From Arenibacter echinorum (GTDB lineage: Bacteria > Bacteroidota > Bacteroidia > Flavobacteriales > Flavobacteriaceae): DNA of 64,000 nucleotides. Below the pieces are notes generated by a model, which saw only the letters and a list, made by a program, of their open reading frames with translations, had not been told where the DNA came from and ran no database searches. Below, piece by piece: positions 1 through 64,000 of the stretch. The position numbers and the translations under genes were made by a program. The number at the start of each line of letters is the position of its first letter. Position 1 is the first letter of the stretch. The stretch covers positions 62,001 through 126,000 of the forward strand of contig NZ_QLLN01000006.1 in NCBI RefSeq assembly GCF_003259375.1. The letters are read 5' to 3'.

Positions 1-87
1 TATTATCACGACCATATTTTTGTGGATACAAAGGATTCGGAAAAGGCAATGCTGGTTTTAACGGCCCTATCAGACGAGTCTGAATAA
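1..87 (+). CDS. ACT-domain protein, C-terminal fragment
   Basis: The first 87 bases are an open frame ending in TAA at 85-87. The gene begins outside the window, so only the last 28 residues are visible. The segment YYHDHIFVDTKDSEKAM resembles the last strand and helix of the small ACT-domain proteins of the COG3602 type, where a HDH(I/L)FV strand is followed by a helix with EKA. That assignment is by eye from a short fragment. The other possibility is an unrelated hypothetical protein. No terminator hairpin is obvious just behind it. Confidence 0.5.
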   Translation, partial: YYHDHIFVDTKDSEKAMLVLTALSDESE

Positions 88-244
88 CAGGCACCCATGA
101 TTCAATGGTTGCAGCATCCCCCCTATTCCTGCTCTTCCCACTTATAAAGCCAAGACTATATTTTATCTAATATTGCATCATTATCATAATACAGCCATAT
201 TATTCATTCAATTGAAAAGATTTTAACTGAATATTTACTATTAT

Positions 245-259
245 TGATAACTGTTATCA
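245..259. promoter_or_regulatory. Palindromic candidate operator upstream of the GH105 gene
   Basis: TGATAACTGTTATCA is a perfect 15-base palindrome around T252. It is flanked by partly symmetric TATTATT and AATAATA runs. It lies about 105 bases before the GH105 start, in an otherwise featureless AT-rich 278-base gap (88-365). The symmetry suggests a dimeric repressor or activator site. The cognate regulator is unknown and is not encoded next to it. Confidence 0.35.
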
Positions 260-365
260 GTAATAATAGGTGTCCTTAAATATCCAAAGCCTTTGGAAAT
301 ACTAAATTGGAGGTTTTTTATTATTCTAATACACCAATAATCATCTATGAAAATTTAACCCATCA

Positions 366-1478
366 ATGAGAAGAGCAGCCATTTTTACAGCGTTATCAGT
401 ATTTGCGTTTACCACCATTACCCAAGCCCAGGATATAAAGCCGACTGAAGTTATAAAGGTCATGGAGAAAGTGGCCGACTGGCAGATAGACAATTACCAA
501 GGGTTGTACAGTGGACACGATAAGCCACACCACCCGTTGGACTGGACCAATGGCGCCTTGTATGTAGGTATGGTAAAATGGGCCGCCATGACCGATAGTG
601 ACAAATATTATGAGTGGCTTAAAGATATTGGACAAAAGCATGAATGGCAATTACACCGTAGAAAATACCATGCCGATGATCATACCGTTGGACAGTTATA
701 TATAGATCTTTATAGAAAGTATCAGGACAAAGTAATGATAGAACCCACCATAGAACAGTTTAATTTTATCATGTACCATCCTTCGCTTAGCTCGCTTCAT
801 TGGAAAACTCCCTATCACCAGGACCGTTGGAATTGGTGCGATGCCCTTTTTATGTCCCCACCGGTCTGGGCTAAATTGTACAATGTTACAGGTGAAAAAA
901 AATATCTCGATTTCATGATGACCGAATTCAAGGCCACTACCGATTTCCTGTTTGATAAAAAAGAAAGCCTATACTACAGGGACGAAAGTTATATGGGCAA
1001 ATTGGACAACGGTACCAAAATATTTTGGGCAAGGGGCAACGGCTGGGTATTTGCCGGACTCGTTAATGTCATGAACGAATTGGATCCACAGAGCAAGGAA
1101 TACAAATATTTCCTGAATATTTACAAAAAAATGGCTGCCAAACTGCTGGAGATCCAAACTCCGGAAGGCCATTGGGCTATGAGTTTATTGGGGCAGAAAT
1201 TTTACCCCACTCCAGAAACCAGTGGAACCGCTTTTAATGTTTACGGTTTGGCCTGGGGTATAAACCAAGGCATATTGGATAAGGCCACCTACACCCCTGC
1301 GGTAAAAAAGGGATGGTACGCCTTGGTGGGCCATGTTACCAGTGATGGTATGTTGGGCTATGTTCAGCCTATTGGAGCCGCACCTGGGAATGCTTGGGCA
1401 GACAAAACGGAAGTTTATGGCACGGGAGCCTTTCTAAGCGCCGGTTCGGAAGTGTATAAGTTGTATGGTGGAAAATAA
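366..1478 (+). CDS. GH105/GH88-type unsaturated glucuronyl or rhamnogalacturonyl hydrolase
   Basis: A 370-residue secreted (alpha/alpha)6-barrel hydrolase. The signal peptide is about residues 1-22 (cleavage near TQAQ-D). The YteR/YesR-like core includes HHPLDW near 55-60, HADDHTVGQ near 102-110, WCDALFM at 157-163 with D159 as the probable catalytic acid (equivalent to the YteR general acid), and WARGNGW near 220. Family members hydrolyse the unsaturated uronic acid left at the non-reducing end of oligosaccharides by polysaccharide lyases. The length is normal for the family. No lyase or SusC/D pair lies beside it in this window, so it is a stand-alone gene or the end of a locus beginning further left. 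Pectin, ulvan and other lyase products remain possible substrates. Confidence 0.85.
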   Translation: MRRAAIFTALSVFAFTTITQAQDIKPTEVIKVMEKVADWQIDNYQGLYSGHDKPHHPLDWTNGALYVGMVKWAAMTDSDKYYEWLKDIGQKHEWQLHRRKYHADDHTVGQLYIDLYRKYQDKVMIEPTIEQFNFIMYHPSLSSLHWKTPYHQDRWNWCDALFMSPPVWAKLYNVTGEKKYLDFMMTEFKATTDFLFDKKESLYYRDESYMGKLDNGTKIFWARGNGWVFAGLVNVMNELDPQSKEYKYFLNIYKKMAAKLLEIQTPEGHWAMSLLGQKFYPTPETSGTAFNVYGLAWGINQGILDKATYTPAVKKGWYALVGHVTSDGMLGYVQPIGAAPGNAWADKTEVYGTGAFLSAGSEVYKLYGGK

Positions 1479-1557
1479 GGAATCCTAAATATAGTTTAGA
1501 AATTTTTTTTCGTTATTTAATAAAGTAGTAGAAGCAAAAACTTGTTGATACGGGTCA

Positions 1558-1586
1558 TTGCAATGCCTTTTAATGCCATAATTTTA
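1558..1586 (+). promoter_or_regulatory. Candidate Bacteroidota-type promoter for the DUF2914 gene
   Basis: TTG at 1558-1560, an 18-base spacer, then TAATTTTA at 1579-1586, which matches TAnnTTTG at seven of eight positions. It ends 16 bases before the ATG at 1603. This is a pattern match only. Confidence 0.4.
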
Positions 1587-1602
1587 GGTACTTAACATTG
1601 AG

Positions 1603-2718
1603 ATGAAAAGAACCTTAGTACAGTTTAGGAATAGCCGTTTACGGGGGTTTATAAGAAAACATGAAAAATATGCTCCCATCCTATTTTTCATTGGTGGATT
1701 TATATTTGACACCCTTACCCTTGGGCGCATAGATAGGCTATATGACCTTAGTGTTCTGTGCCTGCACATGACATCCTTGACCATTACGTTGTACCTCTAT
1801 AATCTAGCCGATGATGGGAAATGGAACAATACCGTTCTGGAAAGGTTTAAAGAATATTATCCTTTGGCCATACAATTTTTCTTCGGCGGGCTTTCCAGTG
1901 CCTATGTAATATATTACTCGCGTAGTGTATCCATGTCCAAAACCGTTTTCTTCCTGATCATACTCCTTGTATTACTATTTGCCAATGAAATTTTAAAAAA
2001 AAGAATTTCCAATAAGTACTTACAGTTCAGTGTATATTTCTTTATCAGTTTTACTTTCTTCACCTTTATGGTTCCGGTGTTGATCAAGGAAATGAGTCCC
2101 AATATTTTTATACTCTCAGGTCTCCTGAGTTTGTTTTCCACCTTAGCGCTAATTGCTATTATTTATCGTGCAAGTCCAAGTACAAGGTCGGAAATTCATC
2201 TGGGAAAACTCATCGGAATAGTGTTTTCCATTTACCTAATAATCAACATATTCTATTTTTTTAGGTTAATCCCACCAGTACCCCTTGCCTTGAGCAATGG
2301 CATTGTTGCGCATCAAGTTAAGGTAGATAACAACAACTACCTTGTTACCTATGAAACTGATGAATGGTATGTATTTTGGAGAAAGCACCGACTAAAATTT
2401 ATACAGAAACCCAATGAGAATGTCTATGTGTTTTCGTCCATATTTGCCCCGACCAGTTTAAAGAAATCGGTATTTCATCGTTGGAAATGGTATAATCAAG
2501 CAACCCAGGAATGGGAAATTATCGAGGATATCGGCTATGATATTACTGGAGGCCGCGATGGCGGTTATCGCGGTTATACCTTTAAAAACAATTTAGTGGA
2601 AGGTTTGTGGAAAGTGGAGGTTCTTACCCAGGAAGAACTGGTTCTGGGCATAATAGACTTTGAAGTGATAACCAGTGATTCGTTGCAACCCAAGGGAATA
2701 ACACAGAAAATATTCTGA
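1603..2718 (+). CDS. Multi-pass membrane protein with C-terminal DUF2914 domain
   Basis: 371 residues. The first two thirds hold about seven hydrophobic segments (near 26-45, 52-68, 88-104, 113-130, 140-160, 168-188 and 203-222). The last ~120 residues form a soluble domain with VFSSIFAPTSLKKSVFHRW, WKWYNQATQEW and the signature GGRDGGYRGYTFK, then LVEGLWKVEV. That signature is typical of DUF2914, an all-beta domain of unknown function found at the C-terminus of bacterial membrane proteins. It stands alone, with a terminator-poor AT-rich gap behind it. The biochemical role is unknown; a cell-surface sensing or ligand-binding role for the C-terminal domain would be inference. Confidence 0.8.
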   Translation: MKRTLVQFRNSRLRGFIRKHEKYAPILFFIGGFIFDTLTLGRIDRLYDLSVLCLHMTSLTITLYLYNLADDGKWNNTVLERFKEYYPLAIQFFFGGLSSAYVIYYSRSVSMSKTVFFLIILLVLLFANEILKKRISNKYLQFSVYFFISFTFFTFMVPVLIKEMSPNIFILSGLLSLFSTLALIAIIYRASPSTRSEIHLGKLIGIVFSIYLIINIFYFFRLIPPVPLALSNGIVAHQVKVDNNNYLVTYETDEWYVFWRKHRLKFIQKPNENVYVFSSIFAPTSLKKSVFHRWKWYNQATQEWEIIEDIGYDITGGRDGGYRGYTFKNNLVEGLWKVEVLTQEELVLGIIDFEVITSDSLQPKGITQKIF

Positions 2719-2934
2719 GCCTTGGTGTTACCGTTTATGGCAGCATACCCAAAGAAGGTGGGCTTAGCAGTTGAATAAATTTTTAGAGAGCATTCCCGTG
2801 AAAATTATATTTTTTGGGCTCCATAAACCAGTAACTTTTTCCACATGCTGAAATAATGCAAAAAAAAACAAACCTTTTTTTGTATCCTTTTAGGCAAGTT
2901 TTGGTCTACTTAATAAACTTAAAATCTTTTAGGA

Positions 2935-3048
2935 ATGAATAATTGTAAATGTACCCAGTGCGAATGCACCAAATGTAATTGTGTCAACTGTTTGGAAAAA
3001 AACTGTCCTTGCAGCAAATGCGATTGTAATAAATGTGAATGTTGTTAA
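2935..3048 (+). CDS. Metallothionein-like Cys-rich microprotein (37 aa, 14 Cys)
   Basis: A short frame starts at ATG 2935 and stops at TAA 3046-3048. It encodes 37 residues, of which 14 are Cys (positions 4, 6, 9, 11, 14, 16, 19, 24, 26, 29, 31, 34, 36, 37). The Cys fall in two matching blocks of C-x-C-x-x-C repeats separated by the linker LEKN. The remaining residues are mostly K, N, E, T and D, with no aromatic or bulky core. Such composition is seen in metallothioneins, which bind Zn, Cu(I) or Cd through thiolate clusters. I do not recognise it as a member of a named family. It lies 36 bases ahead of the ATG of the SigZ-type sigma gene in the same direction, with a hairpin between them. 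Strict C-x-C-x-x-C periodicity over the whole frame makes chance very unlikely. Confidence 0.75.
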   Translation: MNNCKCTQCECTKCNCVNCLEKNCPCSKCDCNKCECC

Positions 3049-3051
3049 AAA

Positions 3052-3077
3052 AAGGTTGGTCTTTCAAGGCCAACCTT
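3052..3077. terminator. Hairpin between the Cys-rich peptide and the sigma gene
   Basis: Arms 3052-3061 and 3068-3077 pair over 10 positions (one G-U) around a six-base loop. An A tract precedes it, so on the minus strand it looks like an intrinsic terminator with a T run. On the plus strand no T run follows, so it may be an attenuator or 3'-end stabiliser for the peptide mRNA. It also buries the TTG at 3076, which argues against that start codon for the sigma gene. Confidence 0.45.
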
Positions 3078-3084
3078 GTATATT

Positions 3085-3618
3085 ATGGGTATGAAGATTG
3101 AAACGGCAGCCATTTGGAAAAAGCACCATAGTGAAATATACTTTTTTATTCTGAAAAAAGTGAAGGATGAAGAAGCTACCAGGGAAATAATTCAGAATGC
3201 CTTCCTTAAAATCCATCAAAAAATTGACACCTTAAAGGACTCGGAAAAGGTTAGGGCTTGGGTATTTACTATTGTTAGAAATGAAATTGCCAATTATTAC
3301 AACCTTGCCATCAAAACCTTGCAAAGCCCTTTGAATGAAATTTCATCAACTTATGACAGCTACCAGGATTTCTGTTGCTTTGATCGATTTGTAACCAATT
3401 TACCCAAACCATATAAGGAAGTGGTTCATTTGGTTTACCTACAGGGCAAGACCCAGGGCCAGGCAGCAGAAATGATGGGAATTAGCTTGGCCAACGTAAA
3501 AGCAAGAATTAGGCGCGCTAAATCACTTCTTATCCATAATTTTAATGCTTGCTGTAAATTTGAAATAAACAATGAGGGCAAACTCATTGGGGATTCCAAC
3601 TGCAGTATTTGTAATTAG
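3085..3618 (+). CDS. sigZ: SigZ-type ECF RNA polymerase sigma factor with Cys-rich segments
   Basis: A protein of about 177 residues. Region 2 (about 10-75) contains EIYFFILKKVKDEEATREI and the promoter-melting segment AWVFTIVRNEIANYY. Region 4 (about 110-160) contains LPKPYKEVVHLVYLQGKTQ and a helix-turn-helix MGISLANVKARIRRAK. It directs core polymerase to a dedicated promoter set. Two features are unusual: a CC pair in the linker between regions 2 and 4 (DFCCFD), and a tail beyond region 4 carrying ACC and, at the very end, NCSICN. Cys-rich tails are known to sense metals in CorE-type sigma factors of myxobacteria. No anti-sigma gene is adjacent. The reading frame can be extended to a TTG at 3076, but that codon is inside a hairpin; ATG 3085 or ATG 3091 is likelier. 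Confidence 0.8.
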   Translation: MGMKIETAAIWKKHHSEIYFFILKKVKDEEATREIIQNAFLKIHQKIDTLKDSEKVRAWVFTIVRNEIANYYNLAIKTLQSPLNEISSTYDSYQDFCCFDRFVTNLPKPYKEVVHLVYLQGKTQGQAAEMMGISLANVKARIRRAKSLLIHNFNACCKFEINNEGKLIGDSNCSICN

Positions 3619-3732
3619 GCTCTCCCATTTTCCATACCCTATATTGCGGGTTGAATGTTCAATATTTGCTATCTTAGAGGAAGCAGCGTTTGACTATTAT
3701 CAAATTAATTTGCAGGCTAATATTACCCAGGC

Positions 3733-4428
3733 ATGAAGATTCAGGAATTGACACTTTACACATCCAATATAGAGCGGCAAGCGGAGTTTTACTCTCAAGT
3801 TTTGGGATTGGAAATAGTGAAGAAATCTCCGAAAAATGTTTCTTTTAATATTGGCAATACCCTGCTCCATTTTGAACTAAATAACTCCGCTACCCCATAT
3901 CATTTCGCTATCAATATCCCCGCCAATAAAGAGGTAGAAGCATTTCAATGGCTTAAATGCAGACTTACTATATTGAAAGACGACCAAGACGAAATTATAG
4001 ACTTTAGGGCCTGGAATGCCAAAGCCATCTACTTTTATGACCCGGACAAAAATATTTTGGAACTAATAGCGCGTAAAAACCTAAAAAATGAATCGGAACA
4101 AAATTTTGGTCCGGAACAATTTCTGGAAATATCCGAAATTGGAGTCCCCACAAGGAATATTGAAAGCGAATTTAGTATCTTAAAGGATGCTATGAGAATC
4201 GAGATCTATGATGGAGGGTTTGGAAATTTTTGTGCCATAGGGGATGAAAACGGATTGTTCATCTGCATTGACAGGGAACATAAAAAATGGTACCCCACCA
4301 ATGACAGGGCCTTTGCCTCCGACTTTGAACTTGTATTGCAGGAAAATGGTAAACAATACCATGTGGAGTTCAAAAATGAAAGTTTAAAGGTCACTAGCCT
4401 TAGTCTCCATAATACCAATAAAAATTGA
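3733..4428 (+). CDS. VOC/glyoxalase superfamily protein
   Basis: 231 residues. The N-terminal half (1-115) has the VOC beta-alpha-beta-beta-beta pattern: LTLYTSNIERQAEFYSQVLGLEI, then FNIGNTLLHFEL and YFYDPDKNILELIAR, the last being the typical strand with a metal-ligand Glu. The second half (about 128-225, beginning EISEIGVPTRNIESEF) looks like a second, more diverged VOC module with a C-terminal strand lacking the usual Glu context. Members bind a divalent metal and act as lyases, dioxygenases or fosfomycin/bleomycin-resistance proteins, so the substrate cannot be told from sequence. The gene is followed 7 bases later by a small membrane protein in the same direction, suggesting cotranscription. 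Confidence 0.8.
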   Translation: MKIQELTLYTSNIERQAEFYSQVLGLEIVKKSPKNVSFNIGNTLLHFELNNSATPYHFAINIPANKEVEAFQWLKCRLTILKDDQDEIIDFRAWNAKAIYFYDPDKNILELIARKNLKNESEQNFGPEQFLEISEIGVPTRNIESEFSILKDAMRIEIYDGGFGNFCAIGDENGLFICIDREHKKWYPTNDRAFASDFELVLQENGKQYHVEFKNESLKVTSLSLHNTNKN

Positions 4429-4435
4429 TAATCAT

Positions 4436-4642
4436 ATGCGAAAAATAAACTACCCCCTACTCTTAATAATTGCAAGTGCCATATGGATCATTGTAAGCTT
4501 CATTAGCTGCTGGGACAAAATGGATTTCGGATTTTGGGGACGGGTCATCTCATTAATACTATTGATCCTTGCAATGGTAATTACAATTCGCGATAATAAA
4601 AAGAATCGAAAAAAAAATGGGGCCAAGAAGTCGAACAAATAA
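4436..4642 (+). CDS. Small two-helix membrane protein
   Basis: 68 residues starting 7 bases after the VOC stop codon. There are two hydrophobic helices (about 6-24 and 33-50) joined by SCWDKMDFGFWGR, then a highly basic tail with KKNRKKNGAKK, which predicts a cytoplasmic C-terminus. I do not recognise a family. Proximity to the upstream gene and the clear membrane pattern support a real gene. Confidence 0.6.
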   Translation: MRKINYPLLLIIASAIWIIVSFISCWDKMDFGFWGRVISLILLILAMVITIRDNKKNRKKNGAKKSNK

Positions 4643-4753
4643 AAAAAAGTCCAAGTATATCAGCTTTGTTGAATACTAAAAAACAACCTGTTGCACATAG
4701 CACCCAATGAAAAAAATATTGCATATTACCACAAAACATATAACTAAAAATTT

Positions 4754-5563
4754 ATGATCATAGACGTCCACACACATATCAACAACTACCATGAAGACCG
4801 GGTAGTTTCCTTGGAAGAATGCCTAAACCTTCTAACTGAGACTATGCAGGAAAATAAGGTAGATTATTCTTTGGTACTATCTTCCTATAAGGTAAACGAA
4901 CATAGACCCAGTACCAAGAAGGTGGTGGAAGCCATTAGTGGACGAGATAATCTTGGCGTGGTTGCGGGCATCAGTTATTTGAATTACACCCATAGGGACT
5001 TAAAGGAAATAAGTGAATTTTTGGATGAGGGCCTGATCAAAGGCCTAAAACTTTATCCAGGCTATGAGCCCTTTTACCCCAATGATAAAAGGCTACAGGT
5101 AGTTTATGACATGGCGGCGGAATACGGTGTACCGGTAATGTTTCATTCCGGAGACACCTATTCGCCAACGGGAAGAATCAAATACTCCCATCCCATTCAT
5201 ATAGACGATGTAGCAGTGGATTTTCCTGAGCTTAAAATTGTTATCTGCCATGTGGGTAATCCTTGGATCAAAGATTGTATGGAAGTAGTGTACAAAAACA
5301 AAAATGTATATAGCGATATTTCCGGTCTGGTTTTGGGTGATTTTTCATATAAATTTGAAAAATTCATGAAAAAGGAATTGGAGGAAATGATTACCTATGC
5401 CGGAAATCCACAGTACCTTTTATACGGCACGGACTGGCCAATTTCCAACATGCACTCCTATCTCAACTTTATGAAACAATTGGATCTTCCCGATGAAAAA
5501 AAAGAACTTATCCTATGGAAAAATGCTGCCGATCTTTTTAAAATAGATGTATCCAAATTTTAG
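4754..5563 (+). CDS. Amidohydrolase-fold (PF04909-type) metal-dependent hydrolase
   Basis: A 269-residue TIM-barrel enzyme. The metal-binding signatures are spread as expected: DVHTHIN at 4-10 (H6 and H8), VMFHSGD on a middle strand, VICHVGNPW on a later strand, and YGTDWP near the C-terminus, whose Asp is the usual catalytic and metal ligand. Length and motif order fit the amidohydrolase_2 group, which includes decarboxylases and C-C or C-N hydrolases. The substrate is unknown. It is a single gene between AT-rich gaps, with no pathway genes nearby. Confidence 0.8.
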   Translation: MIIDVHTHINNYHEDRVVSLEECLNLLTETMQENKVDYSLVLSSYKVNEHRPSTKKVVEAISGRDNLGVVAGISYLNYTHRDLKEISEFLDEGLIKGLKLYPGYEPFYPNDKRLQVVYDMAAEYGVPVMFHSGDTYSPTGRIKYSHPIHIDDVAVDFPELKIVICHVGNPWIKDCMEVVYKNKNVYSDISGLVLGDFSYKFEKFMKKELEEMITYAGNPQYLLYGTDWPISNMHSYLNFMKQLDLPDEKKELILWKNAADLFKIDVSKF

Positions 5564-5870
5564 ACAATACCCTTACTATTTTAATGTAACCTTAAATTTC
5601 AGCTTTTACATTTATAGATGGTGTACCTGTAGAACCTAAAATCCCATCTAAAACTACGGCACATCAAAAATGTTAAAACCAAAGAGCAGAATTTGTGCTA
5701 AATCAAAAATAAATGAATATCTTATAGGTAGGTAAGAGCCTTAAGAGATTGCACAATCATAAAATGCCAATAAATTTATTCGTTTGCATATAGTGCAAAT
5801 AGCATGTTCGAAGTTGCTCTTACCTTAAGGCTTTAAGCCAATTCATTTCAGCCCTTTTAATAGAAAATAG
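5564..5870 (+). promoter_or_regulatory. 307-base gap with a paired-repeat leader before the cotransporter gene
   Basis: No gene is visible here. Near the 3' half, GGTAAGAGC (5731-5739) is exactly complementary to GCTCTTACC (5816-5824). Between the arms, TTTGCA (5783-5788) and TGCAAA (5794-5799) form a short inner hairpin. A second pair, GCCTTAAG (5738-5745) with CTTAAGGC (5824-5831), adjoins the first pair on both sides, so the two helices compete or stack. A further palindrome GGCTTTAAGCC lies at 5829-5839. Such nested pairing just ahead of a transporter gene may be a cis-acting RNA control element. I do not recognise a known riboswitch class. Confidence 0.4.
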
Positions 5871-8048
5871 ATGACCAAGAAAACTTTTGGGACCTTTGCA
5901 GGGGTCTTTACACCTACCACCCTGACCATATTGGGGGTCATTATGTATATACGCCAACCGTGGGTTGTTGGCAATGCAGGGGTTATGGGAGCCTTGGGCA
6001 TAGTTTTATTGTCCGTCGCTATCACCTTGACTACGGCCCTTAGCCTATCTTCCATCACCACCAACATTAGAATAGGCAGTGGTGGTGCATTTAGTTTAAT
6101 TTCACAATCCCTTGGCCTGGAAATTGGAGGTGCGATTGGGATTCCATTTTATTTTGCACAATCCATAGCCGTTGCCATGTATATTTTCGGTTTCAGGGAA
6201 GGTTTGCAAACCTTGACGCCGGACATTAACCCTGTGATACTGGATTTGGCCATTTTTGCAGTGGTTATGGGCATTGCCTTTATCAGTACCAGTTTTGCCT
6301 TTAAAATTCAATTCGTAATTTTAGGTGTCATCGTTTTATCCTTGGTTTCCATCTACGGGGCCTTATTTGTAAACGAGTTAAATTTTAATATTCAATGGAT
6401 CGGACAGTATCCGGGTTCTGTGGAGAACGATTTTAGCGGATCCTCGTTTTGGACGGTTTTTGCCGTCTTTTTCCCCGCGGTCACTGGGGTTATGGCAGGG
6501 GCAAACATGTCCGGCGATCTCACCAATCCAAGAAAGAGTATTCCTGTTGGTACCATATCTTCCGTAATAATTACCACAATAATTTATATCAGCTTAATTT
6601 TTGTTGCAGCCGTTATTGCATCCCCTGATGAATTGGCCAAAAATTATAACGTATTTATAGATAAAGCTCTTTTTGGACCCATTGTCCTAGCAGGCCTTTT
6701 GGGGGCCACCTTGTCCTCTGCCCTAGGGTCTTTTGTTGGTGCCCCAAGAATATTATTGGCCTTGGGAGAAAAAAACATACTGCCCAAAAGCAAGGAACTC
6801 GCCAAAAAGTCAAAAAAAGGAGAGCCTGTCAATGCCATGTTAATTACAGCAGGATTGGTACTATTTGGTATTTCGCTTCGAAATTTAAATACCATTGCCC
6901 CTTTACTTACCATGTTCTTTATGATCACCTATGCCATGGTAAATATAGTAGCACTTGTAGAACAGACTTTGGGATTACCGAGTTATAGGCCTACCCTAAA
7001 AATTCCCATAATTATTCCCGCAATCGGGGCCTTTGGTTCCATTGCCATTATGTTTGTTCTAAATGTGATAGTAGCATTATTTTCCTTAATCTTTATAGTG
7101 CTTTTCTACCTCTATCTGGTTAAAATGAACATTAAATCGGCTGCAGGAGACTCCAGAAGTGGTTTGTTTACTGCCTTGGCAGAGTGGGCCACCAAAAAGA
7201 CAAATAGCCTAAGACAGGAACGGGAAGTAAGATCATGGCGGCCGGATTTGTTGATTCCGGTCACCATGCCCAAAGAACTAAGAAGTTCCTTTAAACTAAT
7301 CCATTCCATTATTTACCCCAAAGGATCCGTAAAGATATTGGCCCTAAGAAACGAAAATGAGACCGAACAGAGAAACATGGAGAATTTCCTTAAGAACGCT
7401 GTGAAGAAATTTAAGGAGAGTGATCTGTCCGTTTCCTATTCCGTAATAGATAACACAGATTTTAATACCACCGTAAATGTAAGTATGCAATCCCTAAATG
7501 CTGCTTTTTTTAAGCCCAACATCATTTTTGTAAGTATAGATTCCGCCACTTCTAATTTGGCCTATTACAACAAACTAATAGCCGATACCAAGAAGAATAA
7601 TTTTGGGATGGTAATTTACATTCCCTTTGCCACGGCAAGTCTGGCCATTGAAAAAAGCATCAATTTGTGGATGACCGATATTCCCGTGGATTGGAAGGAA
7701 ACGTTTAGCGTAAATAACAATAACCTGTCTGCTTTGACCTCCCTTCTTATTTGCCGTAATTGGAAAGGGAACATAGATGTACATATCCTTAATAATAATC
7801 CCAATTTGATTTTTGAAGAGAATGATATAGAAGATTTAAAGACAATGGTCAGGTTCCCAAAGCGGACCATTATTAAAATACATCAGGGAAATCTACTCGA
7901 AAATGTTTCTAAAGAGAAAAATGCGGATGTCAATATTTTTAATATTGAGCAAGGAGTGACCATTGATGACATGGTCAAAATTGTGAATGATTCCAGAATA
8001 TCGGCCGTTTTTTGTTCCGACTCCGATTTTGAAAATGTATTGGTATAG
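5871..8048 (+). CDS. Cation-chloride-cotransporter-like APC-superfamily carrier
   Basis: 725 residues. The N-terminal ~430 residues contain about twelve membrane helices. They open with GVFTPTTLTILGVIMYIRQPWVVGNAG, close to the first helix of SLC12-type Na-K-Cl and K-Cl cotransporters, and continue with ALSLSSITTN and an SGGAFSLISQSLGLEIGGAIG segment typical of that branch of the APC superfamily. The C-terminal ~290 residues are soluble and probably cytoplasmic, with a Rossmann-like alternation reminiscent of the cotransporter regulatory domain. It probably moves cations with chloride, or amino acids, across the inner membrane for osmotic or K+ control; the ion pair cannot be told by eye. The long leader with inverted repeats lies directly upstream. 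Confidence 0.8.
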   Translation: MTKKTFGTFAGVFTPTTLTILGVIMYIRQPWVVGNAGVMGALGIVLLSVAITLTTALSLSSITTNIRIGSGGAFSLISQSLGLEIGGAIGIPFYFAQSIAVAMYIFGFREGLQTLTPDINPVILDLAIFAVVMGIAFISTSFAFKIQFVILGVIVLSLVSIYGALFVNELNFNIQWIGQYPGSVENDFSGSSFWTVFAVFFPAVTGVMAGANMSGDLTNPRKSIPVGTISSVIITTIIYISLIFVAAVIASPDELAKNYNVFIDKALFGPIVLAGLLGATLSSALGSFVGAPRILLALGEKNILPKSKELAKKSKKGEPVNAMLITAGLVLFGISLRNLNTIAPLLTMFFMITYAMVNIVALVEQTLGLPSYRPTLKIPIIIPAIGAFGSIAIMFVLNVIVALFSLIFIVLFYLYLVKMNIKSAAGDSRSGLFTALAEWATKKTNSLRQEREVRSWRPDLLIPVTMPKELRSSFKLIHSIIYPKGSVKILALRNENETEQRNMENFLKNAVKKFKESDLSVSYSVIDNTDFNTTVNVSMQSLNAAFFKPNIIFVSIDSATSNLAYYNKLIADTKKNNFGMVIYIPFATASLAIEKSINLWMTDIPVDWKETFSVNNNNLSALTSLLICRNWKGNIDVHILNNNPNLIFEENDIEDLKTMVRFPKRTIIKIHQGNLLENVSKEKNADVNIFNIEQGVTIDDMVKIVNDSRISAVFCSDSDFENVLV

Positions 8049-8109
8049 AAAAACCAGCTCTCCTTTTAAAGTACAACATGCCGCCATCAGTCCCTCCTAA
8101 ATAGGTCCA

Positions 8110-8154
8110 ATATGGATTAAAGGGACTGTACCAATAGTTGTCATATGGATTAAA
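8110..8154 (+). repeat. Short direct repeat ATATGGATTAAA
   Basis: Two exact 12-base copies at 8110-8121 and 8143-8154, spaced by 33 bases (about three helical turns), upstream of the DoxX gene. Their function is unknown; they could be tandem regulator sites or local duplication. Confidence 0.35.
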
Positions 8155-8227
8155 TAGGACCCCCTAAAATTTTCACATTTCACTAAAAATGAGTACCTTA
8201 GGGTAGGTAACTTTTAAAATAACAATT

Positions 8228-8650
8228 ATGGCAACAATTAAATCTTTAAACAAATGGGCCAATGCCCATACTTATTATCCCTTGGATTTATTAAGAGTTG
8301 CATTGGGAGTTTTTCTTTTTATGAAGGGAGTCGATTTTATGTCCAATCATCAACAAATGGCAGAAATTATTAAACCCTTCCAGAACATTCCTGGAGGTAT
8401 GTTGATTATGCATTACGTAGCGCCAGCTCATTTTGTAGGTGGCTTTTTATTGGTAATAGGCTTATTGACCCGATGGGCAGTAGTAGCACAATTACCAATT
8501 CTTATTGGTGCAGTGTTGGTAAATTTTTTAGGGGAAATGAATACTAGAAATCTAGTTCTGGCTTCTATTACCTTATTGGCATGTATATTCTTTATGTTTT
8601 ATGGTTCGGGTAAACATTCCACAGATTATTATTTAAAAATGCAGAAATAA
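8228..8650 (+). CDS. DoxX-family membrane protein
   Basis: 140 residues with four predicted membrane helices (about 18-35, 57-80, 84-103 and 106-125). The signature LLRVALGVFLFMKGVDF, the MHYVAPAHFVGGFLLVIGLLTRW segment and a final GSGKHSTDYYL tail are typical of small DoxX/SURF4-like proteins. Family members are inner-membrane proteins linked to quinol or thiol redox chemistry, but the role of most is unknown. It is transcribed alone, with the lipoprotein phosphoesterase starting 61 bases later in the same direction. Confidence 0.8.
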   Translation: MATIKSLNKWANAHTYYPLDLLRVALGVFLFMKGVDFMSNHQQMAEIIKPFQNIPGGMLIMHYVAPAHFVGGFLLVIGLLTRWAVVAQLPILIGAVLVNFLGEMNTRNLVLASITLLACIFFMFYGSGKHSTDYYLKMQK

Positions 8651-8711
8651 GGTAATAAACCCCGTAATTAAATTATATTTAAAATCTAATTATTTACGGT
8701 CATACTTTATC

Positions 8712-9620
8712 ATGCCCTATACAACTACAATTCTTAAATTCAAGAAGTCCAATTTTACACATTGGGTTTTTATAGGAGTGACCTTGTTACTTTTTTCTTG
8801 CAGGGATGACCAACATTCCAAATCCATAGACAATGAGTTGAATGAGGAGACAACCACCATATCCTTTACGGCTATTGGGGACGTTCCCTACAACAACGAA
8901 CAGCGCGATGGCCTTATCAATATGATATCCAGGCACAATGCACTTGATCCTTCGGAATTTGTTATCCATGTAGGGGACATAAAACCAGGTGCCATGGAGT
9001 GTGACGAATCGGTCTATCAGGATGTTTCTGGCATATTAAAAACGTTTGAGGCGCCCACCTTTATCGTGTTGGGTGACAATGAATATAACGACTGTACTGA
9101 CCCAATACAAGGATTGGAATATTGGAACAAGTACTTTCTTCATTTTAATGAAAATTGGGTTTTTGAACCAGTTGTAACCTATCAGCCAGAGCGAACGGAA
9201 AATTTTAGTTGGATAGATAATAAAGTTTTATTCATAGGACTTAATCTCGTAGGAAGTCAAGTTCATGATTCCTTGGAATGGAATAACCGATTAACCCAAA
9301 ATGGCCTGTGGATCAAAAAACTTTTGGAAGAACAAGTGAGCAAGGTAGAAGCCATGGTAGTTTTTGGACATGCCAACATAGTGGAAGCAGGCCCCGTTAA
9401 GTTTAAGCCCTTTACAGATCTGTTTCGTGCCGCTGCCAAATCTTTTGGTAAGCCAGTGCTCATGGTCCAAGGCGATGGCCATTTTTGGATAAAAAATAAG
9501 CCATGGGAAGAACAGAATATTACCCGTCTACAAATAGATGGCCGAGACACTGCCGTAAAGATAACGGTGAATACCGATCTTGATTACCCCTTTGCATTCG
9601 ATAGAGGTTTTTTGGATTGA
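8712..9620 (+). CDS. Lipoprotein calcineurin-like metallophosphoesterase
   Basis: 302 residues. A lipoprotein signal ends at LLLFSC, with C30 as the lipidated residue; the following RDD fits the acidic pattern that sends Bacteroidota lipoproteins to the cell surface. The phosphoesterase core shows TAIGDVPY (D-x-P in place of the classical D-x-H), VIHVGDIK, VLGDNEYNDC (GDNE block) and, near the C-terminus, VFGHAN and VQGDGHFW. These supply the usual two-metal site. Family members cleave phosphomonoesters or diesters; the substrate is unknown. A short hairpin (arms 9603-9609 and 9620-9626) spans the stop codon. Confidence 0.8.
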   Translation: MPYTTTILKFKKSNFTHWVFIGVTLLLFSCRDDQHSKSIDNELNEETTTISFTAIGDVPYNNEQRDGLINMISRHNALDPSEFVIHVGDIKPGAMECDESVYQDVSGILKTFEAPTFIVLGDNEYNDCTDPIQGLEYWNKYFLHFNENWVFEPVVTYQPERTENFSWIDNKVLFIGLNLVGSQVHDSLEWNNRLTQNGLWIKKLLEEQVSKVEAMVVFGHANIVEAGPVKFKPFTDLFRAAAKSFGKPVLMVQGDGHFWIKNKPWEEQNITRLQIDGRDTAVKITVNTDLDYPFAFDRGFLD

Positions 9621-9763
9621 ACCTCTTAAAACAAGAATCATCCCCAATAGGAATAGTTATGGTGTTTGATTGCCAAAACATTGTCCGTATTGGGTATGAT
9701 CTGTAAAATTAATAATCCATTTAAAGACTATAACTAGTACTAAAAAGGTCCGAATTTTTTGGA

Positions 9764-10243
9764 TTAGATTTCCTCGGCCAACCAAGCTTTCATCATCCAG
9801 ACTGTTTTTTCTTGCTGTGTAATAAACTCGCTCATCATAGAATTGGTACCTTCATCGGAAGCTTCGTCCGAAGCATCCAAGATAGCCCTTTCAATTACCA
9901 ATAATTCTGAAAGTGATTCTACGATCAAACGAATCGCATCTTCATCTTTGGTTATATTTTTACCTACCGGAACTTTCGAATTTTCAATATAATCCTCAAA
10001 AGTATGTAAGGGAACACCCCCCAGCGTAAGTATGCGCTCAGCTATTTCATCTACTTTAAGATTGGCATCGGTATACAATTCCTCAAATTTTAAATGAAGA
10101 TCAAAAAACCTTTTACCCTTTATATTCCAATGAATACCCCTAAGGCTTTGATAGTAGCGCTGGAAATTTGCCAATAATTGATTTAAATCCTTACTTAACG
10201 ATTTTGATTTGGTAACATCCAAACCTATACTGTTTAATTGCAT
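9764..10243 (-). CDS. dps: Dps family ferritin-like DNA-protection protein
   Basis: 159 residues, a four-helix-bundle mini-ferritin. The ferroxidase ligands fall exactly on the Dps pattern: H38 in GIHWN, H50 in DLHLKF, D65 and E69 in VDEIAER. The spacing equals the H31/H43/D58/E62 set known from Listeria Dps. Dodecamers oxidise Fe(II) with H2O2, store iron and protect DNA during oxidative stress or starvation. It is monocistronic and divergent from the exporter cluster. OxyR is encoded about 4.6 kb away, so peroxide control is plausible but not shown. Confidence 0.93.
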   Translation of the reverse strand: MQLNSIGLDVTKSKSLSKDLNQLLANFQRYYQSLRGIHWNIKGKRFFDLHLKFEELYTDANLKVDEIAERILTLGGVPLHTFEDYIENSKVPVGKNITKDEDAIRLIVESLSELLVIERAILDASDEASDEGTNSMMSEFITQQEKTVWMMKAWLAEEI

Positions 10244-10544
10244 AATGTGTCTTTTTAATTATACCCCGAAATTAGAGAAATCCCTTTCCTAAAGAGGCCT
10301 TAATTTATTGATAGATTTTATGATCGCATAGTAATATACGATAGGAAAAAAGTAAGTTTAAGCAGTGATATAATTATTGGTTACAATACTAATAATTAAC
10401 ATGAAAAATTATAGAAAATTTAATAATTAACCTTTTTATATCCATTTTGCTGATTAATTAAGAAAACAATAACAAAAATTTCACTTGTATATAAAGGTAC
10501 TAGCTTAAATTTGATTTACTCCCCCTCAACTAAACCACCTAATA
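10244..10544. other. 301-base divergent intergenic region between dps and the exporter operon
   Basis: No gene is visible. It is very AT-rich, and the only clear element is the promoter for the adaptor gene at its right end. On the dps side a TAATTTCG near-match to TAnnTTTG can be read on the minus strand, without a good TTG partner. Confidence 0.5.
10485..10513 (+). promoter_or_regulatory. Bacteroidota-type promoter of the adaptor-permease-TolC operon
   Basis: TTG at 10485-10487, an 18-base spacer, and TAAATTTG at 10506-10513, a full match to TAnnTTTG. The start codon follows 31 bases after the -7 element. Confidence 0.6.
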
Positions 10545-11789
10545 ATGAATAAGAAAAAACTACTCCTATTTGGTATTCCCATTGTCCTAATTCTAGTAGG
10601 TTACACCTTGTTCGGGAACACCGCCGATGAAGATGTAGCCATTACCACTAAAGTGGTAAAGGGCGATTTTGTAAATGAAGTCATTATTTCCGGAGAGGCC
10701 CAATCTACCAGTTTAAAAAAAATTAATGGCCCGGATGACATCCGTAAATTTAAACTGCGGGATGTAAAAATTCAAGATCTAATTCCTGAAGGTTCATTGG
10801 TTAAAGAGGGCGACTATGTGGGGCGTTTGGATCCCTCTGAGGTGAATGAACAGATTTTGGATGCACAATTAAATTTGGAAACTGCCCAGTCCAAATACAC
10901 CCAAGAACAGTTGGACACTACCCTTACCTTGAAACAGGAGCGGACAGCGATAAAAGATTTGCTATTTGATATCCAAGAAAATAAGCTGGAGCTTAAACAG
11001 TCTATTTATGAACCACCTGCCACCATCAAAAAATTGGAAATAAATATTGAGCGCCTGGAACGGGATCTAAAGGAGAAAACCGAGGATTACAAAATTAAGG
11101 AACAGAAGGCCAAGGCCAAGATGGTGGAGGTCGGAACTGAAGTATCCAAAATCAGCAAAATGTTGGAGGAACTCAGAAATCTTCAGAAATCCTTCACTAT
11201 TCATTCCGATGCCAATGGAATGGTAACTTACGCTAAAAACTGGGATGGTTCCAAAAGAAAGGTGGGGTCGTCCATTAGTATGTGGGACCCGGCAATTGCC
11301 ACCTTACCTGACCTAACAAAAATGGAATCCAAGACCTATGCCAATGAGGTCGACATCAGAAAGATTAAAAAAGATCTTCCGGTTGTTATTGGTTTTGATG
11401 CCTTTCCGGATGTAACCGTAAAAGGAACCATCACCAATGTGGCCAATGTGGGGGAAGAAAAACGAGGTTCGGATATTAAACTTTTTCAGGTATTGGTAAA
11501 CTTTGATGAGAACAATGAAAATGTTAGACCTGGAATGACCACCTCCAACAGAATACTGATCCATAAAGAAGAAGAAGTCCTTATGGTACCCTTAGAAGCC
11601 GTTTTCTCCCAGGATTCAATAAGTTTTGTATACGCCAAATCCGGCTTATCCATCGATAAAAAGGAAATTGAAATGGGTGAATCCAATTTGGACGTAGTAA
11701 TTATCAAAAAAGGTTTAAATGAGAATGAAGTTGTATATCTGAGCAAACCCGAAGGACTGGAAGAAAAAGGTATTTTGTCTTTAAACTAG
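10545..11789 (+). CDS. MacA/HlyD-like periplasmic adaptor of a tripartite exporter
   Basis: 414 residues. One N-terminal membrane anchor (about 5-22), then a split lipoyl/barrel-sandwich domain (about 40-95 and 215-265) around a long coiled-coil hairpin (about 100-210, rich in K, E, L and Q), then a beta-barrel and membrane-proximal domain to the end. This is the architecture of membrane-fusion proteins that connect an inner-membrane pump to a TolC channel. It is followed 4 bases later by an FtsX/MacB-type permease and then a TolC-type protein, so it probably works in one export complex with them. The cargo is unknown; peptides, lipids and lipoproteins are all known for MacAB-like systems. 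Confidence 0.85.
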   Translation: MNKKKLLLFGIPIVLILVGYTLFGNTADEDVAITTKVVKGDFVNEVIISGEAQSTSLKKINGPDDIRKFKLRDVKIQDLIPEGSLVKEGDYVGRLDPSEVNEQILDAQLNLETAQSKYTQEQLDTTLTLKQERTAIKDLLFDIQENKLELKQSIYEPPATIKKLEINIERLERDLKEKTEDYKIKEQKAKAKMVEVGTEVSKISKMLEELRNLQKSFTIHSDANGMVTYAKNWDGSKRKVGSSISMWDPAIATLPDLTKMESKTYANEVDIRKIKKDLPVVIGFDAFPDVTVKGTITNVANVGEEKRGSDIKLFQVLVNFDENNENVRPGMTTSNRILIHKEEEVLMVPLEAVFSQDSISFVYAKSGLSIDKKEIEMGESNLDVVIIKKGLNENEVVYLSKPEGLEEKGILSLN

Positions 11790-11793
11790 ATTC

Positions 11794-13164
11794 ATGATAG
11801 ACAAGATACTTCTAGAACAGATTGTCTCTAATTTCAGGGAAGCCATTCGCGTGGTAACAATCAACAAGGTTAGAACTTTTTTAACGGCTTTAGGAATCAT
11901 ATTTGGCGTTGCAGCCGTAATTACTATGCTCTCTATTGGGAATGGGGCCGAAAAGGAAATTTTGGCGCAATTGGAACTGGTCGGCGTCAACAACATTGTG
12001 GTCACACCCATACCCGACGAGGAAGACGAAAACGCCAGCGAAGAAGACGAAGGGACCAAAGAAATAACTAGATTTTCAAAAGGATTGGATCTCTTGGATG
12101 TAGCCAGTATAGCAAATAATATTCCTACCATAAAAGCCATCAGTCCAGAAATAATCCTGGAGACCTATGTAATCAATAAAGGAAGGCAGAATTCGGTGAA
12201 ATTAATAGGAGTCACCAATTCCTTTTTTGAGACTTCCAATATTCATATAGGAAAAGGCAGTAACTTCTCAGAGGAACATGTTATAAATGCCGCATCGGTC
12301 TGCATAATAGGAGAGAAAGTGGAAAAGAAATTATTTCCGGGGGAGAGTGCCATTGGCAAGCAAATAAAGGTAAAGGACGTTTGGCTACAGGTAATAGGAA
12401 TAATCGAAGAAAAACTTATTTCGGAAAAAGCACAGGAAAACCTGGGCATCAGAGATTTGAATCAAGATATTTATGTTCCCGTAAAGACCTTCTTGGTCAG
12501 GTATAAGGATAGAAAGATCATATCGGACGAACCTATCGACTTTAGTGGTGGAGGCATGATTTACATAGGTGGGGAGAATAATGGACCTAAGAAGAGGATA
12601 CCTAGGGGCAATTACCATCAATTGGACAAATTGACCGTACAGGTGAACAATTCCAACGAACTTAAATCAACCGCAGAAGTATTGAGCAAACTTCTTAAAA
12701 GGAAACATAACGACGTTTTGGATTTTGAAATTACCATCCCTATACAACTACTAAAACAGCAGCAGAAAACGAAGCAGATATTCAATATTGTACTCAGCGT
12801 AATTGCCGGGATATCCCTTCTAATAGGTGGTATTGGCATAATGAATATTATGTTGGCCTCTGTATTGGAACGGACAAAGGAAATAGGCATCATGAGGGCC
12901 ATTGGCGCCACCAAGCAAGACGTAATTCTACAATTTTTGTCAGAATCCGTCCTCATTAGTTTGGGCGGAGGTATAATAGGAATAATATTGGGAATTGTAG
13001 CATCATATGGATTGGAACTGGCCACGGGCATAGAAACCATCCTTTCATTGAACTCCATAATTTTATCCTTTTTTGTAGCCACTTTTATAGGGCTTGCGTT
13101 TGGAGTGCTACCTGCAAAATCAGCTGCCAACAAAAATCCAATAGAAGCCATAAGACGTGAATAG
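11794..13164 (+). CDS. MacB/FtsX-type ABC transporter permease without ATPase domain
   Basis: 456 residues with the type VII ABC topology. TM1 (about 27-50, AIRVVTINKVRTFLTALGI) leads to a ~250-residue periplasmic MacB_PCD domain, followed by three C-terminal helices that include GGIGIMNIMLASVLERTKEIG, a signature of the family's coupling region. A short acidic insertion (EEDENASEEDEG, near 70-81) is unusual. E. coli MacB has an N-terminal ATPase in the same chain; here the chain begins right at the permease, as in LolC/FtsX-like subunits, so a separate ATPase is required. None is encoded between 10.5 and 14.7 kb. Its position between adaptor and TolC genes fixes its role in the complex. Confidence 0.88.
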   Translation: MIDKILLEQIVSNFREAIRVVTINKVRTFLTALGIIFGVAAVITMLSIGNGAEKEILAQLELVGVNNIVVTPIPDEEDENASEEDEGTKEITRFSKGLDLLDVASIANNIPTIKAISPEIILETYVINKGRQNSVKLIGVTNSFFETSNIHIGKGSNFSEEHVINAASVCIIGEKVEKKLFPGESAIGKQIKVKDVWLQVIGIIEEKLISEKAQENLGIRDLNQDIYVPVKTFLVRYKDRKIISDEPIDFSGGGMIYIGGENNGPKKRIPRGNYHQLDKLTVQVNNSNELKSTAEVLSKLLKRKHNDVLDFEITIPIQLLKQQQKTKQIFNIVLSVIAGISLLIGGIGIMNIMLASVLERTKEIGIMRAIGATKQDVILQFLSESVLISLGGGIIGIILGIVASYGLELATGIETILSLNSIILSFFVATFIGLAFGVLPAKSAANKNPIEAIRRE

Positions 13165-13229
13165 AAAATTTTCCAGATAACATCTATAACCTTTACCCTC
13201 CCCCATTTTATCAATCAAAATAGTCCAAA

Positions 13230-14690
13230 ATGAAAAAATGTATTGTGTTGTTATTCCTATGTTCAAACCTTATTGTCCTGGGACAGTCCAAAAAGCTAAC
13301 ACTAACGGAGGCCATAGAAATGGCGAAAAAAAACTCCCCCGAATACCAAGCCGTCCTAAACCAATCCCAAGCCAGCTATTGGAAATACAGGACCTATATG
13401 GCCGAATTTCTGCCCCAATTTAGATTAATTGCTACTGTACCGGATTACTCCAATTCCATTCAAAGGATTACCAATGATGAGGGACAGGATATTTTCGTAA
13501 ATCAAAATCAGTCCAGGATTGATGTGCAACTTGCCATTACCCAGCAAGTGCCATTTACAGGTGGAGACTTTTCCCTAATTTCCAGATTACAACGAGTGGA
13601 TCGTTATGGTGACATTGAATCCAGTAATTACTCCCTAACACCATTTTCCATAAATTACTATCAGAATTCCCTGTTCTTTAATCCGTATAAATGGGACCGG
13701 CAAATAGAACCTTTAAAGTTTGAGGAATCCAAACGCGAATTCATAGAACGTATGGAAGATATTTCCTTAAGTAGTTGCCTACGTTATTTTGGTCTTTTAA
13801 CCGCGCAAATGAGATTAAAAAATTCCCAGAATAATTTAGCAACCCAAGATACCTTATTGCAGATTGCCAAAGGAAGGTTTGAGATTGGAAAAATAGCTGA
13901 GAACGAATTGTTACAAATGGAACTTGGGCATCTAAATTCAAAAAATGAAGTTACTAGCAACACCATTTCCCTAAAAAGGACTTCACAAAATTTGGCCCGC
14001 TATCTGGAACTAGAAACTGAAGATATAGAACTGTTCATTCCAGAGAAATTGGTAGATTTTGAAGTAAGTGTGCAGACTGCCCTGGATGAGGCTACCAATA
14101 ACAGAAAATCCGTTATAGAATTTAGAAGGAGGCGTTTGGAAGCAGAAAGAAACCTTGCAGAAATAAAAGGTACCAATAGATTGGAAATTAATGTCAATGC
14201 CAATTTTGGATTAAATAAACGTGCAGATGATTATGACGCCCTTTTCCAAGACTTCGATAGACAACAGAATGTCTCCGTATCCCTGGGCATTCCCATTTTC
14301 GATTGGGGAGTATCCAAGTCCAGAAGAAAAATGGGAGAGGCCGATCTAGGTCTGGTAGAAACAAATATTGAGCAGGAACAACAGGCCTTTGAACAGGAAA
14401 TATACCTACATATTTTAAATTGGTCCAGCAAAAGGGATTTTCTAGCTACTTCGGAAAAAGCGAAAGAGATCGCCATAAAGCGCTATCAAATTACTAAAGA
14501 GCGATATATACTAGGGAAAATCACAATTACGGATCTAAATTTGGCGCAACAGGAAAAAGACAAGGCAGAACTTGATTACCTGAATTCTTTGCAAAATTTC
14601 TGGACGGATTACTATACTTTAAGAAAACTAACGCTCTATGATTTTATCAATGACAAAAAGATAGAACCGGAAAAGATTATTTTCGATTAA
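13230..14690 (+). CDS. TolC-family outer membrane efflux protein
   Basis: 486 residues with a signal peptide (about 1-18, ending VLGQ). Two OEP-type helical repeats follow (about 22-240 and 260-470): LTLTEAIEMAKKNSPEYQAV opens the first, and the second ends with ITITDLNLAQQEKDKAELDYLNSLQNFW, the typical last helix before the C-terminus. Trimers form the outer-membrane channel and periplasmic tunnel of tripartite exporters. It is the third gene of the operon, 65 bases behind the permease. Confidence 0.88.
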   Translation: MKKCIVLLFLCSNLIVLGQSKKLTLTEAIEMAKKNSPEYQAVLNQSQASYWKYRTYMAEFLPQFRLIATVPDYSNSIQRITNDEGQDIFVNQNQSRIDVQLAITQQVPFTGGDFSLISRLQRVDRYGDIESSNYSLTPFSINYYQNSLFFNPYKWDRQIEPLKFEESKREFIERMEDISLSSCLRYFGLLTAQMRLKNSQNNLATQDTLLQIAKGRFEIGKIAENELLQMELGHLNSKNEVTSNTISLKRTSQNLARYLELETEDIELFIPEKLVDFEVSVQTALDEATNNRKSVIEFRRRRLEAERNLAEIKGTNRLEINVNANFGLNKRADDYDALFQDFDRQQNVSVSLGIPIFDWGVSKSRRKMGEADLGLVETNIEQEQQAFEQEIYLHILNWSSKRDFLATSEKAKEIAIKRYQITKERYILGKITITDLNLAQQEKDKAELDYLNSLQNFWTDYYTLRKLTLYDFINDKKIEPEKIIFD

Positions 14691-14824
14691 GACCTTAATG
14701 GCAATAACTTATTTTATATAGTCCCGTCCAAATATGGCATTCTCATAAGATTTTACAACTAAGGTTCAAACTTTATAGGTTTTGTTTATAGTTTTCATAA
14801 TTTTATCACTTTAAATAATACTTC

Positions 14825-15763
14825 ATGACCATTACACAGTTGCAATATGTACTAGCCGTTGCCGAGTACCAGAATTTTACCCTGGCGGCCGAAAAAAGCT
14901 TTGTTACCCAACCTACATTGAGTATGCAGGTCCAAAAATTGGAGGACGAGTTGGACATATTAATTTTTGATAGGAGTAAAAAGCCCATTACCATAACAGA
15001 GGTGGGGGCCAAAATAGTTGCCCAGGCCAAGAATATTGTCAACGAGGCCAATCGCATAAAGGATATAGTAGATCAGGAAAAAGGTTTTATAGGCGGTGAG
15101 TTTACCCTTGGAATCATTCCTACCATTATGCCCACCTTATTGCCCATGTTCCTGAGGACCTTTATAAAAAAATATCCCAAAGTAAACCTGATCATTAAAG
15201 AGCAGAACACGGAAAATTTGATCCGTAACCTGCAAGATGGCCATATTGACGCAGCAATTGCGGCTACGCCCTTGGAAATCGAATTCATTAAGGAACGTCC
15301 ACTATATTACGAACCTTTTGTGGGGTATGTACCTCCTAATCATAGACTGGGTAAAATATCGGAATTAGTACCTGAAGATTTGGAAATTGCAGATGTTCTA
15401 CTTTTAAGGGACGGACATTGTTTTAGGGATGGAGTCATAAATTTGTGTAATGCCTCTAAAAATTATGAGGAAGAGCACTTTCAATTGCAGAGCGGTAGTT
15501 TCGAAACTTTAATCAACCTATCCAATGAAGGATTGGGCATGACTCTCCTACCCTTCCTTAACACCATTGAACTGGATGACAAAAAGAAGCAGAACCTAAA
15601 ATTCTTTAAAAATCCCTCACCTGCTCGGGAAGTAAGTCTTATTTACCATAAAAGCGAGCTGAAAATACAAATAACAGAAGCCTTATATGATGTTATTGCC
15701 AGTGTAGTAAGAGGTGCTATTGCTTTTCAGGATGTAAAAATTATTAGTCCGTTAAACAAATAA
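14825..15763 (+). CDS. oxyR: OxyR, peroxide-sensing LysR-type regulator
   Basis: 312 residues. An N-terminal winged HTH (1-60, MTITQLQYVLAVAEYQNFTLA) is followed by a LysR effector domain. The redox pair lies in GHCFRDGVINLC, with C199 and C208 at exactly the numbering used for E. coli OxyR. H2O2 oxidises the first Cys, a disulfide forms, and the dimer activates antioxidant genes. The fit identifies OxyR rather than a generic LysR protein. No divergent target gene is present, and dps lies about 4.6 kb upstream. The gene ends base-to-base with the convergent lipoprotein gene. Confidence 0.93.
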   Translation: MTITQLQYVLAVAEYQNFTLAAEKSFVTQPTLSMQVQKLEDELDILIFDRSKKPITITEVGAKIVAQAKNIVNEANRIKDIVDQEKGFIGGEFTLGIIPTIMPTLLPMFLRTFIKKYPKVNLIIKEQNTENLIRNLQDGHIDAAIAATPLEIEFIKERPLYYEPFVGYVPPNHRLGKISELVPEDLEIADVLLLRDGHCFRDGVINLCNASKNYEEEHFQLQSGSFETLINLSNEGLGMTLLPFLNTIELDDKKKQNLKFFKNPSPAREVSLIYHKSELKIQITEALYDVIASVVRGAIAFQDVKIISPLNK

Positions 15764-16159
15764 TTATTCCATTTTTCGATATTTATAGGAACATTCCTCA
15801 ATACAGCCCACATTGGATAGTACTAATCGCCCGTCAGCAAAAGTCATATTAAAATTGGTTTCTATTGCATTATTTTCACAGTGATATCGCAAGGTTAAAA
15901 CACTTTCATTGGTACTGTAAATTCCATTAACAATACCGCCACAAGCCTTCTCATTGTGAGTATAGGAACCATTGGCCTTAAATTCAAAAATGGGTCCGTT
16001 CATTACTGCGGTCCAATTTTCAACTATATCGCCAGGGCTAATTTTGGTGGCTTCCAATTGCCATTTTCCTAAAAGTTCATTGGTAATAAGAGGTAGGGTA
16101 TCTTCATCCTTCCCACAACTGAGGAGGAATAGGACAAATACGTAGGTTAATTGTTTCAT
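15764..16159 (-). CDS. Lipocalin-like small lipoprotein
   Basis: 131 residues. A very short signal ends at LFLLSC (C15 lipidated), followed by GKDED, an acidic surface-export pattern. The mature part begins ITNELLGKWQLEATKISPG and continues with alternating strands (FEFKANGSYTHN, VLTLRYHC), the layout of Bacteroidota lipocalin-like or META-like lipoproteins. Five Cys in the mature chain after the lipid Cys suggest disulfides outside the cytoplasm. No function is assigned. Its stop codon directly abuts that of oxyR. Confidence 0.65.
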   Translation of the reverse strand: MKQLTYVFVLFLLSCGKDEDTLPLITNELLGKWQLEATKISPGDIVENWTAVMNGPIFEFKANGSYTHNEKACGGIVNGIYSTNESVLTLRYHCENNAIETNFNMTFADGRLVLSNVGCIEECSYKYRKME

Positions 16160-16264
16160 TATATATAATATTGGGGGTCCGCCATTATATACGGTTGAAA
16201 AAGCCTAAATAGTTGTCCTTAAAGGTAAGAAGTCTTAAAAAACAAAGTTACACTCATTAAAGCA

Positions 16265-16294
16265 TAAAAAAAAGCCACCTTATGAAGGTGGCTT
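16265..16294 (-). terminator. Intrinsic terminator of the 65-residue gene
   Basis: Arms AAGCCACCTT (16272-16281) and AAGGTGGCTT (16285-16294) pair perfectly around ATG. On the minus strand a run of seven T follows. It lies just behind the 65-residue gene. Confidence 0.8.
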
Positions 16295-16298
16295 ATAT

Positions 16299-16496
16299 CT
16301 ATGCTTTTAAATAAAGAAGGCTTTGTTGTAGTTCTGGTTTGTCATTAATAAATTGCTTTAACCAGAGTTTTAATTCTTCTATTTCAAATGGTAATAGTCT
16401 AGTTACTGCTTTTTCTAGTTCTTTGCAAAATAACTTTGTATCGAAACTAACCTTTTGCAGTACGGTTTTGGTGTACTCTAACATAGCTCTTGCCAT
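16299..16496 (-). CDS. Conserved 65-residue protein of Bacteroidota, function unknown
   Basis: 65 residues, beginning MARAMLEYTKTVLQKVSFD and containing LFCKELEKAVTRLLPFEIEELKLW. It has no signal peptide or membrane segment and is predicted all-helical. I recognise this sequence type as a short, strongly conserved cytoplasmic protein in Flavobacteriia, without a known role. A strong terminator sits directly behind it, which supports a real monocistronic gene. It resembles no DNA-binding motif I can name. Confidence 0.75.
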   Translation of the reverse strand: MARAMLEYTKTVLQKVSFDTKLFCKELEKAVTRLLPFEIEELKLWLKQFINDKPELQQSLLYLKA

Positions 16497-16583
16497 ATTT
16501 CAAAATAATTTTAGGTTGCTTGGACTAAGATAACCAATAAAAGGTATATATTATTGCCGTCTTTCCGTTAAATAATAGATAAA

Positions 16584-17912
16584 ATGATGTTAAAGTCGAT
16601 GAACGTACCATTTCAAAAGCCTTTTTCAAAAAAAAAGAGGATTCTTGGACAGCTAATTTTGGTTGGCGCCTCAATAAGCTTAATAGGATGTAAAACACTA
16701 AACAACAGTAGGTTAAATAAGAGTATTAACCAGCAAATAAGCTCACAAACCACCAACAATTACTTTCAGGGCCTATTAGTTTATGACCCTGTAACAAAAG
16801 ACACCTTGTATAGCCATAATAGCCAAAAATATTTTACTCCTGCAAGCAATACCAAGATAATTACCCTGTATACTTCCCTTAAAACCTTGCCCGATAAAAT
16901 CCCTGCCCTAAAATATATTGTTAAAAATGACACCTTATATATGGAAGGCACGGGCGACCCAACTTTGTTGCATCCCTATTTTGGTGACAGTACCGCAATA
17001 CAATTTGCCACGAACTATAAGAACGTATCCCTTTATCTAAATAATTTTGAAGAAAGTAGGTACGGTCCAGGTTGGGCATGGGAGGATTATGACCTCTATT
17101 TTAGTCCAGAAAGAAATAGTTTTCCCTTATACGGCAATGTTGTAACCATTACCAATAACGGGAACTTGGAGGTTACCCCAGAACATTTCAAAAACCAAGT
17201 AGTGCCCATTAGTTATGGAGTAAATAGGGAATTGTACAGCAACACCTTTTATTATGACCCTCAGAGAAATGATACCTTGGAGAGTCCTTTTATGATAGAT
17301 AGCACACTTACAAAAAGCCTATTGGAAGAAGTCTTACTTAAAAAGGTCAATATTGTACAAAAGATGCCTAATGTGGAAAAACAGCAATTGTACAGTGTTT
17401 CTTCGGATTCCCTGTATAAGAGAATGATGGAGGTAAGTGATAATTTTCTAGCAGAACAATTATTAATTTTAAGCTCCTCTACCCTTTCGGACACCCTAAA
17501 TAGTGCTAAGGCCAGAAAAAATATTTTGGACAATTATTTACAGGAACTTGAACAACCACCACGATGGGTAGATGGTTCCGGGCTTTCACGATACAATTTG
17601 TTTACACCTGGAACAATGGTCTATGTATTGAATAAAATGTACCAAGAAATACCAAGGGAACGCTTATTCAACTTTTTCCCCGTTGGGGGCCTTACCGGGA
17701 CTTTAAAAGGAAGGTTTGATGGTGATGACCGCCCATATATTTACGCTAAAACCGGATCACTTGGCAATAATTATTGCCTTAGTGGATATCTAATAACGCG
17801 GTCTGGAAAAACTTTAATATTTAGTTTTATGAACAACCATTTTACCAAGAGCAATAGTGAGGTAAAACAGCATATGGAATCTATTTTTGAAATGATCAGG
17901 GACAATTATTGA
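16584..17912 (+). CDS. dacB: PBP4-type (peptidase S13) D-alanyl-D-alanine carboxypeptidase, lipoprotein
   Basis: 442 residues. An N-terminal export signal ends in ISLIGC (C36), so the mature protein is probably a lipoprotein. The three penicillin-binding motifs are in order: SxxK as SNTK (S88 and K91) within YFTPASNTK, SxN as SDN within VSDNFLAEQ near 285, and KTG within YAKTGSLGN near 388. PBP4-class enzymes trim the terminal D-Ala from, or cut cross-links in, peptidoglycan in the periplasm. The inserted domain between SxxK and SxN is present, so the length is close to the family norm. The 3' end overlaps the convergent msrA by 7 bases. Confidence 0.88.
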   Translation: MMLKSMNVPFQKPFSKKKRILGQLILVGASISLIGCKTLNNSRLNKSINQQISSQTTNNYFQGLLVYDPVTKDTLYSHNSQKYFTPASNTKIITLYTSLKTLPDKIPALKYIVKNDTLYMEGTGDPTLLHPYFGDSTAIQFATNYKNVSLYLNNFEESRYGPGWAWEDYDLYFSPERNSFPLYGNVVTITNNGNLEVTPEHFKNQVVPISYGVNRELYSNTFYYDPQRNDTLESPFMIDSTLTKSLLEEVLLKKVNIVQKMPNVEKQQLYSVSSDSLYKRMMEVSDNFLAEQLLILSSSTLSDTLNSAKARKNILDNYLQELEQPPRWVDGSGLSRYNLFTPGTMVYVLNKMYQEIPRERLFNFFPVGGLTGTLKGRFDGDDRPYIYAKTGSLGNNYCLSGYLITRSGKTLIFSFMNNHFTKSNSEVKQHMESIFEMIRDNY

Positions 17913-18415
17913 TTCAAGACCTTACTATGATCTACTTTATCCGCAAATTTCAACAATAACAACTCGATTTTTGGGGCAATATGGGTTTTGCAAAATGGCT
18001 TATATGGATTTTTATAATAATAATCTTGAAAGGCTTTATCGGAAATTTTAAATTCCCTGAACGACAGGACTTTGGTTACCAAGGAATCTTTGAAATTCTC
18101 CTGAAATTTTTGTAATGCCATGACAGATCTTTCGCCATCCAGAGGCTCAAAAGTATAAATGGCAGAGCGATATTTTTTACGCATGCTATGGTCAGAAGTC
18201 GATTTATGGGTATAAAGGTGTATCAAAATCAAATCCTCCAGACTTATGTCACTTGGCTCATAACTAACTATTACAGCTTCTGAAAAGGATGACTCCTCCC
18301 CATCCGAAGCTACAAAACCCTGTTCTACGCTTATTATCCCCTTTAAGGACTTATAAACGGCTTCGGTACACCAGTGGCAGCCACCACCAAAGGCAATTCT
18401 CTGATTAGTCTCCAT
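17906..18415 (-). CDS. msrA: Peptide methionine-S-sulfoxide reductase
   Basis: 169 residues. The catalytic motif is GGGCHWCTEAVY with C13 as nucleophile (the family's GCFWG replaced by GCHWC, so a second Cys is three residues on and may help recycle the enzyme). Further MsrA features are VEQGFVAS, DHSMRKKYRSAIY and YYYKNPYKPFCKTHI. It reduces Met-S-sulfoxide in proteins with electrons from thioredoxin, and trxB is encoded elsewhere in this window. No signal peptide is seen, so it is probably cytoplasmic. It is followed by dacB in convergent orientation and preceded by the NudK-like gene, 15 bases upstream, in the same direction. Confidence 0.9.
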   Translation of the reverse strand: METNQRIAFGGGCHWCTEAVYKSLKGIISVEQGFVASDGEESSFSEAVIVSYEPSDISLEDLILIHLYTHKSTSDHSMRKKYRSAIYTFEPLDGERSVMALQKFQENFKDSLVTKVLSFREFKISDKAFQDYYYKNPYKPFCKTHIAPKIELLLLKFADKVDHSKVLNQ

Positions 18416-18430
18416 AATTGGTTGGTCGTA

Positions 18431-19048
18431 TTAGTTGTTGGAAAATAACCCATTAATTTTAGCGTATTGCAATAGCATAATGGTCTTGGCATCTTTAATT
18501 TTACCGGTACGTATCATTTCCATAGCTTTTTCAAAGTCCAACTCCAAGACTTCAATATTTTCCGTCTCTTCCTCGGCACCACCCCCCTCGCCTATCTTCA
18601 TTTTTTCTTCATATGATCCAATAAAGAAATAAAGGATCTCGGTTACGGAACCAGGCGACATATAGGATTCAAATACTTTCTCTACCTTCTCCAATTTATA
18701 ACCTGTCTCTTCCTCAGTTTCCTTTTTTATACAGTCTTCGGGATGGTCACCATCCAATAATCCAGCGCAAACTTCTATCATCATCCCGGAGTCATTGCCA
18801 TTTATATAGGTGGGCATCCTAAACTGTCTGGTAAGTATGACCGTTTTGTTCTTTTTGTTGTACAACAAAATGGCAGCACCATTTCCTCGATCATAGGCTT
18901 CTCGGGATTGCGCCTCCCAGCTTCCGTCCTCTCTTTGATATTCAAAAGTTATCTTTTCAAGTTTGTACCAGTTATCCGACAGTAACTGCTTGTTTATGTT
19001 TCTTACTTTTTTGTTGTTCATTACTGGGAGGTTCTTGTTTATATACAA
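18431..19048 (-). CDS. nudK: NudK-type Nudix hydrolase (GDP-mannose pyrophosphatase-like)
   Basis: 205 residues. The Nudix box reads CAGLLDGDHPEDCIKKETEEETGY, with the essential EExxG core intact, followed by ESYMSPGSVTEILYFFIG, which is characteristic of E. coli NudK. The enzyme hydrolyses GDP-mannose or related nucleotide sugars to the sugar phosphate and NMP. The first frame codon would add MYINKNLPV; an internal ATG at 19021 (MNNKKVRNINKQ) aligns better with known NudK starts. It is followed 15 bases later by msrA, so the two may be cotranscribed. Confidence 0.82.
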   Translation of the reverse strand: MYINKNLPVMNNKKVRNINKQLLSDNWYKLEKITFEYQREDGSWEAQSREAYDRGNGAAILLYNKKNKTVILTRQFRMPTYINGNDSGMMIEVCAGLLDGDHPEDCIKKETEEETGYKLEKVEKVFESYMSPGSVTEILYFFIGSYEEKMKIGEGGGAEEETENIEVLELDFEKAMEMIRTGKIKDAKTIMLLQYAKINGLFSNN

Positions 19049-19144
19049 AGCTAGGGATTTTTAGACCCTTGTAATCGGTAAAAAAATAGGATTTAATATC
19101 CCCAACAAAATTTATAGTTACATGATGTAAGTTATGACTAGACC

Positions 19145-19798
19145 TTAAACAGTAACCGCCTTGTTCAAATACCGTCTAAAGGGAAGCATTTCCATATAAA
19201 CCGAGATCACCTTCTCCTTAAAATCATCTTGTAATATTTCTTTTAGTGAAAGGGGATGCATAACAGCAAAGGTTTTATGTCGTAACAGTTCTACATGTGG
19301 ATGGTCCTTAGAAAATCCTTTGGGCGCATTCTTTAGAGTTTCATCCACCACCAATTTCCCAAAAGTATCCTTAAATGACTTTTTGTTCAGAATTTTTTTA
19401 AACTCCTCTCCATCGTAATCAATGGCCTCGCGTATACTGCGCAGAGTTTTTGGGTCCGGCCTCCAAAAGCCGCCGGCCAACATGGACTGACCAAGCCCTA
19501 TCTCAATATAAAAGTCAGCCGTATTGGGTGCCTTGTCCAACCCTGCTCCAAAATGGTCCTTATAAATGGGTTTTTGGGGATGGAACATCAAATTATTATT
19601 AATACGATTTATTCCCTTTTTACCTGGAGTCCCAAAATATTCATTGTCCACAGCCGCAAGGGCCAGATCCAATTCATCCAACCATGCTATATAATCTTTC
19701 CTTACCTCCTTGTACCATTTTCGGTTGTTATCCATCCACTCCTTAGAGTTATTCTGATTAAGTTCTGTAAGAAATTGAAATAAGGCTTGAAAATTCAT
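19145..19798 (-). CDS. DUF2461 family protein
   Basis: 217 residues without signal peptide. Diagnostic segments are FLTELNQNNSKEWMDNNRKWY at the N-terminus, RINNNLMFHPQKPIYKDHFG in the middle, and YIEIGLGQSMLAGGFWRPDP. These match the TIGR02453/DUF2461 family, a cytoplasmic protein widespread in bacteria and fungi with no firm function. The length is typical. It is transcribed in the same direction as the AIM24 gene, 47 bases behind it. Confidence 0.85.
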   Translation of the reverse strand: MNFQALFQFLTELNQNNSKEWMDNNRKWYKEVRKDYIAWLDELDLALAAVDNEYFGTPGKKGINRINNNLMFHPQKPIYKDHFGAGLDKAPNTADFYIEIGLGQSMLAGGFWRPDPKTLRSIREAIDYDGEEFKKILNKKSFKDTFGKLVVDETLKNAPKGFSKDHPHVELLRHKTFAVMHPLSLKEILQDDFKEKVISVYMEMLPFRRYLNKAVTV

Positions 19799-19845
19799 TC
19801 TCGAGTATAGATTGTAATGTATAAATGAAGAAGGCTATATATTGA

Positions 19846-20652
19846 TTAAAATCGATTATCCCCGTCCAAAAGGTCACCAAGGCCGCCCAAAATACTACCT
19901 TCCCCTTTATCTTTTCCTCCTCTTGGGATTGAAGCCAGGACCCTACCCGCCAATCTGCTAAAAGGTAAGGATTGAATATATACCGTACCAGGACCACGTA
20001 GGGTGGCATAAAAAAGCCCCTCCCCCCCAAAGATGGTGTTTTTGATTCCCCCTATAAATTCTATATCATAATCCACGTCCTTGGTAAAACCAATGATACA
20101 GCCAGTATCCACTTTTAAGGTTTCGCCCGGGCCAAGTACCTTTTTTGCGGTCGTTCCTCCAGCATGTACAAAGGCCATTCCGTCACCCTCCAATTTTTGC
20201 ATGATAAATCCCTCACCTCCAAATAGACCGCGGCCCAATCTCTTTGAAAATTCAATTCCCACAGAAACACCTTTTGCCGCACACAAAAAAGCATCCTTCT
20301 GACAAATGAATTTTCCCTGAAACTCACTAAGGTCTATCGGAATAATTTTTCCGGGATAAGGCGAAGCAAAGCTTACCTGCTTTTTACCTTGACCTATGTT
20401 TAAAAATGCCGTCATAAATAGGCTTTCGCCTGTAAGCAAACGTTTTCCGGCCGAGAATAGTTTACCCAAGACCCCAGTATCCTGATTGGAACCATCACCA
20501 AAAATGGTATCCATTTTAATATCGGAATCCATCATCATAAAACTGCCTGCTTCGGCCACAACGGCCTCCTGTGGATCCAATTCTATTTCCACATATTGCA
20601 TTTCCTCCCCGTAAATTACATAGTCTATTTCGTGTGCGTTCATACTATTCAT
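19846..20652 (-). CDS. TIGR00266/AIM24 family protein
   Basis: 268 residues, rich in beta strands and Gly. [21 protein letters not shown] opens the conserved core, [15 protein letters not shown] and [12 protein letters not shown] sit in the middle, and [18 protein letters not shown] is near the C-terminus, the hallmark of TIGR00266 proteins. They form a trimeric beta-roll; the mitochondrial AIM24 relative affects inner-membrane organisation, but the bacterial role is unknown. It lies between the CDF transporter and DUF2461 genes, all on the minus strand with short gaps. Confidence 0.87.
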
Positions 20653-20674
20653 CTTATTGTTTATATTACTAGTT

Positions 20675-21463
20675 TCAGAGTTTTAATATTCGTCTTGCGC
20701 CTTGTATTACCAAAATAAAAACAATAGTTCCGATAATCAAGTCGGGTTTGTTGGAGTTTAGCACGTTAACCAAAAGTCCAGCCACAATAACCCCTAAATT
20801 GATAATTACATCATTTGAAGTAAAAATCATACTTGCTTTCATGTGTGCTTCTTCTTTACTTTTTGATTTTTGAAGTAAGTAAAGACAAATTCCGTTTGCA
20901 ATTAAAGCAAAAACCGAAACCATTATCATTGTCGTGAAATTAGGAAGTTGTTCCGCCCCGAAAAAACGCCTCAAAACTTCCCCAAATCCTATAACCGCAA
21001 GCAGAATTTGAAAATAACCGGCAAGTTTGGCAATTCGTCTTTTTCTTATAAAAGTACCGCCCACCGCAAAAAGACTAATTCCATAAACAAATGAGTCTGC
21101 AAGCATATCCAAACTATCGGCTACAAGTCCCATGGATTTGGAAATTAACCCGGTAGTCATTTCGATAATAAAAAAAAGAAAGTTTATGGAAAGAACTGTC
21201 CACAGTAATATTTTTTGATTTGAATTTTCTTCAAATTGTGTTTGATCGGTTTCTTCGGTCTTTAACTTTTGCCCACCTAAATTCAGTTCAAGTATTAATG
21301 TCTCTATTTGGTCAGCTTGTCCATCATGAAAAACAGCCAATTTTCGATTCGGAATGTCAAAGTCGAGATGTTTTATACTGGGAATTGCATCTAATTTCAT
21401 TCGGATAAGATTTTCCTCCGAAGGACAATCCATTTTAGTTATTTCAAATACTGTTTTTTTCAT
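20675..21463 (-). CDS. Cation diffusion facilitator with N-terminal HMA-like domain
   Basis: 262 residues. Residues 1-75 form a ferredoxin-like HMA-type module with the ligand loop reduced to KMDCPSEEN (one Cys instead of C-x-x-C). Residues 90-262 hold about five membrane helices. TM2 carries [13 protein letters not shown], with the Asp residues of the CDF metal site, and a later helix carries [12 protein letters not shown] proteins exchange divalent cations such as Zn, Co, Fe or Cd for protons and export them from the cytoplasm. The usual C-terminal cytoplasmic domain is absent; the N-terminal module may replace it. The codons look more AT-rich than in neighbouring genes, which hints at a separate origin (impression, not measured). 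Confidence 0.85.
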
Positions 21464-21684
21464 TAGAACATTATCGGAGTCACTTACCTAGAACAAATCT
21501 GCTTCAAAATCAAATGTTATTCGTTAGTTAATTTCGTGGTTTTTGCTATAACCTTAATCTTTTTTTTTCAGACCATAAGTATCAAAAAAAACAGTTTTGT
21601 TACAATGGTGCATTGAGTAATTGGTAAATTGATCTATTGGTACATCTTTACATTAATTATTGGGTACATTAAACAATTAATACC

Positions 21685-22140
21685 TTACCCCTTCACTTTA
21701 AGGGTCCATTCAAAATTAAAGGTAGAAACTACAATACCATCTTCGTTGACCCCGACCGATTTCATCCAAACGGTCTGCCCTTCACCGGTTTCTATGGTTT
21801 TTTTAATAGCATCCACTATAAGGTGGCCCTCCTCGCAGGTGAAGGTGATTTTACCAGTCGCTTTTTTTGAAAAATTAGCATTGTTATTGGCTACAAGCAT
21901 GGAAATATTCCTTCCGCTTTTTCTGATCTGATTCATGACCATAGCTCCGGTGGTCAACTCAGCTGCCATCCCTTGAACTGCCCAAAACAAAGATTTAAAC
22001 GGATTTTGATTGATCCATCTATGCCTAACGGTTACAATTGCCTTTTTTTCATCAATGTACCTTAATCGTACTCCTGTCCACCATACGGAGGGGAGTTTAA
22101 AAAAGCTGAACATGTTAATTTTACTTGCATCGGAAGCCAT
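21685..22140 (-). CDS. DUF4442 hotdog-fold protein
   Basis: 151 residues with no signal peptide. The layout is a helix MFSFFKLPSVWWTGVRLRYID, strands AIVTVRHRWINQNPFKSLFWAVQGMAAEL, and a long C-terminal sheet ending VVSTFNFEWTLK. This is the DUF4442/thioesterase-like hotdog fold, with the hot-dog helix around FWAVQGMAAELTTG. Members resemble acyl-CoA thioesterases or PaaI-like proteins, but the active-site residues here are not clear to me. It has a well-matched promoter and is transcribed alone. Confidence 0.8.
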   Translation of the reverse strand: MASDASKINMFSFFKLPSVWWTGVRLRYIDEKKAIVTVRHRWINQNPFKSLFWAVQGMAAELTTGAMVMNQIRKSGRNISMLVANNNANFSKKATGKITFTCEEGHLIVDAIKKTIETGEGQTVWMKSVGVNEDGIVVSTFNFEWTLKVKG

Positions 22141-22160
22141 AGCTGTGGTTTAATTTATAT

Positions 22161-22190
22161 CAAAAGTATATAAAATGCACGAACCGACAA
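22161..22190 (-). promoter_or_regulatory. Bacteroidota-type promoter of the DUF4442 gene
   Basis: On the minus strand, TTG (22190-22188), a 19-base spacer, and TACTTTTG (22168-22161), a full TAnnTTTG match. The start codon follows 20 bases later. Confidence 0.6.
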
Positions 22191-22224
22191 TTGTTAATAT
22201 ATTGTTAATTTTTAGTACTTTGTT

Positions 22225-22256
22225 TTGCATAGTACCTTCTTTTAGATATATATTTG
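22225..22256 (+). promoter_or_regulatory. Bacteroidota-type promoter of the DUF4870/PspC cluster
   Basis: TTG (22225-22227), a 21-base spacer, and TATATTTG (22249-22256). The DUF4870 start is about 140 bases downstream, leaving a long leader. Confidence 0.5.
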
Positions 22257-22396
22257 CATAAGAAGTTATTAGGCTTAATAAGATCAGTCTATAAAAATGG
22301 TCCGGTTTAGCACCGAAATATAGTTTTAAATCCGACCGAAAACTGTTTTAACCAAGACCAATAAAATCCTCCATTGGGAACACTAATTACAAAGCA

Positions 22397-22879
22397 ATGA
22401 CCGAAACACTTAGCAAACACGAAAAAAATTTGGCGGCAGTAATACACGCCTCCACCTTTTCCAAATATTTTATCCCTTTTGGGAATTTCCTACTACCCTT
22501 GATACTTTGGACAGCGAATAAAAAGAATCATGACTTCGTGGACCAAAATGGCAAACAGGCTTTGAATTTTCAAATCAGTCTGCTACTATATTCCATCATC
22601 CTGGGTATTTTCACTATTCCTTTTTTTATAGGTATTATACCGGAAATATTTCATTTGGGCAATTTCAACTTTGCCAGTTTTAACGAATTTAACGGTCTTA
22701 ATTTCGACTTCGACTTTCATCCATTCCAACTGGGAAAATGGCTTTGGCCATTGGGAATAGCCGGTGCTGGACAGTTGGGACTGTTCTTGGTAAATATAGT
22801 TTATACCATCTTGGCTACTATTCGTACCAGTGAAGGCATAGATTTTAAATATCCGATAAGCATACCATTTATTAAATAA
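22397..22879 (+). CDS. DUF4870 (Tic20-like) membrane protein
   Basis: 160 residues. The N-terminal part has EKNLAAVIHASTFSKYFIPFGNFLLPLILW and then DFVDQNGKQALNFQISLLLY, the defining DUF4870 sequence. Three to four membrane helices follow, and a C-terminal helix ends with IRTSEGIDFKYP. The function is unknown; in Flavobacteriia it regularly accompanies PspC-domain and PadR genes, as here. A Phe/Asn-rich insertion (NFNFASFNEFNGLNFDFDF) between helices is unusual and may be species-specific. Confidence 0.85.
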   Translation: MTETLSKHEKNLAAVIHASTFSKYFIPFGNFLLPLILWTANKKNHDFVDQNGKQALNFQISLLLYSIILGIFTIPFFIGIIPEIFHLGNFNFASFNEFNGLNFDFDFHPFQLGKWLWPLGIAGAGQLGLFLVNIVYTILATIRTSEGIDFKYPISIPFIK

Positions 22880-23004
22880 TGCATAATACAATTAGTACTC
22901 ATCACACTAATTTCGAGAGTTTATTCATCAATCAGATCAAAATTAAAATGCTGCAATGCGATCATCAAAAAAACGAACAGTAAAATTATTATAATCATGT
23001 AATT

Positions 23005-23340
23005 ATGAATATTGAAAACACAAAAGCGCAAATGCGCAAGGGAGTCTTGGAGTACTGCATACTTTCCGTTCTCAATGGGGAGGACAAGTACACCTCCGAA
23101 ATCCTGGACACCTTAAAAGATGCTAAAATGCTGGTGGTAGAGGGGACCATTTATCCCTTGCTCACAAGACTAAAAAATGCAGGATTGCTCAACTATCGCT
23201 GGGAAGAATCCACTTCTGGACCCCCAAGAAAGTATTATACATTAACAGAAACGGGAAAACTATTCCTAAAGGAATTGGATACCACCTGGGATGAACTAAG
23301 AAATGCAACGAACCTTGTTACCAAAACAAAAAAAAGTTAA
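23005..23340 (+). CDS. PadR-family transcriptional regulator
   Basis: 111 residues forming a winged helix. MRKGVLEYCILSVLNGEDKYTSEIL gives helices 1 and 2, VVEGTIYPLLTRLKNAGLL is the recognition helix, and YRWEESTSGPPRKYYTLTETG is the wing, all classic PadR. A C-terminal helix (KLFLKELDTTWDEL) would mediate dimerisation. It lies 3 bases ahead of the PspC-domain gene, so it probably controls its own operon as a repressor responding to envelope stress (inference from context). Confidence 0.9.
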   Translation: MNIENTKAQMRKGVLEYCILSVLNGEDKYTSEILDTLKDAKMLVVEGTIYPLLTRLKNAGLLNYRWEESTSGPPRKYYTLTETGKLFLKELDTTWDELRNATNLVTKTKKS

Positions 23341-23343
23341 AAA

Positions 23344-25095
23344 ATGAACAAGACAATAAATATAAATCTGGCCAATTTATTTTTTCACATAGATGAAGTA
23401 GCCTACACTAAATTACAACGGTATTTAGAGGCCATAAAACGATCCTTTGCCAATACCAATGGTAGCGAAGAGATCATAGCGGATATCGAGGCCAGAATTG
23501 CCGAACTGTTCCATGAAAAAATGGAGAACGAAAGACAGGTAATTACCGAAAAGGAAGTGGACGAGGTAATTGGGATAATGGGACAACCAGAGGATTACAT
23601 GGTTGACGAGGACATTTTTGAAGACCAACCCCACTCAACAAAAAAATCGGGTAGGGTAAGAAAATTATACAGGGACATAGACAATAAGTATATAGGGGGT
23701 GTTTCTGCCGGTCTAGGACATTATTTTGGAATAGATGCCCTTTGGGTTAGATTATTGTGGATTCTACTGACCATATTTAGCTGGGGAGGATTTGTATTTA
23801 TATATATACTTCTATGGATTTTAATTCCCGAGGCTGTAACCACAGCCCAGAAATTGGATATGCGCGGAGAAGCGGTTAACATTAGTAATATTGAAAAAAA
23901 AGTAAAGGAAGGTTTTGACGATGTAGCGGAAAAGGTTAAGAATGTGGACTATGAAAAAGTGGGAAATAAGGTGAAAAATGGTAGCCGTGGTTTCTTCAAT
24001 GCCATTGCCGATATTATTATGTTCTTTTTTAAGATCATTGGTAAATTTATCGGAATAATCTTAATAATTACTGGTGCTGCCGGAATAGTTGCGCTATTGA
24101 TAGGCCTTTTTACTGTAGGTATATTGGATATAATACATCTGCCCGGAGTAGACTTTTATAATCTTGTCAACTCCACCAGTACTCCAGTATGGGTTGTTTC
24201 AATACTCGCTTTTTTCGCTATTGGAATTCCCTTTTTCTTCCTAATGTACCTAGGCCTAAAGATTTTGGTGAACAATTTAAAATCTATCGGCAATATTGTA
24301 AAATTTACACTGTTGGGGTTGTGGCTGATCTCTATAATCTTATTGACAGTTTTTGGTATACACCAAGCCGCTGCGCATGCTTACTCGGGTAATGTAGCCA
24401 CTGAAAATGAGCTGATTTTTGCCCAACCTTCAGAACCGATTACGTTAAACTTAAGGTCAACGGACAGGGACAAACAGGAAAATAACATGCACATTAATGG
24501 GATAGTATTGGATTATACTGAAAATGGGGAGGAAATTCTCATTTCACGCGATTTTCGTATGTACATAAAAATGTCGCACGATTCAATAGCGCGTATTGAA
24601 GTGAGGAAAAACGCCAATGGCAATTCCTTTAAAAATGCTACAGAGACAGCTGCAAAGATCAACTACAGTTATATGGTCCAAGGCAACACCATTCTCTTAG
24701 ACGATTTTTTAACAACTGGTAGAGAGAACAAATTTAGAGATCAAGATGTTAGGGTGTATTTATACCTCCCTATGGGAACCCAAGTGGAATTCGGAAAATC
24801 TCCAGAAAACTGTTGGACAATCAGGGCCAATAATGACCAGAATATGAACGGTTGTGAAATAACGAAGTATGCTTGGATGCTGAATAAGGATGGTGAGTTG
24901 AAATGTGAAAACTGTCCTGAAATTGAAGAAGTCGATGACGATAATGATGGCAAAATTATAATTAATGAAGATGGGGTGGATATTGACTTCAAAGGCAATG
25001 GAGACAATTTTAAACTTAAAATAGACGACAAGGGCGTACAGTTCAAAACCAACGAAACCAAAAGTACCGATTTAAAAAAGGATACTGTTCAGTAG
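23344..25095 (+). CDS. PspC-domain membrane protein
   Basis: 583 residues. The N-terminal ~90 residues are cytoplasmic and helical (EEIIADIEARIAELFHEKM, VDEVIGIMGQPEDY). Residues ~103-165 are the PspC domain (RKLYRDIDNKYIGGVSAGLGHYFGIDALWVRLLW), including its membrane helix. About three more helices follow (235-350), then a ~230-residue extracytoplasmic C-terminal domain ending in an acidic, Asp/Asn-rich tail. PspC proteins take part in the phage-shock or envelope-stress response. The operon order PadR, PspC, head-GIN protein is a recurring Flavobacteriia arrangement. Confidence 0.87.
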   Translation: MNKTININLANLFFHIDEVAYTKLQRYLEAIKRSFANTNGSEEIIADIEARIAELFHEKMENERQVITEKEVDEVIGIMGQPEDYMVDEDIFEDQPHSTKKSGRVRKLYRDIDNKYIGGVSAGLGHYFGIDALWVRLLWILLTIFSWGGFVFIYILLWILIPEAVTTAQKLDMRGEAVNISNIEKKVKEGFDDVAEKVKNVDYEKVGNKVKNGSRGFFNAIADIIMFFFKIIGKFIGIILIITGAAGIVALLIGLFTVGILDIIHLPGVDFYNLVNSTSTPVWVVSILAFFAIGIPFFFLMYLGLKILVNNLKSIGNIVKFTLLGLWLISIILLTVFGIHQAAAHAYSGNVATENELIFAQPSEPITLNLRSTDRDKQENNMHINGIVLDYTENGEEILISRDFRMYIKMSHDSIARIEVRKNANGNSFKNATETAAKINYSYMVQGNTILLDDFLTTGRENKFRDQDVRVYLYLPMGTQVEFGKSPENCWTIRANNDQNMNGCEITKYAWMLNKDGELKCENCPEIEEVDDDNDGKIIINEDGVDIDFKGNGDNFKLKIDDKGVQFKTNETKSTDLKKDTVQ

Positions 25096-25240
25096 GTTCT
25101 TTTAACAACTCAGTAATTTATAATGTGGCCATAGAATCATAAATAATAATTTTAAGCAAACCATAAAACAGTAACATTAATCAATCCTTGAAATACTCAG
25201 CCCCCCAAGAGTTCATTACAAGACTCAAAAAACAACAATC

Positions 25241-25966
25241 ATGACAACACTAGCAAGAATTACCATCACACTAATCTTGGCAATCCTATTTTCTTCCTGC
25301 GGCTTCGATATCAATATCGGATCTGGCAAAAAAGGAAATGGAATTGTTGAAGAAGACAACCGCAGGGTGACTTCCGATTTCACTGCTATTTCTGTATCTG
25401 AAGGCTTGGATGCATTTATCACCCAAGGCTGTGATTTCGCAATTGTAGTTGAGGCAGACGAAAATATTATAGACCTGATCGGGACCGATATCAAAAATGG
25501 AACCTTAAGGATTCATGCCATTGAAAATATTGGTAGGGCTACCAAAAAAGTTTATGTTACACTACCTGTCATCACAGCCATGGAAACTTCTAGCGGTGCC
25601 GGCCTATCTACCATGAATGCCATAGAGGCCGAAAATATTGAATTGAGCTCCAGCAGTGGTTCCAATCTTCAAATTGAAGAACTCAAGGCATACAATGTCA
25701 TTGCGGAATCCAGTAGTGGAGCCCATATAAGAGTGGCAGGAGAAACAGAAATATTTAACGGTAATGCCAGTAGTGGCTCGGGAATAAAAGCCGAAAATTT
25801 AAGCTCTGCCAAATGTAGTGCCAATGCCAGTAGTGGGGCCGGAATTACCGTAAATGCATCCGAATCCTTAATTGCAAAAGCCAGTAGCGGGGGTGACATA
25901 CGCTACACCGGAAATGCGAAAGTAGAACATACAAAATCGAGCTCAGGAAGTGTCAGTGCCTTATAA
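25241..25966 (+). CDS. Head-GIN-domain (DUF2807) lipoprotein
   Basis: 241 residues. The lipoprotein signal ends AILFSSC (C21). The mature protein starts with GSGKKGNGIVEEDNRRVTSDFTAISVSEGLDAFITQG, the head-GIN motif (GxN/GIV...DFxxIxVSxGxxxxI), and then forms a right-handed beta-helix of repeats with Ser-Ser-Gly-containing turns (ASSGSG, ASSGAG, ASSGGD). These proteins are extracytoplasmic and accompany PspC proteins in Bacteroidota; the ligand is unknown. A strong terminator lies 47 bases behind it. Confidence 0.85.
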   Translation: MTTLARITITLILAILFSSCGFDINIGSGKKGNGIVEEDNRRVTSDFTAISVSEGLDAFITQGCDFAIVVEADENIIDLIGTDIKNGTLRIHAIENIGRATKKVYVTLPVITAMETSSGAGLSTMNAIEAENIELSSSSGSNLQIEELKAYNVIAESSSGAHIRVAGETEIFNGNASSGSGIKAENLSSAKCSANASSGAGITVNASESLIAKASSGGDIRYTGNAKVEHTKSSSGSVSAL

Positions 25967-26012
25967 AAGCCAGACCTTGTTTTAATAAAAAATCAACTGT
26001 CCTAAAATTTGT

Positions 26013-26046
26013 AAAACCCATTGAGATTTCAGTGGGTTTTCATTTT
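26013..26046 (+). terminator. Intrinsic terminator of the PadR-PspC-GIN cluster
   Basis: Arms 26013-26024 and 26029-26040 pair over 12 positions (one G-U) around a GATT loop, with a T-rich stretch after them. Confidence 0.7.
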
Positions 26047-26089
26047 CCAATACATCATCTTTCTTTATATTCGTTCAATAAATATTGTT

Positions 26090-27100
26090 ATGAAAATAAA
26101 GATCAAAAAATATGTACTTCCGTTAAAACATACTTTCAGTATTTCCAGGGAATCCCATGATTTTCAAGATTCTATGATCGTTGCCCTGGAACTGGATGGT
26201 AAAACGGGCTATGGCGAAGCAACATCCAATCCCTACTATAAAATAACCTTCGAAACCATGCAGTCGGAGATTGAAAAGGTCAGGGAGGAAATAGAAGGTT
26301 TCAATTTTAAGGAACCAGAGGCCTTCCATGCGTTCTTGGTATCCAAAAACTTGAGCAATTTTGCTATTTGTGCATTGGATCTTGCCGCCAACGATCTGTA
26401 TGGAAAAATACTGGGCAAACCATTATATGAAATATGGAATACGGACAACAGCAGTTATCCCATCACCAATTATACCATTGGACTGGATACCATTGAGAAA
26501 ATGGTGGACAAGATGAAAGAAATGCCCTGGCCTATATATAAAATTAAACTGGGCACCGATAATGATGTCGAGATTATAAGGGAATTGCGCAAACATACCG
26601 ATGCCATTTTCAGAGTAGATGCCAATTGTGCATGGACGGCGGAGGAAACCATTGCCAACGCCCCCTTATTGAAAGATTTGGGAGTTGAGTTTTTGGAGCA
26701 ACCTCTTAAAGCGGATGATTGGACAGGAATGGAAGCGGTAATGCACCAAAGCGTCCTACCCGTAATAGCCGATGAAAGCTGCATAGTGGAAAGTGATGTG
26801 GAGAAATGCGCGCTTCATTTTAATGGAATCAACATAAAATTAACAAAATGTGGTGGCCTTACCCCGGCAAGGCGAATGATCAAAAGAGCCAAGGAATTGA
26901 ATCTACAGGTAATGGTGGGCTGTATGACCGAATCCACTGTTGGTATTTCGGCCATTGCACAACTAATTCCACAATTGGATTATGTGGATATGGATGGCGC
27001 CATGTTGTTGAAAGAAGATATTGCCGACGGGGTGATCATTCAGGAAAAGGGCAAAGTAATCTTTCCTACTATAGGAGGAAGCGGAATAACTTTACGTTGA
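26090..27100 (+). CDS. L-Ala-D/L-Glu-type dipeptide epimerase (enolase superfamily)
   Basis: 336 residues, taking ATG 26090; an open frame reaches further upstream to 26021 but crosses the terminator. Catalytic features of the muconate-lactonising/dipeptide-epimerase branch are all visible: KxK with K151 and K153 (YKIKLG), metal ligands D177 (RVDAN), E203 (FLEQP) and D228 (ADES), the second Lys at about 250 (NIKLTKCGG), and the DMD motif at 300-302 that binds the dipeptide ammonium group. Such enzymes epimerise the second residue of dipeptides, often in recycling murein L-Ala-D-Glu. It overlaps the start of the next gene by one base (TGATG), so the two are translationally coupled. Confidence 0.88.
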   Translation: MKIKIKKYVLPLKHTFSISRESHDFQDSMIVALELDGKTGYGEATSNPYYKITFETMQSEIEKVREEIEGFNFKEPEAFHAFLVSKNLSNFAICALDLAANDLYGKILGKPLYEIWNTDNSSYPITNYTIGLDTIEKMVDKMKEMPWPIYKIKLGTDNDVEIIRELRKHTDAIFRVDANCAWTAEETIANAPLLKDLGVEFLEQPLKADDWTGMEAVMHQSVLPVIADESCIVESDVEKCALHFNGINIKLTKCGGLTPARRMIKRAKELNLQVMVGCMTESTVGISAIAQLIPQLDYVDMDGAMLLKEDIADGVIIQEKGKVIFPTIGGSGITLR

Positions 27101-28158
27101 TGACTATTTATACAGATGGTTTCCCGGGAAGGGAATTGGAGGTGGACCGTAAGAAGTTTTTGTATTTTGGAGGCACTTCTTATCTAGGGCTGCAGACCGA
27201 CGAAACTTTTCAGGAAATCTTTATTTCCAATATCAGGAAATACGGCACCAATTATGGAGCTTCCAGAAAATCGAACGTAAGAATTTCCGTTTTTGAAAAA
27301 GCAGAAGAATATTTATCCCAATTGGTCGGTTGTGAATCTAGTACCATTTTATCTTCTGGTTATTTGGCAGGGCAACTGGTGAGGCAAACTATGGACACCA
27401 AGGAACATAGAATGTTCTATGCCCCCAATACCCATTCTGCCCTCTATTCCCCTACTCCATCCACAAAGCTAAAACCATATATCACTTTCACGGCCTTGAA
27501 CATAGCTATTAGAGCCCATTTGGAAACGAATCAAGAAATTACACCGGTGGTATTTTTGGATGCCATTGATTTTTCCGGTGCCAATTATCCCGATTTTGAG
27601 GGATTACGAACACTGCCTTTGGAAAGGATTATTCTGGTGGTAGACGATTCCCATGGAATTGGAATTGTAGGTGAAAATGGTGGAGGTGTTTTTCGTAGGT
27701 TAATGAAATTAAATCCTAAGGAACTTATTGTTTGTTGTTCGTTGGGAAAAGGGTTCGGGATTCAAGCAGGGTCCATTTTTGGAACTGTAAAAAGAATTGA
27801 GAAGTTCACGGACACTCCTTTTTTTGGCGGGGCAAGTCCGGCATCACCTGCGGCTGTTGCCTGTCTTATGGACGGAAACGCACTCTTTCTTGAAAAAAGA
27901 GAAACCCTAATCAATAATATAAACTTATTCAAGTCCAATGTTAAAACTTTGGATAGATTTAAATTCATGGAGGGTCACCCTGCCTTCAGCTTCACAGATG
28001 AAAAGCTTGTCAATTACCTGGAACGGCAAAATGTTTTGGTGACCAGTTTTCGTTATCCAGATGAGGATTCCCACCTTATGAGCAGAATTGTAATAAGTGC
28101 CCATCATAAAAAGGAGGATATCCTTTTATTATGTAATATTATTAATTCCTATTTATAA
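27100..28158 (+). CDS. AONS/KBL-like PLP-dependent enzyme (alpha-oxoamine synthase family)
   Basis: 352 residues. ATG 27100 overlaps the epimerase stop; a longer frame upstream is out-of-frame coding shadow. The fold-type I features are FGGTSYLG and YGTNYGASRKSN at the N-terminus (AONS-like), VDDSHGIGIVG with D182 and H185 contacting the pyridine ring, and CCSLGKGFG with K217 as Schiff-base lysine. Members of this branch condense an amino acid with an acyl-CoA and release CO2 (8-amino-7-oxononanoate synthase, 2-amino-3-ketobutyrate ligase), or act as aminotransferases. No other biotin gene is present, and pairing with a dipeptide epimerase suggests amino acid or murein-peptide metabolism instead. 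The substrate is unknown. Confidence 0.8.
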   Translation: MTIYTDGFPGRELEVDRKKFLYFGGTSYLGLQTDETFQEIFISNIRKYGTNYGASRKSNVRISVFEKAEEYLSQLVGCESSTILSSGYLAGQLVRQTMDTKEHRMFYAPNTHSALYSPTPSTKLKPYITFTALNIAIRAHLETNQEITPVVFLDAIDFSGANYPDFEGLRTLPLERIILVVDDSHGIGIVGENGGGVFRRLMKLNPKELIVCCSLGKGFGIQAGSIFGTVKRIEKFTDTPFFGGASPASPAAVACLMDGNALFLEKRETLINNINLFKSNVKTLDRFKFMEGHPAFSFTDEKLVNYLERQNVLVTSFRYPDEDSHLMSRIVISAHHKKEDILLLCNIINSYL

Positions 28159-28163
28159 AACGA

Positions 28164-28189
28164 AACGGCCATCCAATTGGATGGCCGTT
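28164..28189. terminator. Bidirectional terminator between convergent genes
   Basis: A perfect 26-base palindrome with arms 28164-28176 and 28177-28189 (GC-rich core GGCCATCC). T-rich sequence follows on both strands, so it serves the PLP-enzyme gene on the plus strand and the SusD gene on the minus strand. Confidence 0.8.
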
Positions 28190-28215
28190 CTGTTTTATAG
28201 GTCCCTTTTAAAAAA

Positions 28216-29706
28216 TTAATTATCCCACCATACTGGGGTAACTGGGGATTGCTGGTTGGCCACAACATTGGCCTCGTTTCTATTTAACTCGGTTGAAGGG
28301 TAAATGGCCCTTCTGAACCACTGTCCAAAATACTCGCTGTCATCACTTGCTTCCTCCAATCTCATTTGTAGACCAGTGAATACATCCGCAGAAAAATCAT
28401 ATCTTCTATAATCCACGAAAGTCTCTGGATTTAAAAAGTTATTTATGTATTTTTCCTTCATGATATGATGCAACATTAGACCTGCTTCACCCACAGCTAT
28501 GGCCCCATCGGCCAAATAATCGGAGCCATCCACATCATACATATCCATACTTGCCTGGATACCTTCCAAATAGGCGGTATACGCTTCGGCACTAGAACCT
28601 GTACTTGTGGTGTTGCCTCCGTTAGCCAAAAAAGCCGCCTCTGCCTCAATAAATTTGGCTTCGGCATAACTGATCAGTAATAGAGGTGAATCTACGCTGG
28701 TATAATAACCATCGGTTTTAAAACCGGTGTTGGCATCGCTACCGTCTGGAGCTACTCCGGCTCCACCACTCACAAAACCTTTCCACTCTGCTTCGTCATC
28801 ATTTTCGGCGAACAAAGGCAGTCTAGGGTCTATGGTAAGCGCTGCGCTTTCAAATGGGTAATAATCCCCGTTCATAGAACTCACCAACTGACTGGCAATA
28901 TCGTTGCTTAAGTTACCTGTAGACCTTGCCAAAATTTCTGCAGAATACCAAGGGTTGATGTTTTTCTCATTGTACGACATCTCAAAATTATCGTCATTTG
29001 AAGTAAAACCATTGGCAATTGAAGTTAAAACTTCATTGGCAGTAACAGTACCTTTATTTACCAAATGCAACTGATATCTTGCTTTAATGGTGTAGGCAGC
29101 CCTTAACCATTGATCGGAATCACCCCCGTAAATAAGGTCCGAGCTTCCCAAATTAAAGCCTGAGTTATCAGGACCTTCCAATGCACTGATAGCCGAATTT
29201 AGTAGTGTGAATATTTCCGTGTAAATCGACTCTTGGGTATCAAAAGTTGGAAAATTATTGTCCGGGCCGTCCGTAGCATCCGAATAGGGTATATTATCCC
29301 AAGTATCGGTAGCTATTCCAAGATTTACTGCAATTAGAATATCCGATATAGCACCAATATGTGCGGCGTTGCTCTCAGCAGCCTTCTCTTTAACCGCCTT
29401 AAGATTAGGTAAAATATAAAGGTAAACCTGACTCCATAAACCACTTGCTTCTGTCTGTCCGGCAGCTCCACCCCCGGTAGATACAAAATTCTGCACATAA
29501 TTTCCAAAAGCCAATTCGGCAGATCGCTGACCTTCCATGGTGCTATGAATCACCGGCGCGATTAGATCCTGCATTCTCAACTCCTCCAAAGTTGCTGTAT
29601 TGGAAGGAGTATTTACATCAAAATAATCATCACTACACGAAATCTGCGCAACTAATAGAAGTGATAAAATTCCTGTTTTTATAATATTGTTTTTCATGTT
29701 TATCAT
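28216..29706 (-). CDS. SusD-like_2 family surface lipoprotein
   Basis: 496 residues. The lipoprotein signal ends AQISC, with the +1 Cys followed by SDDYFD, a strong surface-export signal. The mature start DVNTPSNTATLEELRMQDLIAP fits the SusD-like_2 (PF12771-type) branch, and the TPR-like helical scaffold continues with ISYAEAKFIEAEAAFLANGG and ends EANVVANQQSPVTPVWWDN. It would cap the SusC channel and capture the nutrient at the cell surface. A second Met (codon 4, 29697) is an equally good start. It begins 2 bases behind the SusC stop. SusD-like_2 proteins are not always linked to glycans; no CAZyme, sigma or HTCS gene adjoins. Confidence 0.88.
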   Translation of the reverse strand: MINMKNNIIKTGILSLLLVAQISCSDDYFDVNTPSNTATLEELRMQDLIAPVIHSTMEGQRSAELAFGNYVQNFVSTGGGAAGQTEASGLWSQVYLYILPNLKAVKEKAAESNAAHIGAISDILIAVNLGIATDTWDNIPYSDATDGPDNNFPTFDTQESIYTEIFTLLNSAISALEGPDNSGFNLGSSDLIYGGDSDQWLRAAYTIKARYQLHLVNKGTVTANEVLTSIANGFTSNDDNFEMSYNEKNINPWYSAEILARSTGNLSNDIASQLVSSMNGDYYPFESAALTIDPRLPLFAENDDEAEWKGFVSGGAGVAPDGSDANTGFKTDGYYTSVDSPLLLISYAEAKFIEAEAAFLANGGNTTSTGSSAEAYTAYLEGIQASMDMYDVDGSDYLADGAIAVGEAGLMLHHIMKEKYINNFLNPETFVDYRRYDFSADVFTGLQMRLEEASDDSEYFGQWFRRAIYPSTELNRNEANVVANQQSPVTPVWWDN

Positions 29707-29708
29707 AT

Positions 29709-32700
29709 TTAGAATGAAATATTTAGACCGAAAGAGTAGCTTTGGCTCAACGGAACACTAAGTCCTGTAAAACCATAAACGTTGCTACCAGCACTATACT
29801 GGTTTCCTTCTGGGTCATAACCATCAAATGGGGTCCATACAAGAATATTGGATGCACTAACAGAAAGACTTAGCTTCTCCATTTTAAGGTCCCTGGTAAA
29901 TTTATTGTCCATGTCATAAGACAAACTAACATTGCGCAATTTAACCCAAGATGCATCCTGTACCAATACTTCTGACGCCCTGTTATAGACATTTGAATTC
30001 CTATAGTAATTTTCATCTATCAAAGCTGGTGTGGTATTATTAGTATAACCTCCACTGCCATTGTCCATTACTCCTTCCAAGACCACCTCTTCATCCCTGA
30101 CCAAAGTACTTAAGGGATTACCGTTTCTAATAGAATTTCTAAGTCCTGAATCATACAGATCGCCTCCTTCCTTATATTCCAATAAGAAATTGAATCCAAT
30201 TCCCTTCCATTTTAAATTACTGCCCAAGGAAGAAATGAAGTCTGGAAAGGCATTGCCTACCTTTACCCTCTCATCGGTCACTATTTCTGGAAATCCATTG
30301 GCATCCAAATACCGTTGACCATCTTCGTACCTCCATTTATATCCGTAAAGATTCCCCATTTTGTCACCGGCCCTTATTTCCGAAGTAATTCCGGCAAACC
30401 CAGAATCAGCAAAAATGATGGACTCAATATCCTCGGGGATTTCCAACACCTTTCCTTCACTAGTAGACCAGTTAAGAATCAATTCCCATCTAAAATCCTT
30501 ACTTCTAATGATGTCCGCACTAACCAACAATTCATGTCCAAATACCTCGTAATCCCCTGCATTCCTTGTAATTCCTGAAAGTCCGGAAGAATAAGCGGTT
30601 CCAACGGTGAATATTTGATCTTTAACACGTGTTTTGTAGTAGGCATAATCCAATCTGATCCTATCTTTCATAAATCTAAGATCCGCACCAAATTCTGTGG
30701 ATTGGTTACGTTCCGGAACTATATCCAAATCTCCCAATAAGCTACTTCTTCTATATCCACCGGCACCACCAAAAGGAAAGTCCCCATCCACTACAAAATA
30801 TTGGCCAACATCCCCAAAACCGGGTCCTTTACCAACCTCGGCCCAGGAAGCTCTAAGTTTACCAAAAGTAAAGACATCATTATCTCCAAATACATCGGAA
30901 ACATCATAGGCCAAACTTGCGGATGGATAAAAGAACGATCTATTCTCTTTGGGCAAGGTAGACAACCAGTCATTTCTGCCTGTTACCGTCAAGAACAATT
31001 TATCCTTGTAACCTAATTTCAATTCTCCAAAAGCACCAACGTTACGCAATTGTGTAATACTGTTATCCACGAAATAATTAATGGTGTTTCCTATTTCGTT
31101 AATTCCGGGAACGTTCAAACCTTCACCTCTAGCTTGGGCATAGTCCCTTTTAGAATCGGAAATCTGATGCCCCAATGTTAGGTCTGTAGTAAAATCGTCC
31201 GACCAATCCTTGGTAAATGCAACCAAAAGGTTAGATTCCAAACCGGTAAAATTGATGTTTTGATTTAAAACAAATCCACCAACCTGTGAACCACCATCAA
31301 GATCTGCACCGACATATCTATTTCTTTGGTCGGAATAATTATCTATTTGGGCAGCGTAGGTAACGTTTACCCATTCCTTAGGTTTCCAGTTCAGGGTGGC
31401 ATTACCTATCCATCTATTTACATTATCAATAAGGCTACTTGTTTCCATTAAATACCTAGGGTTGTCAATTATCCCAAAAGAATAATCCCTTTCGGTACCA
31501 TCGGCATTCATATAGTCGTTTATTGGAAAGGTCCCTGAGTAATAGGAAAGAGCACTCATAACAGATTTATCCCCTCCATTGGCCCTACGTCCGCCAGATT
31601 TTGTGTAGGCTATAGAAGAATTTAATGTCAATTTATCAGAAATCTTATAGCCTGCCTTTAACCTAAAATTATTCTTGCCGTAATCTGTGTTTGGAAGAAC
31701 CCCATCCTCTTGGTCTTTTCCCATAGAAAAGAAATAATCCAACTTTTCATTGGCGCCACTAATACTTACGTTTACTTGGGAATTAAAGCCAGTCCTAAAA
31801 ATATCGTAGGGACTGTAAAATTTATCTCCTGTTAAATCGACCACTGTACCGTTGGACAGCGTATAGGAATCATCAGAATATCTGGGTCCCCAGCTATAAA
31901 AAGAGGTAGCATTCTGTACCCTATTGAAACCGGTTTCTGAATCTGGATCGTAAAGTGTCCTAGGAGCACCACTAAATCCTTCCCTATAGGTAGTTTGCAA
32001 TGAAGGTGTTGTTTGTATATCCCTAAAGGTTGTTGAAGCAGTTACATTAATTTTGGCCTTCCCTTGTTTACCTTTTTTTGTTGTAATAATAATGGCCCCA
32101 TTGGACGCCCTTACACCGTACAATGCGGTTGCGGCAGCTCCTTTAAGTACGTTGAAACTTTCAATGTCCTCAGGGTTGATATCCCCGGCCCTATTGGAAA
32201 AAGCAAATTGTTCGGAACTACTAGCGGAATTGGACCCTGCACTGGGTCTTACCTCTCCAGAAAAGGTATCGTTGTTCAGGGCAATCCCGTCAACAACAAT
32301 TAACGGTTGATTGCTCCTACTTGGGTTAACGGAAGTAATACCCCTTATCAAGATATCCACACCACCACCTGAGGATCCGGAGGTTCTATTGATTTGAACC
32401 CCTGCAACCCTACCTTGTAAACTCTCCATGGGGTTTGATTGCCCTGCCAGGTTTAGGTCTGCGGTGTTAACTTGGGTTACGGAGTATCCCAGGGATTTTT
32501 GTTTCTTCTCCACACCAAAGGCCGTGACCACTACTTCGTCCAAAGCACTGGCGTCTTCCGATAAGACAATACTTAATTCGGCATTTGATGTAACCGTGAT
32601 ATCCTGCGATTTCATTCCTAAGTAGGAGAAACGCACAATATCGCCCTGCTTGGCAGCAATTACAAAATTACCATCAAAGTCAGTGGTGGTACCTGTATTG

Positions 32701-32831
32701 GTCCCAACAATTAAAACGGTAACTCCTGGAAGTGGCAAACCACTTTCATCTATTACGTTACCGGAAACATTTTGTGCAAAGCCATGCCAAGTGAGCATGA
32801 AGGTACACAACAACAATAGTTTTTGTATCAT
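29709..32831 (-). CDS. SusC/RagA-type TonB-dependent outer membrane transporter
   Basis: 1040 residues. The signal peptide is 1-19. A carboxypeptidase-D regulatory-like N-terminal domain (about 20-95, VSGNVIDESGLPLPGVTV, TDFDGNF, FSYLGM) precedes the TonB-box-like EVVVTAFG near 100, the plug (QGRVAGVQINRTSG, IRG, LYGVRASNGAIIITTKKG) and a 22-strand barrel ending SYSFGLNISF. It imports ligand captured by the partner SusD protein using TonB energy. No regulator is nearby, so it is an orphan pair. The gene is intact and of normal length. Confidence 0.92.
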   Translation of the reverse strand: MIQKLLLLCTFMLTWHGFAQNVSGNVIDESGLPLPGVTVLIVGTNTGTTTDFDGNFVIAAKQGDIVRFSYLGMKSQDITVTSNAELSIVLSEDASALDEVVVTAFGVEKKQKSLGYSVTQVNTADLNLAGQSNPMESLQGRVAGVQINRTSGSSGGGVDILIRGITSVNPSRSNQPLIVVDGIALNNDTFSGEVRPSAGSNSASSSEQFAFSNRAGDINPEDIESFNVLKGAAATALYGVRASNGAIIITTKKGKQGKAKINVTASTTFRDIQTTPSLQTTYREGFSGAPRTLYDPDSETGFNRVQNATSFYSWGPRYSDDSYTLSNGTVVDLTGDKFYSPYDIFRTGFNSQVNVSISGANEKLDYFFSMGKDQEDGVLPNTDYGKNNFRLKAGYKISDKLTLNSSIAYTKSGGRRANGGDKSVMSALSYYSGTFPINDYMNADGTERDYSFGIIDNPRYLMETSSLIDNVNRWIGNATLNWKPKEWVNVTYAAQIDNYSDQRNRYVGADLDGGSQVGGFVLNQNINFTGLESNLLVAFTKDWSDDFTTDLTLGHQISDSKRDYAQARGEGLNVPGINEIGNTINYFVDNSITQLRNVGAFGELKLGYKDKLFLTVTGRNDWLSTLPKENRSFFYPSASLAYDVSDVFGDNDVFTFGKLRASWAEVGKGPGFGDVGQYFVVDGDFPFGGAGGYRRSSLLGDLDIVPERNQSTEFGADLRFMKDRIRLDYAYYKTRVKDQIFTVGTAYSSGLSGITRNAGDYEVFGHELLVSADIIRSKDFRWELILNWSTSEGKVLEIPEDIESIIFADSGFAGITSEIRAGDKMGNLYGYKWRYEDGQRYLDANGFPEIVTDERVKVGNAFPDFISSLGSNLKWKGIGFNFLLEYKEGGDLYDSGLRNSIRNGNPLSTLVRDEEVVLEGVMDNGSGGYTNNTTPALIDENYYRNSNVYNRASEVLVQDASWVKLRNVSLSYDMDNKFTRDLKMEKLSLSVSASNILVWTPFDGYDPEGNQYSAGSNVYGFTGLSVPLSQSYSFGLNISF

Positions 32832-33081
32832 ATTAGTTTGTTTTTATTAATCTGAGCTAAAAGTCATAAAAAAATCATAAAAATCAAACAATGTCCGAAC
32901 GAAATGTGATTTATACAATAATAACCCTACTTCTCAAAGTTTTTGTCACAAAACCAAGACTATTAACTGCTATTATTTAATTCTTTTTAATAAGATTTTT
33001 TTAACATATTCTCAGTTTCATATGTTAATATTCTAAAAAAGTCGTAACTTATTAGTATCTAAACTCATAAACAGAATCGCC

Positions 33082-33528
33082 ATGAAAAAAATACTTGGAA
33101 TAGTTTTCTTGATGTTGTTTTTGGTATCCGCGACCGAAATTGCATCCACAAAAATTCAAAACCCCAAAACCCTGGAAGGTACTTGGGAATTAGTAAGTTT
33201 TAACAATTACGATGGTAACGATGTTGTAAAGACCATACCACCAACCGATGGCTACCGTCAAATTAAAATGTATTATAATGGAAAGGTAATGTGGACCCGA
33301 TATGTCCCTACAGATTCCATTGAATGGTTTGGTTATGGCTCTTATAAAGCCACAGATAGTACCTTGACCGAAAAATTGGAGTATATGTCCGCATCCATGA
33401 AAAAAGTTGCCAATGAAAATATGGAATGGCATATGGAGCTCCAATTGGAGGGGGATAAATACAGCCAGATCTTTGTAGACGCGGATGGAAACCGAATAAA
33501 TTCTGAAAACTACAAACGTCTAAACTAG
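33082..33528 (+). CDS. Small secreted lipocalin-like protein
   Basis: 148 residues. The signal peptide (about 1-20, LMLFLVSATEIAS) is followed by a mature part starting LEGTWELVSFNNYDG, with strands GYRQIKMYYNGKVMWTRYV, YGSYKATDSTLTEKLEYMS and MELQLEGDKYSQIFVD. This is the pattern of periplasmic lipocalin-like proteins of Bacteroidota (DUF4488-type is possible). The ligand is unknown. It is divergent from the orphan SusC gene and followed by a bidirectional terminator. Confidence 0.65.
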   Translation: MKKILGIVFLMLFLVSATEIASTKIQNPKTLEGTWELVSFNNYDGNDVVKTIPPTDGYRQIKMYYNGKVMWTRYVPTDSIEWFGYGSYKATDSTLTEKLEYMSASMKKVANENMEWHMELQLEGDKYSQIFVDADGNRINSENYKRLN

Positions 33529-33592
33529 AATTAGGTTCTAGTATGACTTTCTAGTGAGGTATAAAAAATTTACGCCCCATGACTAAAAAAAC

Positions 33593-33632
33593 GATCTGTA
33601 CTTGGAACTTAGTTCCGTGCACAGATCTTTTT
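33593..33632. terminator. Bidirectional two-part terminator hairpin
   Basis: GATCTGT (33593-33599) pairs with ACAGATC (33621-33627), enclosing an inner GGAAC/GTTCC hairpin. TTTTT follows on the plus strand and a long T run on the minus strand. It lies between the convergent 148-residue gene and trxB. Confidence 0.65.
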
Positions 33633-33690
33633 CCATTGCCCATAATTCAAGTGATTTATTGAATTTTAGACCTCCTATTTCAAATATCGT

Positions 33691-34659
33691 CTAGGACGAA
33701 ACTTCTTGATGACTTTCAATGGTCGCCAAATATCGTTCCGCATCAAGTGCTGCCATACAGCCGGTACCGGCAGCAGTAACAGCCTGTCTATATTCCTTGT
33801 CCTGGACATCGCCGCTCGCAAAAACGCCAGGCTTACTAGTTTTGGTAGTTTTACCTTGGGTAATTAAATACCCAGTTTCATCCATTTCCAGTTGTCCCTT
33901 AAAAATATCGGTATTTGGTTTATGCCCAATTGCAATAAACAATCCTGTAATGGCGATGTCTTCTTTTTCTCCGGTAACATTATTCACCATTCTTAAACCT
34001 TCCACTACCTGATCACCCAAAACGGTATCTACTTCCGTATTATAACGAATTTCAATATTGTCCAAGCTGTTCACCCTATGCTGCATAGCCTTTGAAGCAC
34101 GCATTTCGTCCCTTCGTACCAACATAGTCACTTTTTTACATATATTGGCCAAATAAGAAGCCTCTTCAGCAGCAGTATCCCCTGCCCCCACAATAGCTAC
34201 TTCCTGTCCTTTATAAAAAAAGCCGTCACATACGGCACATGCCGAAACGCCACCACCACGAAGCTTTTGTTCACTAGGGATACCTAAATACTTCGCCGTT
34301 GCCCCTGTGGAAATAATTACGGTTTCCGCTTCTATAACCTTGCTATCGTCTATGGTAACCTTGTGTATTCCACCAACTTCATCGCTAAAATCAACAGCGG
34401 TAGCCATACCAATACGGACCTCAGTACCAAATCTTTCGGCCTGTTGCTGTAGTTGAATCATCATTGTAGGTCCGTCAATTCCTTCTGGGTATCCAGGAAA
34501 GTTATCCACCTCTGTTGTCGTAGTCAATTGTCCACCTGGTTCCATTCCAGTGTACAACACCGGCTTTAAATCTGCCCTAGATGCATATATAGCCGCAGTA
34601 TAGCCTGCAGGTCCCGAACCAATAATCAACGTTTTTAAACGCTCTACTTTATCTGCCAT
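33691..34659 (-). CDS. trxB: Thioredoxin-disulfide reductase
   Basis: 322 residues. The FAD-binding GSGPAGYTAAIYA is at 14-26, EPGGQLTTTTEVDNFPG follows, the redox-active disulfide CAVC is C141/C144 (SACAVCDGFFYKG), the NADPH-binding VGAGDTAAEEA is near 157, and the C-terminal GVFASGDVQD flavin motif is present. It reduces thioredoxin with NADPH and so feeds MsrA and peroxidases. The promoter region has a TAnnTTTG-type -7 match on the minus strand (34692-34699). It is monocistronic. Confidence 0.95.
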   Translation of the reverse strand: MADKVERLKTLIIGSGPAGYTAAIYASRADLKPVLYTGMEPGGQLTTTTEVDNFPGYPEGIDGPTMMIQLQQQAERFGTEVRIGMATAVDFSDEVGGIHKVTIDDSKVIEAETVIISTGATAKYLGIPSEQKLRGGGVSACAVCDGFFYKGQEVAIVGAGDTAAEEASYLANICKKVTMLVRRDEMRASKAMQHRVNSLDNIEIRYNTEVDTVLGDQVVEGLRMVNNVTGEKEDIAITGLFIAIGHKPNTDIFKGQLEMDETGYLITQGKTTKTSKPGVFASGDVQDKEYRQAVTAAGTGCMAALDAERYLATIESHQEVSS

Positions 34660-34891
34660 AATAAAAAGCTTCTATTATACTTGTTAGAAAGCAAAAGTAG
34701 GATTTTCAATAAAAAACTTAAGTGAAAAGTTATAAAAAGTTATTATAAAACTAGTTGTTTAAACTATGGATGCTACCCTTGTAACGGAAATGTTCCTTTT
34801 TGTTGCAAAATTGGGAATAGGTTTATTTAAGAAAGAAACCTGTCATTGCCTTAAGGGAAATATATAAGCTCACTAATATTACTTAATTTAT

Positions 34892-35740
34892 CTATCCTAA
34901 CAAGTGATAAGGTAAAACCATAAAAGGGATACTTGAATGAAAACCAATTTGATTTATTACCGGTTTTAAAAAAAGATTCTCCAAAAAGCTGTGCTTGTTC
35001 TTTACCATTACCAACATTTGGGGATGCAACTCGGATTGAATACTATTAATGGCTTCTATGATACCTTGATCGGGCAGTTCATGAAATTTATGTTTCGTTT
35101 CCGAAAGTAAATGACCCAATGTGTTCTTGTTCTTTTTCTGCTCTTCGTTGAGCTCATAACTGGATCGTACATGCAAAATATCCAACGTTGATTTATGCAC
35201 CTTGGCTATGAACAATACCTGCTTTATCAATTCAAAATTGTATTCTATTTCATAGTCGGTTGGAAATAGAATTTTTGTGGGCATCTTAACATCAAAATCA
35301 AAAGGTACGGCCAATACAGGGCATTTTGCCCTTTTTATGGTATGCACTGTACTACTGCCTAAAAATATTTCTTTTGCCCCAGTAGCCCCTTGGGTTCCCA
35401 TAATTAAAAGGTCTATTTTTTTACTTTCTACCAGTTCATCAATAGCCTCCATCAGAACACTAAAGGCACTATAGGTCTTAAAATGATGTTTCGGGTTATT
35501 GAATTCAGAAATGACCTTTAATTTTAGACCATCCAATTTTGTTTCGGAATCTGTACGATAAATATCCCCCAACCCCAATTGTCCCGGACTGTGCAATAAA
35601 TACTCGGACTGATAAATAGCAGGAGTATAGGTGTGCAAAAAATAAAAGTTACAATTCTCATCTTTAAGCAAACGAACTGCATAGGAAATAGCTTTATAGG
35701 CATTGTCGGAAAAATCAGTGGGAATCAGAATATTTTTCAT
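34892..35740 (-). CDS. Tandem universal stress protein (UspA family)
   Basis: 282 residues with two Usp domains. Domain 1 (1-150) has MKNILIPTDFSDNAYKAISYA, LIMGTQGATGAKEIFLGSSTVHTIKRAKCPVLAVP, including the G-x2-G-x9-G-S/T ATP-binding pattern. Domain 2 (about 155-282) begins TKILFPTDYEIEYN but lacks a clear ATP-binding loop, ending GFHSSIPFMVLPYH. It is a cytoplasmic stress protein. A TAnnTTTG match on the minus strand (35772-35779) lies 32 bases ahead. Divergent from the CbpA gene. Confidence 0.88.
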   Translation of the reverse strand: MKNILIPTDFSDNAYKAISYAVRLLKDENCNFYFLHTYTPAIYQSEYLLHSPGQLGLGDIYRTDSETKLDGLKLKVISEFNNPKHHFKTYSAFSVLMEAIDELVESKKIDLLIMGTQGATGAKEIFLGSSTVHTIKRAKCPVLAVPFDFDVKMPTKILFPTDYEIEYNFELIKQVLFIAKVHKSTLDILHVRSSYELNEEQKKNKNTLGHLLSETKHKFHELPDQGIIEAINSIQSELHPQMLVMVKNKHSFLENLFLKPVINQIGFHSSIPFMVLPYHLLG

Positions 35741-36072
35741 CTCTTCGTTATTTATTTATAATAAATTATGGCAAAAGTAAGTCCGTGTTATGCAGTTCAT
35801 ATAATACTTACCTTCAATGGACTATGAACCACACATAACCAAATAAGCTTCAAGTCCCTTTCCTAACAATTTTCCAATAAAATTAAAGAGAACAAAACGA
35901 TTAATTCATGATTTTAATCAGTTTCACACATTGTGGTTTTTTATATTTTTACCTTGATATTTATTAGGGTGTCCAATATTTTTGGAATATGTATTGCTAA
36001 AATACCCATTACCAGTATCCATTACATTTGGTTCGACAATCGATAAGAATAAAGAAAATAAATAACTGCTAA
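35741..36072. other. 332-base divergent intergenic region, usp / cbpA
   Basis: No gene is visible. It holds -7-type matches for both flanking genes: CAAAAGTA (TACTTTTG on the minus strand) at 35772-35779 and TACATTTG at 36023-36030 on the plus strand. Neither has a well-spaced TTG partner. The rest is AT-rich sequence without clear repeats. Confidence 0.5.
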
Positions 36073-36966
36073 GTGAAATTTATAGACTACTACAAAATCT
36101 TGGGATTGGACAAAAGCGCCAGTCAAAGCGAAATAAAAAAGGCGTATCGGAAATTGGCCAGAAAACATCATCCAGATGTTAACCCCAATGACAAGGAAGC
36201 CGAAAAAAAGTTTAAGGAAATCAATGAAGCCAATGAGGTACTTAGCGATCCGGAAAAACGTAAAAAATACGACAAGTACGGAAAGGATTGGGAGCACGCG
36301 GAAGAGTTTGAAAAAGCTAGGGCATCTCAACAATCGGCCTATGGAAGTGGTGGCCAAAGTTATTCGCAAAGTTATGGGGAACAAGATTTCTCGGATTTTT
36401 TCGAATCTATGTTTGGAGGTTCTGGTGGCTTTTCAGGAAGAAGCAAAGCTGGTTTTAGAGGCCAGGATCTCAACGCCGAGTTAAAATTGCACCTTAGGGA
36501 TGTATTTACGCCCCATAAGCAAACACTTAATGTAAACGGTAAAAATATTAGAATCACCGTCCCTGCCGGAATCGAAAATGGGCAAACCATAAAAATTAGT
36601 GGTCATGGCGGGCCCGGACATCAGGGGGGGCCAAAGGGTGACCTATATATTACCTTTGGAATCATAAATGATACCGCTTTTAAAAGGGATGGGAATAACT
36701 TATATACTAAGGTAAACCTGGACTTATACACTGCCCTTTTGGGCGGTGAAATAATGGTGAATACCTTTGACGGACAGGTAAAATTAAATGTTAAGCCAGA
36801 AACGCAGAACGGCACCAAAGTTAAATTAAAAGGCAAGGGCTTCCCTGTATATAAAAAGCCAGATGTTTATGGGGATTTATATATTACCTACAATCTTGTT
36901 ACTCCAACCAATTTAACCGCCAAAGAAAAAGGACTATTTCAGGAATTGGCCAATCTGAGAAAATAA
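36073..36966 (+). CDS. cbpA: CbpA-type DnaJ co-chaperone
   Basis: 297 residues starting at GTG 36073; the J domain begins four residues later, so this start is well fixed. J domain 4-70 with the HPD motif at 33-35; a Gly/Ser/Gln-rich linker (about 95-140, [24 protein letters not shown]); and two C-terminal substrate-binding barrels (about 135-290). The Zn-finger of true DnaJ is absent, which defines CbpA. It stimulates DnaK ATPase and delivers clients. It is followed 66 bases later by cbpM. Confidence 0.92.
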
Positions 36967-37032
36967 TTTAACTATGAAAAGAGAAACCCGCACTAGGGCA
37001 TCAAACAATCACATTCATAAAATGTAATCCTT

Positions 37033-37320
37033 ATGGAACAGGAATATATACTTATCACCGACTTTTGTACGAGTCATAATATAGAAACCCATTTCGTAAT
37101 GGAGCTTTATGAGTACGGACTGGTAGATGTCATAGTCAAAGAAGACATACACTATATACCTATTCAACAACTGCCGAAAGCGGAAAAAATACTAAGACTA
37201 CATTCCGATCTCGATATCAACCTGGAAGGCATTGCGGTTATTACCCGACTTTTAAATAGGATGGAAAAAATGCAAAATGAAATTACCCAACTAAAAAATA
37301 AATTGGACCTATATAGTTAG
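37033..37320 (+). CDS. cbpM: CbpM-type chaperone modulator
   Basis: 95 residues. The MerR-HTH-like fold has ILITDFCTSHNIETHFVMELYEYGLVDV at the N-terminus, a middle QQLPKAEKILRLHSDLDINLEGIAVI, and a C-terminal coiled coil LLNRMEKMQNEITQLKNKL. CbpM binds the CbpA J domain and inhibits it; the conserved order cbpA-cbpM supports this. It is cotranscribed with cbpA (66-base gap). Confidence 0.88.
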   Translation: MEQEYILITDFCTSHNIETHFVMELYEYGLVDVIVKEDIHYIPIQQLPKAEKILRLHSDLDINLEGIAVITRLLNRMEKMQNEITQLKNKLDLYS

Positions 37321-37511
37321 GGTTAAACGAACCAAAAAGCTGTATTTCCCATTGGTATAAAAAAACGAATGTTTGATCAATCTCAAACCAGATATATGCT
37401 CCAGGCCATTAAAAATGTAATAATAATATAATTGCTCAAAACTGATTTAAATCATTTTGGACATGGACTTGGATGCCTAATTTCGTATAGATTAATAAAA
37501 ACCTTGATTCC

Positions 37512-37727
37512 ATGACCACATTGCTTAAAGTTGAACAGCTTATTTCCGAAGAAAGCAAAAACATTATTTCCAGAAACCTAAGTCGGATTTTGGATTTAAG
37601 AATATTGGATATTGATGTTATCAATAAGACAATATCACTGGTCTACAACAACCCCTTTGTATTGGACAAGGCAAAAAAGGAATTGGGCCGAGTGGGCTAT
37701 TCCCTGGAAACCCAACTACCCCTTTAA
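37512..37727 (+). CDS. Small HMA-like protein lacking the metal-binding Cys pair
   Basis: 71 residues. The beta-alpha-beta order and length resemble a heavy-metal-associated (HMA) domain (VEQLISEESKNIISRNLSRILDLRILDIDVINKTISLVYN, KAKKELGRVGYSLE), but the C-x-x-C loop is missing and the protein has no Cys at all. It may be a regulatory or structural relic. It follows the cbpM gene by 191 bases in the same direction. No function is assigned. Confidence 0.6.
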   Translation: MTTLLKVEQLISEESKNIISRNLSRILDLRILDIDVINKTISLVYNNPFVLDKAKKELGRVGYSLETQLPL

Positions 37728-37790
37728 ACTCCTTTGTTCCTATACACGGAGGGGATTTCTATAATTTTTGAGTATTATAATTTACTTAAT

Positions 37791-38834
37791 TCAGCCTAAA
37801 CTGCTATAGTGTTCATTGGATAATGACTTCATAGTTTCAGCTGCCTGTTCGGCCGTAATATCGCGTTGTGGATTGGCAAACATTTCATAACCTACCATAA
37901 ACTTTTTTACAGTAGCCGAGCGCAATAAAGGTGGGTAAAATGACATATGGAAATGCCATTCCGGATGGTCCGTGCCATCTGTAGGTGCCTGATGTATACC
38001 TGCAGAATATGGAAAGGAAGTGTTGAATATATTATCGTACTTAATAGTAAGTTGTTTTAGGATTTCGGCGTAGGAAATCTTCTCCGATTCCGAAAGCAGA
38101 CCTATATGTGCCAATTTTCTTTTGGGGAGGATCATAGTCTCATAAGGCCATACTGCCCAATAGGGAATAAGCGCTACAAAATGCTCGTTTTCGACTATAA
38201 TACGCTCCTGCAACTTTAATTCCTGCTCAATATAATCCTCCAAAATACTTCTCCTGTGGGTCTCCCAATAAGCTTTAAGACTTTCTATTTTCTTTTGGAC
38301 TTCCTGTGGAATTTTATTTTGTGCCCAAATTTGTCCGTGAGGGTGAGGGTTACTACACCCCATTATGTCCCCTTTATTCTCAAAAATTTGCACGTGATTA
38401 ATGCCTACTTTAGCACCCAGTTCTTTATATTCTTTTTGCCAAAGTGAAATTACTTCCGCAATGTCCGGAACTTCCATTAAAGGTAAGGTCAGGGAGTGAT
38501 TGGGCGAAAAGCAAACTACCTTACAGATACCTGATTCGGATTCGGCGAACAATAATCCATTTTTATAAGACTCTTCTTTTACATTGGGCAATAGGGCAGA
38601 AAAATCGTTGACAAAGGAATATGGTTTTTCGTAACTGGGATTAAACTCCCCTCCCATTCTTTCGTTAGTGGGGCAAAGATAGCATGAAGGCTCATACACG
38701 GGTAAGTCTTTAGTAGCACTTTTTTCGGTCTTTCCCTGCCATGGCCTTTTGGTCCTATGGGGAGAAACTAAAATCCATTCTCCCGTTAAAATATTTAACC
38801 TTCTATGGGGATTGTCATTAAAACTATTTGTCAT
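37791..38834 (-). CDS. galT: Galactose-1-phosphate uridylyltransferase
   Basis: 347 residues. The active site is the HPH loop with nucleophilic His (SNPHPHGQIWA) near 165. The N-terminal RRLNILTGEWILVSPHRTKRPWQG and the zinc-ligand Cys pair CYLCPTN are characteristic, and the C-terminal WHFHMSFYPP supplies further metal ligands. It swaps UDP from UDP-glucose to galactose-1-phosphate (Leloir pathway). Its start overlaps the galK stop by 4 bases, so the two are translationally coupled. Confidence 0.94.
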   Translation of the reverse strand: MTNSFNDNPHRRLNILTGEWILVSPHRTKRPWQGKTEKSATKDLPVYEPSCYLCPTNERMGGEFNPSYEKPYSFVNDFSALLPNVKEESYKNGLLFAESESGICKVVCFSPNHSLTLPLMEVPDIAEVISLWQKEYKELGAKVGINHVQIFENKGDIMGCSNPHPHGQIWAQNKIPQEVQKKIESLKAYWETHRRSILEDYIEQELKLQERIIVENEHFVALIPYWAVWPYETMILPKRKLAHIGLLSESEKISYAEILKQLTIKYDNIFNTSFPYSAGIHQAPTDGTDHPEWHFHMSFYPPLLRSATVKKFMVGYEMFANPQRDITAEQAAETMKSLSNEHYSSLG

Positions 38835-39970
38835 TTCGTTTTTTTTCGTATGTGTGTTCCAGCACTAGGTTGTACCTCAAAAGCATCCAATTCAATATTG
38901 AAAGCCTCTTTATATGCCTTGGTGGCTTCCCGAACAAACGCATCCACCTTGTCTTTATGCACAATGTTCAAGGTGCAGCCTCCGAATCCACCACCCGTTT
39001 GTCTAGCCCCTAAAACGGCCTCGTACTGTTTGGAAAAATCAACCAAAAAATCAGATTCAGGACAGCTCACTTCGTAGAGTTTGCTGATCCCTTCATGTGC
39101 CTCGTATAGTAAGGTTCCAAAAAGATTTAAATCATTGGCCTTTAAAGCATTTGCCGTTTGTAAAACCCTATCATTTTCACTAACAATAAAACTGCATCTT
39201 TTAAAAAGCGTTGCATCCATTGTCTGCTTAAATTCTTGAATCATATTAGCCGTTACATCCCTTAACGACCTTACTTCCGGATATTGTTTCTGAATTATGG
39301 CCACGCCTTCCTCACACTCCCGCTTTCTCGTATTATACTCACTGGAGGCCAGGTTGTGCGACACTTTGGTATTCAGCATTATCATCCGATATGGATCAAT
39401 ATGTATCGGGATTTGCTGATGCTCCTGCGACTTGCAATCCAACAAAATTACATGTCCCTTTTTGCTCATTACGGAAGCAAATTGGTCCATAATTCCACAT
39501 TGGGTTCCTACGAAAGTATGCTCCGCCTTTTGCGAAAGCTGGACTATATCCATTTTGGAAAGTCCTAGATCAAACAGTTCATTGAGCCCAAATGCCAGTC
39601 CACATTCCAAGGCCGCGGACGAACTAAGCCCTGAACCCATTGGTAATTTACTTTCAATGGTACAGTCGAACCCCCTTAACTTATCAGTTCTCAACAAAAT
39701 TTCATTTAAAACGCCAAGAATATAATTCTCCCATTCCACATTGCTCCGGGCAATTTTATCCAATTGAAGGGAGAACCCTGTATTGTAACCCAAACTATAA
39801 AGGTTACATTCCTTATCCGAATTGTTCCTAATGAATTTAAAGGTAATTTTCTTCTCTATGGCCGTAGGCAATACATACCCAAGGTTATAATCTGTGTGTT
39901 CCCCAATCAAATTGATCCTTCCAGGGGATTCAACAATCAGCTCAGGGGTGAAATTTATAGGAAACGGCAT
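38831..39970 (-). CDS. galK: Galactokinase
   Basis: 379 residues, GHMP kinase fold. The signature GRINLIGEHTDYNLGYVLP is at 17-35, the ATP loop PMGSGLSSSAALE is near 110-122, and TGGGFGGCTL is near the C-terminus. It phosphorylates galactose to galactose-1-phosphate in the cytoplasm. It is the first gene of galK-galT, with a -7 element and palindromic operator upstream. No transporter or mutarotase gene is present here. Confidence 0.94.
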   Translation of the reverse strand: MPFPINFTPELIVESPGRINLIGEHTDYNLGYVLPTAIEKKITFKFIRNNSDKECNLYSLGYNTGFSLQLDKIARSNVEWENYILGVLNEILLRTDKLRGFDCTIESKLPMGSGLSSSAALECGLAFGLNELFDLGLSKMDIVQLSQKAEHTFVGTQCGIMDQFASVMSKKGHVILLDCKSQEHQQIPIHIDPYRMIMLNTKVSHNLASSEYNTRKRECEEGVAIIQKQYPEVRSLRDVTANMIQEFKQTMDATLFKRCSFIVSENDRVLQTANALKANDLNLFGTLLYEAHEGISKLYEVSCPESDFLVDFSKQYEAVLGARQTGGGFGGCTLNIVHKDKVDAFVREATKAYKEAFNIELDAFEVQPSAGTHIRKKTK

Positions 39971-39992
39971 ATACTTTTAGTGTATTAAGCTG

Positions 39993-40000
39993 CAAATATA
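39993..40000 (-). promoter_or_regulatory. -7 element of the galKT promoter
   Basis: Minus-strand TATATTTG matches TAnnTTTG fully, 22 bases ahead of the galK ATG. The -33 element is weak, fitting a regulated promoter. Confidence 0.4.
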
Positions 40001-40029
40001 AAAAAATAACTTTTATAAATGTATAATTT

Positions 40030-40046
40030 ACGTTTATAATAAACGT
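40030..40046. promoter_or_regulatory. Candidate galKT operator
   Basis: ACGTTTATAATAAACGT is a perfect 17-base palindrome (centre 40038) just upstream of where the -33 element of galK should lie. Position and symmetry fit a dimeric sugar-responsive regulator (LacI, GntR or NUDIX-type are all possible). No such regulator is encoded nearby. Confidence 0.5.
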
Positions 40047-40082
40047 GTATTCTGCCAAAATCTATCCTTATAACCTCCTAAC

Positions 40083-40117
40083 AAAAAAAAATCCCCAGGC
40101 CAAGCCAAAGGGGATTT
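40083..40117 (-). terminator. Intrinsic terminator of the FGE-end operon
   Basis: Arms AAATCCCC (40089-40096) and GGGGATTT (40110-40117) pair perfectly. On the minus strand a T tract follows. It ends the leftward sulfatase/hexosaminidase/FGE transcript. Confidence 0.75.
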
Positions 40118-40145
40118 AAAACTTAAAATATTTTAGAAAACAATG

Positions 40146-41303
40146 TTATTCCTCTGTAAGCATGTCCACAGTAGCTACAGTCCTGAATCCTAGATGCTCC
40201 AAGGAAGAATCCAAGCTAGAGGCCATCCTGGAAGATATTCTGTAACTGGCACAATAGGAAGCGTTACATAAAAAAGATCCTCCCCTCATTACCTTCTCCT
40301 TGGCATAGGGCATATTGGGATTATATGCAGTGGCTGCTCCTTGAGGGTTTACTACGGGACCATTCAATGCGCCCAATTCGTTGTAATAATTGGTATTGTA
40401 CCAATCGCTGGTCCATTCCCAAACATTACCGGCCATATCGTAAAGACCAAAGTCATTGGGAGGGTAAGTTTTAACTTTTGCCCGTTGTTCAAAACCATCC
40501 GCTTTAACATTGGTTACCGGAAATTCGCCTTCCCAGGTATTGGCCATTTGGGATAAAATGGAATCGTCATCGCCCCAAAAATAGATACTTTCCGTTTTAT
40601 TACCTCTTGCAGCTCTTTCCCACTCAGCTTCTGTAGGCAATCTTCTACCGGCCCATTGGCAATATGCCAGGGCATCCTCGTAGGCAACTTGTACTACAGG
40701 TTCGTTATCTTTTCCCTTTATGGAACTTCCAGGTCCGTTGGGTTGTTTCCAATTGGCCCCAATAGTCCAGTTCCACCATTGTGAAAAGTCGTAAAGGTTG
40801 GGGACAGAAGTTTTAGTTTTTTTAAAGGTCAATGACCCTGGCTGCAAAATGGAATCATGGGGTTTGGGAGTACCCTCTGGGACCTGTGTTTTCATTTCCT
40901 CCCAATCTATTGCCCGCTCCGCTACAGTAACATAGCCTGTTTCCTTAACAAACTTTGCAAATTGGGCATTGGTCACCTCTGTAACATCCATAAAAAAACC
41001 ATTGACCTTAACTTTGTGGGCAGGTTTTTCATGATCCATAGCCATTTTATCTTGGGGTACCGCACCTTGCGTAAACTCACCTCCCGGAATCCAAACCATT
41101 CCGTCGGGTGCCTTTATATTTTCCGGTTTTTCTATCAAAATAGGAGTTGTGTCGACCACTGATTCCGCAACCTCCGATATTGGAGCACTACCTTCAACTT
41201 TATCGACCGACTTCTTATCCTCCTTACATTGAACCATCAAAGCCAACATAAAAAGGGCACCTAAAACATTAATTTTTTGCATTCTATAGTTTTTAATACT
41301 CAC
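40146..41303 (-). CDS. Lipoprotein formylglycine-generating enzyme (SUMF1/FGE family)
   Basis: 385 residues. A lipoprotein signal ends LMVQC, followed by KEDKK, the surface-export-like pattern. A start at the second ATG (codon 8, 41282) gives a more usual signal length. The FGE domain (about 68-378) has MVWIPGGEFTQG, EVTNAQFAKFVKETGY, GRRLPTEAEWERAARG, YDMAGNVWEW and, near the end, RGGSFLCNASYC with C346 and C351 spaced exactly as the catalytic Cys pair of human FGE (C336/C341). These residues bind copper and convert the sulfatase Cys to formylglycine. Many family members without the Cys pair (GldJ/GldK, EgtB) are not maturases; this one has it. It ends the operon containing a Cys-type sulfatase, fitting that substrate, although its exported location is unusual. 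Confidence 0.85.
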   Translation of the reverse strand: MSIKNYRMQKINVLGALFMLALMVQCKEDKKSVDKVEGSAPISEVAESVVDTTPILIEKPENIKAPDGMVWIPGGEFTQGAVPQDKMAMDHEKPAHKVKVNGFFMDVTEVTNAQFAKFVKETGYVTVAERAIDWEEMKTQVPEGTPKPHDSILQPGSLTFKKTKTSVPNLYDFSQWWNWTIGANWKQPNGPGSSIKGKDNEPVVQVAYEDALAYCQWAGRRLPTEAEWERAARGNKTESIYFWGDDDSILSQMANTWEGEFPVTNVKADGFEQRAKVKTYPPNDFGLYDMAGNVWEWTSDWYNTNYYNELGALNGPVVNPQGAATAYNPNMPYAKEKVMRGGSFLCNASYCASYRISSRMASSLDSSLEHLGFRTVATVDMLTEE

Positions 41304-41326
41304 AAATGTAAAGAACCAAAATGATT

Positions 41327-42286
41327 CTATTCCCCTTGGGGAATAAATTTCATGTCATTAGGTGTTGACGCCATTTTCATAATGGCATTAAATATATACT
41401 GGCAAACCTGTTTTTGTCCCTCAAAGTTAATCAGCTCTACCGTATCCTCTGGAGTATGGTATTGTGGATGCCCACCTGTATGGATTCCAAGTACGGAAAT
41501 ATTTTTTTTATAAAAAGAAACATGATCCGAACCTCCCACAGAGCCAGCATGAACTACAGGCGACAAACCTAATGGAGGTCCCAATTCCTTCATTAAGTCT
41601 ACGCCCCCTGGAAAGGTTCCAGCTCCGCCCATATAGACCTGCTTGGCATCGTTTAACCTGCCTACCATATCCATATTGATCATTAATTTAATCTGTGATA
41701 ATGGAACAATAGGATTGTCTGTAAAATATTTGCTGCCTAAAAGTCCCTGTTCCTCTGCCCCAAAAGCGACCAACAAAATACTTTTTTTTAACTCTGACCT
41801 TTGGGCCATTAGCTTCTCCCCTATTTCCAATAATGCCGAAGTACCACTTGCATTATCATCCGCACCATGGTGTATCCTGATTTTATCCGACTTTGATGAC
41901 GGTCCACCCCCCATTCCCAAATGATCATAATGGGCCCCCAAAACAATATATTCATTCTTCAATAATGGATCATTACCCTCGATAAAGCCTATAACATTCC
42001 ATGTCTCAACGGCATTTTTGGGTACCTCCCCTTTCTTTACCCTTAATTGGGCCACAAAGGGCTGCTTATAAGATTTCATAAAGGGAGATATACCCGCCTT
42101 TTTAAAATCCTTTATTATATATCTGACAATCCTTTTGTTAATTTTTCCTCCGGGATATCTCCCCGAATTTTTATCGGCCGTTAAATAGGTAATATGTCCT
42201 TTTAGTTCATCAGTAGTAATGTCATCCTGTGCAATGCAAATATTGAAGCAACTCTGCAACAGAATATAAACAATAAATAATCTCAT
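41327..42286 (-). CDS. Secreted M28 family zinc aminopeptidase
   Basis: 319 residues. Signal peptide about 1-19 (ending NICIAQ). The M28 metal ligands are seen in order: GAHYDHLG, HHGADDNASG, FGAEEQGLLGS (catalytic Glu), MINMDMVGRL and GGHPQYHTPEDT. The enzyme removes N-terminal residues from peptides outside the cytoplasm. Its place between FGE and GH20 genes suggests that the glycan substrate comes attached to protein, for example as a mucin or proteoglycan (inference). Confidence 0.9.
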   Translation of the reverse strand: MRLFIVYILLQSCFNICIAQDDITTDELKGHITYLTADKNSGRYPGGKINKRIVRYIIKDFKKAGISPFMKSYKQPFVAQLRVKKGEVPKNAVETWNVIGFIEGNDPLLKNEYIVLGAHYDHLGMGGGPSSKSDKIRIHHGADDNASGTSALLEIGEKLMAQRSELKKSILLVAFGAEEQGLLGSKYFTDNPIVPLSQIKLMINMDMVGRLNDAKQVYMGGAGTFPGGVDLMKELGPPLGLSPVVHAGSVGGSDHVSFYKKNISVLGIHTGGHPQYHTPEDTVELINFEGQKQVCQYIFNAIMKMASTPNDMKFIPQGE

Positions 42287-42299
42287 CTGATATTTGTCT

Positions 42300-43928
42300 T
42301 TATCTGTTTTCTTTAAAATCTATACGTTCAAATTTTTCTGGTAAAGTAATCCCTTTATGTTTCCATTTTGTCAATAATTCATTGAGGTTGCTACGGAAAA
42401 CGGAATAGTCTTTTTTCCTTTTGGATGTCCAACCAACTTCTGCATATGCTGCCAATCTTGGGAAAACCATTTTATCCATGTCATTTGCTCCAGGTATCCA
42501 TTCTCCCCACATTTGACACCCGCTTCCTATAACTTTTGAGTGAAAACTTTCCTCCAATCCGTCAGGTATGGGGTCAAAGCTATATGCTTTCTCCAAAGGA
42601 ATATATTCGTAGGAATAATCCAAATAGGTATATTCATGATAAGAATTTACGATGTCATAACCTTCTTGTACCGCTTTTGACACCAAGTCCAAGTTGCCCT
42701 TCCAAAAATGAACCAAGGTGTTTTTTGCCAAACTTTCTTTTGCCTCCATATCAGAAGATTCCTGCCATTCATGTACATTCTCTCCTAGAATTTCATTCCA
42801 TCCCATCATTCGATGTCCATTTTTATTTAAATAGTTTGAAATTCTGTTCGTAAAGAAAATATGCAAATCGGCCGGAGATGCCAATCCATTTTCTTTCATA
42901 AAATCTTGAATTTCCCCTGATGACTTCCAGGCATCGAACTTTACTTCATCTCCCCCTATATGGATAATATTACTCGGGAATAAATCCATAACCTCAGATA
43001 GTACATTTTCAAGAAAATCGTAAACCCTCGGATCTGACACATTAAAAGAATCTGGAAGCTTCCCAAATACTGTGGGTACCTCAGATAGTTCTCCTATGGT
43101 ACCCAACCATGGGTAGGCTGCTATAGCAGCTGATGCATGACCTGGCATTTCAATTTCAGGAATTATTGTTATTTGTCTTTTTTTTGCGTAAGCAATTATT
43201 TCCTTAACCTGCTCCTGGGTATAATATCCTGAATGTGGAACATTGGATCTTACTTCACTATCCCAACCCCCAATCTGGGAATTGGACCTGCTAGACCCCA
43301 CCTGTGTTAATTTGGGATACTTTTTAATTTCCAATCTCCAGCCTTGGTCATCTGTCAAATGCCAATGAAACACATTCATTTTTAGAAGTGCCATTTCATC
43401 CAACAACTTTTTAACCTGCTCCATTCCTTTAAAATAACGTGCTTCATCCAGCATAAAGGCACGCCACCCAAATCGTGGACGATCTTCAATGTTAATTCCT
43501 GCAACAGATAAATTCGCCTTCTTGGATAGCGTATCTTTCTCCAATAACTGTTGCAATGAGATAATACCATAGAATACACCTTTACTAGTTCCTGCAAAAA
43601 TAGATATGGCACTATTGTCTACCTTTAATTTATATCCCTCATCTCCCAATTCCTCGGCCAATTGGGGATCCAGGTTTAGGATAATTCCGTTTCCTCCTCC
43701 TTTATTGATCTTCAGTTCCTTCTGATGTTCAGCTATTAATAATTCTTTAAGATAATTGGCATTCTCCAAGTTGGCACTATCCGCTATAATGGGAGTATCT
43801 GATTTAATAGTAAAGCTACCTTTTCCCTTATAAGCCTTTAAAGGCTGTGGAATAATCCCCGTATTTTGGCTTCGGACGGATATCGCCAAAAGCAAAACTA
43901 GTGGTAAAACAATGCTGGTTTTATTCAT
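42300..43928 (-). CDS. GH20 beta-N-acetylhexosaminidase
   Basis: 542 residues with a signal peptide (about 1-20, ISVRSQ). An N-terminal GH20b alpha/beta domain (about 25-145) precedes the catalytic TIM barrel (about 150-490): GWRAFMLDEARYFKG, FHWHLTDDQGWRLEI, PEIEMPGHASAA and HIGGDEVKFDAW, where D327-E328 is the assisting Asp/acid Glu pair of substrate-assisted catalysis. It removes terminal beta-linked GlcNAc or GalNAc. The neighbouring sulfatase could clear sulfate groups that block it. Intact and of normal length. Confidence 0.92.
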   Translation of the reverse strand: MNKTSIVLPLVLLLAISVRSQNTGIIPQPLKAYKGKGSFTIKSDTPIIADSANLENANYLKELLIAEHQKELKINKGGGNGIILNLDPQLAEELGDEGYKLKVDNSAISIFAGTSKGVFYGIISLQQLLEKDTLSKKANLSVAGINIEDRPRFGWRAFMLDEARYFKGMEQVKKLLDEMALLKMNVFHWHLTDDQGWRLEIKKYPKLTQVGSSRSNSQIGGWDSEVRSNVPHSGYYTQEQVKEIIAYAKKRQITIIPEIEMPGHASAAIAAYPWLGTIGELSEVPTVFGKLPDSFNVSDPRVYDFLENVLSEVMDLFPSNIIHIGGDEVKFDAWKSSGEIQDFMKENGLASPADLHIFFTNRISNYLNKNGHRMMGWNEILGENVHEWQESSDMEAKESLAKNTLVHFWKGNLDLVSKAVQEGYDIVNSYHEYTYLDYSYEYIPLEKAYSFDPIPDGLEESFHSKVIGSGCQMWGEWIPGANDMDKMVFPRLAAYAEVGWTSKRKKDYSVFRSNLNELLTKWKHKGITLPEKFERIDFKENR

Positions 43929-44027
43929 AATCCTTATAGATGAATTTAAGATATTTAATATTTACATTAGCACGCCAGACATATTTCACCGTTACTGATC
44001 AATAGTGCCACAATTGGCCCCAATGAT

Positions 44028-45584
44028 TTACAGACCTTCCATGAGGGCTGGTATCCTGAACTTTTCAATGCTGGGTTCGGTATGCTGGCTTTCCAATATT
44101 TTGGCTGCTTTTTCCAGTATTTCCGGATGTTGATCCGCCACGTTTGTTGTTTCCTTTATATCTGTTCTAAGATTATACAGTTCCAAGGTAGGCTTATTCT
44201 TTGTGTCCTTCAGATGGGTTTTTACCAGCTTCCAATCGCCCATTCTAATAGCCAACTGTCCTCCATATTCCGGAAACTCCCAATAAAGAAAATCGTGTTT
44301 CTTTTGATTCTCTTGAGAAAGCATGGTGGGTAAAAAACTTACCCCATCCGTATAGCTTGGTTTTTCATAACCCGCAACATCGGCCAAAGTGGCCATTACA
44401 TCATAATGTACAGAAATATGATCCGTTTTACTGGCCGCTTTTATTTGTCCTGGCCAAGTTGCAATCATAGGTACCCGAATCCCACCTTCATAAACAAAGC
44501 CTTTACCTCTACCATACTCACTTCTAAAAGGTTTTGCACTATCAAACCAAGGCGAGTCGGTTCCACCATTAAAAGTGGGCCCATTGTCCGAAGTAAATAT
44601 AATAAGGGTATTGTCATAGAGTCCGTCCTCCTTCAATTTGGCAACCAGTTTTCCTATATTCTCATCCAGGTAAGAAACCATGGCAGCATAACCGGCTCGG
44701 GGGTTTTGATGAGGAAAATATCCTCTTTCCCCTAAGTAGGGTTCTTCTTCCCCAAATTTATTTTTATAATAATCCACCCATTTTTGTGGAGCTTGTATGG
44801 CCGCATGCGGTATTGGTGTGGCCCAATAGATAAAAAATGGGTTCTCCTTATTTCTATCTACAAAGCCTTTAAGCTCATTAAACATAAGATCGGGTGCATA
44901 GTCGTTCAATGTATAGGGCGCATAACTCTCCGGATCGTTGATATCTGCTCCTTTAGGCAATTTGGTATTTGGGGCAATGGTATCATTGTTTAAATGAACC
45001 CTATTTTCATTCTTGTACAAATGCAATGGATAATAGGTGTGGGCCTGTCGCTGACAATTATATCCGAAAAAGAAATCGAAGCCCATTTTTGTGGGAATGG
45101 AATTGGTATGGGGTGCGCCCAATCCCCATTTACCGAACATGGCCGTACCGTAACCCACTTCCTTTAACTTTTTAGCTATGGTAACGGTGCTATCAGGCAT
45201 AGGGCGTTGTCCCTCCAAAACGGAATCTTTGGCCATGGCCCTATAATTCCATACCTCCCCACGTTCTCCCCATTCCTCATTGCCACGAATATGTGCATGC
45301 CCGGAATGGGTACCGGTCAACAACATATAACGTGCAGGGGCACACACAGGAGCACTGGTATAATGCTGGGTAAACAACATCCCTTCTTTGGCCAGGGCAT
45401 CAATATTGGGGGTCTCGATTTTTTCCTGTCCATAGGCCCCAACTTCAGCATAGCCCAGATCATCAGCGAGAATGTAGATAATATTTGGTTTTCGGGATTC
45501 CTCGGAAAGGCCTTCCTTTTTACTTTCATCCTTACAAGAAAATAGGACTAATGGAATTAGGATTAAAAAGGTTATTTTTTTCAT
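44028..45584 (-). CDS. S1-family sulfatase (Cys-type), surface lipoprotein
   Basis: 518 residues from the ATG at 45584, which gives a clean lipoprotein signal ending LVLFSC, followed by KDESKK (surface-export pattern); a longer upstream frame adds 26 residues with no signal function. The alkaline-phosphatase-like core has NIIYILADDLGYAEVGAYG (metal-binding DD), the maturation motif CAPAR with C81 converted to formylglycine, GKWGLG, PHAAIQAP and TSDNGP. It hydrolyses sulfate esters on carbohydrate. The HSGHAHIRGN segment places it among carbohydrate-specific S1 enzymes; the subfamily cannot be given safely by eye. The FGE downstream in the operon is its probable activator. Confidence 0.92.
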   Translation of the reverse strand: MKKITFLILIPLVLFSCKDESKKEGLSEESRKPNIIYILADDLGYAEVGAYGQEKIETPNIDALAKEGMLFTQHYTSAPVCAPARYMLLTGTHSGHAHIRGNEEWGERGEVWNYRAMAKDSVLEGQRPMPDSTVTIAKKLKEVGYGTAMFGKWGLGAPHTNSIPTKMGFDFFFGYNCQRQAHTYYPLHLYKNENRVHLNNDTIAPNTKLPKGADINDPESYAPYTLNDYAPDLMFNELKGFVDRNKENPFFIYWATPIPHAAIQAPQKWVDYYKNKFGEEEPYLGERGYFPHQNPRAGYAAMVSYLDENIGKLVAKLKEDGLYDNTLIIFTSDNGPTFNGGTDSPWFDSAKPFRSEYGRGKGFVYEGGIRVPMIATWPGQIKAASKTDHISVHYDVMATLADVAGYEKPSYTDGVSFLPTMLSQENQKKHDFLYWEFPEYGGQLAIRMGDWKLVKTHLKDTKNKPTLELYNLRTDIKETTNVADQHPEILEKAAKILESQHTEPSIEKFRIPALMEGL

Positions 45585-45730
45585 TCTTAGTTTATTTCTG
45601 GTTTTTGGTTTTTGGTAAAGGATTCTGGCTTCCAAGGAATCAACGATACTCCATACAATCAACTTCCCACATTCCCTTTAGGCCAATACTTTGGAATAAT
45701 TTCAAATTAACACATTTCTAAATTGATATG

Positions 45731-47092
45731 CTACTGTTGTATTGGTTTCTCAAGAAGTGAAAAATCTATCGCAGGTGCTACACCGTTAGCCGTCCTTTCA
45801 TGAAAGGTATCTATAATAGTCTGTTCATTAAAAAATCCACAATTCTTCATAAAAAATTTGTTTCCAATTGCCCCTCCTGCATAATCTTCCCTAGAACCTT
45901 TCCTAGCGGTGGCGTCTGCCGTAAATTTAGCCTTGGTAAGTTCGTGCCACTGTCCTTTGCTATCCATAATCCATTGGTTGGTATATTCTCCCATTCTGGA
46001 AATATGGCCTACTTCTGTCCTGAAGTTTTCTAGAAAAGAATGTGGTCTTTTTAAATAGGTGGAAGTATGTGGTCTTCTAAAACTAGCTATTAAATTCCAT
46101 TTTTTCGTTTCTACATCATAGAAATAGGCCGTGTAATCAGTAGAATTATTTACAGATGGTTCGCCTTTTAATAAAAATCTATAGGTATTGCCAGCTTTCC
46201 AATTGAACACCTTATAGCTTTGTCCTCCAGAGCCTTCGTTGCCAAATTCGCCTGTAGTTACTCCTTCCCCTTTGCCTAGCAAAATAATCTTATACTCTTC
46301 CGGAATACTTTTGGGGTCCTGGGTTTCAAACGGACTCCAGACTGAAAACAGGATCCTCCTCTCTGTCTCCGAATTTACCTGCATGCCAAAATAACCCTCT
46401 CCGAAGCCGTTGGCCATATAATAGGATCCAATAACATCCTCATTTTCGGGCACTGTTATTTCATTATAAAACCAAAGAATGTCTGTATTTTCAGGAGTGG
46501 TGTAGGTTAAATGTACAGATGGCCCTCTTCTGCCCCAATAAAAATCTTCCTTTACATAAGTAAGCTTACCATTGGCTGCCTGTCCGCCTATAAGTACCTC
46601 ATTGACATCCCCATAATTGCTTGCTGTTTTTTCCATTCCCTGTAGTTCCACAAAGTGATAACCAGGTGTGGTAATTTTAAAAACCCCTACATCAACTGTT
46701 TCGAAATCTTTATCGGATACTTCAATCTCCTTGGTGGTTCCGTCCAAGGAAACTCTGATTTTGGAAATACCATCATTAACCTTAAGGTTTAGCCCCACAT
46801 TCAATTGCCCTACTTGATCAGTTTTAAAATAAGTTCTTATAACCGTATTTGCATCATTCCAATTCCTTATCCCCTCATCAGAAATAAGATGGCGATTATC
46901 TCTTACTTCATTTACTACCCAGCTATTGCCTCCTGGCTTTATGTTATCGGTTAAGCTCAATTTTTCCAAGGATATCTCTTCTGAATTATCCTGCTTGGAC
47001 AAGGTTGTACAGGAACCTACCATAAATAATAGGCCCAATCCTAATAAGTTTTTATATCCTTTACTACTTAGCATACTACTTTTAGTAGCCAT
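45731..47092 (-). CDS. DUF3472 (with DUF5077) lipoprotein
   Basis: About 453 residues from ATG 47092; ATG 47074 is also good. The open frame extends to a GTG at 47182 overlapping the HTCS stop as GTGA, but the added 30 residues look non-functional. The lipoprotein signal ends FMVGSC. The DUF5077-type segment (about residues 50-165 of the mature chain) precedes the DUF3472 domain (about 190-440: SVHLTYTTPENTDILWFYNEITVPE, YYMANGFGEGYFGMQVN, FSVWSPFETQDP, GSRED). These domains recur with glycoside hydrolases and sulfatases in Bacteroidota loci; the activity is not known to me. First gene downstream of the HTCS. Confidence 0.85.
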   Translation of the reverse strand: MATKSSMLSSKGYKNLLGLGLLFMVGSCTTLSKQDNSEEISLEKLSLTDNIKPGGNSWVVNEVRDNRHLISDEGIRNWNDANTVIRTYFKTDQVGQLNVGLNLKVNDGISKIRVSLDGTTKEIEVSDKDFETVDVGVFKITTPGYHFVELQGMEKTASNYGDVNEVLIGGQAANGKLTYVKEDFYWGRRGPSVHLTYTTPENTDILWFYNEITVPENEDVIGSYYMANGFGEGYFGMQVNSETERRILFSVWSPFETQDPKSIPEEYKIILLGKGEGVTTGEFGNEGSGGQSYKVFNWKAGNTYRFLLKGEPSVNNSTDYTAYFYDVETKKWNLIASFRRPHTSTYLKRPHSFLENFRTEVGHISRMGEYTNQWIMDSKGQWHELTKAKFTADATARKGSREDYAGGAIGNKFFMKNCGFFNEQTIIDTFHERTANGVAPAIDFSLLEKPIQQ

Positions 47093-47178
47093 TTTAAAAA
47101 ACTTGGAGCCAACATTGGTTATTGCCATCATTTTAATCATCGTAATTGTTATGGTTATTTTTAAATTTTTTGTCCTAT

Positions 47179-50100
47179 TCACTTTAATTTAAATCCCTCT
47201 ATATGGTCTACTTTACCCTTTAACTTTCTAGGGCTCTTGCCAAACTCCTTTTTAAAGCATTTCGAGAAATACTTCGGGTCGTTAAACCCCACCAAGAATG
47301 CAGCCTCGGATACGGAGTAATTACAATCGCTAATTAAAACAGCCGCCTTTTTAAGACGCATGGTTCTAACAAAATCCACTATTTTCTTCCCTGTCAACCC
47401 CTGAAATTTTCTATAAATAGCAGAATAGCTCATGTTTAGATCGTGTGACAGATCCTCGGTCTTAAAATCTGGATTACTAATCTGATTTTCCACAAGACTT
47501 ACCAGATTTTCAAGAAAAACTTCATCCTGGGACCTACTTCCTCCTTTTTTGGGGGTAGTAATCAAGTCGTTCTTATATTTCATAATTAACCGATCACTAC
47601 GGGTAATGATATTATTCACCTTTAGAACCAGTTCATTGATATTAAAGGGTTTATTTATATATTCCACCGCCCCTGCCCGCAATCCCAAAATTTTATTTTT
47701 TGCTGCTTTTTTGGCGGTAAGAAGTATAATTGGGATATGGGTAGTAAGCTCGTTTCTTTGGAGTATTTTGCTCATTTCAATACCATCTATTTTTGGCATC
47801 ATAATATCGCTAATGATTAGGTCAGGGTTGTGCTCCAGAGCCAAGGCATAACCCTCTTCCCCATTTTCTGCCAAGAGAACATTATAGTAATCATTAAAAA
47901 TATCTTTCAAGGATATTTGTAGTTCATAATTATCCTCTACTACTAATATGGTCTTCCCCAGTTTAGCTGAACTAGTACCTATATTCTCCTCCTTCAATTC
48001 ATATTCAACCTCCTCAACTTCCATTATAGCCTCTTCCAAGCTTAACTCATTTTGTACACTTTCATTCTTATTTTTATCAATAGGAAAGCTTACACTAAAA
48101 CAAGTTCCCTTAACCGGGTCCGATTTCACATCGATCTTCCCATGGTGTAGATCTACCAGTTCTTTGGTAAGGGCCAAGCCTATGCCTGTTCCCATTTTTT
48201 GCTGCCCTGAATCTGCCTGATAAAACAATTGAAAAATATTTTTTAGCTCCTCATTTGGAATACCCGGTCCCGAATCGGTAACGGATATTTTTACATTTCT
48301 ATCCCAGTCCTCCACAATTACATCCAATAATATAGTCCCTCCTTTAGGTGTAAATTTGAAGGCATTGGATAGAAGGTTAAAGAAAATATGTTCCATTTTA
48401 TCTTTATCATACCACATTTTCAACTCATCACTGGGGTAGCTGCATTTAAAATTGATACCCTTGAACAAGGCTTGCTCCTCAAAGGAGCTGGTTATTTCTG
48501 ATAGATCGGAAACTAAATTGTGTTCCGCCGCTCGTAATACCAGCTTCTCCAATTCCTTGTCCCGTAGAGAAGTCAATTCAAATACAATTCGCGACAACCG
48601 ATTCGCATTGTTGGAAATTAACCTGAGACGTTGTTGCAACAGTACATTGCCACTTTTCATAGCACGTTGTAACATGTTTTCCAAGGGAATCAAAATCAAG
48701 GTCAAGGGGGTTTGGATTTCGTGGGACATCTTGGCAAAGAAATCCATTTTTAGGGCATAAAGCTCCCTTTCATGTTTATGTTCCAGCTCATCGGCAATTA
48801 CCCTGTTCCTAAGTCTTATCCAGATGACCATACCATAAAGTAGGCCAATAATTAAAAACAAATAAATTATCTGGGCGAGATTTGATCTCCAAAATGGGCG
48901 TAAAATGCGTATAGCAACCGATGTTTCTTTTATATCCCATTCCCCATTACCAGTACTGGCCTTCACCTCAAAAACGTAATTCCCGGGAGGTATATTGGTA
49001 TAAGTTGCCAGACGTTCCTTTTCGGAATCTATCCAGTTGTCATTAAACCCTTTAAGTCTATAGGCATAATTGTAATTGGAAAACAACACATTGTCTATTG
49101 CCAAAAAACGAAAGGAAAATGATGATTGATCATGATCTAGTTCCAATACCTCCAAGGCCTCCACCCCATCGGTAATTTGTTCCGGAATAACATTTATTGC
49201 AGGCTGGTTGAGGATATCAATATCTTCAATGAATAATTTAGCTACTGTTTCTTCTTTTTTGATTTGATTAGGTTTAAAGTAGCTTACCCCATTTAGCCCC
49301 CCAAAATATATATTTCCATCCCATCCCAAAAACGCACTTCGCTGCATAAAGGAATCATCTTGAAGTCCATCTATTTTTTGAAACACCCGCGATATAGAAT
49401 CCCTAATATTTATATGCCAAATACCTGTGGTTGAACCCAACCATAAATTATCAAGGTCTTCCAATATTACGGACCTAAAAATGGTGTTATCATATATTCC
49501 CTTGATTTTTATTTTTTCAACTTGTTGATTTTCAATACTGAATTTCACCAACTCTCCACTTACCATTACCAACCATATGGCATCCGCATTACTTGCCGCA
49601 ATAGACCAGATATCATAATTATTATTTGTAATTAAAGTATCGTTAACATGTTTAAACCGGGTAAAATTGGATTTGGCAATATCGATTCCGTCCTCATTGA
49701 ACCTAAATAACCCTCCTCCATTGTAAGCAAGCCAAACTGTCCCTAAGGTATCTTCTACAACAGACTGGGAAATAGACCCAACCAAGCCGGCTGTCCCATT
49801 TTCAAAACGTGCCAACAATTTGTTTCTTTCCGAAAACAAATAAATTCCCATGTCGGTCGTCACCCATAATCTACCTTTGGAGTCTTTAAAAATAAATCGA
49901 ACGTCCAAAACCATATTGTTCTTGGAATTGCTCAAAGGCAGCTTAGAGAACCTACCATTACGGGTATTATACACCCACAGTCCATTTTTATAGGTCCCTA
50001 TCCAAATATTACCATTACTGTCCTCATTGATAGAGTGGATATAAAACCCCTTACTTTGGGCCAAATTGTTGAAAAATTGCTCTTCAACTCCATTTGTGGC

Positions 50101-51270
50101 CACCTTGGTAATACCGTCCCCATCTGTCCCTATCCAAAGTGTTCCATCATTCGCTCTAAAGGAAGACAACACCCGTGCAGGGCTTCCCTTTACCCCCCCA
50201 GAATGATAGTTTATCTGATTATTCTTATTTCTTAATATGTTTAAATCCCCATAATTGGTTAGTACCCATAAATTGTTCTTCAGATCTTCATTTATACCGA
50301 TCACGGTATTGGTACTTAAGGAAAACCCATTAAGATGATTGTGTTTATATATAGTCAATTCCCCAGACTCCGTGTCCAACCTGTACAGGCCATTCCCATC
50401 CGTTCCCAACCAAATAAAACCATTTACATCACAATACATTGATATAAATAACTCATTTAGCTGACTACGCCATTGTTCATTTATAATCTCGTCCTGAACA
50501 AAGGATTCTTTATCAAAATCATAAACCACTATCCCATGCCCCACATAGGACGAACCGATCCATAGTCTATTTTTTTTGTCAAGGAGCAGAAGGTTGTTAT
50601 CTGCCAAGGTATAGTCATAGGGTACCTCCAAGGTCTCCAGACGTTTGGTTCCCAAATAATAAATATAAAGCGGCCCCTTATAGGTGCTTACTATAAGTTG
50701 GTCGGATTTTCTAACGACCAGGGAATTAACTTCATTGAGACCTAAAGAATTAACTGGAATCGTGGTAATGCTATCCAAAATTCCCTTGCTGTGGTTATAG
50801 GAATATATTGACCCTTTTTCGGTGGCCAGCCAAATAACACCATTGTCCTCGTTGACAATAGTGACCTTTTGCTTCTTCTGAAATCCCTTAACGGAATAGT
50901 CTATGGATAAAAACTTTCCATTTTTCTCCAAATAGGATATTTGCCCATTCATGGATAAGGCCCAAATTACCCCCTTGGCATCCCTAAATATTTTTTTTAA
51001 TTCATCTGAAGAAGTGTCCTCCCCAAAAATTGACTCCTTGGGAGTGAATTCAAAATTATAACCATCGTATTTGGAGATACCTTCTGCATGTGCCAACCAA
51101 ACAAAACCAAGGCTATCCTGAACGGTATGAGTAACCTTTATATTACGGTTATCCAATTTACTGGAAAGGTGGATAAAATTGGAAGAATGCTGTCCTGATA
51201 CATAGGACCAGCAAAACAGACCCAATACATATAGAGCATAAATTTTATTCCTATTTAACTTCTTGTTCAA
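47179..51270 (-). CDS. Hybrid two-component system sensor/regulator (HTCS) with AraC output
   Basis: 1363 residues in the full HTCS order: signal peptide 1-26, two seven-bladed Reg_prop beta-propellers (about 30-720, repeats such as DSLGFVWLAHAEGISKYDG), a Y_Y_Y domain (about 735-795), one membrane helix (about 798-820), HisKA with H850 in SHEIQTP (Gln in place of the common Arg), HATPase_c (N box near 968, DSGPGIP near 1000, GTGIGLAL near 1030), a receiver with D1155 in SDIMMP, and an AraC HTH (about 1250-1350). HTCS proteins bind a specific oligosaccharide in the periplasm and turn on their utilisation locus. Divergent to GH109/SusCD and overlapping the DUF3472 frame, so it probably governs both arms. 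Confidence 0.94.
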   Translation of the reverse strand: MNKKLNRNKIYALYVLGLFCWSYVSGQHSSNFIHLSSKLDNRNIKVTHTVQDSLGFVWLAHAEGISKYDGYNFEFTPKESIFGEDTSSDELKKIFRDAKGVIWALSMNGQISYLEKNGKFLSIDYSVKGFQKKQKVTIVNEDNGVIWLATEKGSIYSYNHSKGILDSITTIPVNSLGLNEVNSLVVRKSDQLIVSTYKGPLYIYYLGTKRLETLEVPYDYTLADNNLLLLDKKNRLWIGSSYVGHGIVVYDFDKESFVQDEIINEQWRSQLNELFISMYCDVNGFIWLGTDGNGLYRLDTESGELTIYKHNHLNGFSLSTNTVIGINEDLKNNLWVLTNYGDLNILRNKNNQINYHSGGVKGSPARVLSSFRANDGTLWIGTDGDGITKVATNGVEEQFFNNLAQSKGFYIHSINEDSNGNIWIGTYKNGLWVYNTRNGRFSKLPLSNSKNNMVLDVRFIFKDSKGRLWVTTDMGIYLFSERNKLLARFENGTAGLVGSISQSVVEDTLGTVWLAYNGGGLFRFNEDGIDIAKSNFTRFKHVNDTLITNNNYDIWSIAASNADAIWLVMVSGELVKFSIENQQVEKIKIKGIYDNTIFRSVILEDLDNLWLGSTTGIWHINIRDSISRVFQKIDGLQDDSFMQRSAFLGWDGNIYFGGLNGVSYFKPNQIKKEETVAKLFIEDIDILNQPAINVIPEQITDGVEALEVLELDHDQSSFSFRFLAIDNVLFSNYNYAYRLKGFNDNWIDSEKERLATYTNIPPGNYVFEVKASTGNGEWDIKETSVAIRILRPFWRSNLAQIIYLFLIIGLLYGMVIWIRLRNRVIADELEHKHERELYALKMDFFAKMSHEIQTPLTLILIPLENMLQRAMKSGNVLLQQRLRLISNNANRLSRIVFELTSLRDKELEKLVLRAAEHNLVSDLSEITSSFEEQALFKGINFKCSYPSDELKMWYDKDKMEHIFFNLLSNAFKFTPKGGTILLDVIVEDWDRNVKISVTDSGPGIPNEELKNIFQLFYQADSGQQKMGTGIGLALTKELVDLHHGKIDVKSDPVKGTCFSVSFPIDKNKNESVQNELSLEEAIMEVEEVEYELKEENIGTSSAKLGKTILVVEDNYELQISLKDIFNDYYNVLLAENGEEGYALALEHNPDLIISDIMMPKIDGIEMSKILQRNELTTHIPIILLTAKKAAKNKILGLRAGAVEYINKPFNINELVLKVNNIITRSDRLIMKYKNDLITTPKKGGSRSQDEVFLENLVSLVENQISNPDFKTEDLSHDLNMSYSAIYRKFQGLTGKKIVDFVRTMRLKKAAVLISDCNYSVSEAAFLVGFNDPKYFSKCFKKEFGKSPRKLKGKVDHIEGFKLK

Positions 51271-51312
51271 GCTACTTAAATTTCAATTAATCCTTCCTAA
51301 TTCTTTCCGAAA

Positions 51313-51320
51313 CAAATGTA
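51313..51320 (-). promoter_or_regulatory. Candidate -7 element of the HTCS promoter
   Basis: Minus-strand TACATTTG matches TAnnTTTG, 42 bases ahead of the HTCS start. The nearest TTG upstream gives a spacer of only 14, so the -33 element is doubtful. Confidence 0.3.
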
Positions 51321-51496
51321 CCCAATATTGGCGTCAACTTAAAGGAGGTATTTTTTGCAAAAAGGTGGAAAAAAACTTCAAATATCGAAATAATCCGAAA
51401 ATTTACCCCTAGAACGCCAATAAAGAACACTTAAATAATTAACACAATATTAATATTTGCGGAACATTAACAACAAGTATCTGTATTACGTAAAAT

Positions 51497-52861
51497 ATGA
51501 ACCAAAGAAGAAATTTTATTAAGAAAACGGCCATTACAGGAGCTGGTATAGCGCTATTGCCTAATCTAAGTTTAGGAAAAGGCCTTATAAAAGATACCCA
51601 AAAAATAAGAGTGGGTGTAATTGGTGTTGGACTAAGGGGAACCAATCATTTGGACAACCTATTGAAAAGAACGGATGTTGTGGTAACTGCCATTTGTGAC
51701 ATAGACCAAAACCGCATCGATATAGCACAAGATCATATTATAAAAGCTGGGCAAAAAAAGGCCAAGGCCTTCGGAAAAAATGAGCAGGATTACAAAAATC
51801 TGTTGGCACTGGCAGAAATTGATGCAGTGGTCATTGCCACTCCATGGTTATGGCATACCAAGATGGCGGTAGACTCCATGAAAGCCGGGAAATATACCGG
51901 CCTTGAAGTTTCGGCTGCCAATACGCTTGAGGAATGTTGGGACTTGGTGAATACACATGAAGAAACTGGTTCCCACCTCATGATATTGGAAAATGTAAAC
52001 TACAGACGGGATGTGCTTGCCGTATTAAATATGGTTAAACAGAATGTCTTTGGAGAACTATTGCATTTCAGATGTGGATATCAGCACGATCTGCGTGGGG
52101 TAAAATTCAATGACGGTAAAACGGCCTACGGAAAAGGTGCCGAATTTGGTGCCAAAGGTATTTCCGAATCGGCCTGGAGGACACAACACTCTTTATTGAG
52201 AAATGCAGATGTCTATCCAACCCATGGTCTTGGACCAGTAGCTGTTATGGCAGATATCAACAGGGGCAATCGTTTTCTATCGCTTACCTCACATGCCACC
52301 AAAGGTGTTGGACTACATAAATACATTGTAGATACTGCAGGTGAAAATCACCCCAATGCCAAATTAAAATTTAAGCAGGGAGATATCATTACCTCTACTA
52401 TAGAAACCTCCAATGGGGAGACCATCATAGTTACCCATAATGTAAATAATCCCCACCCTTACTCCTTAGGATTCAAAGTTCAGGGAGCTCAAGGACTTAC
52501 AGACTTCGACTACCACACGCAACGAATCCATATTGAGGGCACCACTGAGGGCCATGGATGGGAGAATATGGATTCCTGGTTCGAAAAATATGACCATCCA
52601 CTTTGGAAAAAATACGGAAGCAGTGCTACGGAAGCTGGTCATGGAGGTATAGATTTTTATGTAATGAACGCCTTTATAGAGTCGGCCAAAGAAAATATTG
52701 CGCCACCTATGGATGCATATGATGCTGCTGCATGGAGTGCGGTTACACCACTTTCCGAACTATCTATAGAAAACAATGGGGAACCACAGGATTTCCCAGA
52801 TTTTACCAGAGGTACTTGGATAAAAAGAAAACCATATAACTGGATAAAGGACACATATTAA
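51497..52861 (+). CDS. GH109-like Gfo/Idh/MocA protein (candidate alpha-N-acetylgalactosaminidase)
   Basis: 454 residues. A Tat-type leader (QRRNFIKKTAITGAGIALL) is followed by a Rossmann domain (about 36-170, IRVGVIGVGLRGTNHLDNLL) and the C-terminal alpha/beta domain. YPTHGLGPVA with Y240 and H243 matches the GH109 active-site segment, in which NAD-dependent redox chemistry cleaves alpha-GalNAc. The sequence around HDLRGVKFNDG and AWRTQHSLLRNADVYPTHGLG is close to GH109 rather than generic oxidoreductases. Close to GH20 and sulfatase genes, this points to GalNAc-containing substrates. A generic sugar oxidoreductase remains possible. Confidence 0.85.
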   Translation: MNQRRNFIKKTAITGAGIALLPNLSLGKGLIKDTQKIRVGVIGVGLRGTNHLDNLLKRTDVVVTAICDIDQNRIDIAQDHIIKAGQKKAKAFGKNEQDYKNLLALAEIDAVVIATPWLWHTKMAVDSMKAGKYTGLEVSAANTLEECWDLVNTHEETGSHLMILENVNYRRDVLAVLNMVKQNVFGELLHFRCGYQHDLRGVKFNDGKTAYGKGAEFGAKGISESAWRTQHSLLRNADVYPTHGLGPVAVMADINRGNRFLSLTSHATKGVGLHKYIVDTAGENHPNAKLKFKQGDIITSTIETSNGETIIVTHNVNNPHPYSLGFKVQGAQGLTDFDYHTQRIHIEGTTEGHGWENMDSWFEKYDHPLWKKYGSSATEAGHGGIDFYVMNAFIESAKENIAPPMDAYDAAAWSAVTPLSELSIENNGEPQDFPDFTRGTWIKRKPYNWIKDTY

Positions 52862-52911
52862 GTTGTGAATATTGAATTACCCATTGAGTTGTTTGAGTTA
52901 GTTGTTTTTCA

Positions 52912-52941
52912 AAACCCATTTCATGAAAATGGAATGGGTTT
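52912..52941 (+). terminator. GAAA-capped hairpin behind the GH109-like gene
   Basis: Arms 52912-52924 and 52929-52941 pair over 13 positions with one G-U, capped by a GAAA loop. No strong T run follows, so it may be a 3'-end stabiliser or a leader element for SusC instead of a classical terminator. Confidence 0.45.
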
Positions 52942-53068
52942 AAAAAGTAGCCGACACTACATCAAAATAAAACCCAAATAGAATATGAACAGAAGCATTT
53001 AAAAAAATTAACTCCACAAGAATTTTTCAAACTTTAACATCAACCGATTATTAATTTAAACTAGATCA

Positions 53069-56000
53069 ATGAAAAAACCGTTTTTTTATTTACTAATTCT
53101 AATTTTGAGCATAGGCCATTTTGCCCATGCTCAAAATATAACGGTCCAAGGAACCGTTTTCGATGACAATGGAGTTCCATTACCAGGAGCTTCTGTCGTA
53201 GTAAAAGGAACCGCTACAGGGACACAAACCGACTTTGACGGTAATTTTTACATAAACGTACAAGGTCCACAATCCATCTTAACATTTTCCTATCTTGGTT
53301 TTAAACCACAGGAAATCCTTGTGGGAAACCAAACACAGGTCACCATTACCTTGGCTCCGGATGCCACGCAATTGGATGATGTAGTTTTGATTGGTTACCA
53401 AAAGGTATTTAAAAGGGATGTTACCAGTGCTGTTTCCAGTATTAAGAGCGATGACATTGAAGGCATCCCAGTACTGGACGTATCAGGATTGATCGCCACC
53501 CAGGCCACCGGTATCCAGAGTGTGAATATGACCGGGGCACCTGCAGGAAGAGGAGCTCTAATAATTCGGGGTAATACAAGCATAGGTGGGGATATTGATG
53601 CCGATTTGGCCTACAGTAGCCCGTTATATGTAATTGATGGGGTACAGACCAGTCTTGAGGATTTAGCCGGTTATGGTGTTTCCAACGTAGACTTTTTGGC
53701 CTCGCTTAACCCTAACGACATTGCCAGTATAGATGTTCTTAAAGATGCTTCTGCCGCGGCCATTTACGGGTCAAGGGGAGCAAATGGGGTTATTATTATC
53801 GAAACCAAGAAAGGCGTAGCATTGGATAAACCGGAATTTTCGTTTTCCACCAGTTTAGGATTACAACCAAAACCTAACTTGGTACCTATGTTGGTTGGAG
53901 CTGCTGAACGCCAAGCCAAAATGGGGATGATCCAAAGATGGTGGCACACGGACGAATTACAATCCGGACAAACACCAATGGTCTTGACCGATAGTATAAA
54001 CCCTGCCTTTAACAATAATGTAGATTATCAAGGTTTGTTTTATAAAACCGGGATTGATCAGCAGTACGATTTTAGTGTTCGTGGTGGTAGTGAGAAAACC
54101 AACTACAGAGTTTCCTTGGGATATGACAACCAGGAAGGTGTTATAAAAGGTACCGGGGTAGATAGGGTAACTTTTTCCTCCAATCTTAATTTTACGGCAG
54201 GGGAAAAATTTCGCAACCAATTAATTACCCGGTTTACGCATACCGATCTACAAACTGGACAAGGTAATCCCTACCAAGGAAGTTTTAACCTTAACTCTTC
54301 CCTACCTGTAGATCCGGCCGGACTTCAATCCTCTCTATTTTATATAACAGACGCAAGAGTCCAGTCCTTAAGTGGGGAACTGGAAGGCAAGCTGAACGAG
54401 GATAGGACCGTCAACTTTACCATTTCCAACTTTGCCACCTATGATCTTTTACCTAGTCTTAGCCTAAATTCCCAACTAAGTTTTGTTTACGACAGCAATA
54501 AAAAGAACTTTTATGAGCCGTCTACCATAAGGACAGAAGGAGATGGATTTGCCAGTTATGCCCTGTATAACCGAAAAAACTTGACTGCTGAAACCTATTT
54601 AAGCCTCTTTAAAAACATTGGCGCCAATAACGATCATGAAGTTACGGGAGTATTGGGAAATAGGGTGGATTATAACAAATATGAGGACATGGCCATGACC
54701 GCCTTTGGTTTTGGTAGTGATGCCATACAAACCATCAATAACAGATATACCCAGGATCAAATAAGTGGATATACCGATATTAGTGCCAATGCCTTGGTAT
54801 CCTATTTTGGGCGTGTGAGTTATAAATACAAAAATCGCTATATGGTTGGTGGAAACTTCAGTATCGATGGTTCTTCCCGATTTGGTAAAGATGTACGTTG
54901 GGCCAAGTTCCCTTCCCTAAACGCAGGCTGGGTAATTTCGGATGAGCCCTTTCTTAAACCCCATATTTCCAGTTTTATAGATTATTTAAAAATTAGGGGT
55001 AGCTGGGGTATCAATGGTAAGCAATTCCCAGAAAACTACCTACGTTTCGGAAAATACAATCTAGGTTATGGTGGCAACCCTTATTGGGCCAACCAAATGA
55101 ATGTTTCCAGTTATGGCGGTGTAACCGGGGTTATTCCAAATTACGATCAAATTGGGAACGCATCCCTTTCTTGGGAGGAAACCGAACAATGGAATGTTGG
55201 GTTTGATCTGGATATGTTCAACAGAAGGGTAAGTTTGGCATTTGATGCCTATAACAAAAATACCGATAAACTATTTTTTGATGTAGCCTTCCCTGCTTAT
55301 TCGGGATACAACTCTGCCCCTACCAACGTGGCTGGTGTTATTAATTATGGTTGGGAATCCATGCTGCGTTACCACGTTTTCCCTAGGGAGAACGACCTTC
55401 GAATGGAATTGTCCGTAGGTTTTGCACAAAACAAAAACTACGTTTCAAAATTGCCCAATGGTAACCAGGATTATATAGGTGGAGATTATGGATATGTGGT
55501 TGGGCGTCCGCTTAACCTGTACAAGATGTTCATTAACGATTATATCATTGATGATCTAGACCAATTGCCTGTAAATCCATTTACTGGAGAACCTTTACAA
55601 GGTAAATCTGCTTGGGCCAATATCCGCCCAGGTTTTCCAATATGGCAGGATCTTAACGGGGACTACTTACTTAATGAAGAGCACGATCTAAAATTAACTA
55701 CAGACTACTCTCCTATTCCTGATATTACCGGTTCATTCAATATAAACTTGCAGTATAAAAAATGGTATTTCCAGGCCTATAGTCAATTTTCCTTTGGGGC
55801 TGATATCAAGAATACAGTACTCAATAGTTATATGGATAGCTACGACAGAGGCGGTGATGCATGGGCAAGAAATGGATTGGCAGACCTAAGTGAATACACC
55901 TTCTGGGAACAACCGGGTGATGGTGCCGCCGGGGTAGACTTTCCTGCAATATACCCACAGAGTCCAACACTTGGAGCGTTTTACGGCTTCAGGGACAATC

Positions 56001-56260
56001 AGACCCTTTGGATAGAAAGTGGTGATTATTGGAAAGTCAACAATGCTTCCATTGGATACACTTTTGACCAGAATGATAACTTTATGAAGAACATTGGCTT
56101 ATCCCGTTTAAGAATCTACGGAGCAATGTTGAACCCTTACCAATGGCAGAGATCCAAGAAGGTGGTAGATGCCTCCATGGTAGATGCCAAGGGACATACT
56201 TATGGAAATGGATATCCACAGGCTAGGACAATTACCATTGGAATTGATACAAAATTTTAA
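53069..56260 (+). CDS. SusC/RagA-type TonB-dependent transporter of the PUL
   Basis: 1063 residues. Signal peptide about 1-21 (GHFAHAQ). An N-terminal carboxypeptidase-D-like domain (about 23-95, VQGTVFDDNGVPLPGASVVVKGTA, TDFDGNF, FSYLGF) precedes a TonB-box-like LDDVVLIGYQ near 104, the plug (ATGIQSVNMTGAPAGRGALIIRG, IYGSRGANGVIIIETKKG) and a barrel ending RTITIGIDTKF. It transports captured oligosaccharide across the outer membrane. The SusD gene starts 10 bases later. It is the first gene of an operon of four, controlled most probably by the divergent HTCS. Confidence 0.94.
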   Translation: MKKPFFYLLILILSIGHFAHAQNITVQGTVFDDNGVPLPGASVVVKGTATGTQTDFDGNFYINVQGPQSILTFSYLGFKPQEILVGNQTQVTITLAPDATQLDDVVLIGYQKVFKRDVTSAVSSIKSDDIEGIPVLDVSGLIATQATGIQSVNMTGAPAGRGALIIRGNTSIGGDIDADLAYSSPLYVIDGVQTSLEDLAGYGVSNVDFLASLNPNDIASIDVLKDASAAAIYGSRGANGVIIIETKKGVALDKPEFSFSTSLGLQPKPNLVPMLVGAAERQAKMGMIQRWWHTDELQSGQTPMVLTDSINPAFNNNVDYQGLFYKTGIDQQYDFSVRGGSEKTNYRVSLGYDNQEGVIKGTGVDRVTFSSNLNFTAGEKFRNQLITRFTHTDLQTGQGNPYQGSFNLNSSLPVDPAGLQSSLFYITDARVQSLSGELEGKLNEDRTVNFTISNFATYDLLPSLSLNSQLSFVYDSNKKNFYEPSTIRTEGDGFASYALYNRKNLTAETYLSLFKNIGANNDHEVTGVLGNRVDYNKYEDMAMTAFGFGSDAIQTINNRYTQDQISGYTDISANALVSYFGRVSYKYKNRYMVGGNFSIDGSSRFGKDVRWAKFPSLNAGWVISDEPFLKPHISSFIDYLKIRGSWGINGKQFPENYLRFGKYNLGYGGNPYWANQMNVSSYGGVTGVIPNYDQIGNASLSWEETEQWNVGFDLDMFNRRVSLAFDAYNKNTDKLFFDVAFPAYSGYNSAPTNVAGVINYGWESMLRYHVFPRENDLRMELSVGFAQNKNYVSKLPNGNQDYIGGDYGYVVGRPLNLYKMFINDYIIDDLDQLPVNPFTGEPLQGKSAWANIRPGFPIWQDLNGDYLLNEEHDLKLTTDYSPIPDITGSFNINLQYKKWYFQAYSQFSFGADIKNTVLNSYMDSYDRGGDAWARNGLADLSEYTFWEQPGDGAAGVDFPAIYPQSPTLGAFYGFRDNQTLWIESGDYWKVNNASIGYTFDQNDNFMKNIGLSRLRIYGAMLNPYQWQRSKKVVDASMVDAKGHTYGNGYPQARTITIGIDTKF

Positions 56261-56270
56261 ATAATAAACG

Positions 56271-57815
56271 ATGAAACAGATAAAGAGTTTTAAAATATAT
56301 ATCATGGTCCTGAGCTTCCTGGGTGCAGCCAGTTGTTCCGATTTATTGGATCAGGAGCCTATCAGCATTACCCATCCCGATGTCTTTTGGGATAGTCAGG
56401 CCAACGCCGAACAAGCCGTTGCTGGTGCCTATGGTCTTTTTAAGGAGGCTATTATGACACAATCCAATTTTTTATATTGGGGTGAATGGACCGGGATGAC
56501 CTTTATGAACAGTCGAAACTGGATCGTAAACTATATTGAAGGTAGCGGCAATTACGTTTTGGCATACCGCGATGCTTCCATGAACTGGAAAAACTTCTAC
56601 CGTGCAGCCAACTGGGCCTATACTATAGAGCAATATATAGCGGACATGCCCGTGGATATGTTCGATTCACAAACTGAAAAGGATCGTCTTTTAGGAGAAG
56701 CTGCCTTCATTAGATCATTGACCTATTTTTACATGGCCCGTATATGGGGAGATGTGCCTATCGTAGAGCAATCCATAGAAAGTTCCGACCAGCTAATTTC
56801 AGAAGACGGATTCATTGTGGAAAATCCAAGGGTCGATGAACTTGAGGTGCTGGATTATGCGTTGGAAGCCGTTAATAAATCCATTGGATTATTGCAATAC
56901 TCCACTCCCGGAGCTTCCAATTGGGCCATAACCGCCAATAAGGCAAGCGCAGAAGCGTTAAAAGCCCATATTTCACTTTGGTATGCTGGCAGGGACAATG
57001 ACAACCCAGAAATGATTCAGCAAGCCATTGATGCAACAACATCTGTTATTAATAATAGTGGCGCTAGTTTAATCGATTATGTAAACGAGGGAAAAGATGG
57101 ATTCGATGAAATGTGTATTGGTCAATCCAAGACTGGCTTGTTCGAAATCAATATCAGCGCGGACATGAACGAATCCTTTAGGTTGCTTCAATATGATGAT
57201 AACCATACCGGACTTACCTTAAATTACCCCGTATGGCAAAGCGTTAATACAGGAATAAGCCCTTATATGGATCCAGATTTCTATGGAAATGAAATGATGG
57301 CCACAGATACCGATAGAGCCAACGATGTGCGTAAGGATCTTTTCTTTTATGAATATGGTACAAATGCAGATTACTCCTACCTTCAGAAGTATTCGCATTC
57401 AGCGCAAGATGAAGCTTCAGAAGACGCTTATGCCCAATTTTCAGAGTCCAACATCTTAATTTTTAGGTTGGCAGATATGTATTTATTAAGAGCAGAAGCC
57501 AATGCCCGAAAAGACCTTTCCGGACCTGCCATAACTGATTTAAATACTATAAGAAGTCAGGCCAATGTTCCTGATTATTCAGGAGCAACAGACCGTGAAT
57601 CCCTTATGAAGGCCATATTTGACGAGCGCGCCATTGAATTTGTTGGTGAAGCCCAATCTGGTTATGATAGAATACGTATGGATTATTTCGATGGAGTGCC
57701 ATGGGTTAACCAAGCAAGAAACGCCAAAAAAGGATATTTCTGGCCTGTTCTTCCTGCCGTAATATCAAGGAATGCTTCTATTCTACAAACTGAATATTGG
57801 AGAGGTAAACTGTAG
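56271..57815 (+). CDS. SusD/RagB-type surface glycan-binding lipoprotein
   Basis: 514 residues. The lipoprotein signal ends GAASC (then SDLLDQEP, the typical SusD start, which also fits the acidic surface pattern). The TPR-like scaffold has AVAGAYGLFKEA, FIRSLTYFYMARIWGDVPIVEQ, NKASAEALKAHISLWYAG, and the C-terminal RLADMYLLRAEANAR, ITDLNTIRSQANV and DERAIEFVGEAQSGYDRIRM. It forms a lid on SusC and binds glycan. Part of the HTCS-linked operon. Confidence 0.93.
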   Translation: MKQIKSFKIYIMVLSFLGAASCSDLLDQEPISITHPDVFWDSQANAEQAVAGAYGLFKEAIMTQSNFLYWGEWTGMTFMNSRNWIVNYIEGSGNYVLAYRDASMNWKNFYRAANWAYTIEQYIADMPVDMFDSQTEKDRLLGEAAFIRSLTYFYMARIWGDVPIVEQSIESSDQLISEDGFIVENPRVDELEVLDYALEAVNKSIGLLQYSTPGASNWAITANKASAEALKAHISLWYAGRDNDNPEMIQQAIDATTSVINNSGASLIDYVNEGKDGFDEMCIGQSKTGLFEINISADMNESFRLLQYDDNHTGLTLNYPVWQSVNTGISPYMDPDFYGNEMMATDTDRANDVRKDLFFYEYGTNADYSYLQKYSHSAQDEASEDAYAQFSESNILIFRLADMYLLRAEANARKDLSGPAITDLNTIRSQANVPDYSGATDRESLMKAIFDERAIEFVGEAQSGYDRIRMDYFDGVPWVNQARNAKKGYFWPVLPAVISRNASILQTEYWRGKL

Positions 57816-57847
57816 ACGAATTTTTAGAACTAAAGAAAACAATCACG

Positions 57848-58492
57848 ATGAAAAAAATAATAATCATACTAACAGCCGTAGTAGTCCTTTACTCTTGTGA
57901 AAAGGATGGAAACTACCTTGTAGATGGAGGAATTAGCAGTCCAGAGGTGGGAACGACCACCATGGATTTTTTCAAATCCCATAGTCAGTTGGATACTTTG
58001 GCCATTTTAATAGAAAAAGCGGGAATGTCCGATTTGGTCAACGGAAACAACACCATCTTTGCGCCCAATAATCTATCTATTAAGAATTATGTGAACGCTG
58101 TATTGGCCGATATGAGGGAAATAGATCCTCAAGCCGAATATACCGTAAACGATATTCCCTTGGATACACTTACTAAATATATGGGAGGCTATATTTTTTC
58201 CGGCAAGATTAGAAGGGAAAACATGACCAAGGACCAAGGGAAAATCTATACTGCCGAGAATGGGGAAGAAAGAAGAATTTCCTTGGAACCAACAGATCAA
58301 TATAACGGTGAGTTGGATTCCAAACCCGAATATGTTTATTTCACTTATAAACAAGGGGATGATTGGGACGAATGGGATAATATTGATGATGATGATAAGG
58401 TGGTGGTAAAAACCTCCAATTTAATCTCTACCAATGGCGTTATTCATGTCCTTCAGGGAAACCATACTTTATTCAATTTCGAAAGGGACTAA
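57848..58492 (+). CDS. Fasciclin-domain surface lipoprotein
   Basis: 214 residues. The lipoprotein signal ends VLYSC followed by EKDGN. The mature chain has a single fasciclin (FAS1-like) domain: TMDFFKSHSQLDTLAILIEKAGMSDLVN, NNTIFAPNNLSIKNYV (the conserved TVFAPTNxA-like block) and VVKTSNLISTNGVIHVLQGN at its end. An acidic loop (DDWDEWDNIDDDD) near 175-187 may bind cations. FAS1 domains mediate adhesion. In a SusCD operon it is probably a surface-binding accessory protein for the substrate. Confidence 0.82.
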   Translation: MKKIIIILTAVVVLYSCEKDGNYLVDGGISSPEVGTTTMDFFKSHSQLDTLAILIEKAGMSDLVNGNNTIFAPNNLSIKNYVNAVLADMREIDPQAEYTVNDIPLDTLTKYMGGYIFSGKIRRENMTKDQGKIYTAENGEERRISLEPTDQYNGELDSKPEYVYFTYKQGDDWDEWDNIDDDDKVVVKTSNLISTNGVIHVLQGNHTLFNFERD

Positions 58493-58514
58493 TACAAACC
58501 ATAAAAACAAAAAG

Positions 58515-59606
58515 ATGAAAAATATATTTTATTCCATACTGATCATTATCGTAATGGTTGCATCTTGTCAGCCCCCGGAAGTGGGTTATATCAGTGACAA
58601 CATCCACGCCTTGGAAGACACCATTGCCGTTCCACGCGGGGTGTTTAAAGTTGGGGCCGCACCGGCAATAGAAGGATCTACCTATCCTTTAAAATGGGAG
58701 ATAACCAGTATCACAGATGCCCAAGGCAACCCTACCAATGATCTGTACGACGAGTACGAGCTTTTAACTTGGAAATCAGCTTTTAATGCAGAAACCGATA
58801 CCACCTTGGCATTGGTGGAAGAAAAGTTGGAATTGGGGGATTATCCAACCATCATGATCAATGAAGTGAGTGGACAATTGGCCTTTACCCAGGCCAGTAA
58901 GTTTGTAACCAATAATAACATATTCAAGATAAACGTTAAAGCTAGTAACGTAAGAGGTGAGCGTCAATTGGATGACTTTGTAATTGTAAAATTGGATGAT
59001 TTTCAACCAGTTGAATTCCCAACAGAAATGCGTTCAAGATTACAATTGGGTAAAGGTGGCGGAGCTTATGATATTGCCTACACCTCTACCATAATGAACG
59101 ATTTTGACGATGGTGTCCCCAGTGTCTTGGATGGCACCCATCCTTACATCACAGTAACCAAAGTAAGTGAGGAACCCGCTTTGGGCGTTAAGGTGAAAAT
59201 GATCATTGCGGATAGTTATGATAAACCATTGAATCCAGAAAAGGTTGTTTTCTATCCTTCGGGATCAACTTACTTACAAAACTATCATGACAATTCCGTT
59301 GATACGGAAGTTGATGCAACTGGTTCTACATTCTCGTTGCCTGCACCACCGTTTCCACAGTATGGTAGAACATATGCTTCAGGAACCAATTCTTATTTAA
59401 TGTACTACCTGACCACAGATGATGCCTTTACGGTAGATACCGCGGCCTTTGAAGCGGATAATGGACCAAAGGACTGGACACCCTATTTAGATCCTGATAC
59501 TGGAGAAATAATGAATAGAGCTTACATTAGATGGGGAATCAAAATAAACGATTCCGGTACTTGGGAGATAAAAATGAAAATTCCATATACCAAGATAAAG
59601 GAATAG
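58515..59606 (+). CDS. DUF5007-like surface lipoprotein of the SusCD operon
   Basis: 363 residues from ATG 58515; an in-frame ATG at 58434 lies inside the fasciclin gene and lacks a signal, so it is rejected. The lipoprotein signal ends MVASC, followed by QPPEVGYISDNI. The mature protein is beta-rich: FKVGAAPAIEGSTYPLKWEITSITDAQGN, SNVRGERQLDDFVIVKL and RWGIKINDSGTWEIKMKIPYTK. I assign DUF5007 from layout and context, without certainty. Such proteins downstream of SusCD and FAS1 genes are candidate glycan-binding proteins. It is the last gene of the operon before a strong terminator. Confidence 0.6.
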   Translation: MKNIFYSILIIIVMVASCQPPEVGYISDNIHALEDTIAVPRGVFKVGAAPAIEGSTYPLKWEITSITDAQGNPTNDLYDEYELLTWKSAFNAETDTTLALVEEKLELGDYPTIMINEVSGQLAFTQASKFVTNNNIFKINVKASNVRGERQLDDFVIVKLDDFQPVEFPTEMRSRLQLGKGGGAYDIAYTSTIMNDFDDGVPSVLDGTHPYITVTKVSEEPALGVKVKMIIADSYDKPLNPEKVVFYPSGSTYLQNYHDNSVDTEVDATGSTFSLPAPPFPQYGRTYASGTNSYLMYYLTTDDAFTVDTAAFEADNGPKDWTPYLDPDTGEIMNRAYIRWGIKINDSGTWEIKMKIPYTKIKE

Positions 59607-59631
59607 TATTAACTAGTTTTATATACCTTAT

Positions 59632-59684
59632 AAATGGTTTGTTTTGGTGCAACTTAGGTTCCCATTACAAACCATTTTTTTTTA
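59632..59684 (+). terminator. Terminator of the SusCD operon
   Basis: Arms 59632-59642 and 59667-59677 pair over 11 bases, followed directly by a run of T. Confidence 0.8.
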
Positions 59685-59744
59685 CTTATTTTTAGCCTAA
59701 GAGTTAATAATTTTTCCACTAAGCACAACCCGAAATTTAACAGC

Positions 59745-62363
59745 ATGAACAGACGAAAATATATAAAGACCATTGCCTTAGGTACCCTATTGCCCAGCTT
59801 TTCCGCTTCGGCATTCCCATTTGGATTAGTAGGCCAAAATAAACCCCTTGAAGCAATACAATTTAAAAGCAATTGGCACAACTGGCCAGATATGAAATGG
59901 GTAGGTCCGGAATATTGGGGAAACCGACTCCAAGATTGGCGACTAAAAGATGGGATGGCCGTTTGCAGCATTAGTGCTGAAAATAGAAACCTTCAATTAT
60001 TGACCGTTCAAAAAACGGAATATCTATCACCATTGAAGGTAAGCCTGGAAATAAACTTATTGAACAAAAATATTTCACCAGCCGATAAAGGTTGCCTGGG
60101 AATACGACTGGGATGTAAAGGTCCCTTCGAGGATTACCGATCCGCTGCTGTTTTTGGTAAGGGACTGGATATAGGACTTAACCCTAGTGGCACCCTTCTG
60201 GTCGGAAATCAAACCTTTGAAACCAAGCTTTCACAAATTCCAAATAACTACAAATTGGTGGCAGAGTTTAGGCCTTCCGAAAACAAATACCTATTAAAGG
60301 TTTTGATACAGGATTCCATAACCGATCAATTAATTCATACCCAGGAAAACATAGCAGTTGAAGGTACCAGTGTTGAAGGCAATTTTGCCCTGCTCGCAGA
60401 TTTAATGACGGCTAAGAGTAACACATCCCAACCTTCGGCCGGTTTTTCCAACTGGAGTATATCTTCAGACAATTTGGTTTCTAACCGCGATCAACTTTAT
60501 GGTCCTATTTGCTTTGCACAATACACCCTTCACGACAAAAAGTTGAAATTAACCGCACAATTAGCGCCTATTGAAGAAATTAAAGGCAATTCCGTACAAC
60601 TGCAATTCAAGGAACAGGGCGTTTGGAAAACCACAACCAATACCAAGTTGGAACATATAGGCAGAGCGGTAAACTTCGCAGTTGAGAATTGGACCGCCAA
60701 TTCGGATATTCCTTACCGAATATTGGTGGAAATCCCTCTAAAAAATGAAATCCACCAATACACCTATGAAGGTACTATAGCCCAAGAGCCTTTAAATAAA
60801 GAATCCGTTTCAGCGGCTGTTTTTAGCTGTAATTTTCATTACGGATTCCCTGATAATGACGTTTATGAAAATGTAGCCAAATTAGACCCGGACATCATTC
60901 TTTTCCTTGGGGATCAATTTTACGAAGGCACAGGTGGATTTGGGGCAGAACGCGATGGTGACCTGGACGATCTATGTCTGGATTATCTGCGAAAATGGAT
61001 GATGTTCGGTTGGTCTTACCGCGAACTCTTTAGACATAAACCCTGTGCCATAATCCCAGATGACCATGACGTGTATCACGGAAACGTTTGGGGTGAAGGT
61101 GGTAAAAAAGCCGATACCAGTGATGGCCATGGCATGTTGGCACAGGATTCCGGAGGATATAAAATGCCTGCGGAATGGGTAAACATGGTGCAATTTACAC
61201 AGACCAGCCATTTACCAGATCCCTTCGATCCTAGCCCTGTTCAACAGAATATCGGTGTCTACTACACTCACTGGAACTACGCAGGCATTAGTTTTGCCAT
61301 CCTAGAGGACCGAAAATTTAAATCGGCACCCAAGCATGTTTTGCCTCCAGAGGCCCAGGTAAGGAACGGTTGGATACAAAACAAAGATTTCGATATAAAA
61401 CAGTACAGGGATCTAGATGCCGAACTTTTGGGAAAAAGGCAGCACGATTTTATAGATCACTGGACCCAGGATTGGAATAATGGGGCCGAAATAAAAGTAG
61501 TGCTATCACAGACCAATTTTGCCACTGTGGCCACCTTGCCCAAAACAGCCTTAAATGATGACGTGGTCCCCTCCTTACCTATTCCTAAAAAAGGAGAATA
61601 CGTACTTGGGGATGTCCCTACCGTGGATATGGATTCCAACGGTTGGCCAGCTAACGAAAGGGATAAGGCCGTCGAAGCCATCAGAAAATGCTATGCATTT
61701 CATATTGCTGGCGACCAACATTTGGGAAGTTTTATCCAATATGGCACAGACGAGCATGGAGACAGCGGTTATGCCTTTGCTGGTCCTGCCTTGAACAATA
61801 TTTGGCCCAGAAGATTCTGGCCAGAAGTAAATAGTGATTCCCATACCTATGAAAACCCGGCCTATTTAGGGGACCATATGGACGGATTTGGCAACAAACT
61901 ATCCGTACATGCCGTGGGCAATCCGTTCGATACCGGGTTTGAGCCGGCCATTGTACATAATAGGGCAACCGGTTATGGATTGGTAACCTTCAACAAAAAA
62001 GAAAGAACCATAACCACAGCCTGTTGGCCCAGATATGCTGACCCTAGCAGCGCTGGAAATGAACAATTTCCAGGGTGGCCCATCACCATAAAGCAAAAAG
62101 ACAATTATGGTAAAAAGGCAGTAGCCTGGTTGCCTACCATAAAGGTTGTCGACGCAAGCAAACCCGTTATTTCAGTTTTCGACAATAATAATCAGCTGGT
62201 TTATTCCATTCGTATGGCAACCAATACTTTTGCCCCCAAAGTATTCGATAAAGAAAAATATACCATTGTAATCCTGGATGTGGAAAACAATAGAAAAAAA
62301 ACACTAAAAAATATTAGGGCCAAGACCGTTAACAAACAACTATTGCAAATTAGCCTTGTTTAA
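59745..62363 (+). CDS. PhoD-like alkaline phosphatase with large N-terminal sandwich domain
   Basis: 872 residues. The Tat-like leader (NRRKYIKTIALGTLLPSFSASA) is followed by a ~220-residue beta-sandwich-like region (about 40-250) reminiscent of concanavalin-type modules, then a fibronectin-like part and the PhoD metallophosphoesterase domain (about 350-750). Metal-site blocks are SCNFHYG, ILFLGDQFYEG, IPDDHDVYHGNVWG, and the late HIAGDQHLG. PhoD enzymes cleave phosphomonoesters and diesters and use Ca/Fe. Location beside the glycan locus suggests a phosphate-decorated substrate. It has its own leader after the operon terminator. Confidence 0.82.
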   Translation: MNRRKYIKTIALGTLLPSFSASAFPFGLVGQNKPLEAIQFKSNWHNWPDMKWVGPEYWGNRLQDWRLKDGMAVCSISAENRNLQLLTVQKTEYLSPLKVSLEINLLNKNISPADKGCLGIRLGCKGPFEDYRSAAVFGKGLDIGLNPSGTLLVGNQTFETKLSQIPNNYKLVAEFRPSENKYLLKVLIQDSITDQLIHTQENIAVEGTSVEGNFALLADLMTAKSNTSQPSAGFSNWSISSDNLVSNRDQLYGPICFAQYTLHDKKLKLTAQLAPIEEIKGNSVQLQFKEQGVWKTTTNTKLEHIGRAVNFAVENWTANSDIPYRILVEIPLKNEIHQYTYEGTIAQEPLNKESVSAAVFSCNFHYGFPDNDVYENVAKLDPDIILFLGDQFYEGTGGFGAERDGDLDDLCLDYLRKWMMFGWSYRELFRHKPCAIIPDDHDVYHGNVWGEGGKKADTSDGHGMLAQDSGGYKMPAEWVNMVQFTQTSHLPDPFDPSPVQQNIGVYYTHWNYAGISFAILEDRKFKSAPKHVLPPEAQVRNGWIQNKDFDIKQYRDLDAELLGKRQHDFIDHWTQDWNNGAEIKVVLSQTNFATVATLPKTALNDDVVPSLPIPKKGEYVLGDVPTVDMDSNGWPANERDKAVEAIRKCYAFHIAGDQHLGSFIQYGTDEHGDSGYAFAGPALNNIWPRRFWPEVNSDSHTYENPAYLGDHMDGFGNKLSVHAVGNPFDTGFEPAIVHNRATGYGLVTFNKKERTITTACWPRYADPSSAGNEQFPGWPITIKQKDNYGKKAVAWLPTIKVVDASKPVISVFDNNNQLVYSIRMATNTFAPKVFDKEKYTIVILDVENNRKKTLKNIRAKTVNKQLLQISLV

Positions 62364-62401
62364 ATTGGCTCGGTAGTTCTATTAACGCTATATGGACCAA
62401 C

Positions 62402-62443
62402 AAAAAAATCCCAAACTTTCTTAGTTTATAGAAAGTTTGGGAT
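62402..62443. terminator. Bidirectional terminator between convergent genes
   Basis: Arms 62408-62420 and 62431-62443 pair perfectly over 13 bases. On the minus strand a T run follows, so it is strong for the Gfo/Idh/MocA gene; on the plus strand the T-rich tail is weaker. Confidence 0.75.
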
Positions 62444-62465
62444 CAATTATTATTGTATTTAAAAC

Positions 62466-63782
62466 TTAAATCACAACCGTCTTCCCAGGAGTTGGTATGT
62501 TATAAGTACCATCAGCATTTGGCTGCACCGGTGCTGGGGAATCCCAGGTTAAATTGTCCGGAGCCAGGTCAATATTGGAAGTCATAGCCTCTTCCCATTT
62601 AATTACTTGACCGGAATAGGTAGCCATTCTGCCAATAATGGCACTCATAGTGCTAAAAGCTCCATTCTCCGCATCGGTAATAACACCTTTGTTTCTGATA
62701 GATTCGAAAAGTTTAATATGCTCTACTTGATAAGGGTTAGGATCATCCTTTCCACGATGGGTAAATATTTCCCCACCGGCATAATCCTTAATAAAGGTAT
62801 TGTCACCATAGGTCTCAATAGTACCCTTGGTACCTTGGAATGTTTCGGCTACCCTACTCATGGTTTCCGGCATATGGCGGCACTGACTGGCGATTACCGC
62901 ACCACTTGGGTAGGTGTATTCTACAAAGTGATGATCAAAAATTTCCCCATGGTCCTTTCCAGTCCTTACTTGCCTTCCACCAAATCCCTGTGCCGATACT
63001 GGGTATTCCCCAATAAACCAGTTGGCAACATCAATATTATGGATGTGCTGTTCCAAGATATGGTCTCCGCACAACCAGTTGAAATAATACCAATTGCGCA
63101 TCTGGTATTCCAGCTCAGATTGTCCGGGCTGTCTTTCCCTTACCCAAACACCACCACTGTTCCAATACACTTGTCCGGAAACAATTTTTCCGATCTTATT
63201 ATCTTTAATATGTTTTATTCCTGCCAAATAGTTGTCCTGATAATGCCTTTGGAGACCAACAACCACGTTTAATTTCTTATCCTTGGCCACTTGCGCTGCT
63301 GCCAACACCTTCCGTACTCCTGGTATGTCCGTAGCAACAGGCTTTTCCATAAATACATGCTTTCCTGCATTAACGGCATACTCAAAATGCTGTGGTCTAA
63401 ACCCAGGAGGAGTTGCCAAAATAACTACATCCGCCATGTCTATAGCCTTTTCAGCACCATCAAAACCAACAAACTGATTGGCCTTGGGAACATTTACCTT
63501 CTTGGAATCCTTAAACTCCTTCTGTAAATTCATTAAACTTCCCTGCAACCTGTCCTCAAAAGCATCGGCCATAGCCACCAATTCAACATTGGGATCCGCG
63601 TTCAAGGCTTGTTGTGCCGCACCTGTACCACGACCACCACAACCAATCAAGGCTATCTTTAATTTCTTGTCATTAGCGACATTTACCATAGCATTCATCT
63701 GCATGGTAGGTAAAATCATTGCCCCTGTTACCAGTGCACTGCTTTTAACAAAATCTCTTCTACTATTTTTAATATTGGTCAT
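62466..63782 (-). CDS. Gfo/Idh/MocA family oxidoreductase, Tat-exported
   Basis: 438 residues. A Tat leader (SRRDFVKSSALVTGAM) precedes the Rossmann NAD(P) domain (about 40-175: LKIALIGCGGRGTGAAQQA, ADVVILATPPGFRPQ, GKHVFMEKPVATD with the catalytic-type EKP) and the C-terminal sheet (QRHYQDNY, WYYFNWLCGDHILEQHIHNIDVANW). The role may be oxidation or rearrangement of a sugar in the periplasm. The GH109-type YPTHGLGPV is absent, so it is not another copy of the first Gfo protein. Convergent with the PhoD gene. Substrate unknown. Confidence 0.85.
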   Translation of the reverse strand: MTNIKNSRRDFVKSSALVTGAMILPTMQMNAMVNVANDKKLKIALIGCGGRGTGAAQQALNADPNVELVAMADAFEDRLQGSLMNLQKEFKDSKKVNVPKANQFVGFDGAEKAIDMADVVILATPPGFRPQHFEYAVNAGKHVFMEKPVATDIPGVRKVLAAAQVAKDKKLNVVVGLQRHYQDNYLAGIKHIKDNKIGKIVSGQVYWNSGGVWVRERQPGQSELEYQMRNWYYFNWLCGDHILEQHIHNIDVANWFIGEYPVSAQGFGGRQVRTGKDHGEIFDHHFVEYTYPSGAVIASQCRHMPETMSRVAETFQGTKGTIETYGDNTFIKDYAGGEIFTHRGKDDPNPYQVEHIKLFESIRNKGVITDAENGAFSTMSAIIGRMATYSGQVIKWEEAMTSNIDLAPDNLTWDSPAPVQPNADGTYNIPTPGKTVVI

Positions 63783-63970
63783 GGTATTTCTTGTTTGTTT
63801 AGTTTTTCATGTTTAAAGTTAAAATTCGTTTTGTTATTGCCCCATAATAAAAAATAGAAGACAAGAACGGGTTGTCAAGATAGAGATTTATTTGGAAACG
63901 TACAATCTACATTTTTACAGAATACTCCCAAAAATGTTAAATAACCAATATTATCCTAAAATAGTAAGTA

Positions 63971-64000
63971 AAAAATTGCCTTGCTCTATAAATCAAGGCA
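63971..64000 (-). terminator. Hairpin at the window edge, probable terminator of a leftward gene beyond it
   Basis: TGCCTTG (63977-63983) and CAAGGCA (63994-64000) pair; on the minus strand a T run follows. The gene it ends lies outside the window. The gap 63783-63970 shows nothing else but AT-rich upstream sequence. Confidence 0.5.

Follow-up and report, generated by a model that had tools for sequence, protein, structure and literature searches.

A cysteine-rich microprotein gene and a SigZ-like sigma factor as a putative metal-responsive module in Arenibacter and other Bacteroidota

In Arenibacter echinorum, a gene for a very short peptide with 14 cysteines lies directly ahead of the gene of a SigZ-like ECF sigma factor, and the pair, which is conserved in marine bacteria, is best read as a two-gene, anti-sigma-free, self-switching module for the production of a metallothionein-like microprotein, a reading to which we assign a probability of about 0.6. 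According to this model, six near-invariant cysteines of the sigma factor (a CC pair in the linker, a CC pair after region 4 and a CxxC in the tail) probably bind a thiophilic metal or metalloid, the candidate ligands being Cu(I), Zn, Cd, As(III) or Hg, and such binding would render the sigma factor competent to start transcription. Its target would be essentially a single promoter, GTATCYTTTT-N12-GTCTMC, which precedes the operon of the sigma gene itself; the main product of this operon would be the 14-Cys microprotein, acting as a metallothionein-like chelator. A hairpin past the peptide stop codon probably keeps most transcripts monocistronic, which would yield much peptide and little sigma factor, and by lowering the free metal the chelator would shut the sigma factor off. 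The gene itself, the purifying selection acting on it, its linkage to the sigma gene, the promoter-like motif, the covariation of the hairpin and the existence of a sister system are documented at the level of sequence. The features are located in Table 1 by their positions in the window, that is, the whole stretch of 64,000 nucleotides that was analysed.

Table 1. Features of the peptide and sigma factor genes and their control elements (positions in the window)
Feature	Position	Strand	Basis
Predicted -35 element GTATCC with T4 tract	2882..2891	+	Constant spacing of GTATCYTTTT ahead of the peptide
Predicted -10 element GTCTAC (relatives GTCTMC), 12 nt past the T4 tract	2904..2909	+	25 nt before the peptide ATG
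14-Cys microprotein, 37 aa	2935..3048	+	ORF; 15/18 genus genomes; 14 Cys invariant; dN/dS
Intercistronic hairpin, 11-bp stem, 4-nt loop	3052..3077	+	Stem scan, energy, covariation
SigZ-like ECF sigma factor	3091..3618 (alternative ATG 3085)	+	Pfam/NCBIfam; start from relatives
CC pair, sigma2-sigma4 linker	3373..3378	+	74/74 (first Cys) and 73/74 (second) linked sigmas
CC pair after region 4	3550..3555	+	Each Cys in 73/74 linked sigmas
C-terminal CxxC of the sigma factor	3601..3612	+	73/74 and 72/74 linked sigmas

The peptide (translation MNNCKCTQCECTKCNCVNCLEKNCPCSKCDCNKCECC) had been described in the first-pass annotation as 37 residues with 14 cysteines, and both its location and the cysteine count proved correct. 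The next highest cysteine count among window ORFs of 25–80 amino acids is 6, and the maximum count per ORF was 5–8 when the window was shuffled 20 times (mononucleotide shuffling), so that the cysteine content of the peptide lies far beyond chance. The two mirrored blocks of C-x-C-x-x-C that had been proposed for it are, in fact, not mirrored; both seven-cysteine halves, CxCxxCxCxxCxC-xxC followed by CxCxxCxCxxCxC-C, are direct repeats, and 45-nt direct repeats are still visible in the peptide coding sequence of two relatives. All 14 cysteine positions are invariant in a 32-row peptide alignment, and 66 of 68 peptide loci (partly the same genes as in the alignment) encode 14 cysteines, with 12 in the remaining L084 and L105. 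The peptide thus has the short length, CxC/CxxC arrays and conserved cysteine positions of a metallothionein. It contains no histidine, and only C36 and C37 have adjacent codons, the other cysteines being spaced. Profile searches with Pfam and NCBIfam gave no match to the peptides, including none to a metallothionein family, no PDB sequence matched at E values up to 10, and a search of the plasmid collection for the 14-Cys peptide gave no hit. Across 15 Arenibacter alleles, dN/dS is 0.053 for the peptide gene and 0.185 at its non-Cys codons, and the cysteine codons are a mixture of TGT and TGC; the amino-acid sequence is therefore under selection. An identical peptide is present in A. algicola E3M18. 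Such a gene could easily be overlooked by gene callers.

The downstream protein contains the Sigma70_r2 (PF04542) and Sigma70_r4_2 (PF08281) domains of Pfam, both above gathering scores, and thus only regions 2 and 4, as is characteristic of ECF sigma factors. Its earlier designation as SigZ holds in part: the two SigZ models, NF007215 (132.3 bits) and TIGR02959 (122.6 bits), score highest among the NCBIfam sigma models, the next reaching 72.6 bits, yet both scores fall below their curated cut-offs (212 and 168.65, respectively), and full membership of TIGR02959 was rejected. The distance of 36 bases reported between the peptide and the sigma gene corresponds to the first sigma ATG (3085), 36 nt past the peptide stop codon; with the N-termini of related sigma factors reading MKIETA, MKMETA and METATIW, ATG 3091 is the likelier start.

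The cysteine pairs previously noticed in the linker and tail of the sigma factor are indeed there: the linker contains CC, and the tail contains CC and CxxC arranged as CC-x15-C-x2-C. When numbered as in locus L002, from TTG 3076, the linker C100 and C101, the following C159 and C160 and the tail C176 and C179 occur in 74, 73, 73, 73, 73 and 72 of the 74 sigma factors linked to a 14-Cys peptide. The same six positions, from C100 to C179, are cysteine in 0, 30, 30, 30, 30 and 30 of 30 sigma factors linked to an 11-Cys peptide (see below) and in 3, 13, 22, 12, 16 and 8 of 22 other SigZ proteins. On these counts, the peptide-linked sigma clades carry a fuller cysteine set than SigZ at large.

The alignment of 79 non-redundant regions upstream of the peptide revealed the motif GTATCYTTTT-N12-GTCTMC, mostly ending 24–27 nt before the ATG, and a strict regular expression matched 64 of the 79, with spacing that was always identical. 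A looser expression, written after viewing the sequences and allowing two spacings, matched 72 of 73 non-redundant sigma-linked loci versus none of five testable unlinked ones (Fisher p 2.8e-7, phylogenetic relatedness being ignored); the sole linked locus that it missed (L011) is one base off in the T tract, and L070, whose contig begins near the gene, was left out of the count. In the source genome, a loose pattern gave three matches, equal to the backward control (3), with the right spacing only at the operon; when at most one mismatch was allowed, the full motif was matched a single time, at the peptide operon. Across the 18 genus genomes, the motif at up to one mismatch was matched 27 times, 15 at the operon and 12 elsewhere, with 11 matches in the backward control; one of the 12 off-operon matches, in G004, is exact. 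A further 41 genomes were scanned, comprising 19 with the 14-Cys peptide and sigma factor, two with an orphan peptide and 20 with the 11-Cys peptide, and sites were assigned by comparing their positions with the lists of peptide carriers. The exact pattern GYATCYTTTT-N12-GTCTH occurred there at 43 sites (backward control 5), of which 33 lie at peptide operons, namely 15 at 14-Cys operons (all GTATC) and 18 at 11-Cys operons (all GCATC), and 10 lie elsewhere. The two orphan-peptide genomes contained no exact joint motif, and the exact form missed the operon in 4 of the 19 14-Cys and 2 of the 20 11-Cys genomes, in which the motifs vary. We infer that GTATCYTTTT-N12-GTCTMC is the promoter of the linked sigma factor itself, which would in effect serve one operon. 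Between the -10 element and the ATG (2910–2934), many loci of either peptide family share a further similar stretch, approximately TGAAC-N2-TAAAA, perhaps representing the transcript start and an A-rich ribosome site.

The sister system came from a search for SigZ paralogues with TIGR02959 in 120 family genomes, in which a second peptide of 33–34 amino acids with 11 invariant cysteines was found ahead of SigZ sigma factors. The 30 SigZ loci L158–L187 comprise 16 with the 11-Cys peptide, three with the 14-Cys peptide, two with other cysteine-rich peptides and nine with none. The 11-Cys peptide, for which there was no Pfam or NCBIfam match, is present in 68 of 397 family genomes; in the best 30 of the 68 11-Cys loci, SigZ lies downstream in 30 of 30 and GC[AG]TC[TC]TTTT-N11-13-[CA]GTCT upstream in 27. 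In a midpoint-rooted tree of 106 sigma factors, retained from 126 after thinning of near-copies, those linked to the 14-Cys peptide form one clade (support 100/99), those linked to the 11-Cys peptide another (100/96), and the two clades are sisters (98/80). None of the 397 genomes carries both peptides (24 and 68 carriers; 4.1 expected, P 0.009, phylogeny being ignored), as if the two were alternatives.

Further SigZ genes are paired with peptides unlike either of these, including one of 45 amino acids with 11 cysteines (L158/L226) and one of 59 amino acids with 15 cysteines (L182/L227), and a Hymenobacter plasmid (L190) carries SigZ with a 22-residue, 6-Cys peptide and with ars genes close by. 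At L158/L226 and at L190 the motif precedes both genes, so that a SigZ-type motif is common to the cysteine-rich peptide and the neighbouring sigma gene (positions 3288 and 3857 in L226, 2938 and 5030 in L190). No comparable cysteine-rich peptide was found beside the SigZ genes on Priestia and Vibrio plasmids; since these, like the nine loci mentioned above, have none, coupling to a peptide is not a property of all SigZ.

The genes that neighbour SigZ paralogues, several of which lack a peptide and are located near arsenic-type genes, provide a clue to the signal. The sigma gene is followed by ArsM in L123 (309 bits, cut-off 263) and by ArsI/CadI in L160 (117.8 bits, cut-off 116), and an arsM-like fragment is located about 1 kb from the sigma gene in L161. 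In L222 it is followed by a Thioredoxin_3 protein nearest the MTH895/ArsE subfamily (38 bits, below the cut-off of 62), beside whose gene lies an ArsP_1 permease gene (229 bits, above the cut-off), and this layout recurs in L224 (by reading) and L191 (as annotated). A MerT-like gene in L224 scored below the cut-offs, as did a DUF2703-like gene in L181 (23.5, cut-off 23.6), and at L167, L174, L175, L183 and L223 the neighbours, judged by reading, are of other kinds or not clear. These arsenic-type neighbours point the SigZ family towards thiophilic metals or metalloids, with the exceptions counting against a simple rule, and the metal is suggested by paralogues that may sense something else. 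The source genome holds another SigZ paralogue, present as four near-identical copies near the ends of contigs C3, C13, C14 and C15 (L122, L124, L125, L126, L174), pointing to an element that is repeated or mobile, or to an effect of assembly.

Motifs of the form GCGTC/GTGTC...GTC were also observed before some genes at the paralogue loci, a scan of 15 of which gave a match in eight and none in seven, the latter including the arsM locus L123 and L224. The motif lies 31–34 nt before arsI (L160), the thioredoxin gene (L222) and the DUF2703-like gene (L181), and at the same distance before a gene for a 439-aa protein (L127), a 42-aa ORF (L225) and the sigma gene itself (L161); the matches in L188 and L189 are of unclear meaning, and some (L127, L189) precede genes without a link to metals. 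Possibly, these motifs amount to a promoter code that holds for the SigZ family at large.

A thiol or redox module could be built in the same way: the sigma cysteines would respond to disulfide, electrophile or persulfide stress, with the peptide acting as a redox buffer of thiols or zinc thiolates, and the thioredoxin-like gene of some paralogue loci (L222, L224 and L191) would fit such a role. However, the L222 protein is the one nearest to MTH895/ArsE, albeit below the cut-off, and is accompanied by the ArsP_1 permease, other paralogue neighbours are arsenic genes, and repeats of CxCxxC are the arrangement known from metal-thiolate peptides, which leaves the redox module rather unlikely. 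The functional link between peptide and sigma factor put forward in the first-pass annotation, in turn, gains support from the promoter that is present with the sigma gene and absent without it, from the sister 11-Cys system and from the arsenic-type genes near some paralogues.

The peptide is carried by 15 of 18 Arenibacter genomes, every copy having 37 amino acids and 14 cysteines with a sigma gene 36–154 nt downstream (first ATG), and the three genomes that lack it (G002, G013 and G016) also lack the peptide-linked sigma clade, G016 having only a 33% identical sigma paralogue. It was found in 24 of 397 family genomes (three of these 24 being Arenibacter), in 8 of 395 genomes of a phylum draw and at 64 loci in a scan of named species genomes, in which the carriers include Arenibacter, Maribacter, Salegentibacter, Psychroflexus, Gillisia and Zunongwangia, among others, as well as Roseivirga, Echinicola, Portibacter, Brumimicrobium and Pedobacter. 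A search for a homologous frame beside sigZ in related genomes had been proposed as a check on the annotation, and its outcome is clear: all 15 Arenibacter peptides, and 34 of the 36 peptides obtained from genus and family combined, adjoin a sigma gene, which is the next gene downstream (exceptions L025 and L028). Altogether, a sigma gene follows the peptide in 96 of 104 loci, repeats included, as counted with a sigma profile built from two seed-pattern sequences; later searches used a profile of 74.

The eight peptide loci without a sigma gene belong to Robiginitalea (L025, L098), Robertkochia (L028, L080, L081, L089), a MAG (L070) and genome G484 (L104). No SigZ-type sigma factor was found at E 1e-23 or better in the six genomes of these orphan loci, one of them the MAG, the best TIGR02959 E value of 1.7e-23 being at the level of ECF factors at large, versus 6.7e-35 or better for the 14-Cys-linked sigma factors from the 120 family genomes. 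Since these six genomes keep the peptide, its role seems not to need the sigma factor; the peptide probably acts on its own, as an effector rather than a regulator or leader.

This bears on the idea that the peptide is a small metal-gated partner, either an anti-sigma factor or a metal donor, acting on the sigma cysteines. The near-strict pairing of the genes and the matching cysteine-rich chemistry of their products would fit such a partnership, yet the six genomes speak against it, in five of which the promoter is gone too, and the gene order, peptide before sigma factor, is the reverse of that usual for anti-sigma genes. A partner of this kind is considered quite improbable, and the chelator of the proposed module remains the preferred role of the peptide.

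The intercistronic hairpin, which in the window begins 3 nt past the peptide stop codon, has a minimum energy of -16.1 kcal/mol over the 60 nt that follow this codon. Within 60 nt of the stop, a stem no shorter than 8 bp was detected in 56 of 73 linked loci versus 0.8% of shuffles, in 14 of 30 11-Cys loci versus 0.7% and in one of six unlinked loci versus 3.3%; it was not detected in the other 17 linked and 16 11-Cys loci over the same 60 nt. In an alignment of 29 of the 73 loci, picked for having the hairpin, each of the nine pairs shows changes on both sides in some locus, pairing is retained in 99.2% of cells, and none of 500 shuffles scores as high. A T run follows the hairpin in many relatives, as in an intrinsic terminator, and is absent from the window.

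With a short cysteine-rich ORF placed immediately ahead of a covarying hairpin and a regulator gene, and with the hairpin near enough to the stop codon to be melted by a terminating ribosome, the ORF may alternatively be viewed as a cysteine-responsive leader, in which ribosomes translating the 14 Cys codons would decide whether transcription continues past the hairpin into sigZ, the peptide having no function of its own. Short ORFs rich in Cys codons and located ahead of an operon, termed polycysteine leaders, were reportedly described in mycobacteria by Canestrari in 2020. A polycysteine leader attenuator has a run of consecutive Cys codons in a peptide whose sequence is otherwise free. The 14-Cys ORF is similarly short and rich in Cys codons before an operon, but it differs from the mycobacterial leaders in its spaced, conserved cysteines, its selection at the amino-acid level and its retention without the downstream gene, and assignment to this class was rejected, with C36-C37 as the only adjacent pair and a non-Cys dN/dS of 0.185. 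The survival of the peptide without sigma factor or promoter and the many loci in which the hairpin was not detected also speak against control by Cys codon translation, which is regarded as very doubtful.

Clustering of the genes flanking 64 loci (up to 5 kb) left only the sigma gene and two gene groups, of four loci each, as present in at least four non-Arenibacter loci; at the threshold used, no metal gene recurs beside the 14-Cys module in these flanks, and a linked anti-sigma gene is likewise absent from the recurrent neighbours, as is the case for CorE-like factors. That the peptide, being short, cysteine-rich and conserved, is the precursor of a modified or exported (RiPP-like) product under sigma control is hardly credible, given that no maturation, protease or transporter gene recurs beside it within the same flanks and that its 32-row alignment lacks a leader-core layout.

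The unit has apparently been exchanged between orders. A stretch of 815 bp spanning promoter, peptide and sigma gene is 97.4% identical between Roseivirga spongicola (Cytophagales, L044) and Psychroflexus tropicus (Flavobacteriales, L045); beyond it, the two loci share no more than a nearby 125-bp repeat and some short, weak matches (module and repeat at 4903-5713 and 6669-6793 in L044; repeat and module at 721-845 and 831-1644 in L045). From this one case, the promoter-peptide-sigma unit seems to move by itself. The ends of the shared module are sharp (GCTAAC^GTTGGCAG ... CTGCCAAC^ACCGTATA), and further direct repeats are present in L045; the arrangement could be an integron- or cassette-like array.

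In a wider sense, the balance tips narrowly towards the view that SigZ-type ECF factors of Bacteroidota are anti-sigma-free thiolate sensors, of which two sister clades have become near single-promoter switches, each for its own metallothionein-like microprotein (14-Cys with GTATC, 11-Cys with GCATC), and that the promoter-peptide-sigma set can cross orders as one sub-kilobase unit. If this is true, a function and a promoter code could be assigned to part of the SigZ family, a metal-responsive circuit with one ECF sigma factor for what is in effect one operon would be added to those known, and two microprotein families absent from Pfam and NCBIfam as searched would receive a name. The GTATC/14-Cys and GCATC/11-Cys combinations would also constitute a natural set of sigma-promoter pairs for tests of orthogonality.

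The closest parallels are CorE and CorE2 of Myxococcus xanthus (former ECF44 and ECF238), which the accessible parts of PMC8999054 and PMC3107203 describe as metal-dependent ECF sigma factors. Judging from the same text, the window sigma factor resembles them in being an ECF factor with a cysteine motif in the linker, a cysteine-rich C-terminus and no linked anti-sigma factor; the activity of CorE and CorE2 is set by metal, which for the window sigma factor is proposed by analogy. The linker motif is CC in the window sigma factor versus CXC in CorE, the latter holding for former ECF44 members only, according to the available text of PMC8999054, and the tail pattern CC-x15-C-x2-C contrasts with the invariant cysteines 181, 184, 192 and 194 of CorE (PMC3107203, in part). 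CorE drives genes for a multicopper oxidase and a copper ATPase (PMC10141476, in part), whereas the window sigma factor would drive that of a microprotein. The 21 CRD sigma factors catalogued in 2011 came from four phyla, with Bacteroidota not among them in the accessible portion of PMC3107203. Because the cysteine patterns differ, the window sigma factor is not filed as a CorE-family member; CorE and CorE2 are nevertheless a precedent for an ECF factor that works without an anti-sigma factor and is switched by metal through linker and C-terminal cysteines. SigZ (TIGR02959/NF007215) is the best-scoring named family for it, albeit below the curated cut-offs, and the 14-Cys and 11-Cys clades differ from other SigZ in being tied to cysteine-rich peptides and in their fuller cysteine set.

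Known bacterial metallothioneins include SmtA and BmtA, with SmtB as a repressor. The 14-Cys peptide differs from them in having no detectable family membership, no histidine and two direct repeats of seven cysteines, and also in its apparent control by a private sigma factor, where SmtB acts by repression. Another bacterial metallothionein is MymT, and here too the regulator named in the accessible text of PMC10141476, RicR, is of the repressor type. As far as that text extends, the 14-Cys peptide and metallothioneins are alike in being short and very rich in cysteine, with a regulator that is metal-responsive or thought to be so. No description of a coupling between SigZ sigma factors and cysteine-rich microproteins was found in open-licence PMC text (titles and starts of abstracts). 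ECF sigma factors and metallothionein-like peptides are both of known kinds, and it is the proposed private sigma-microprotein circuit with its clade-matched promoters that would be new.
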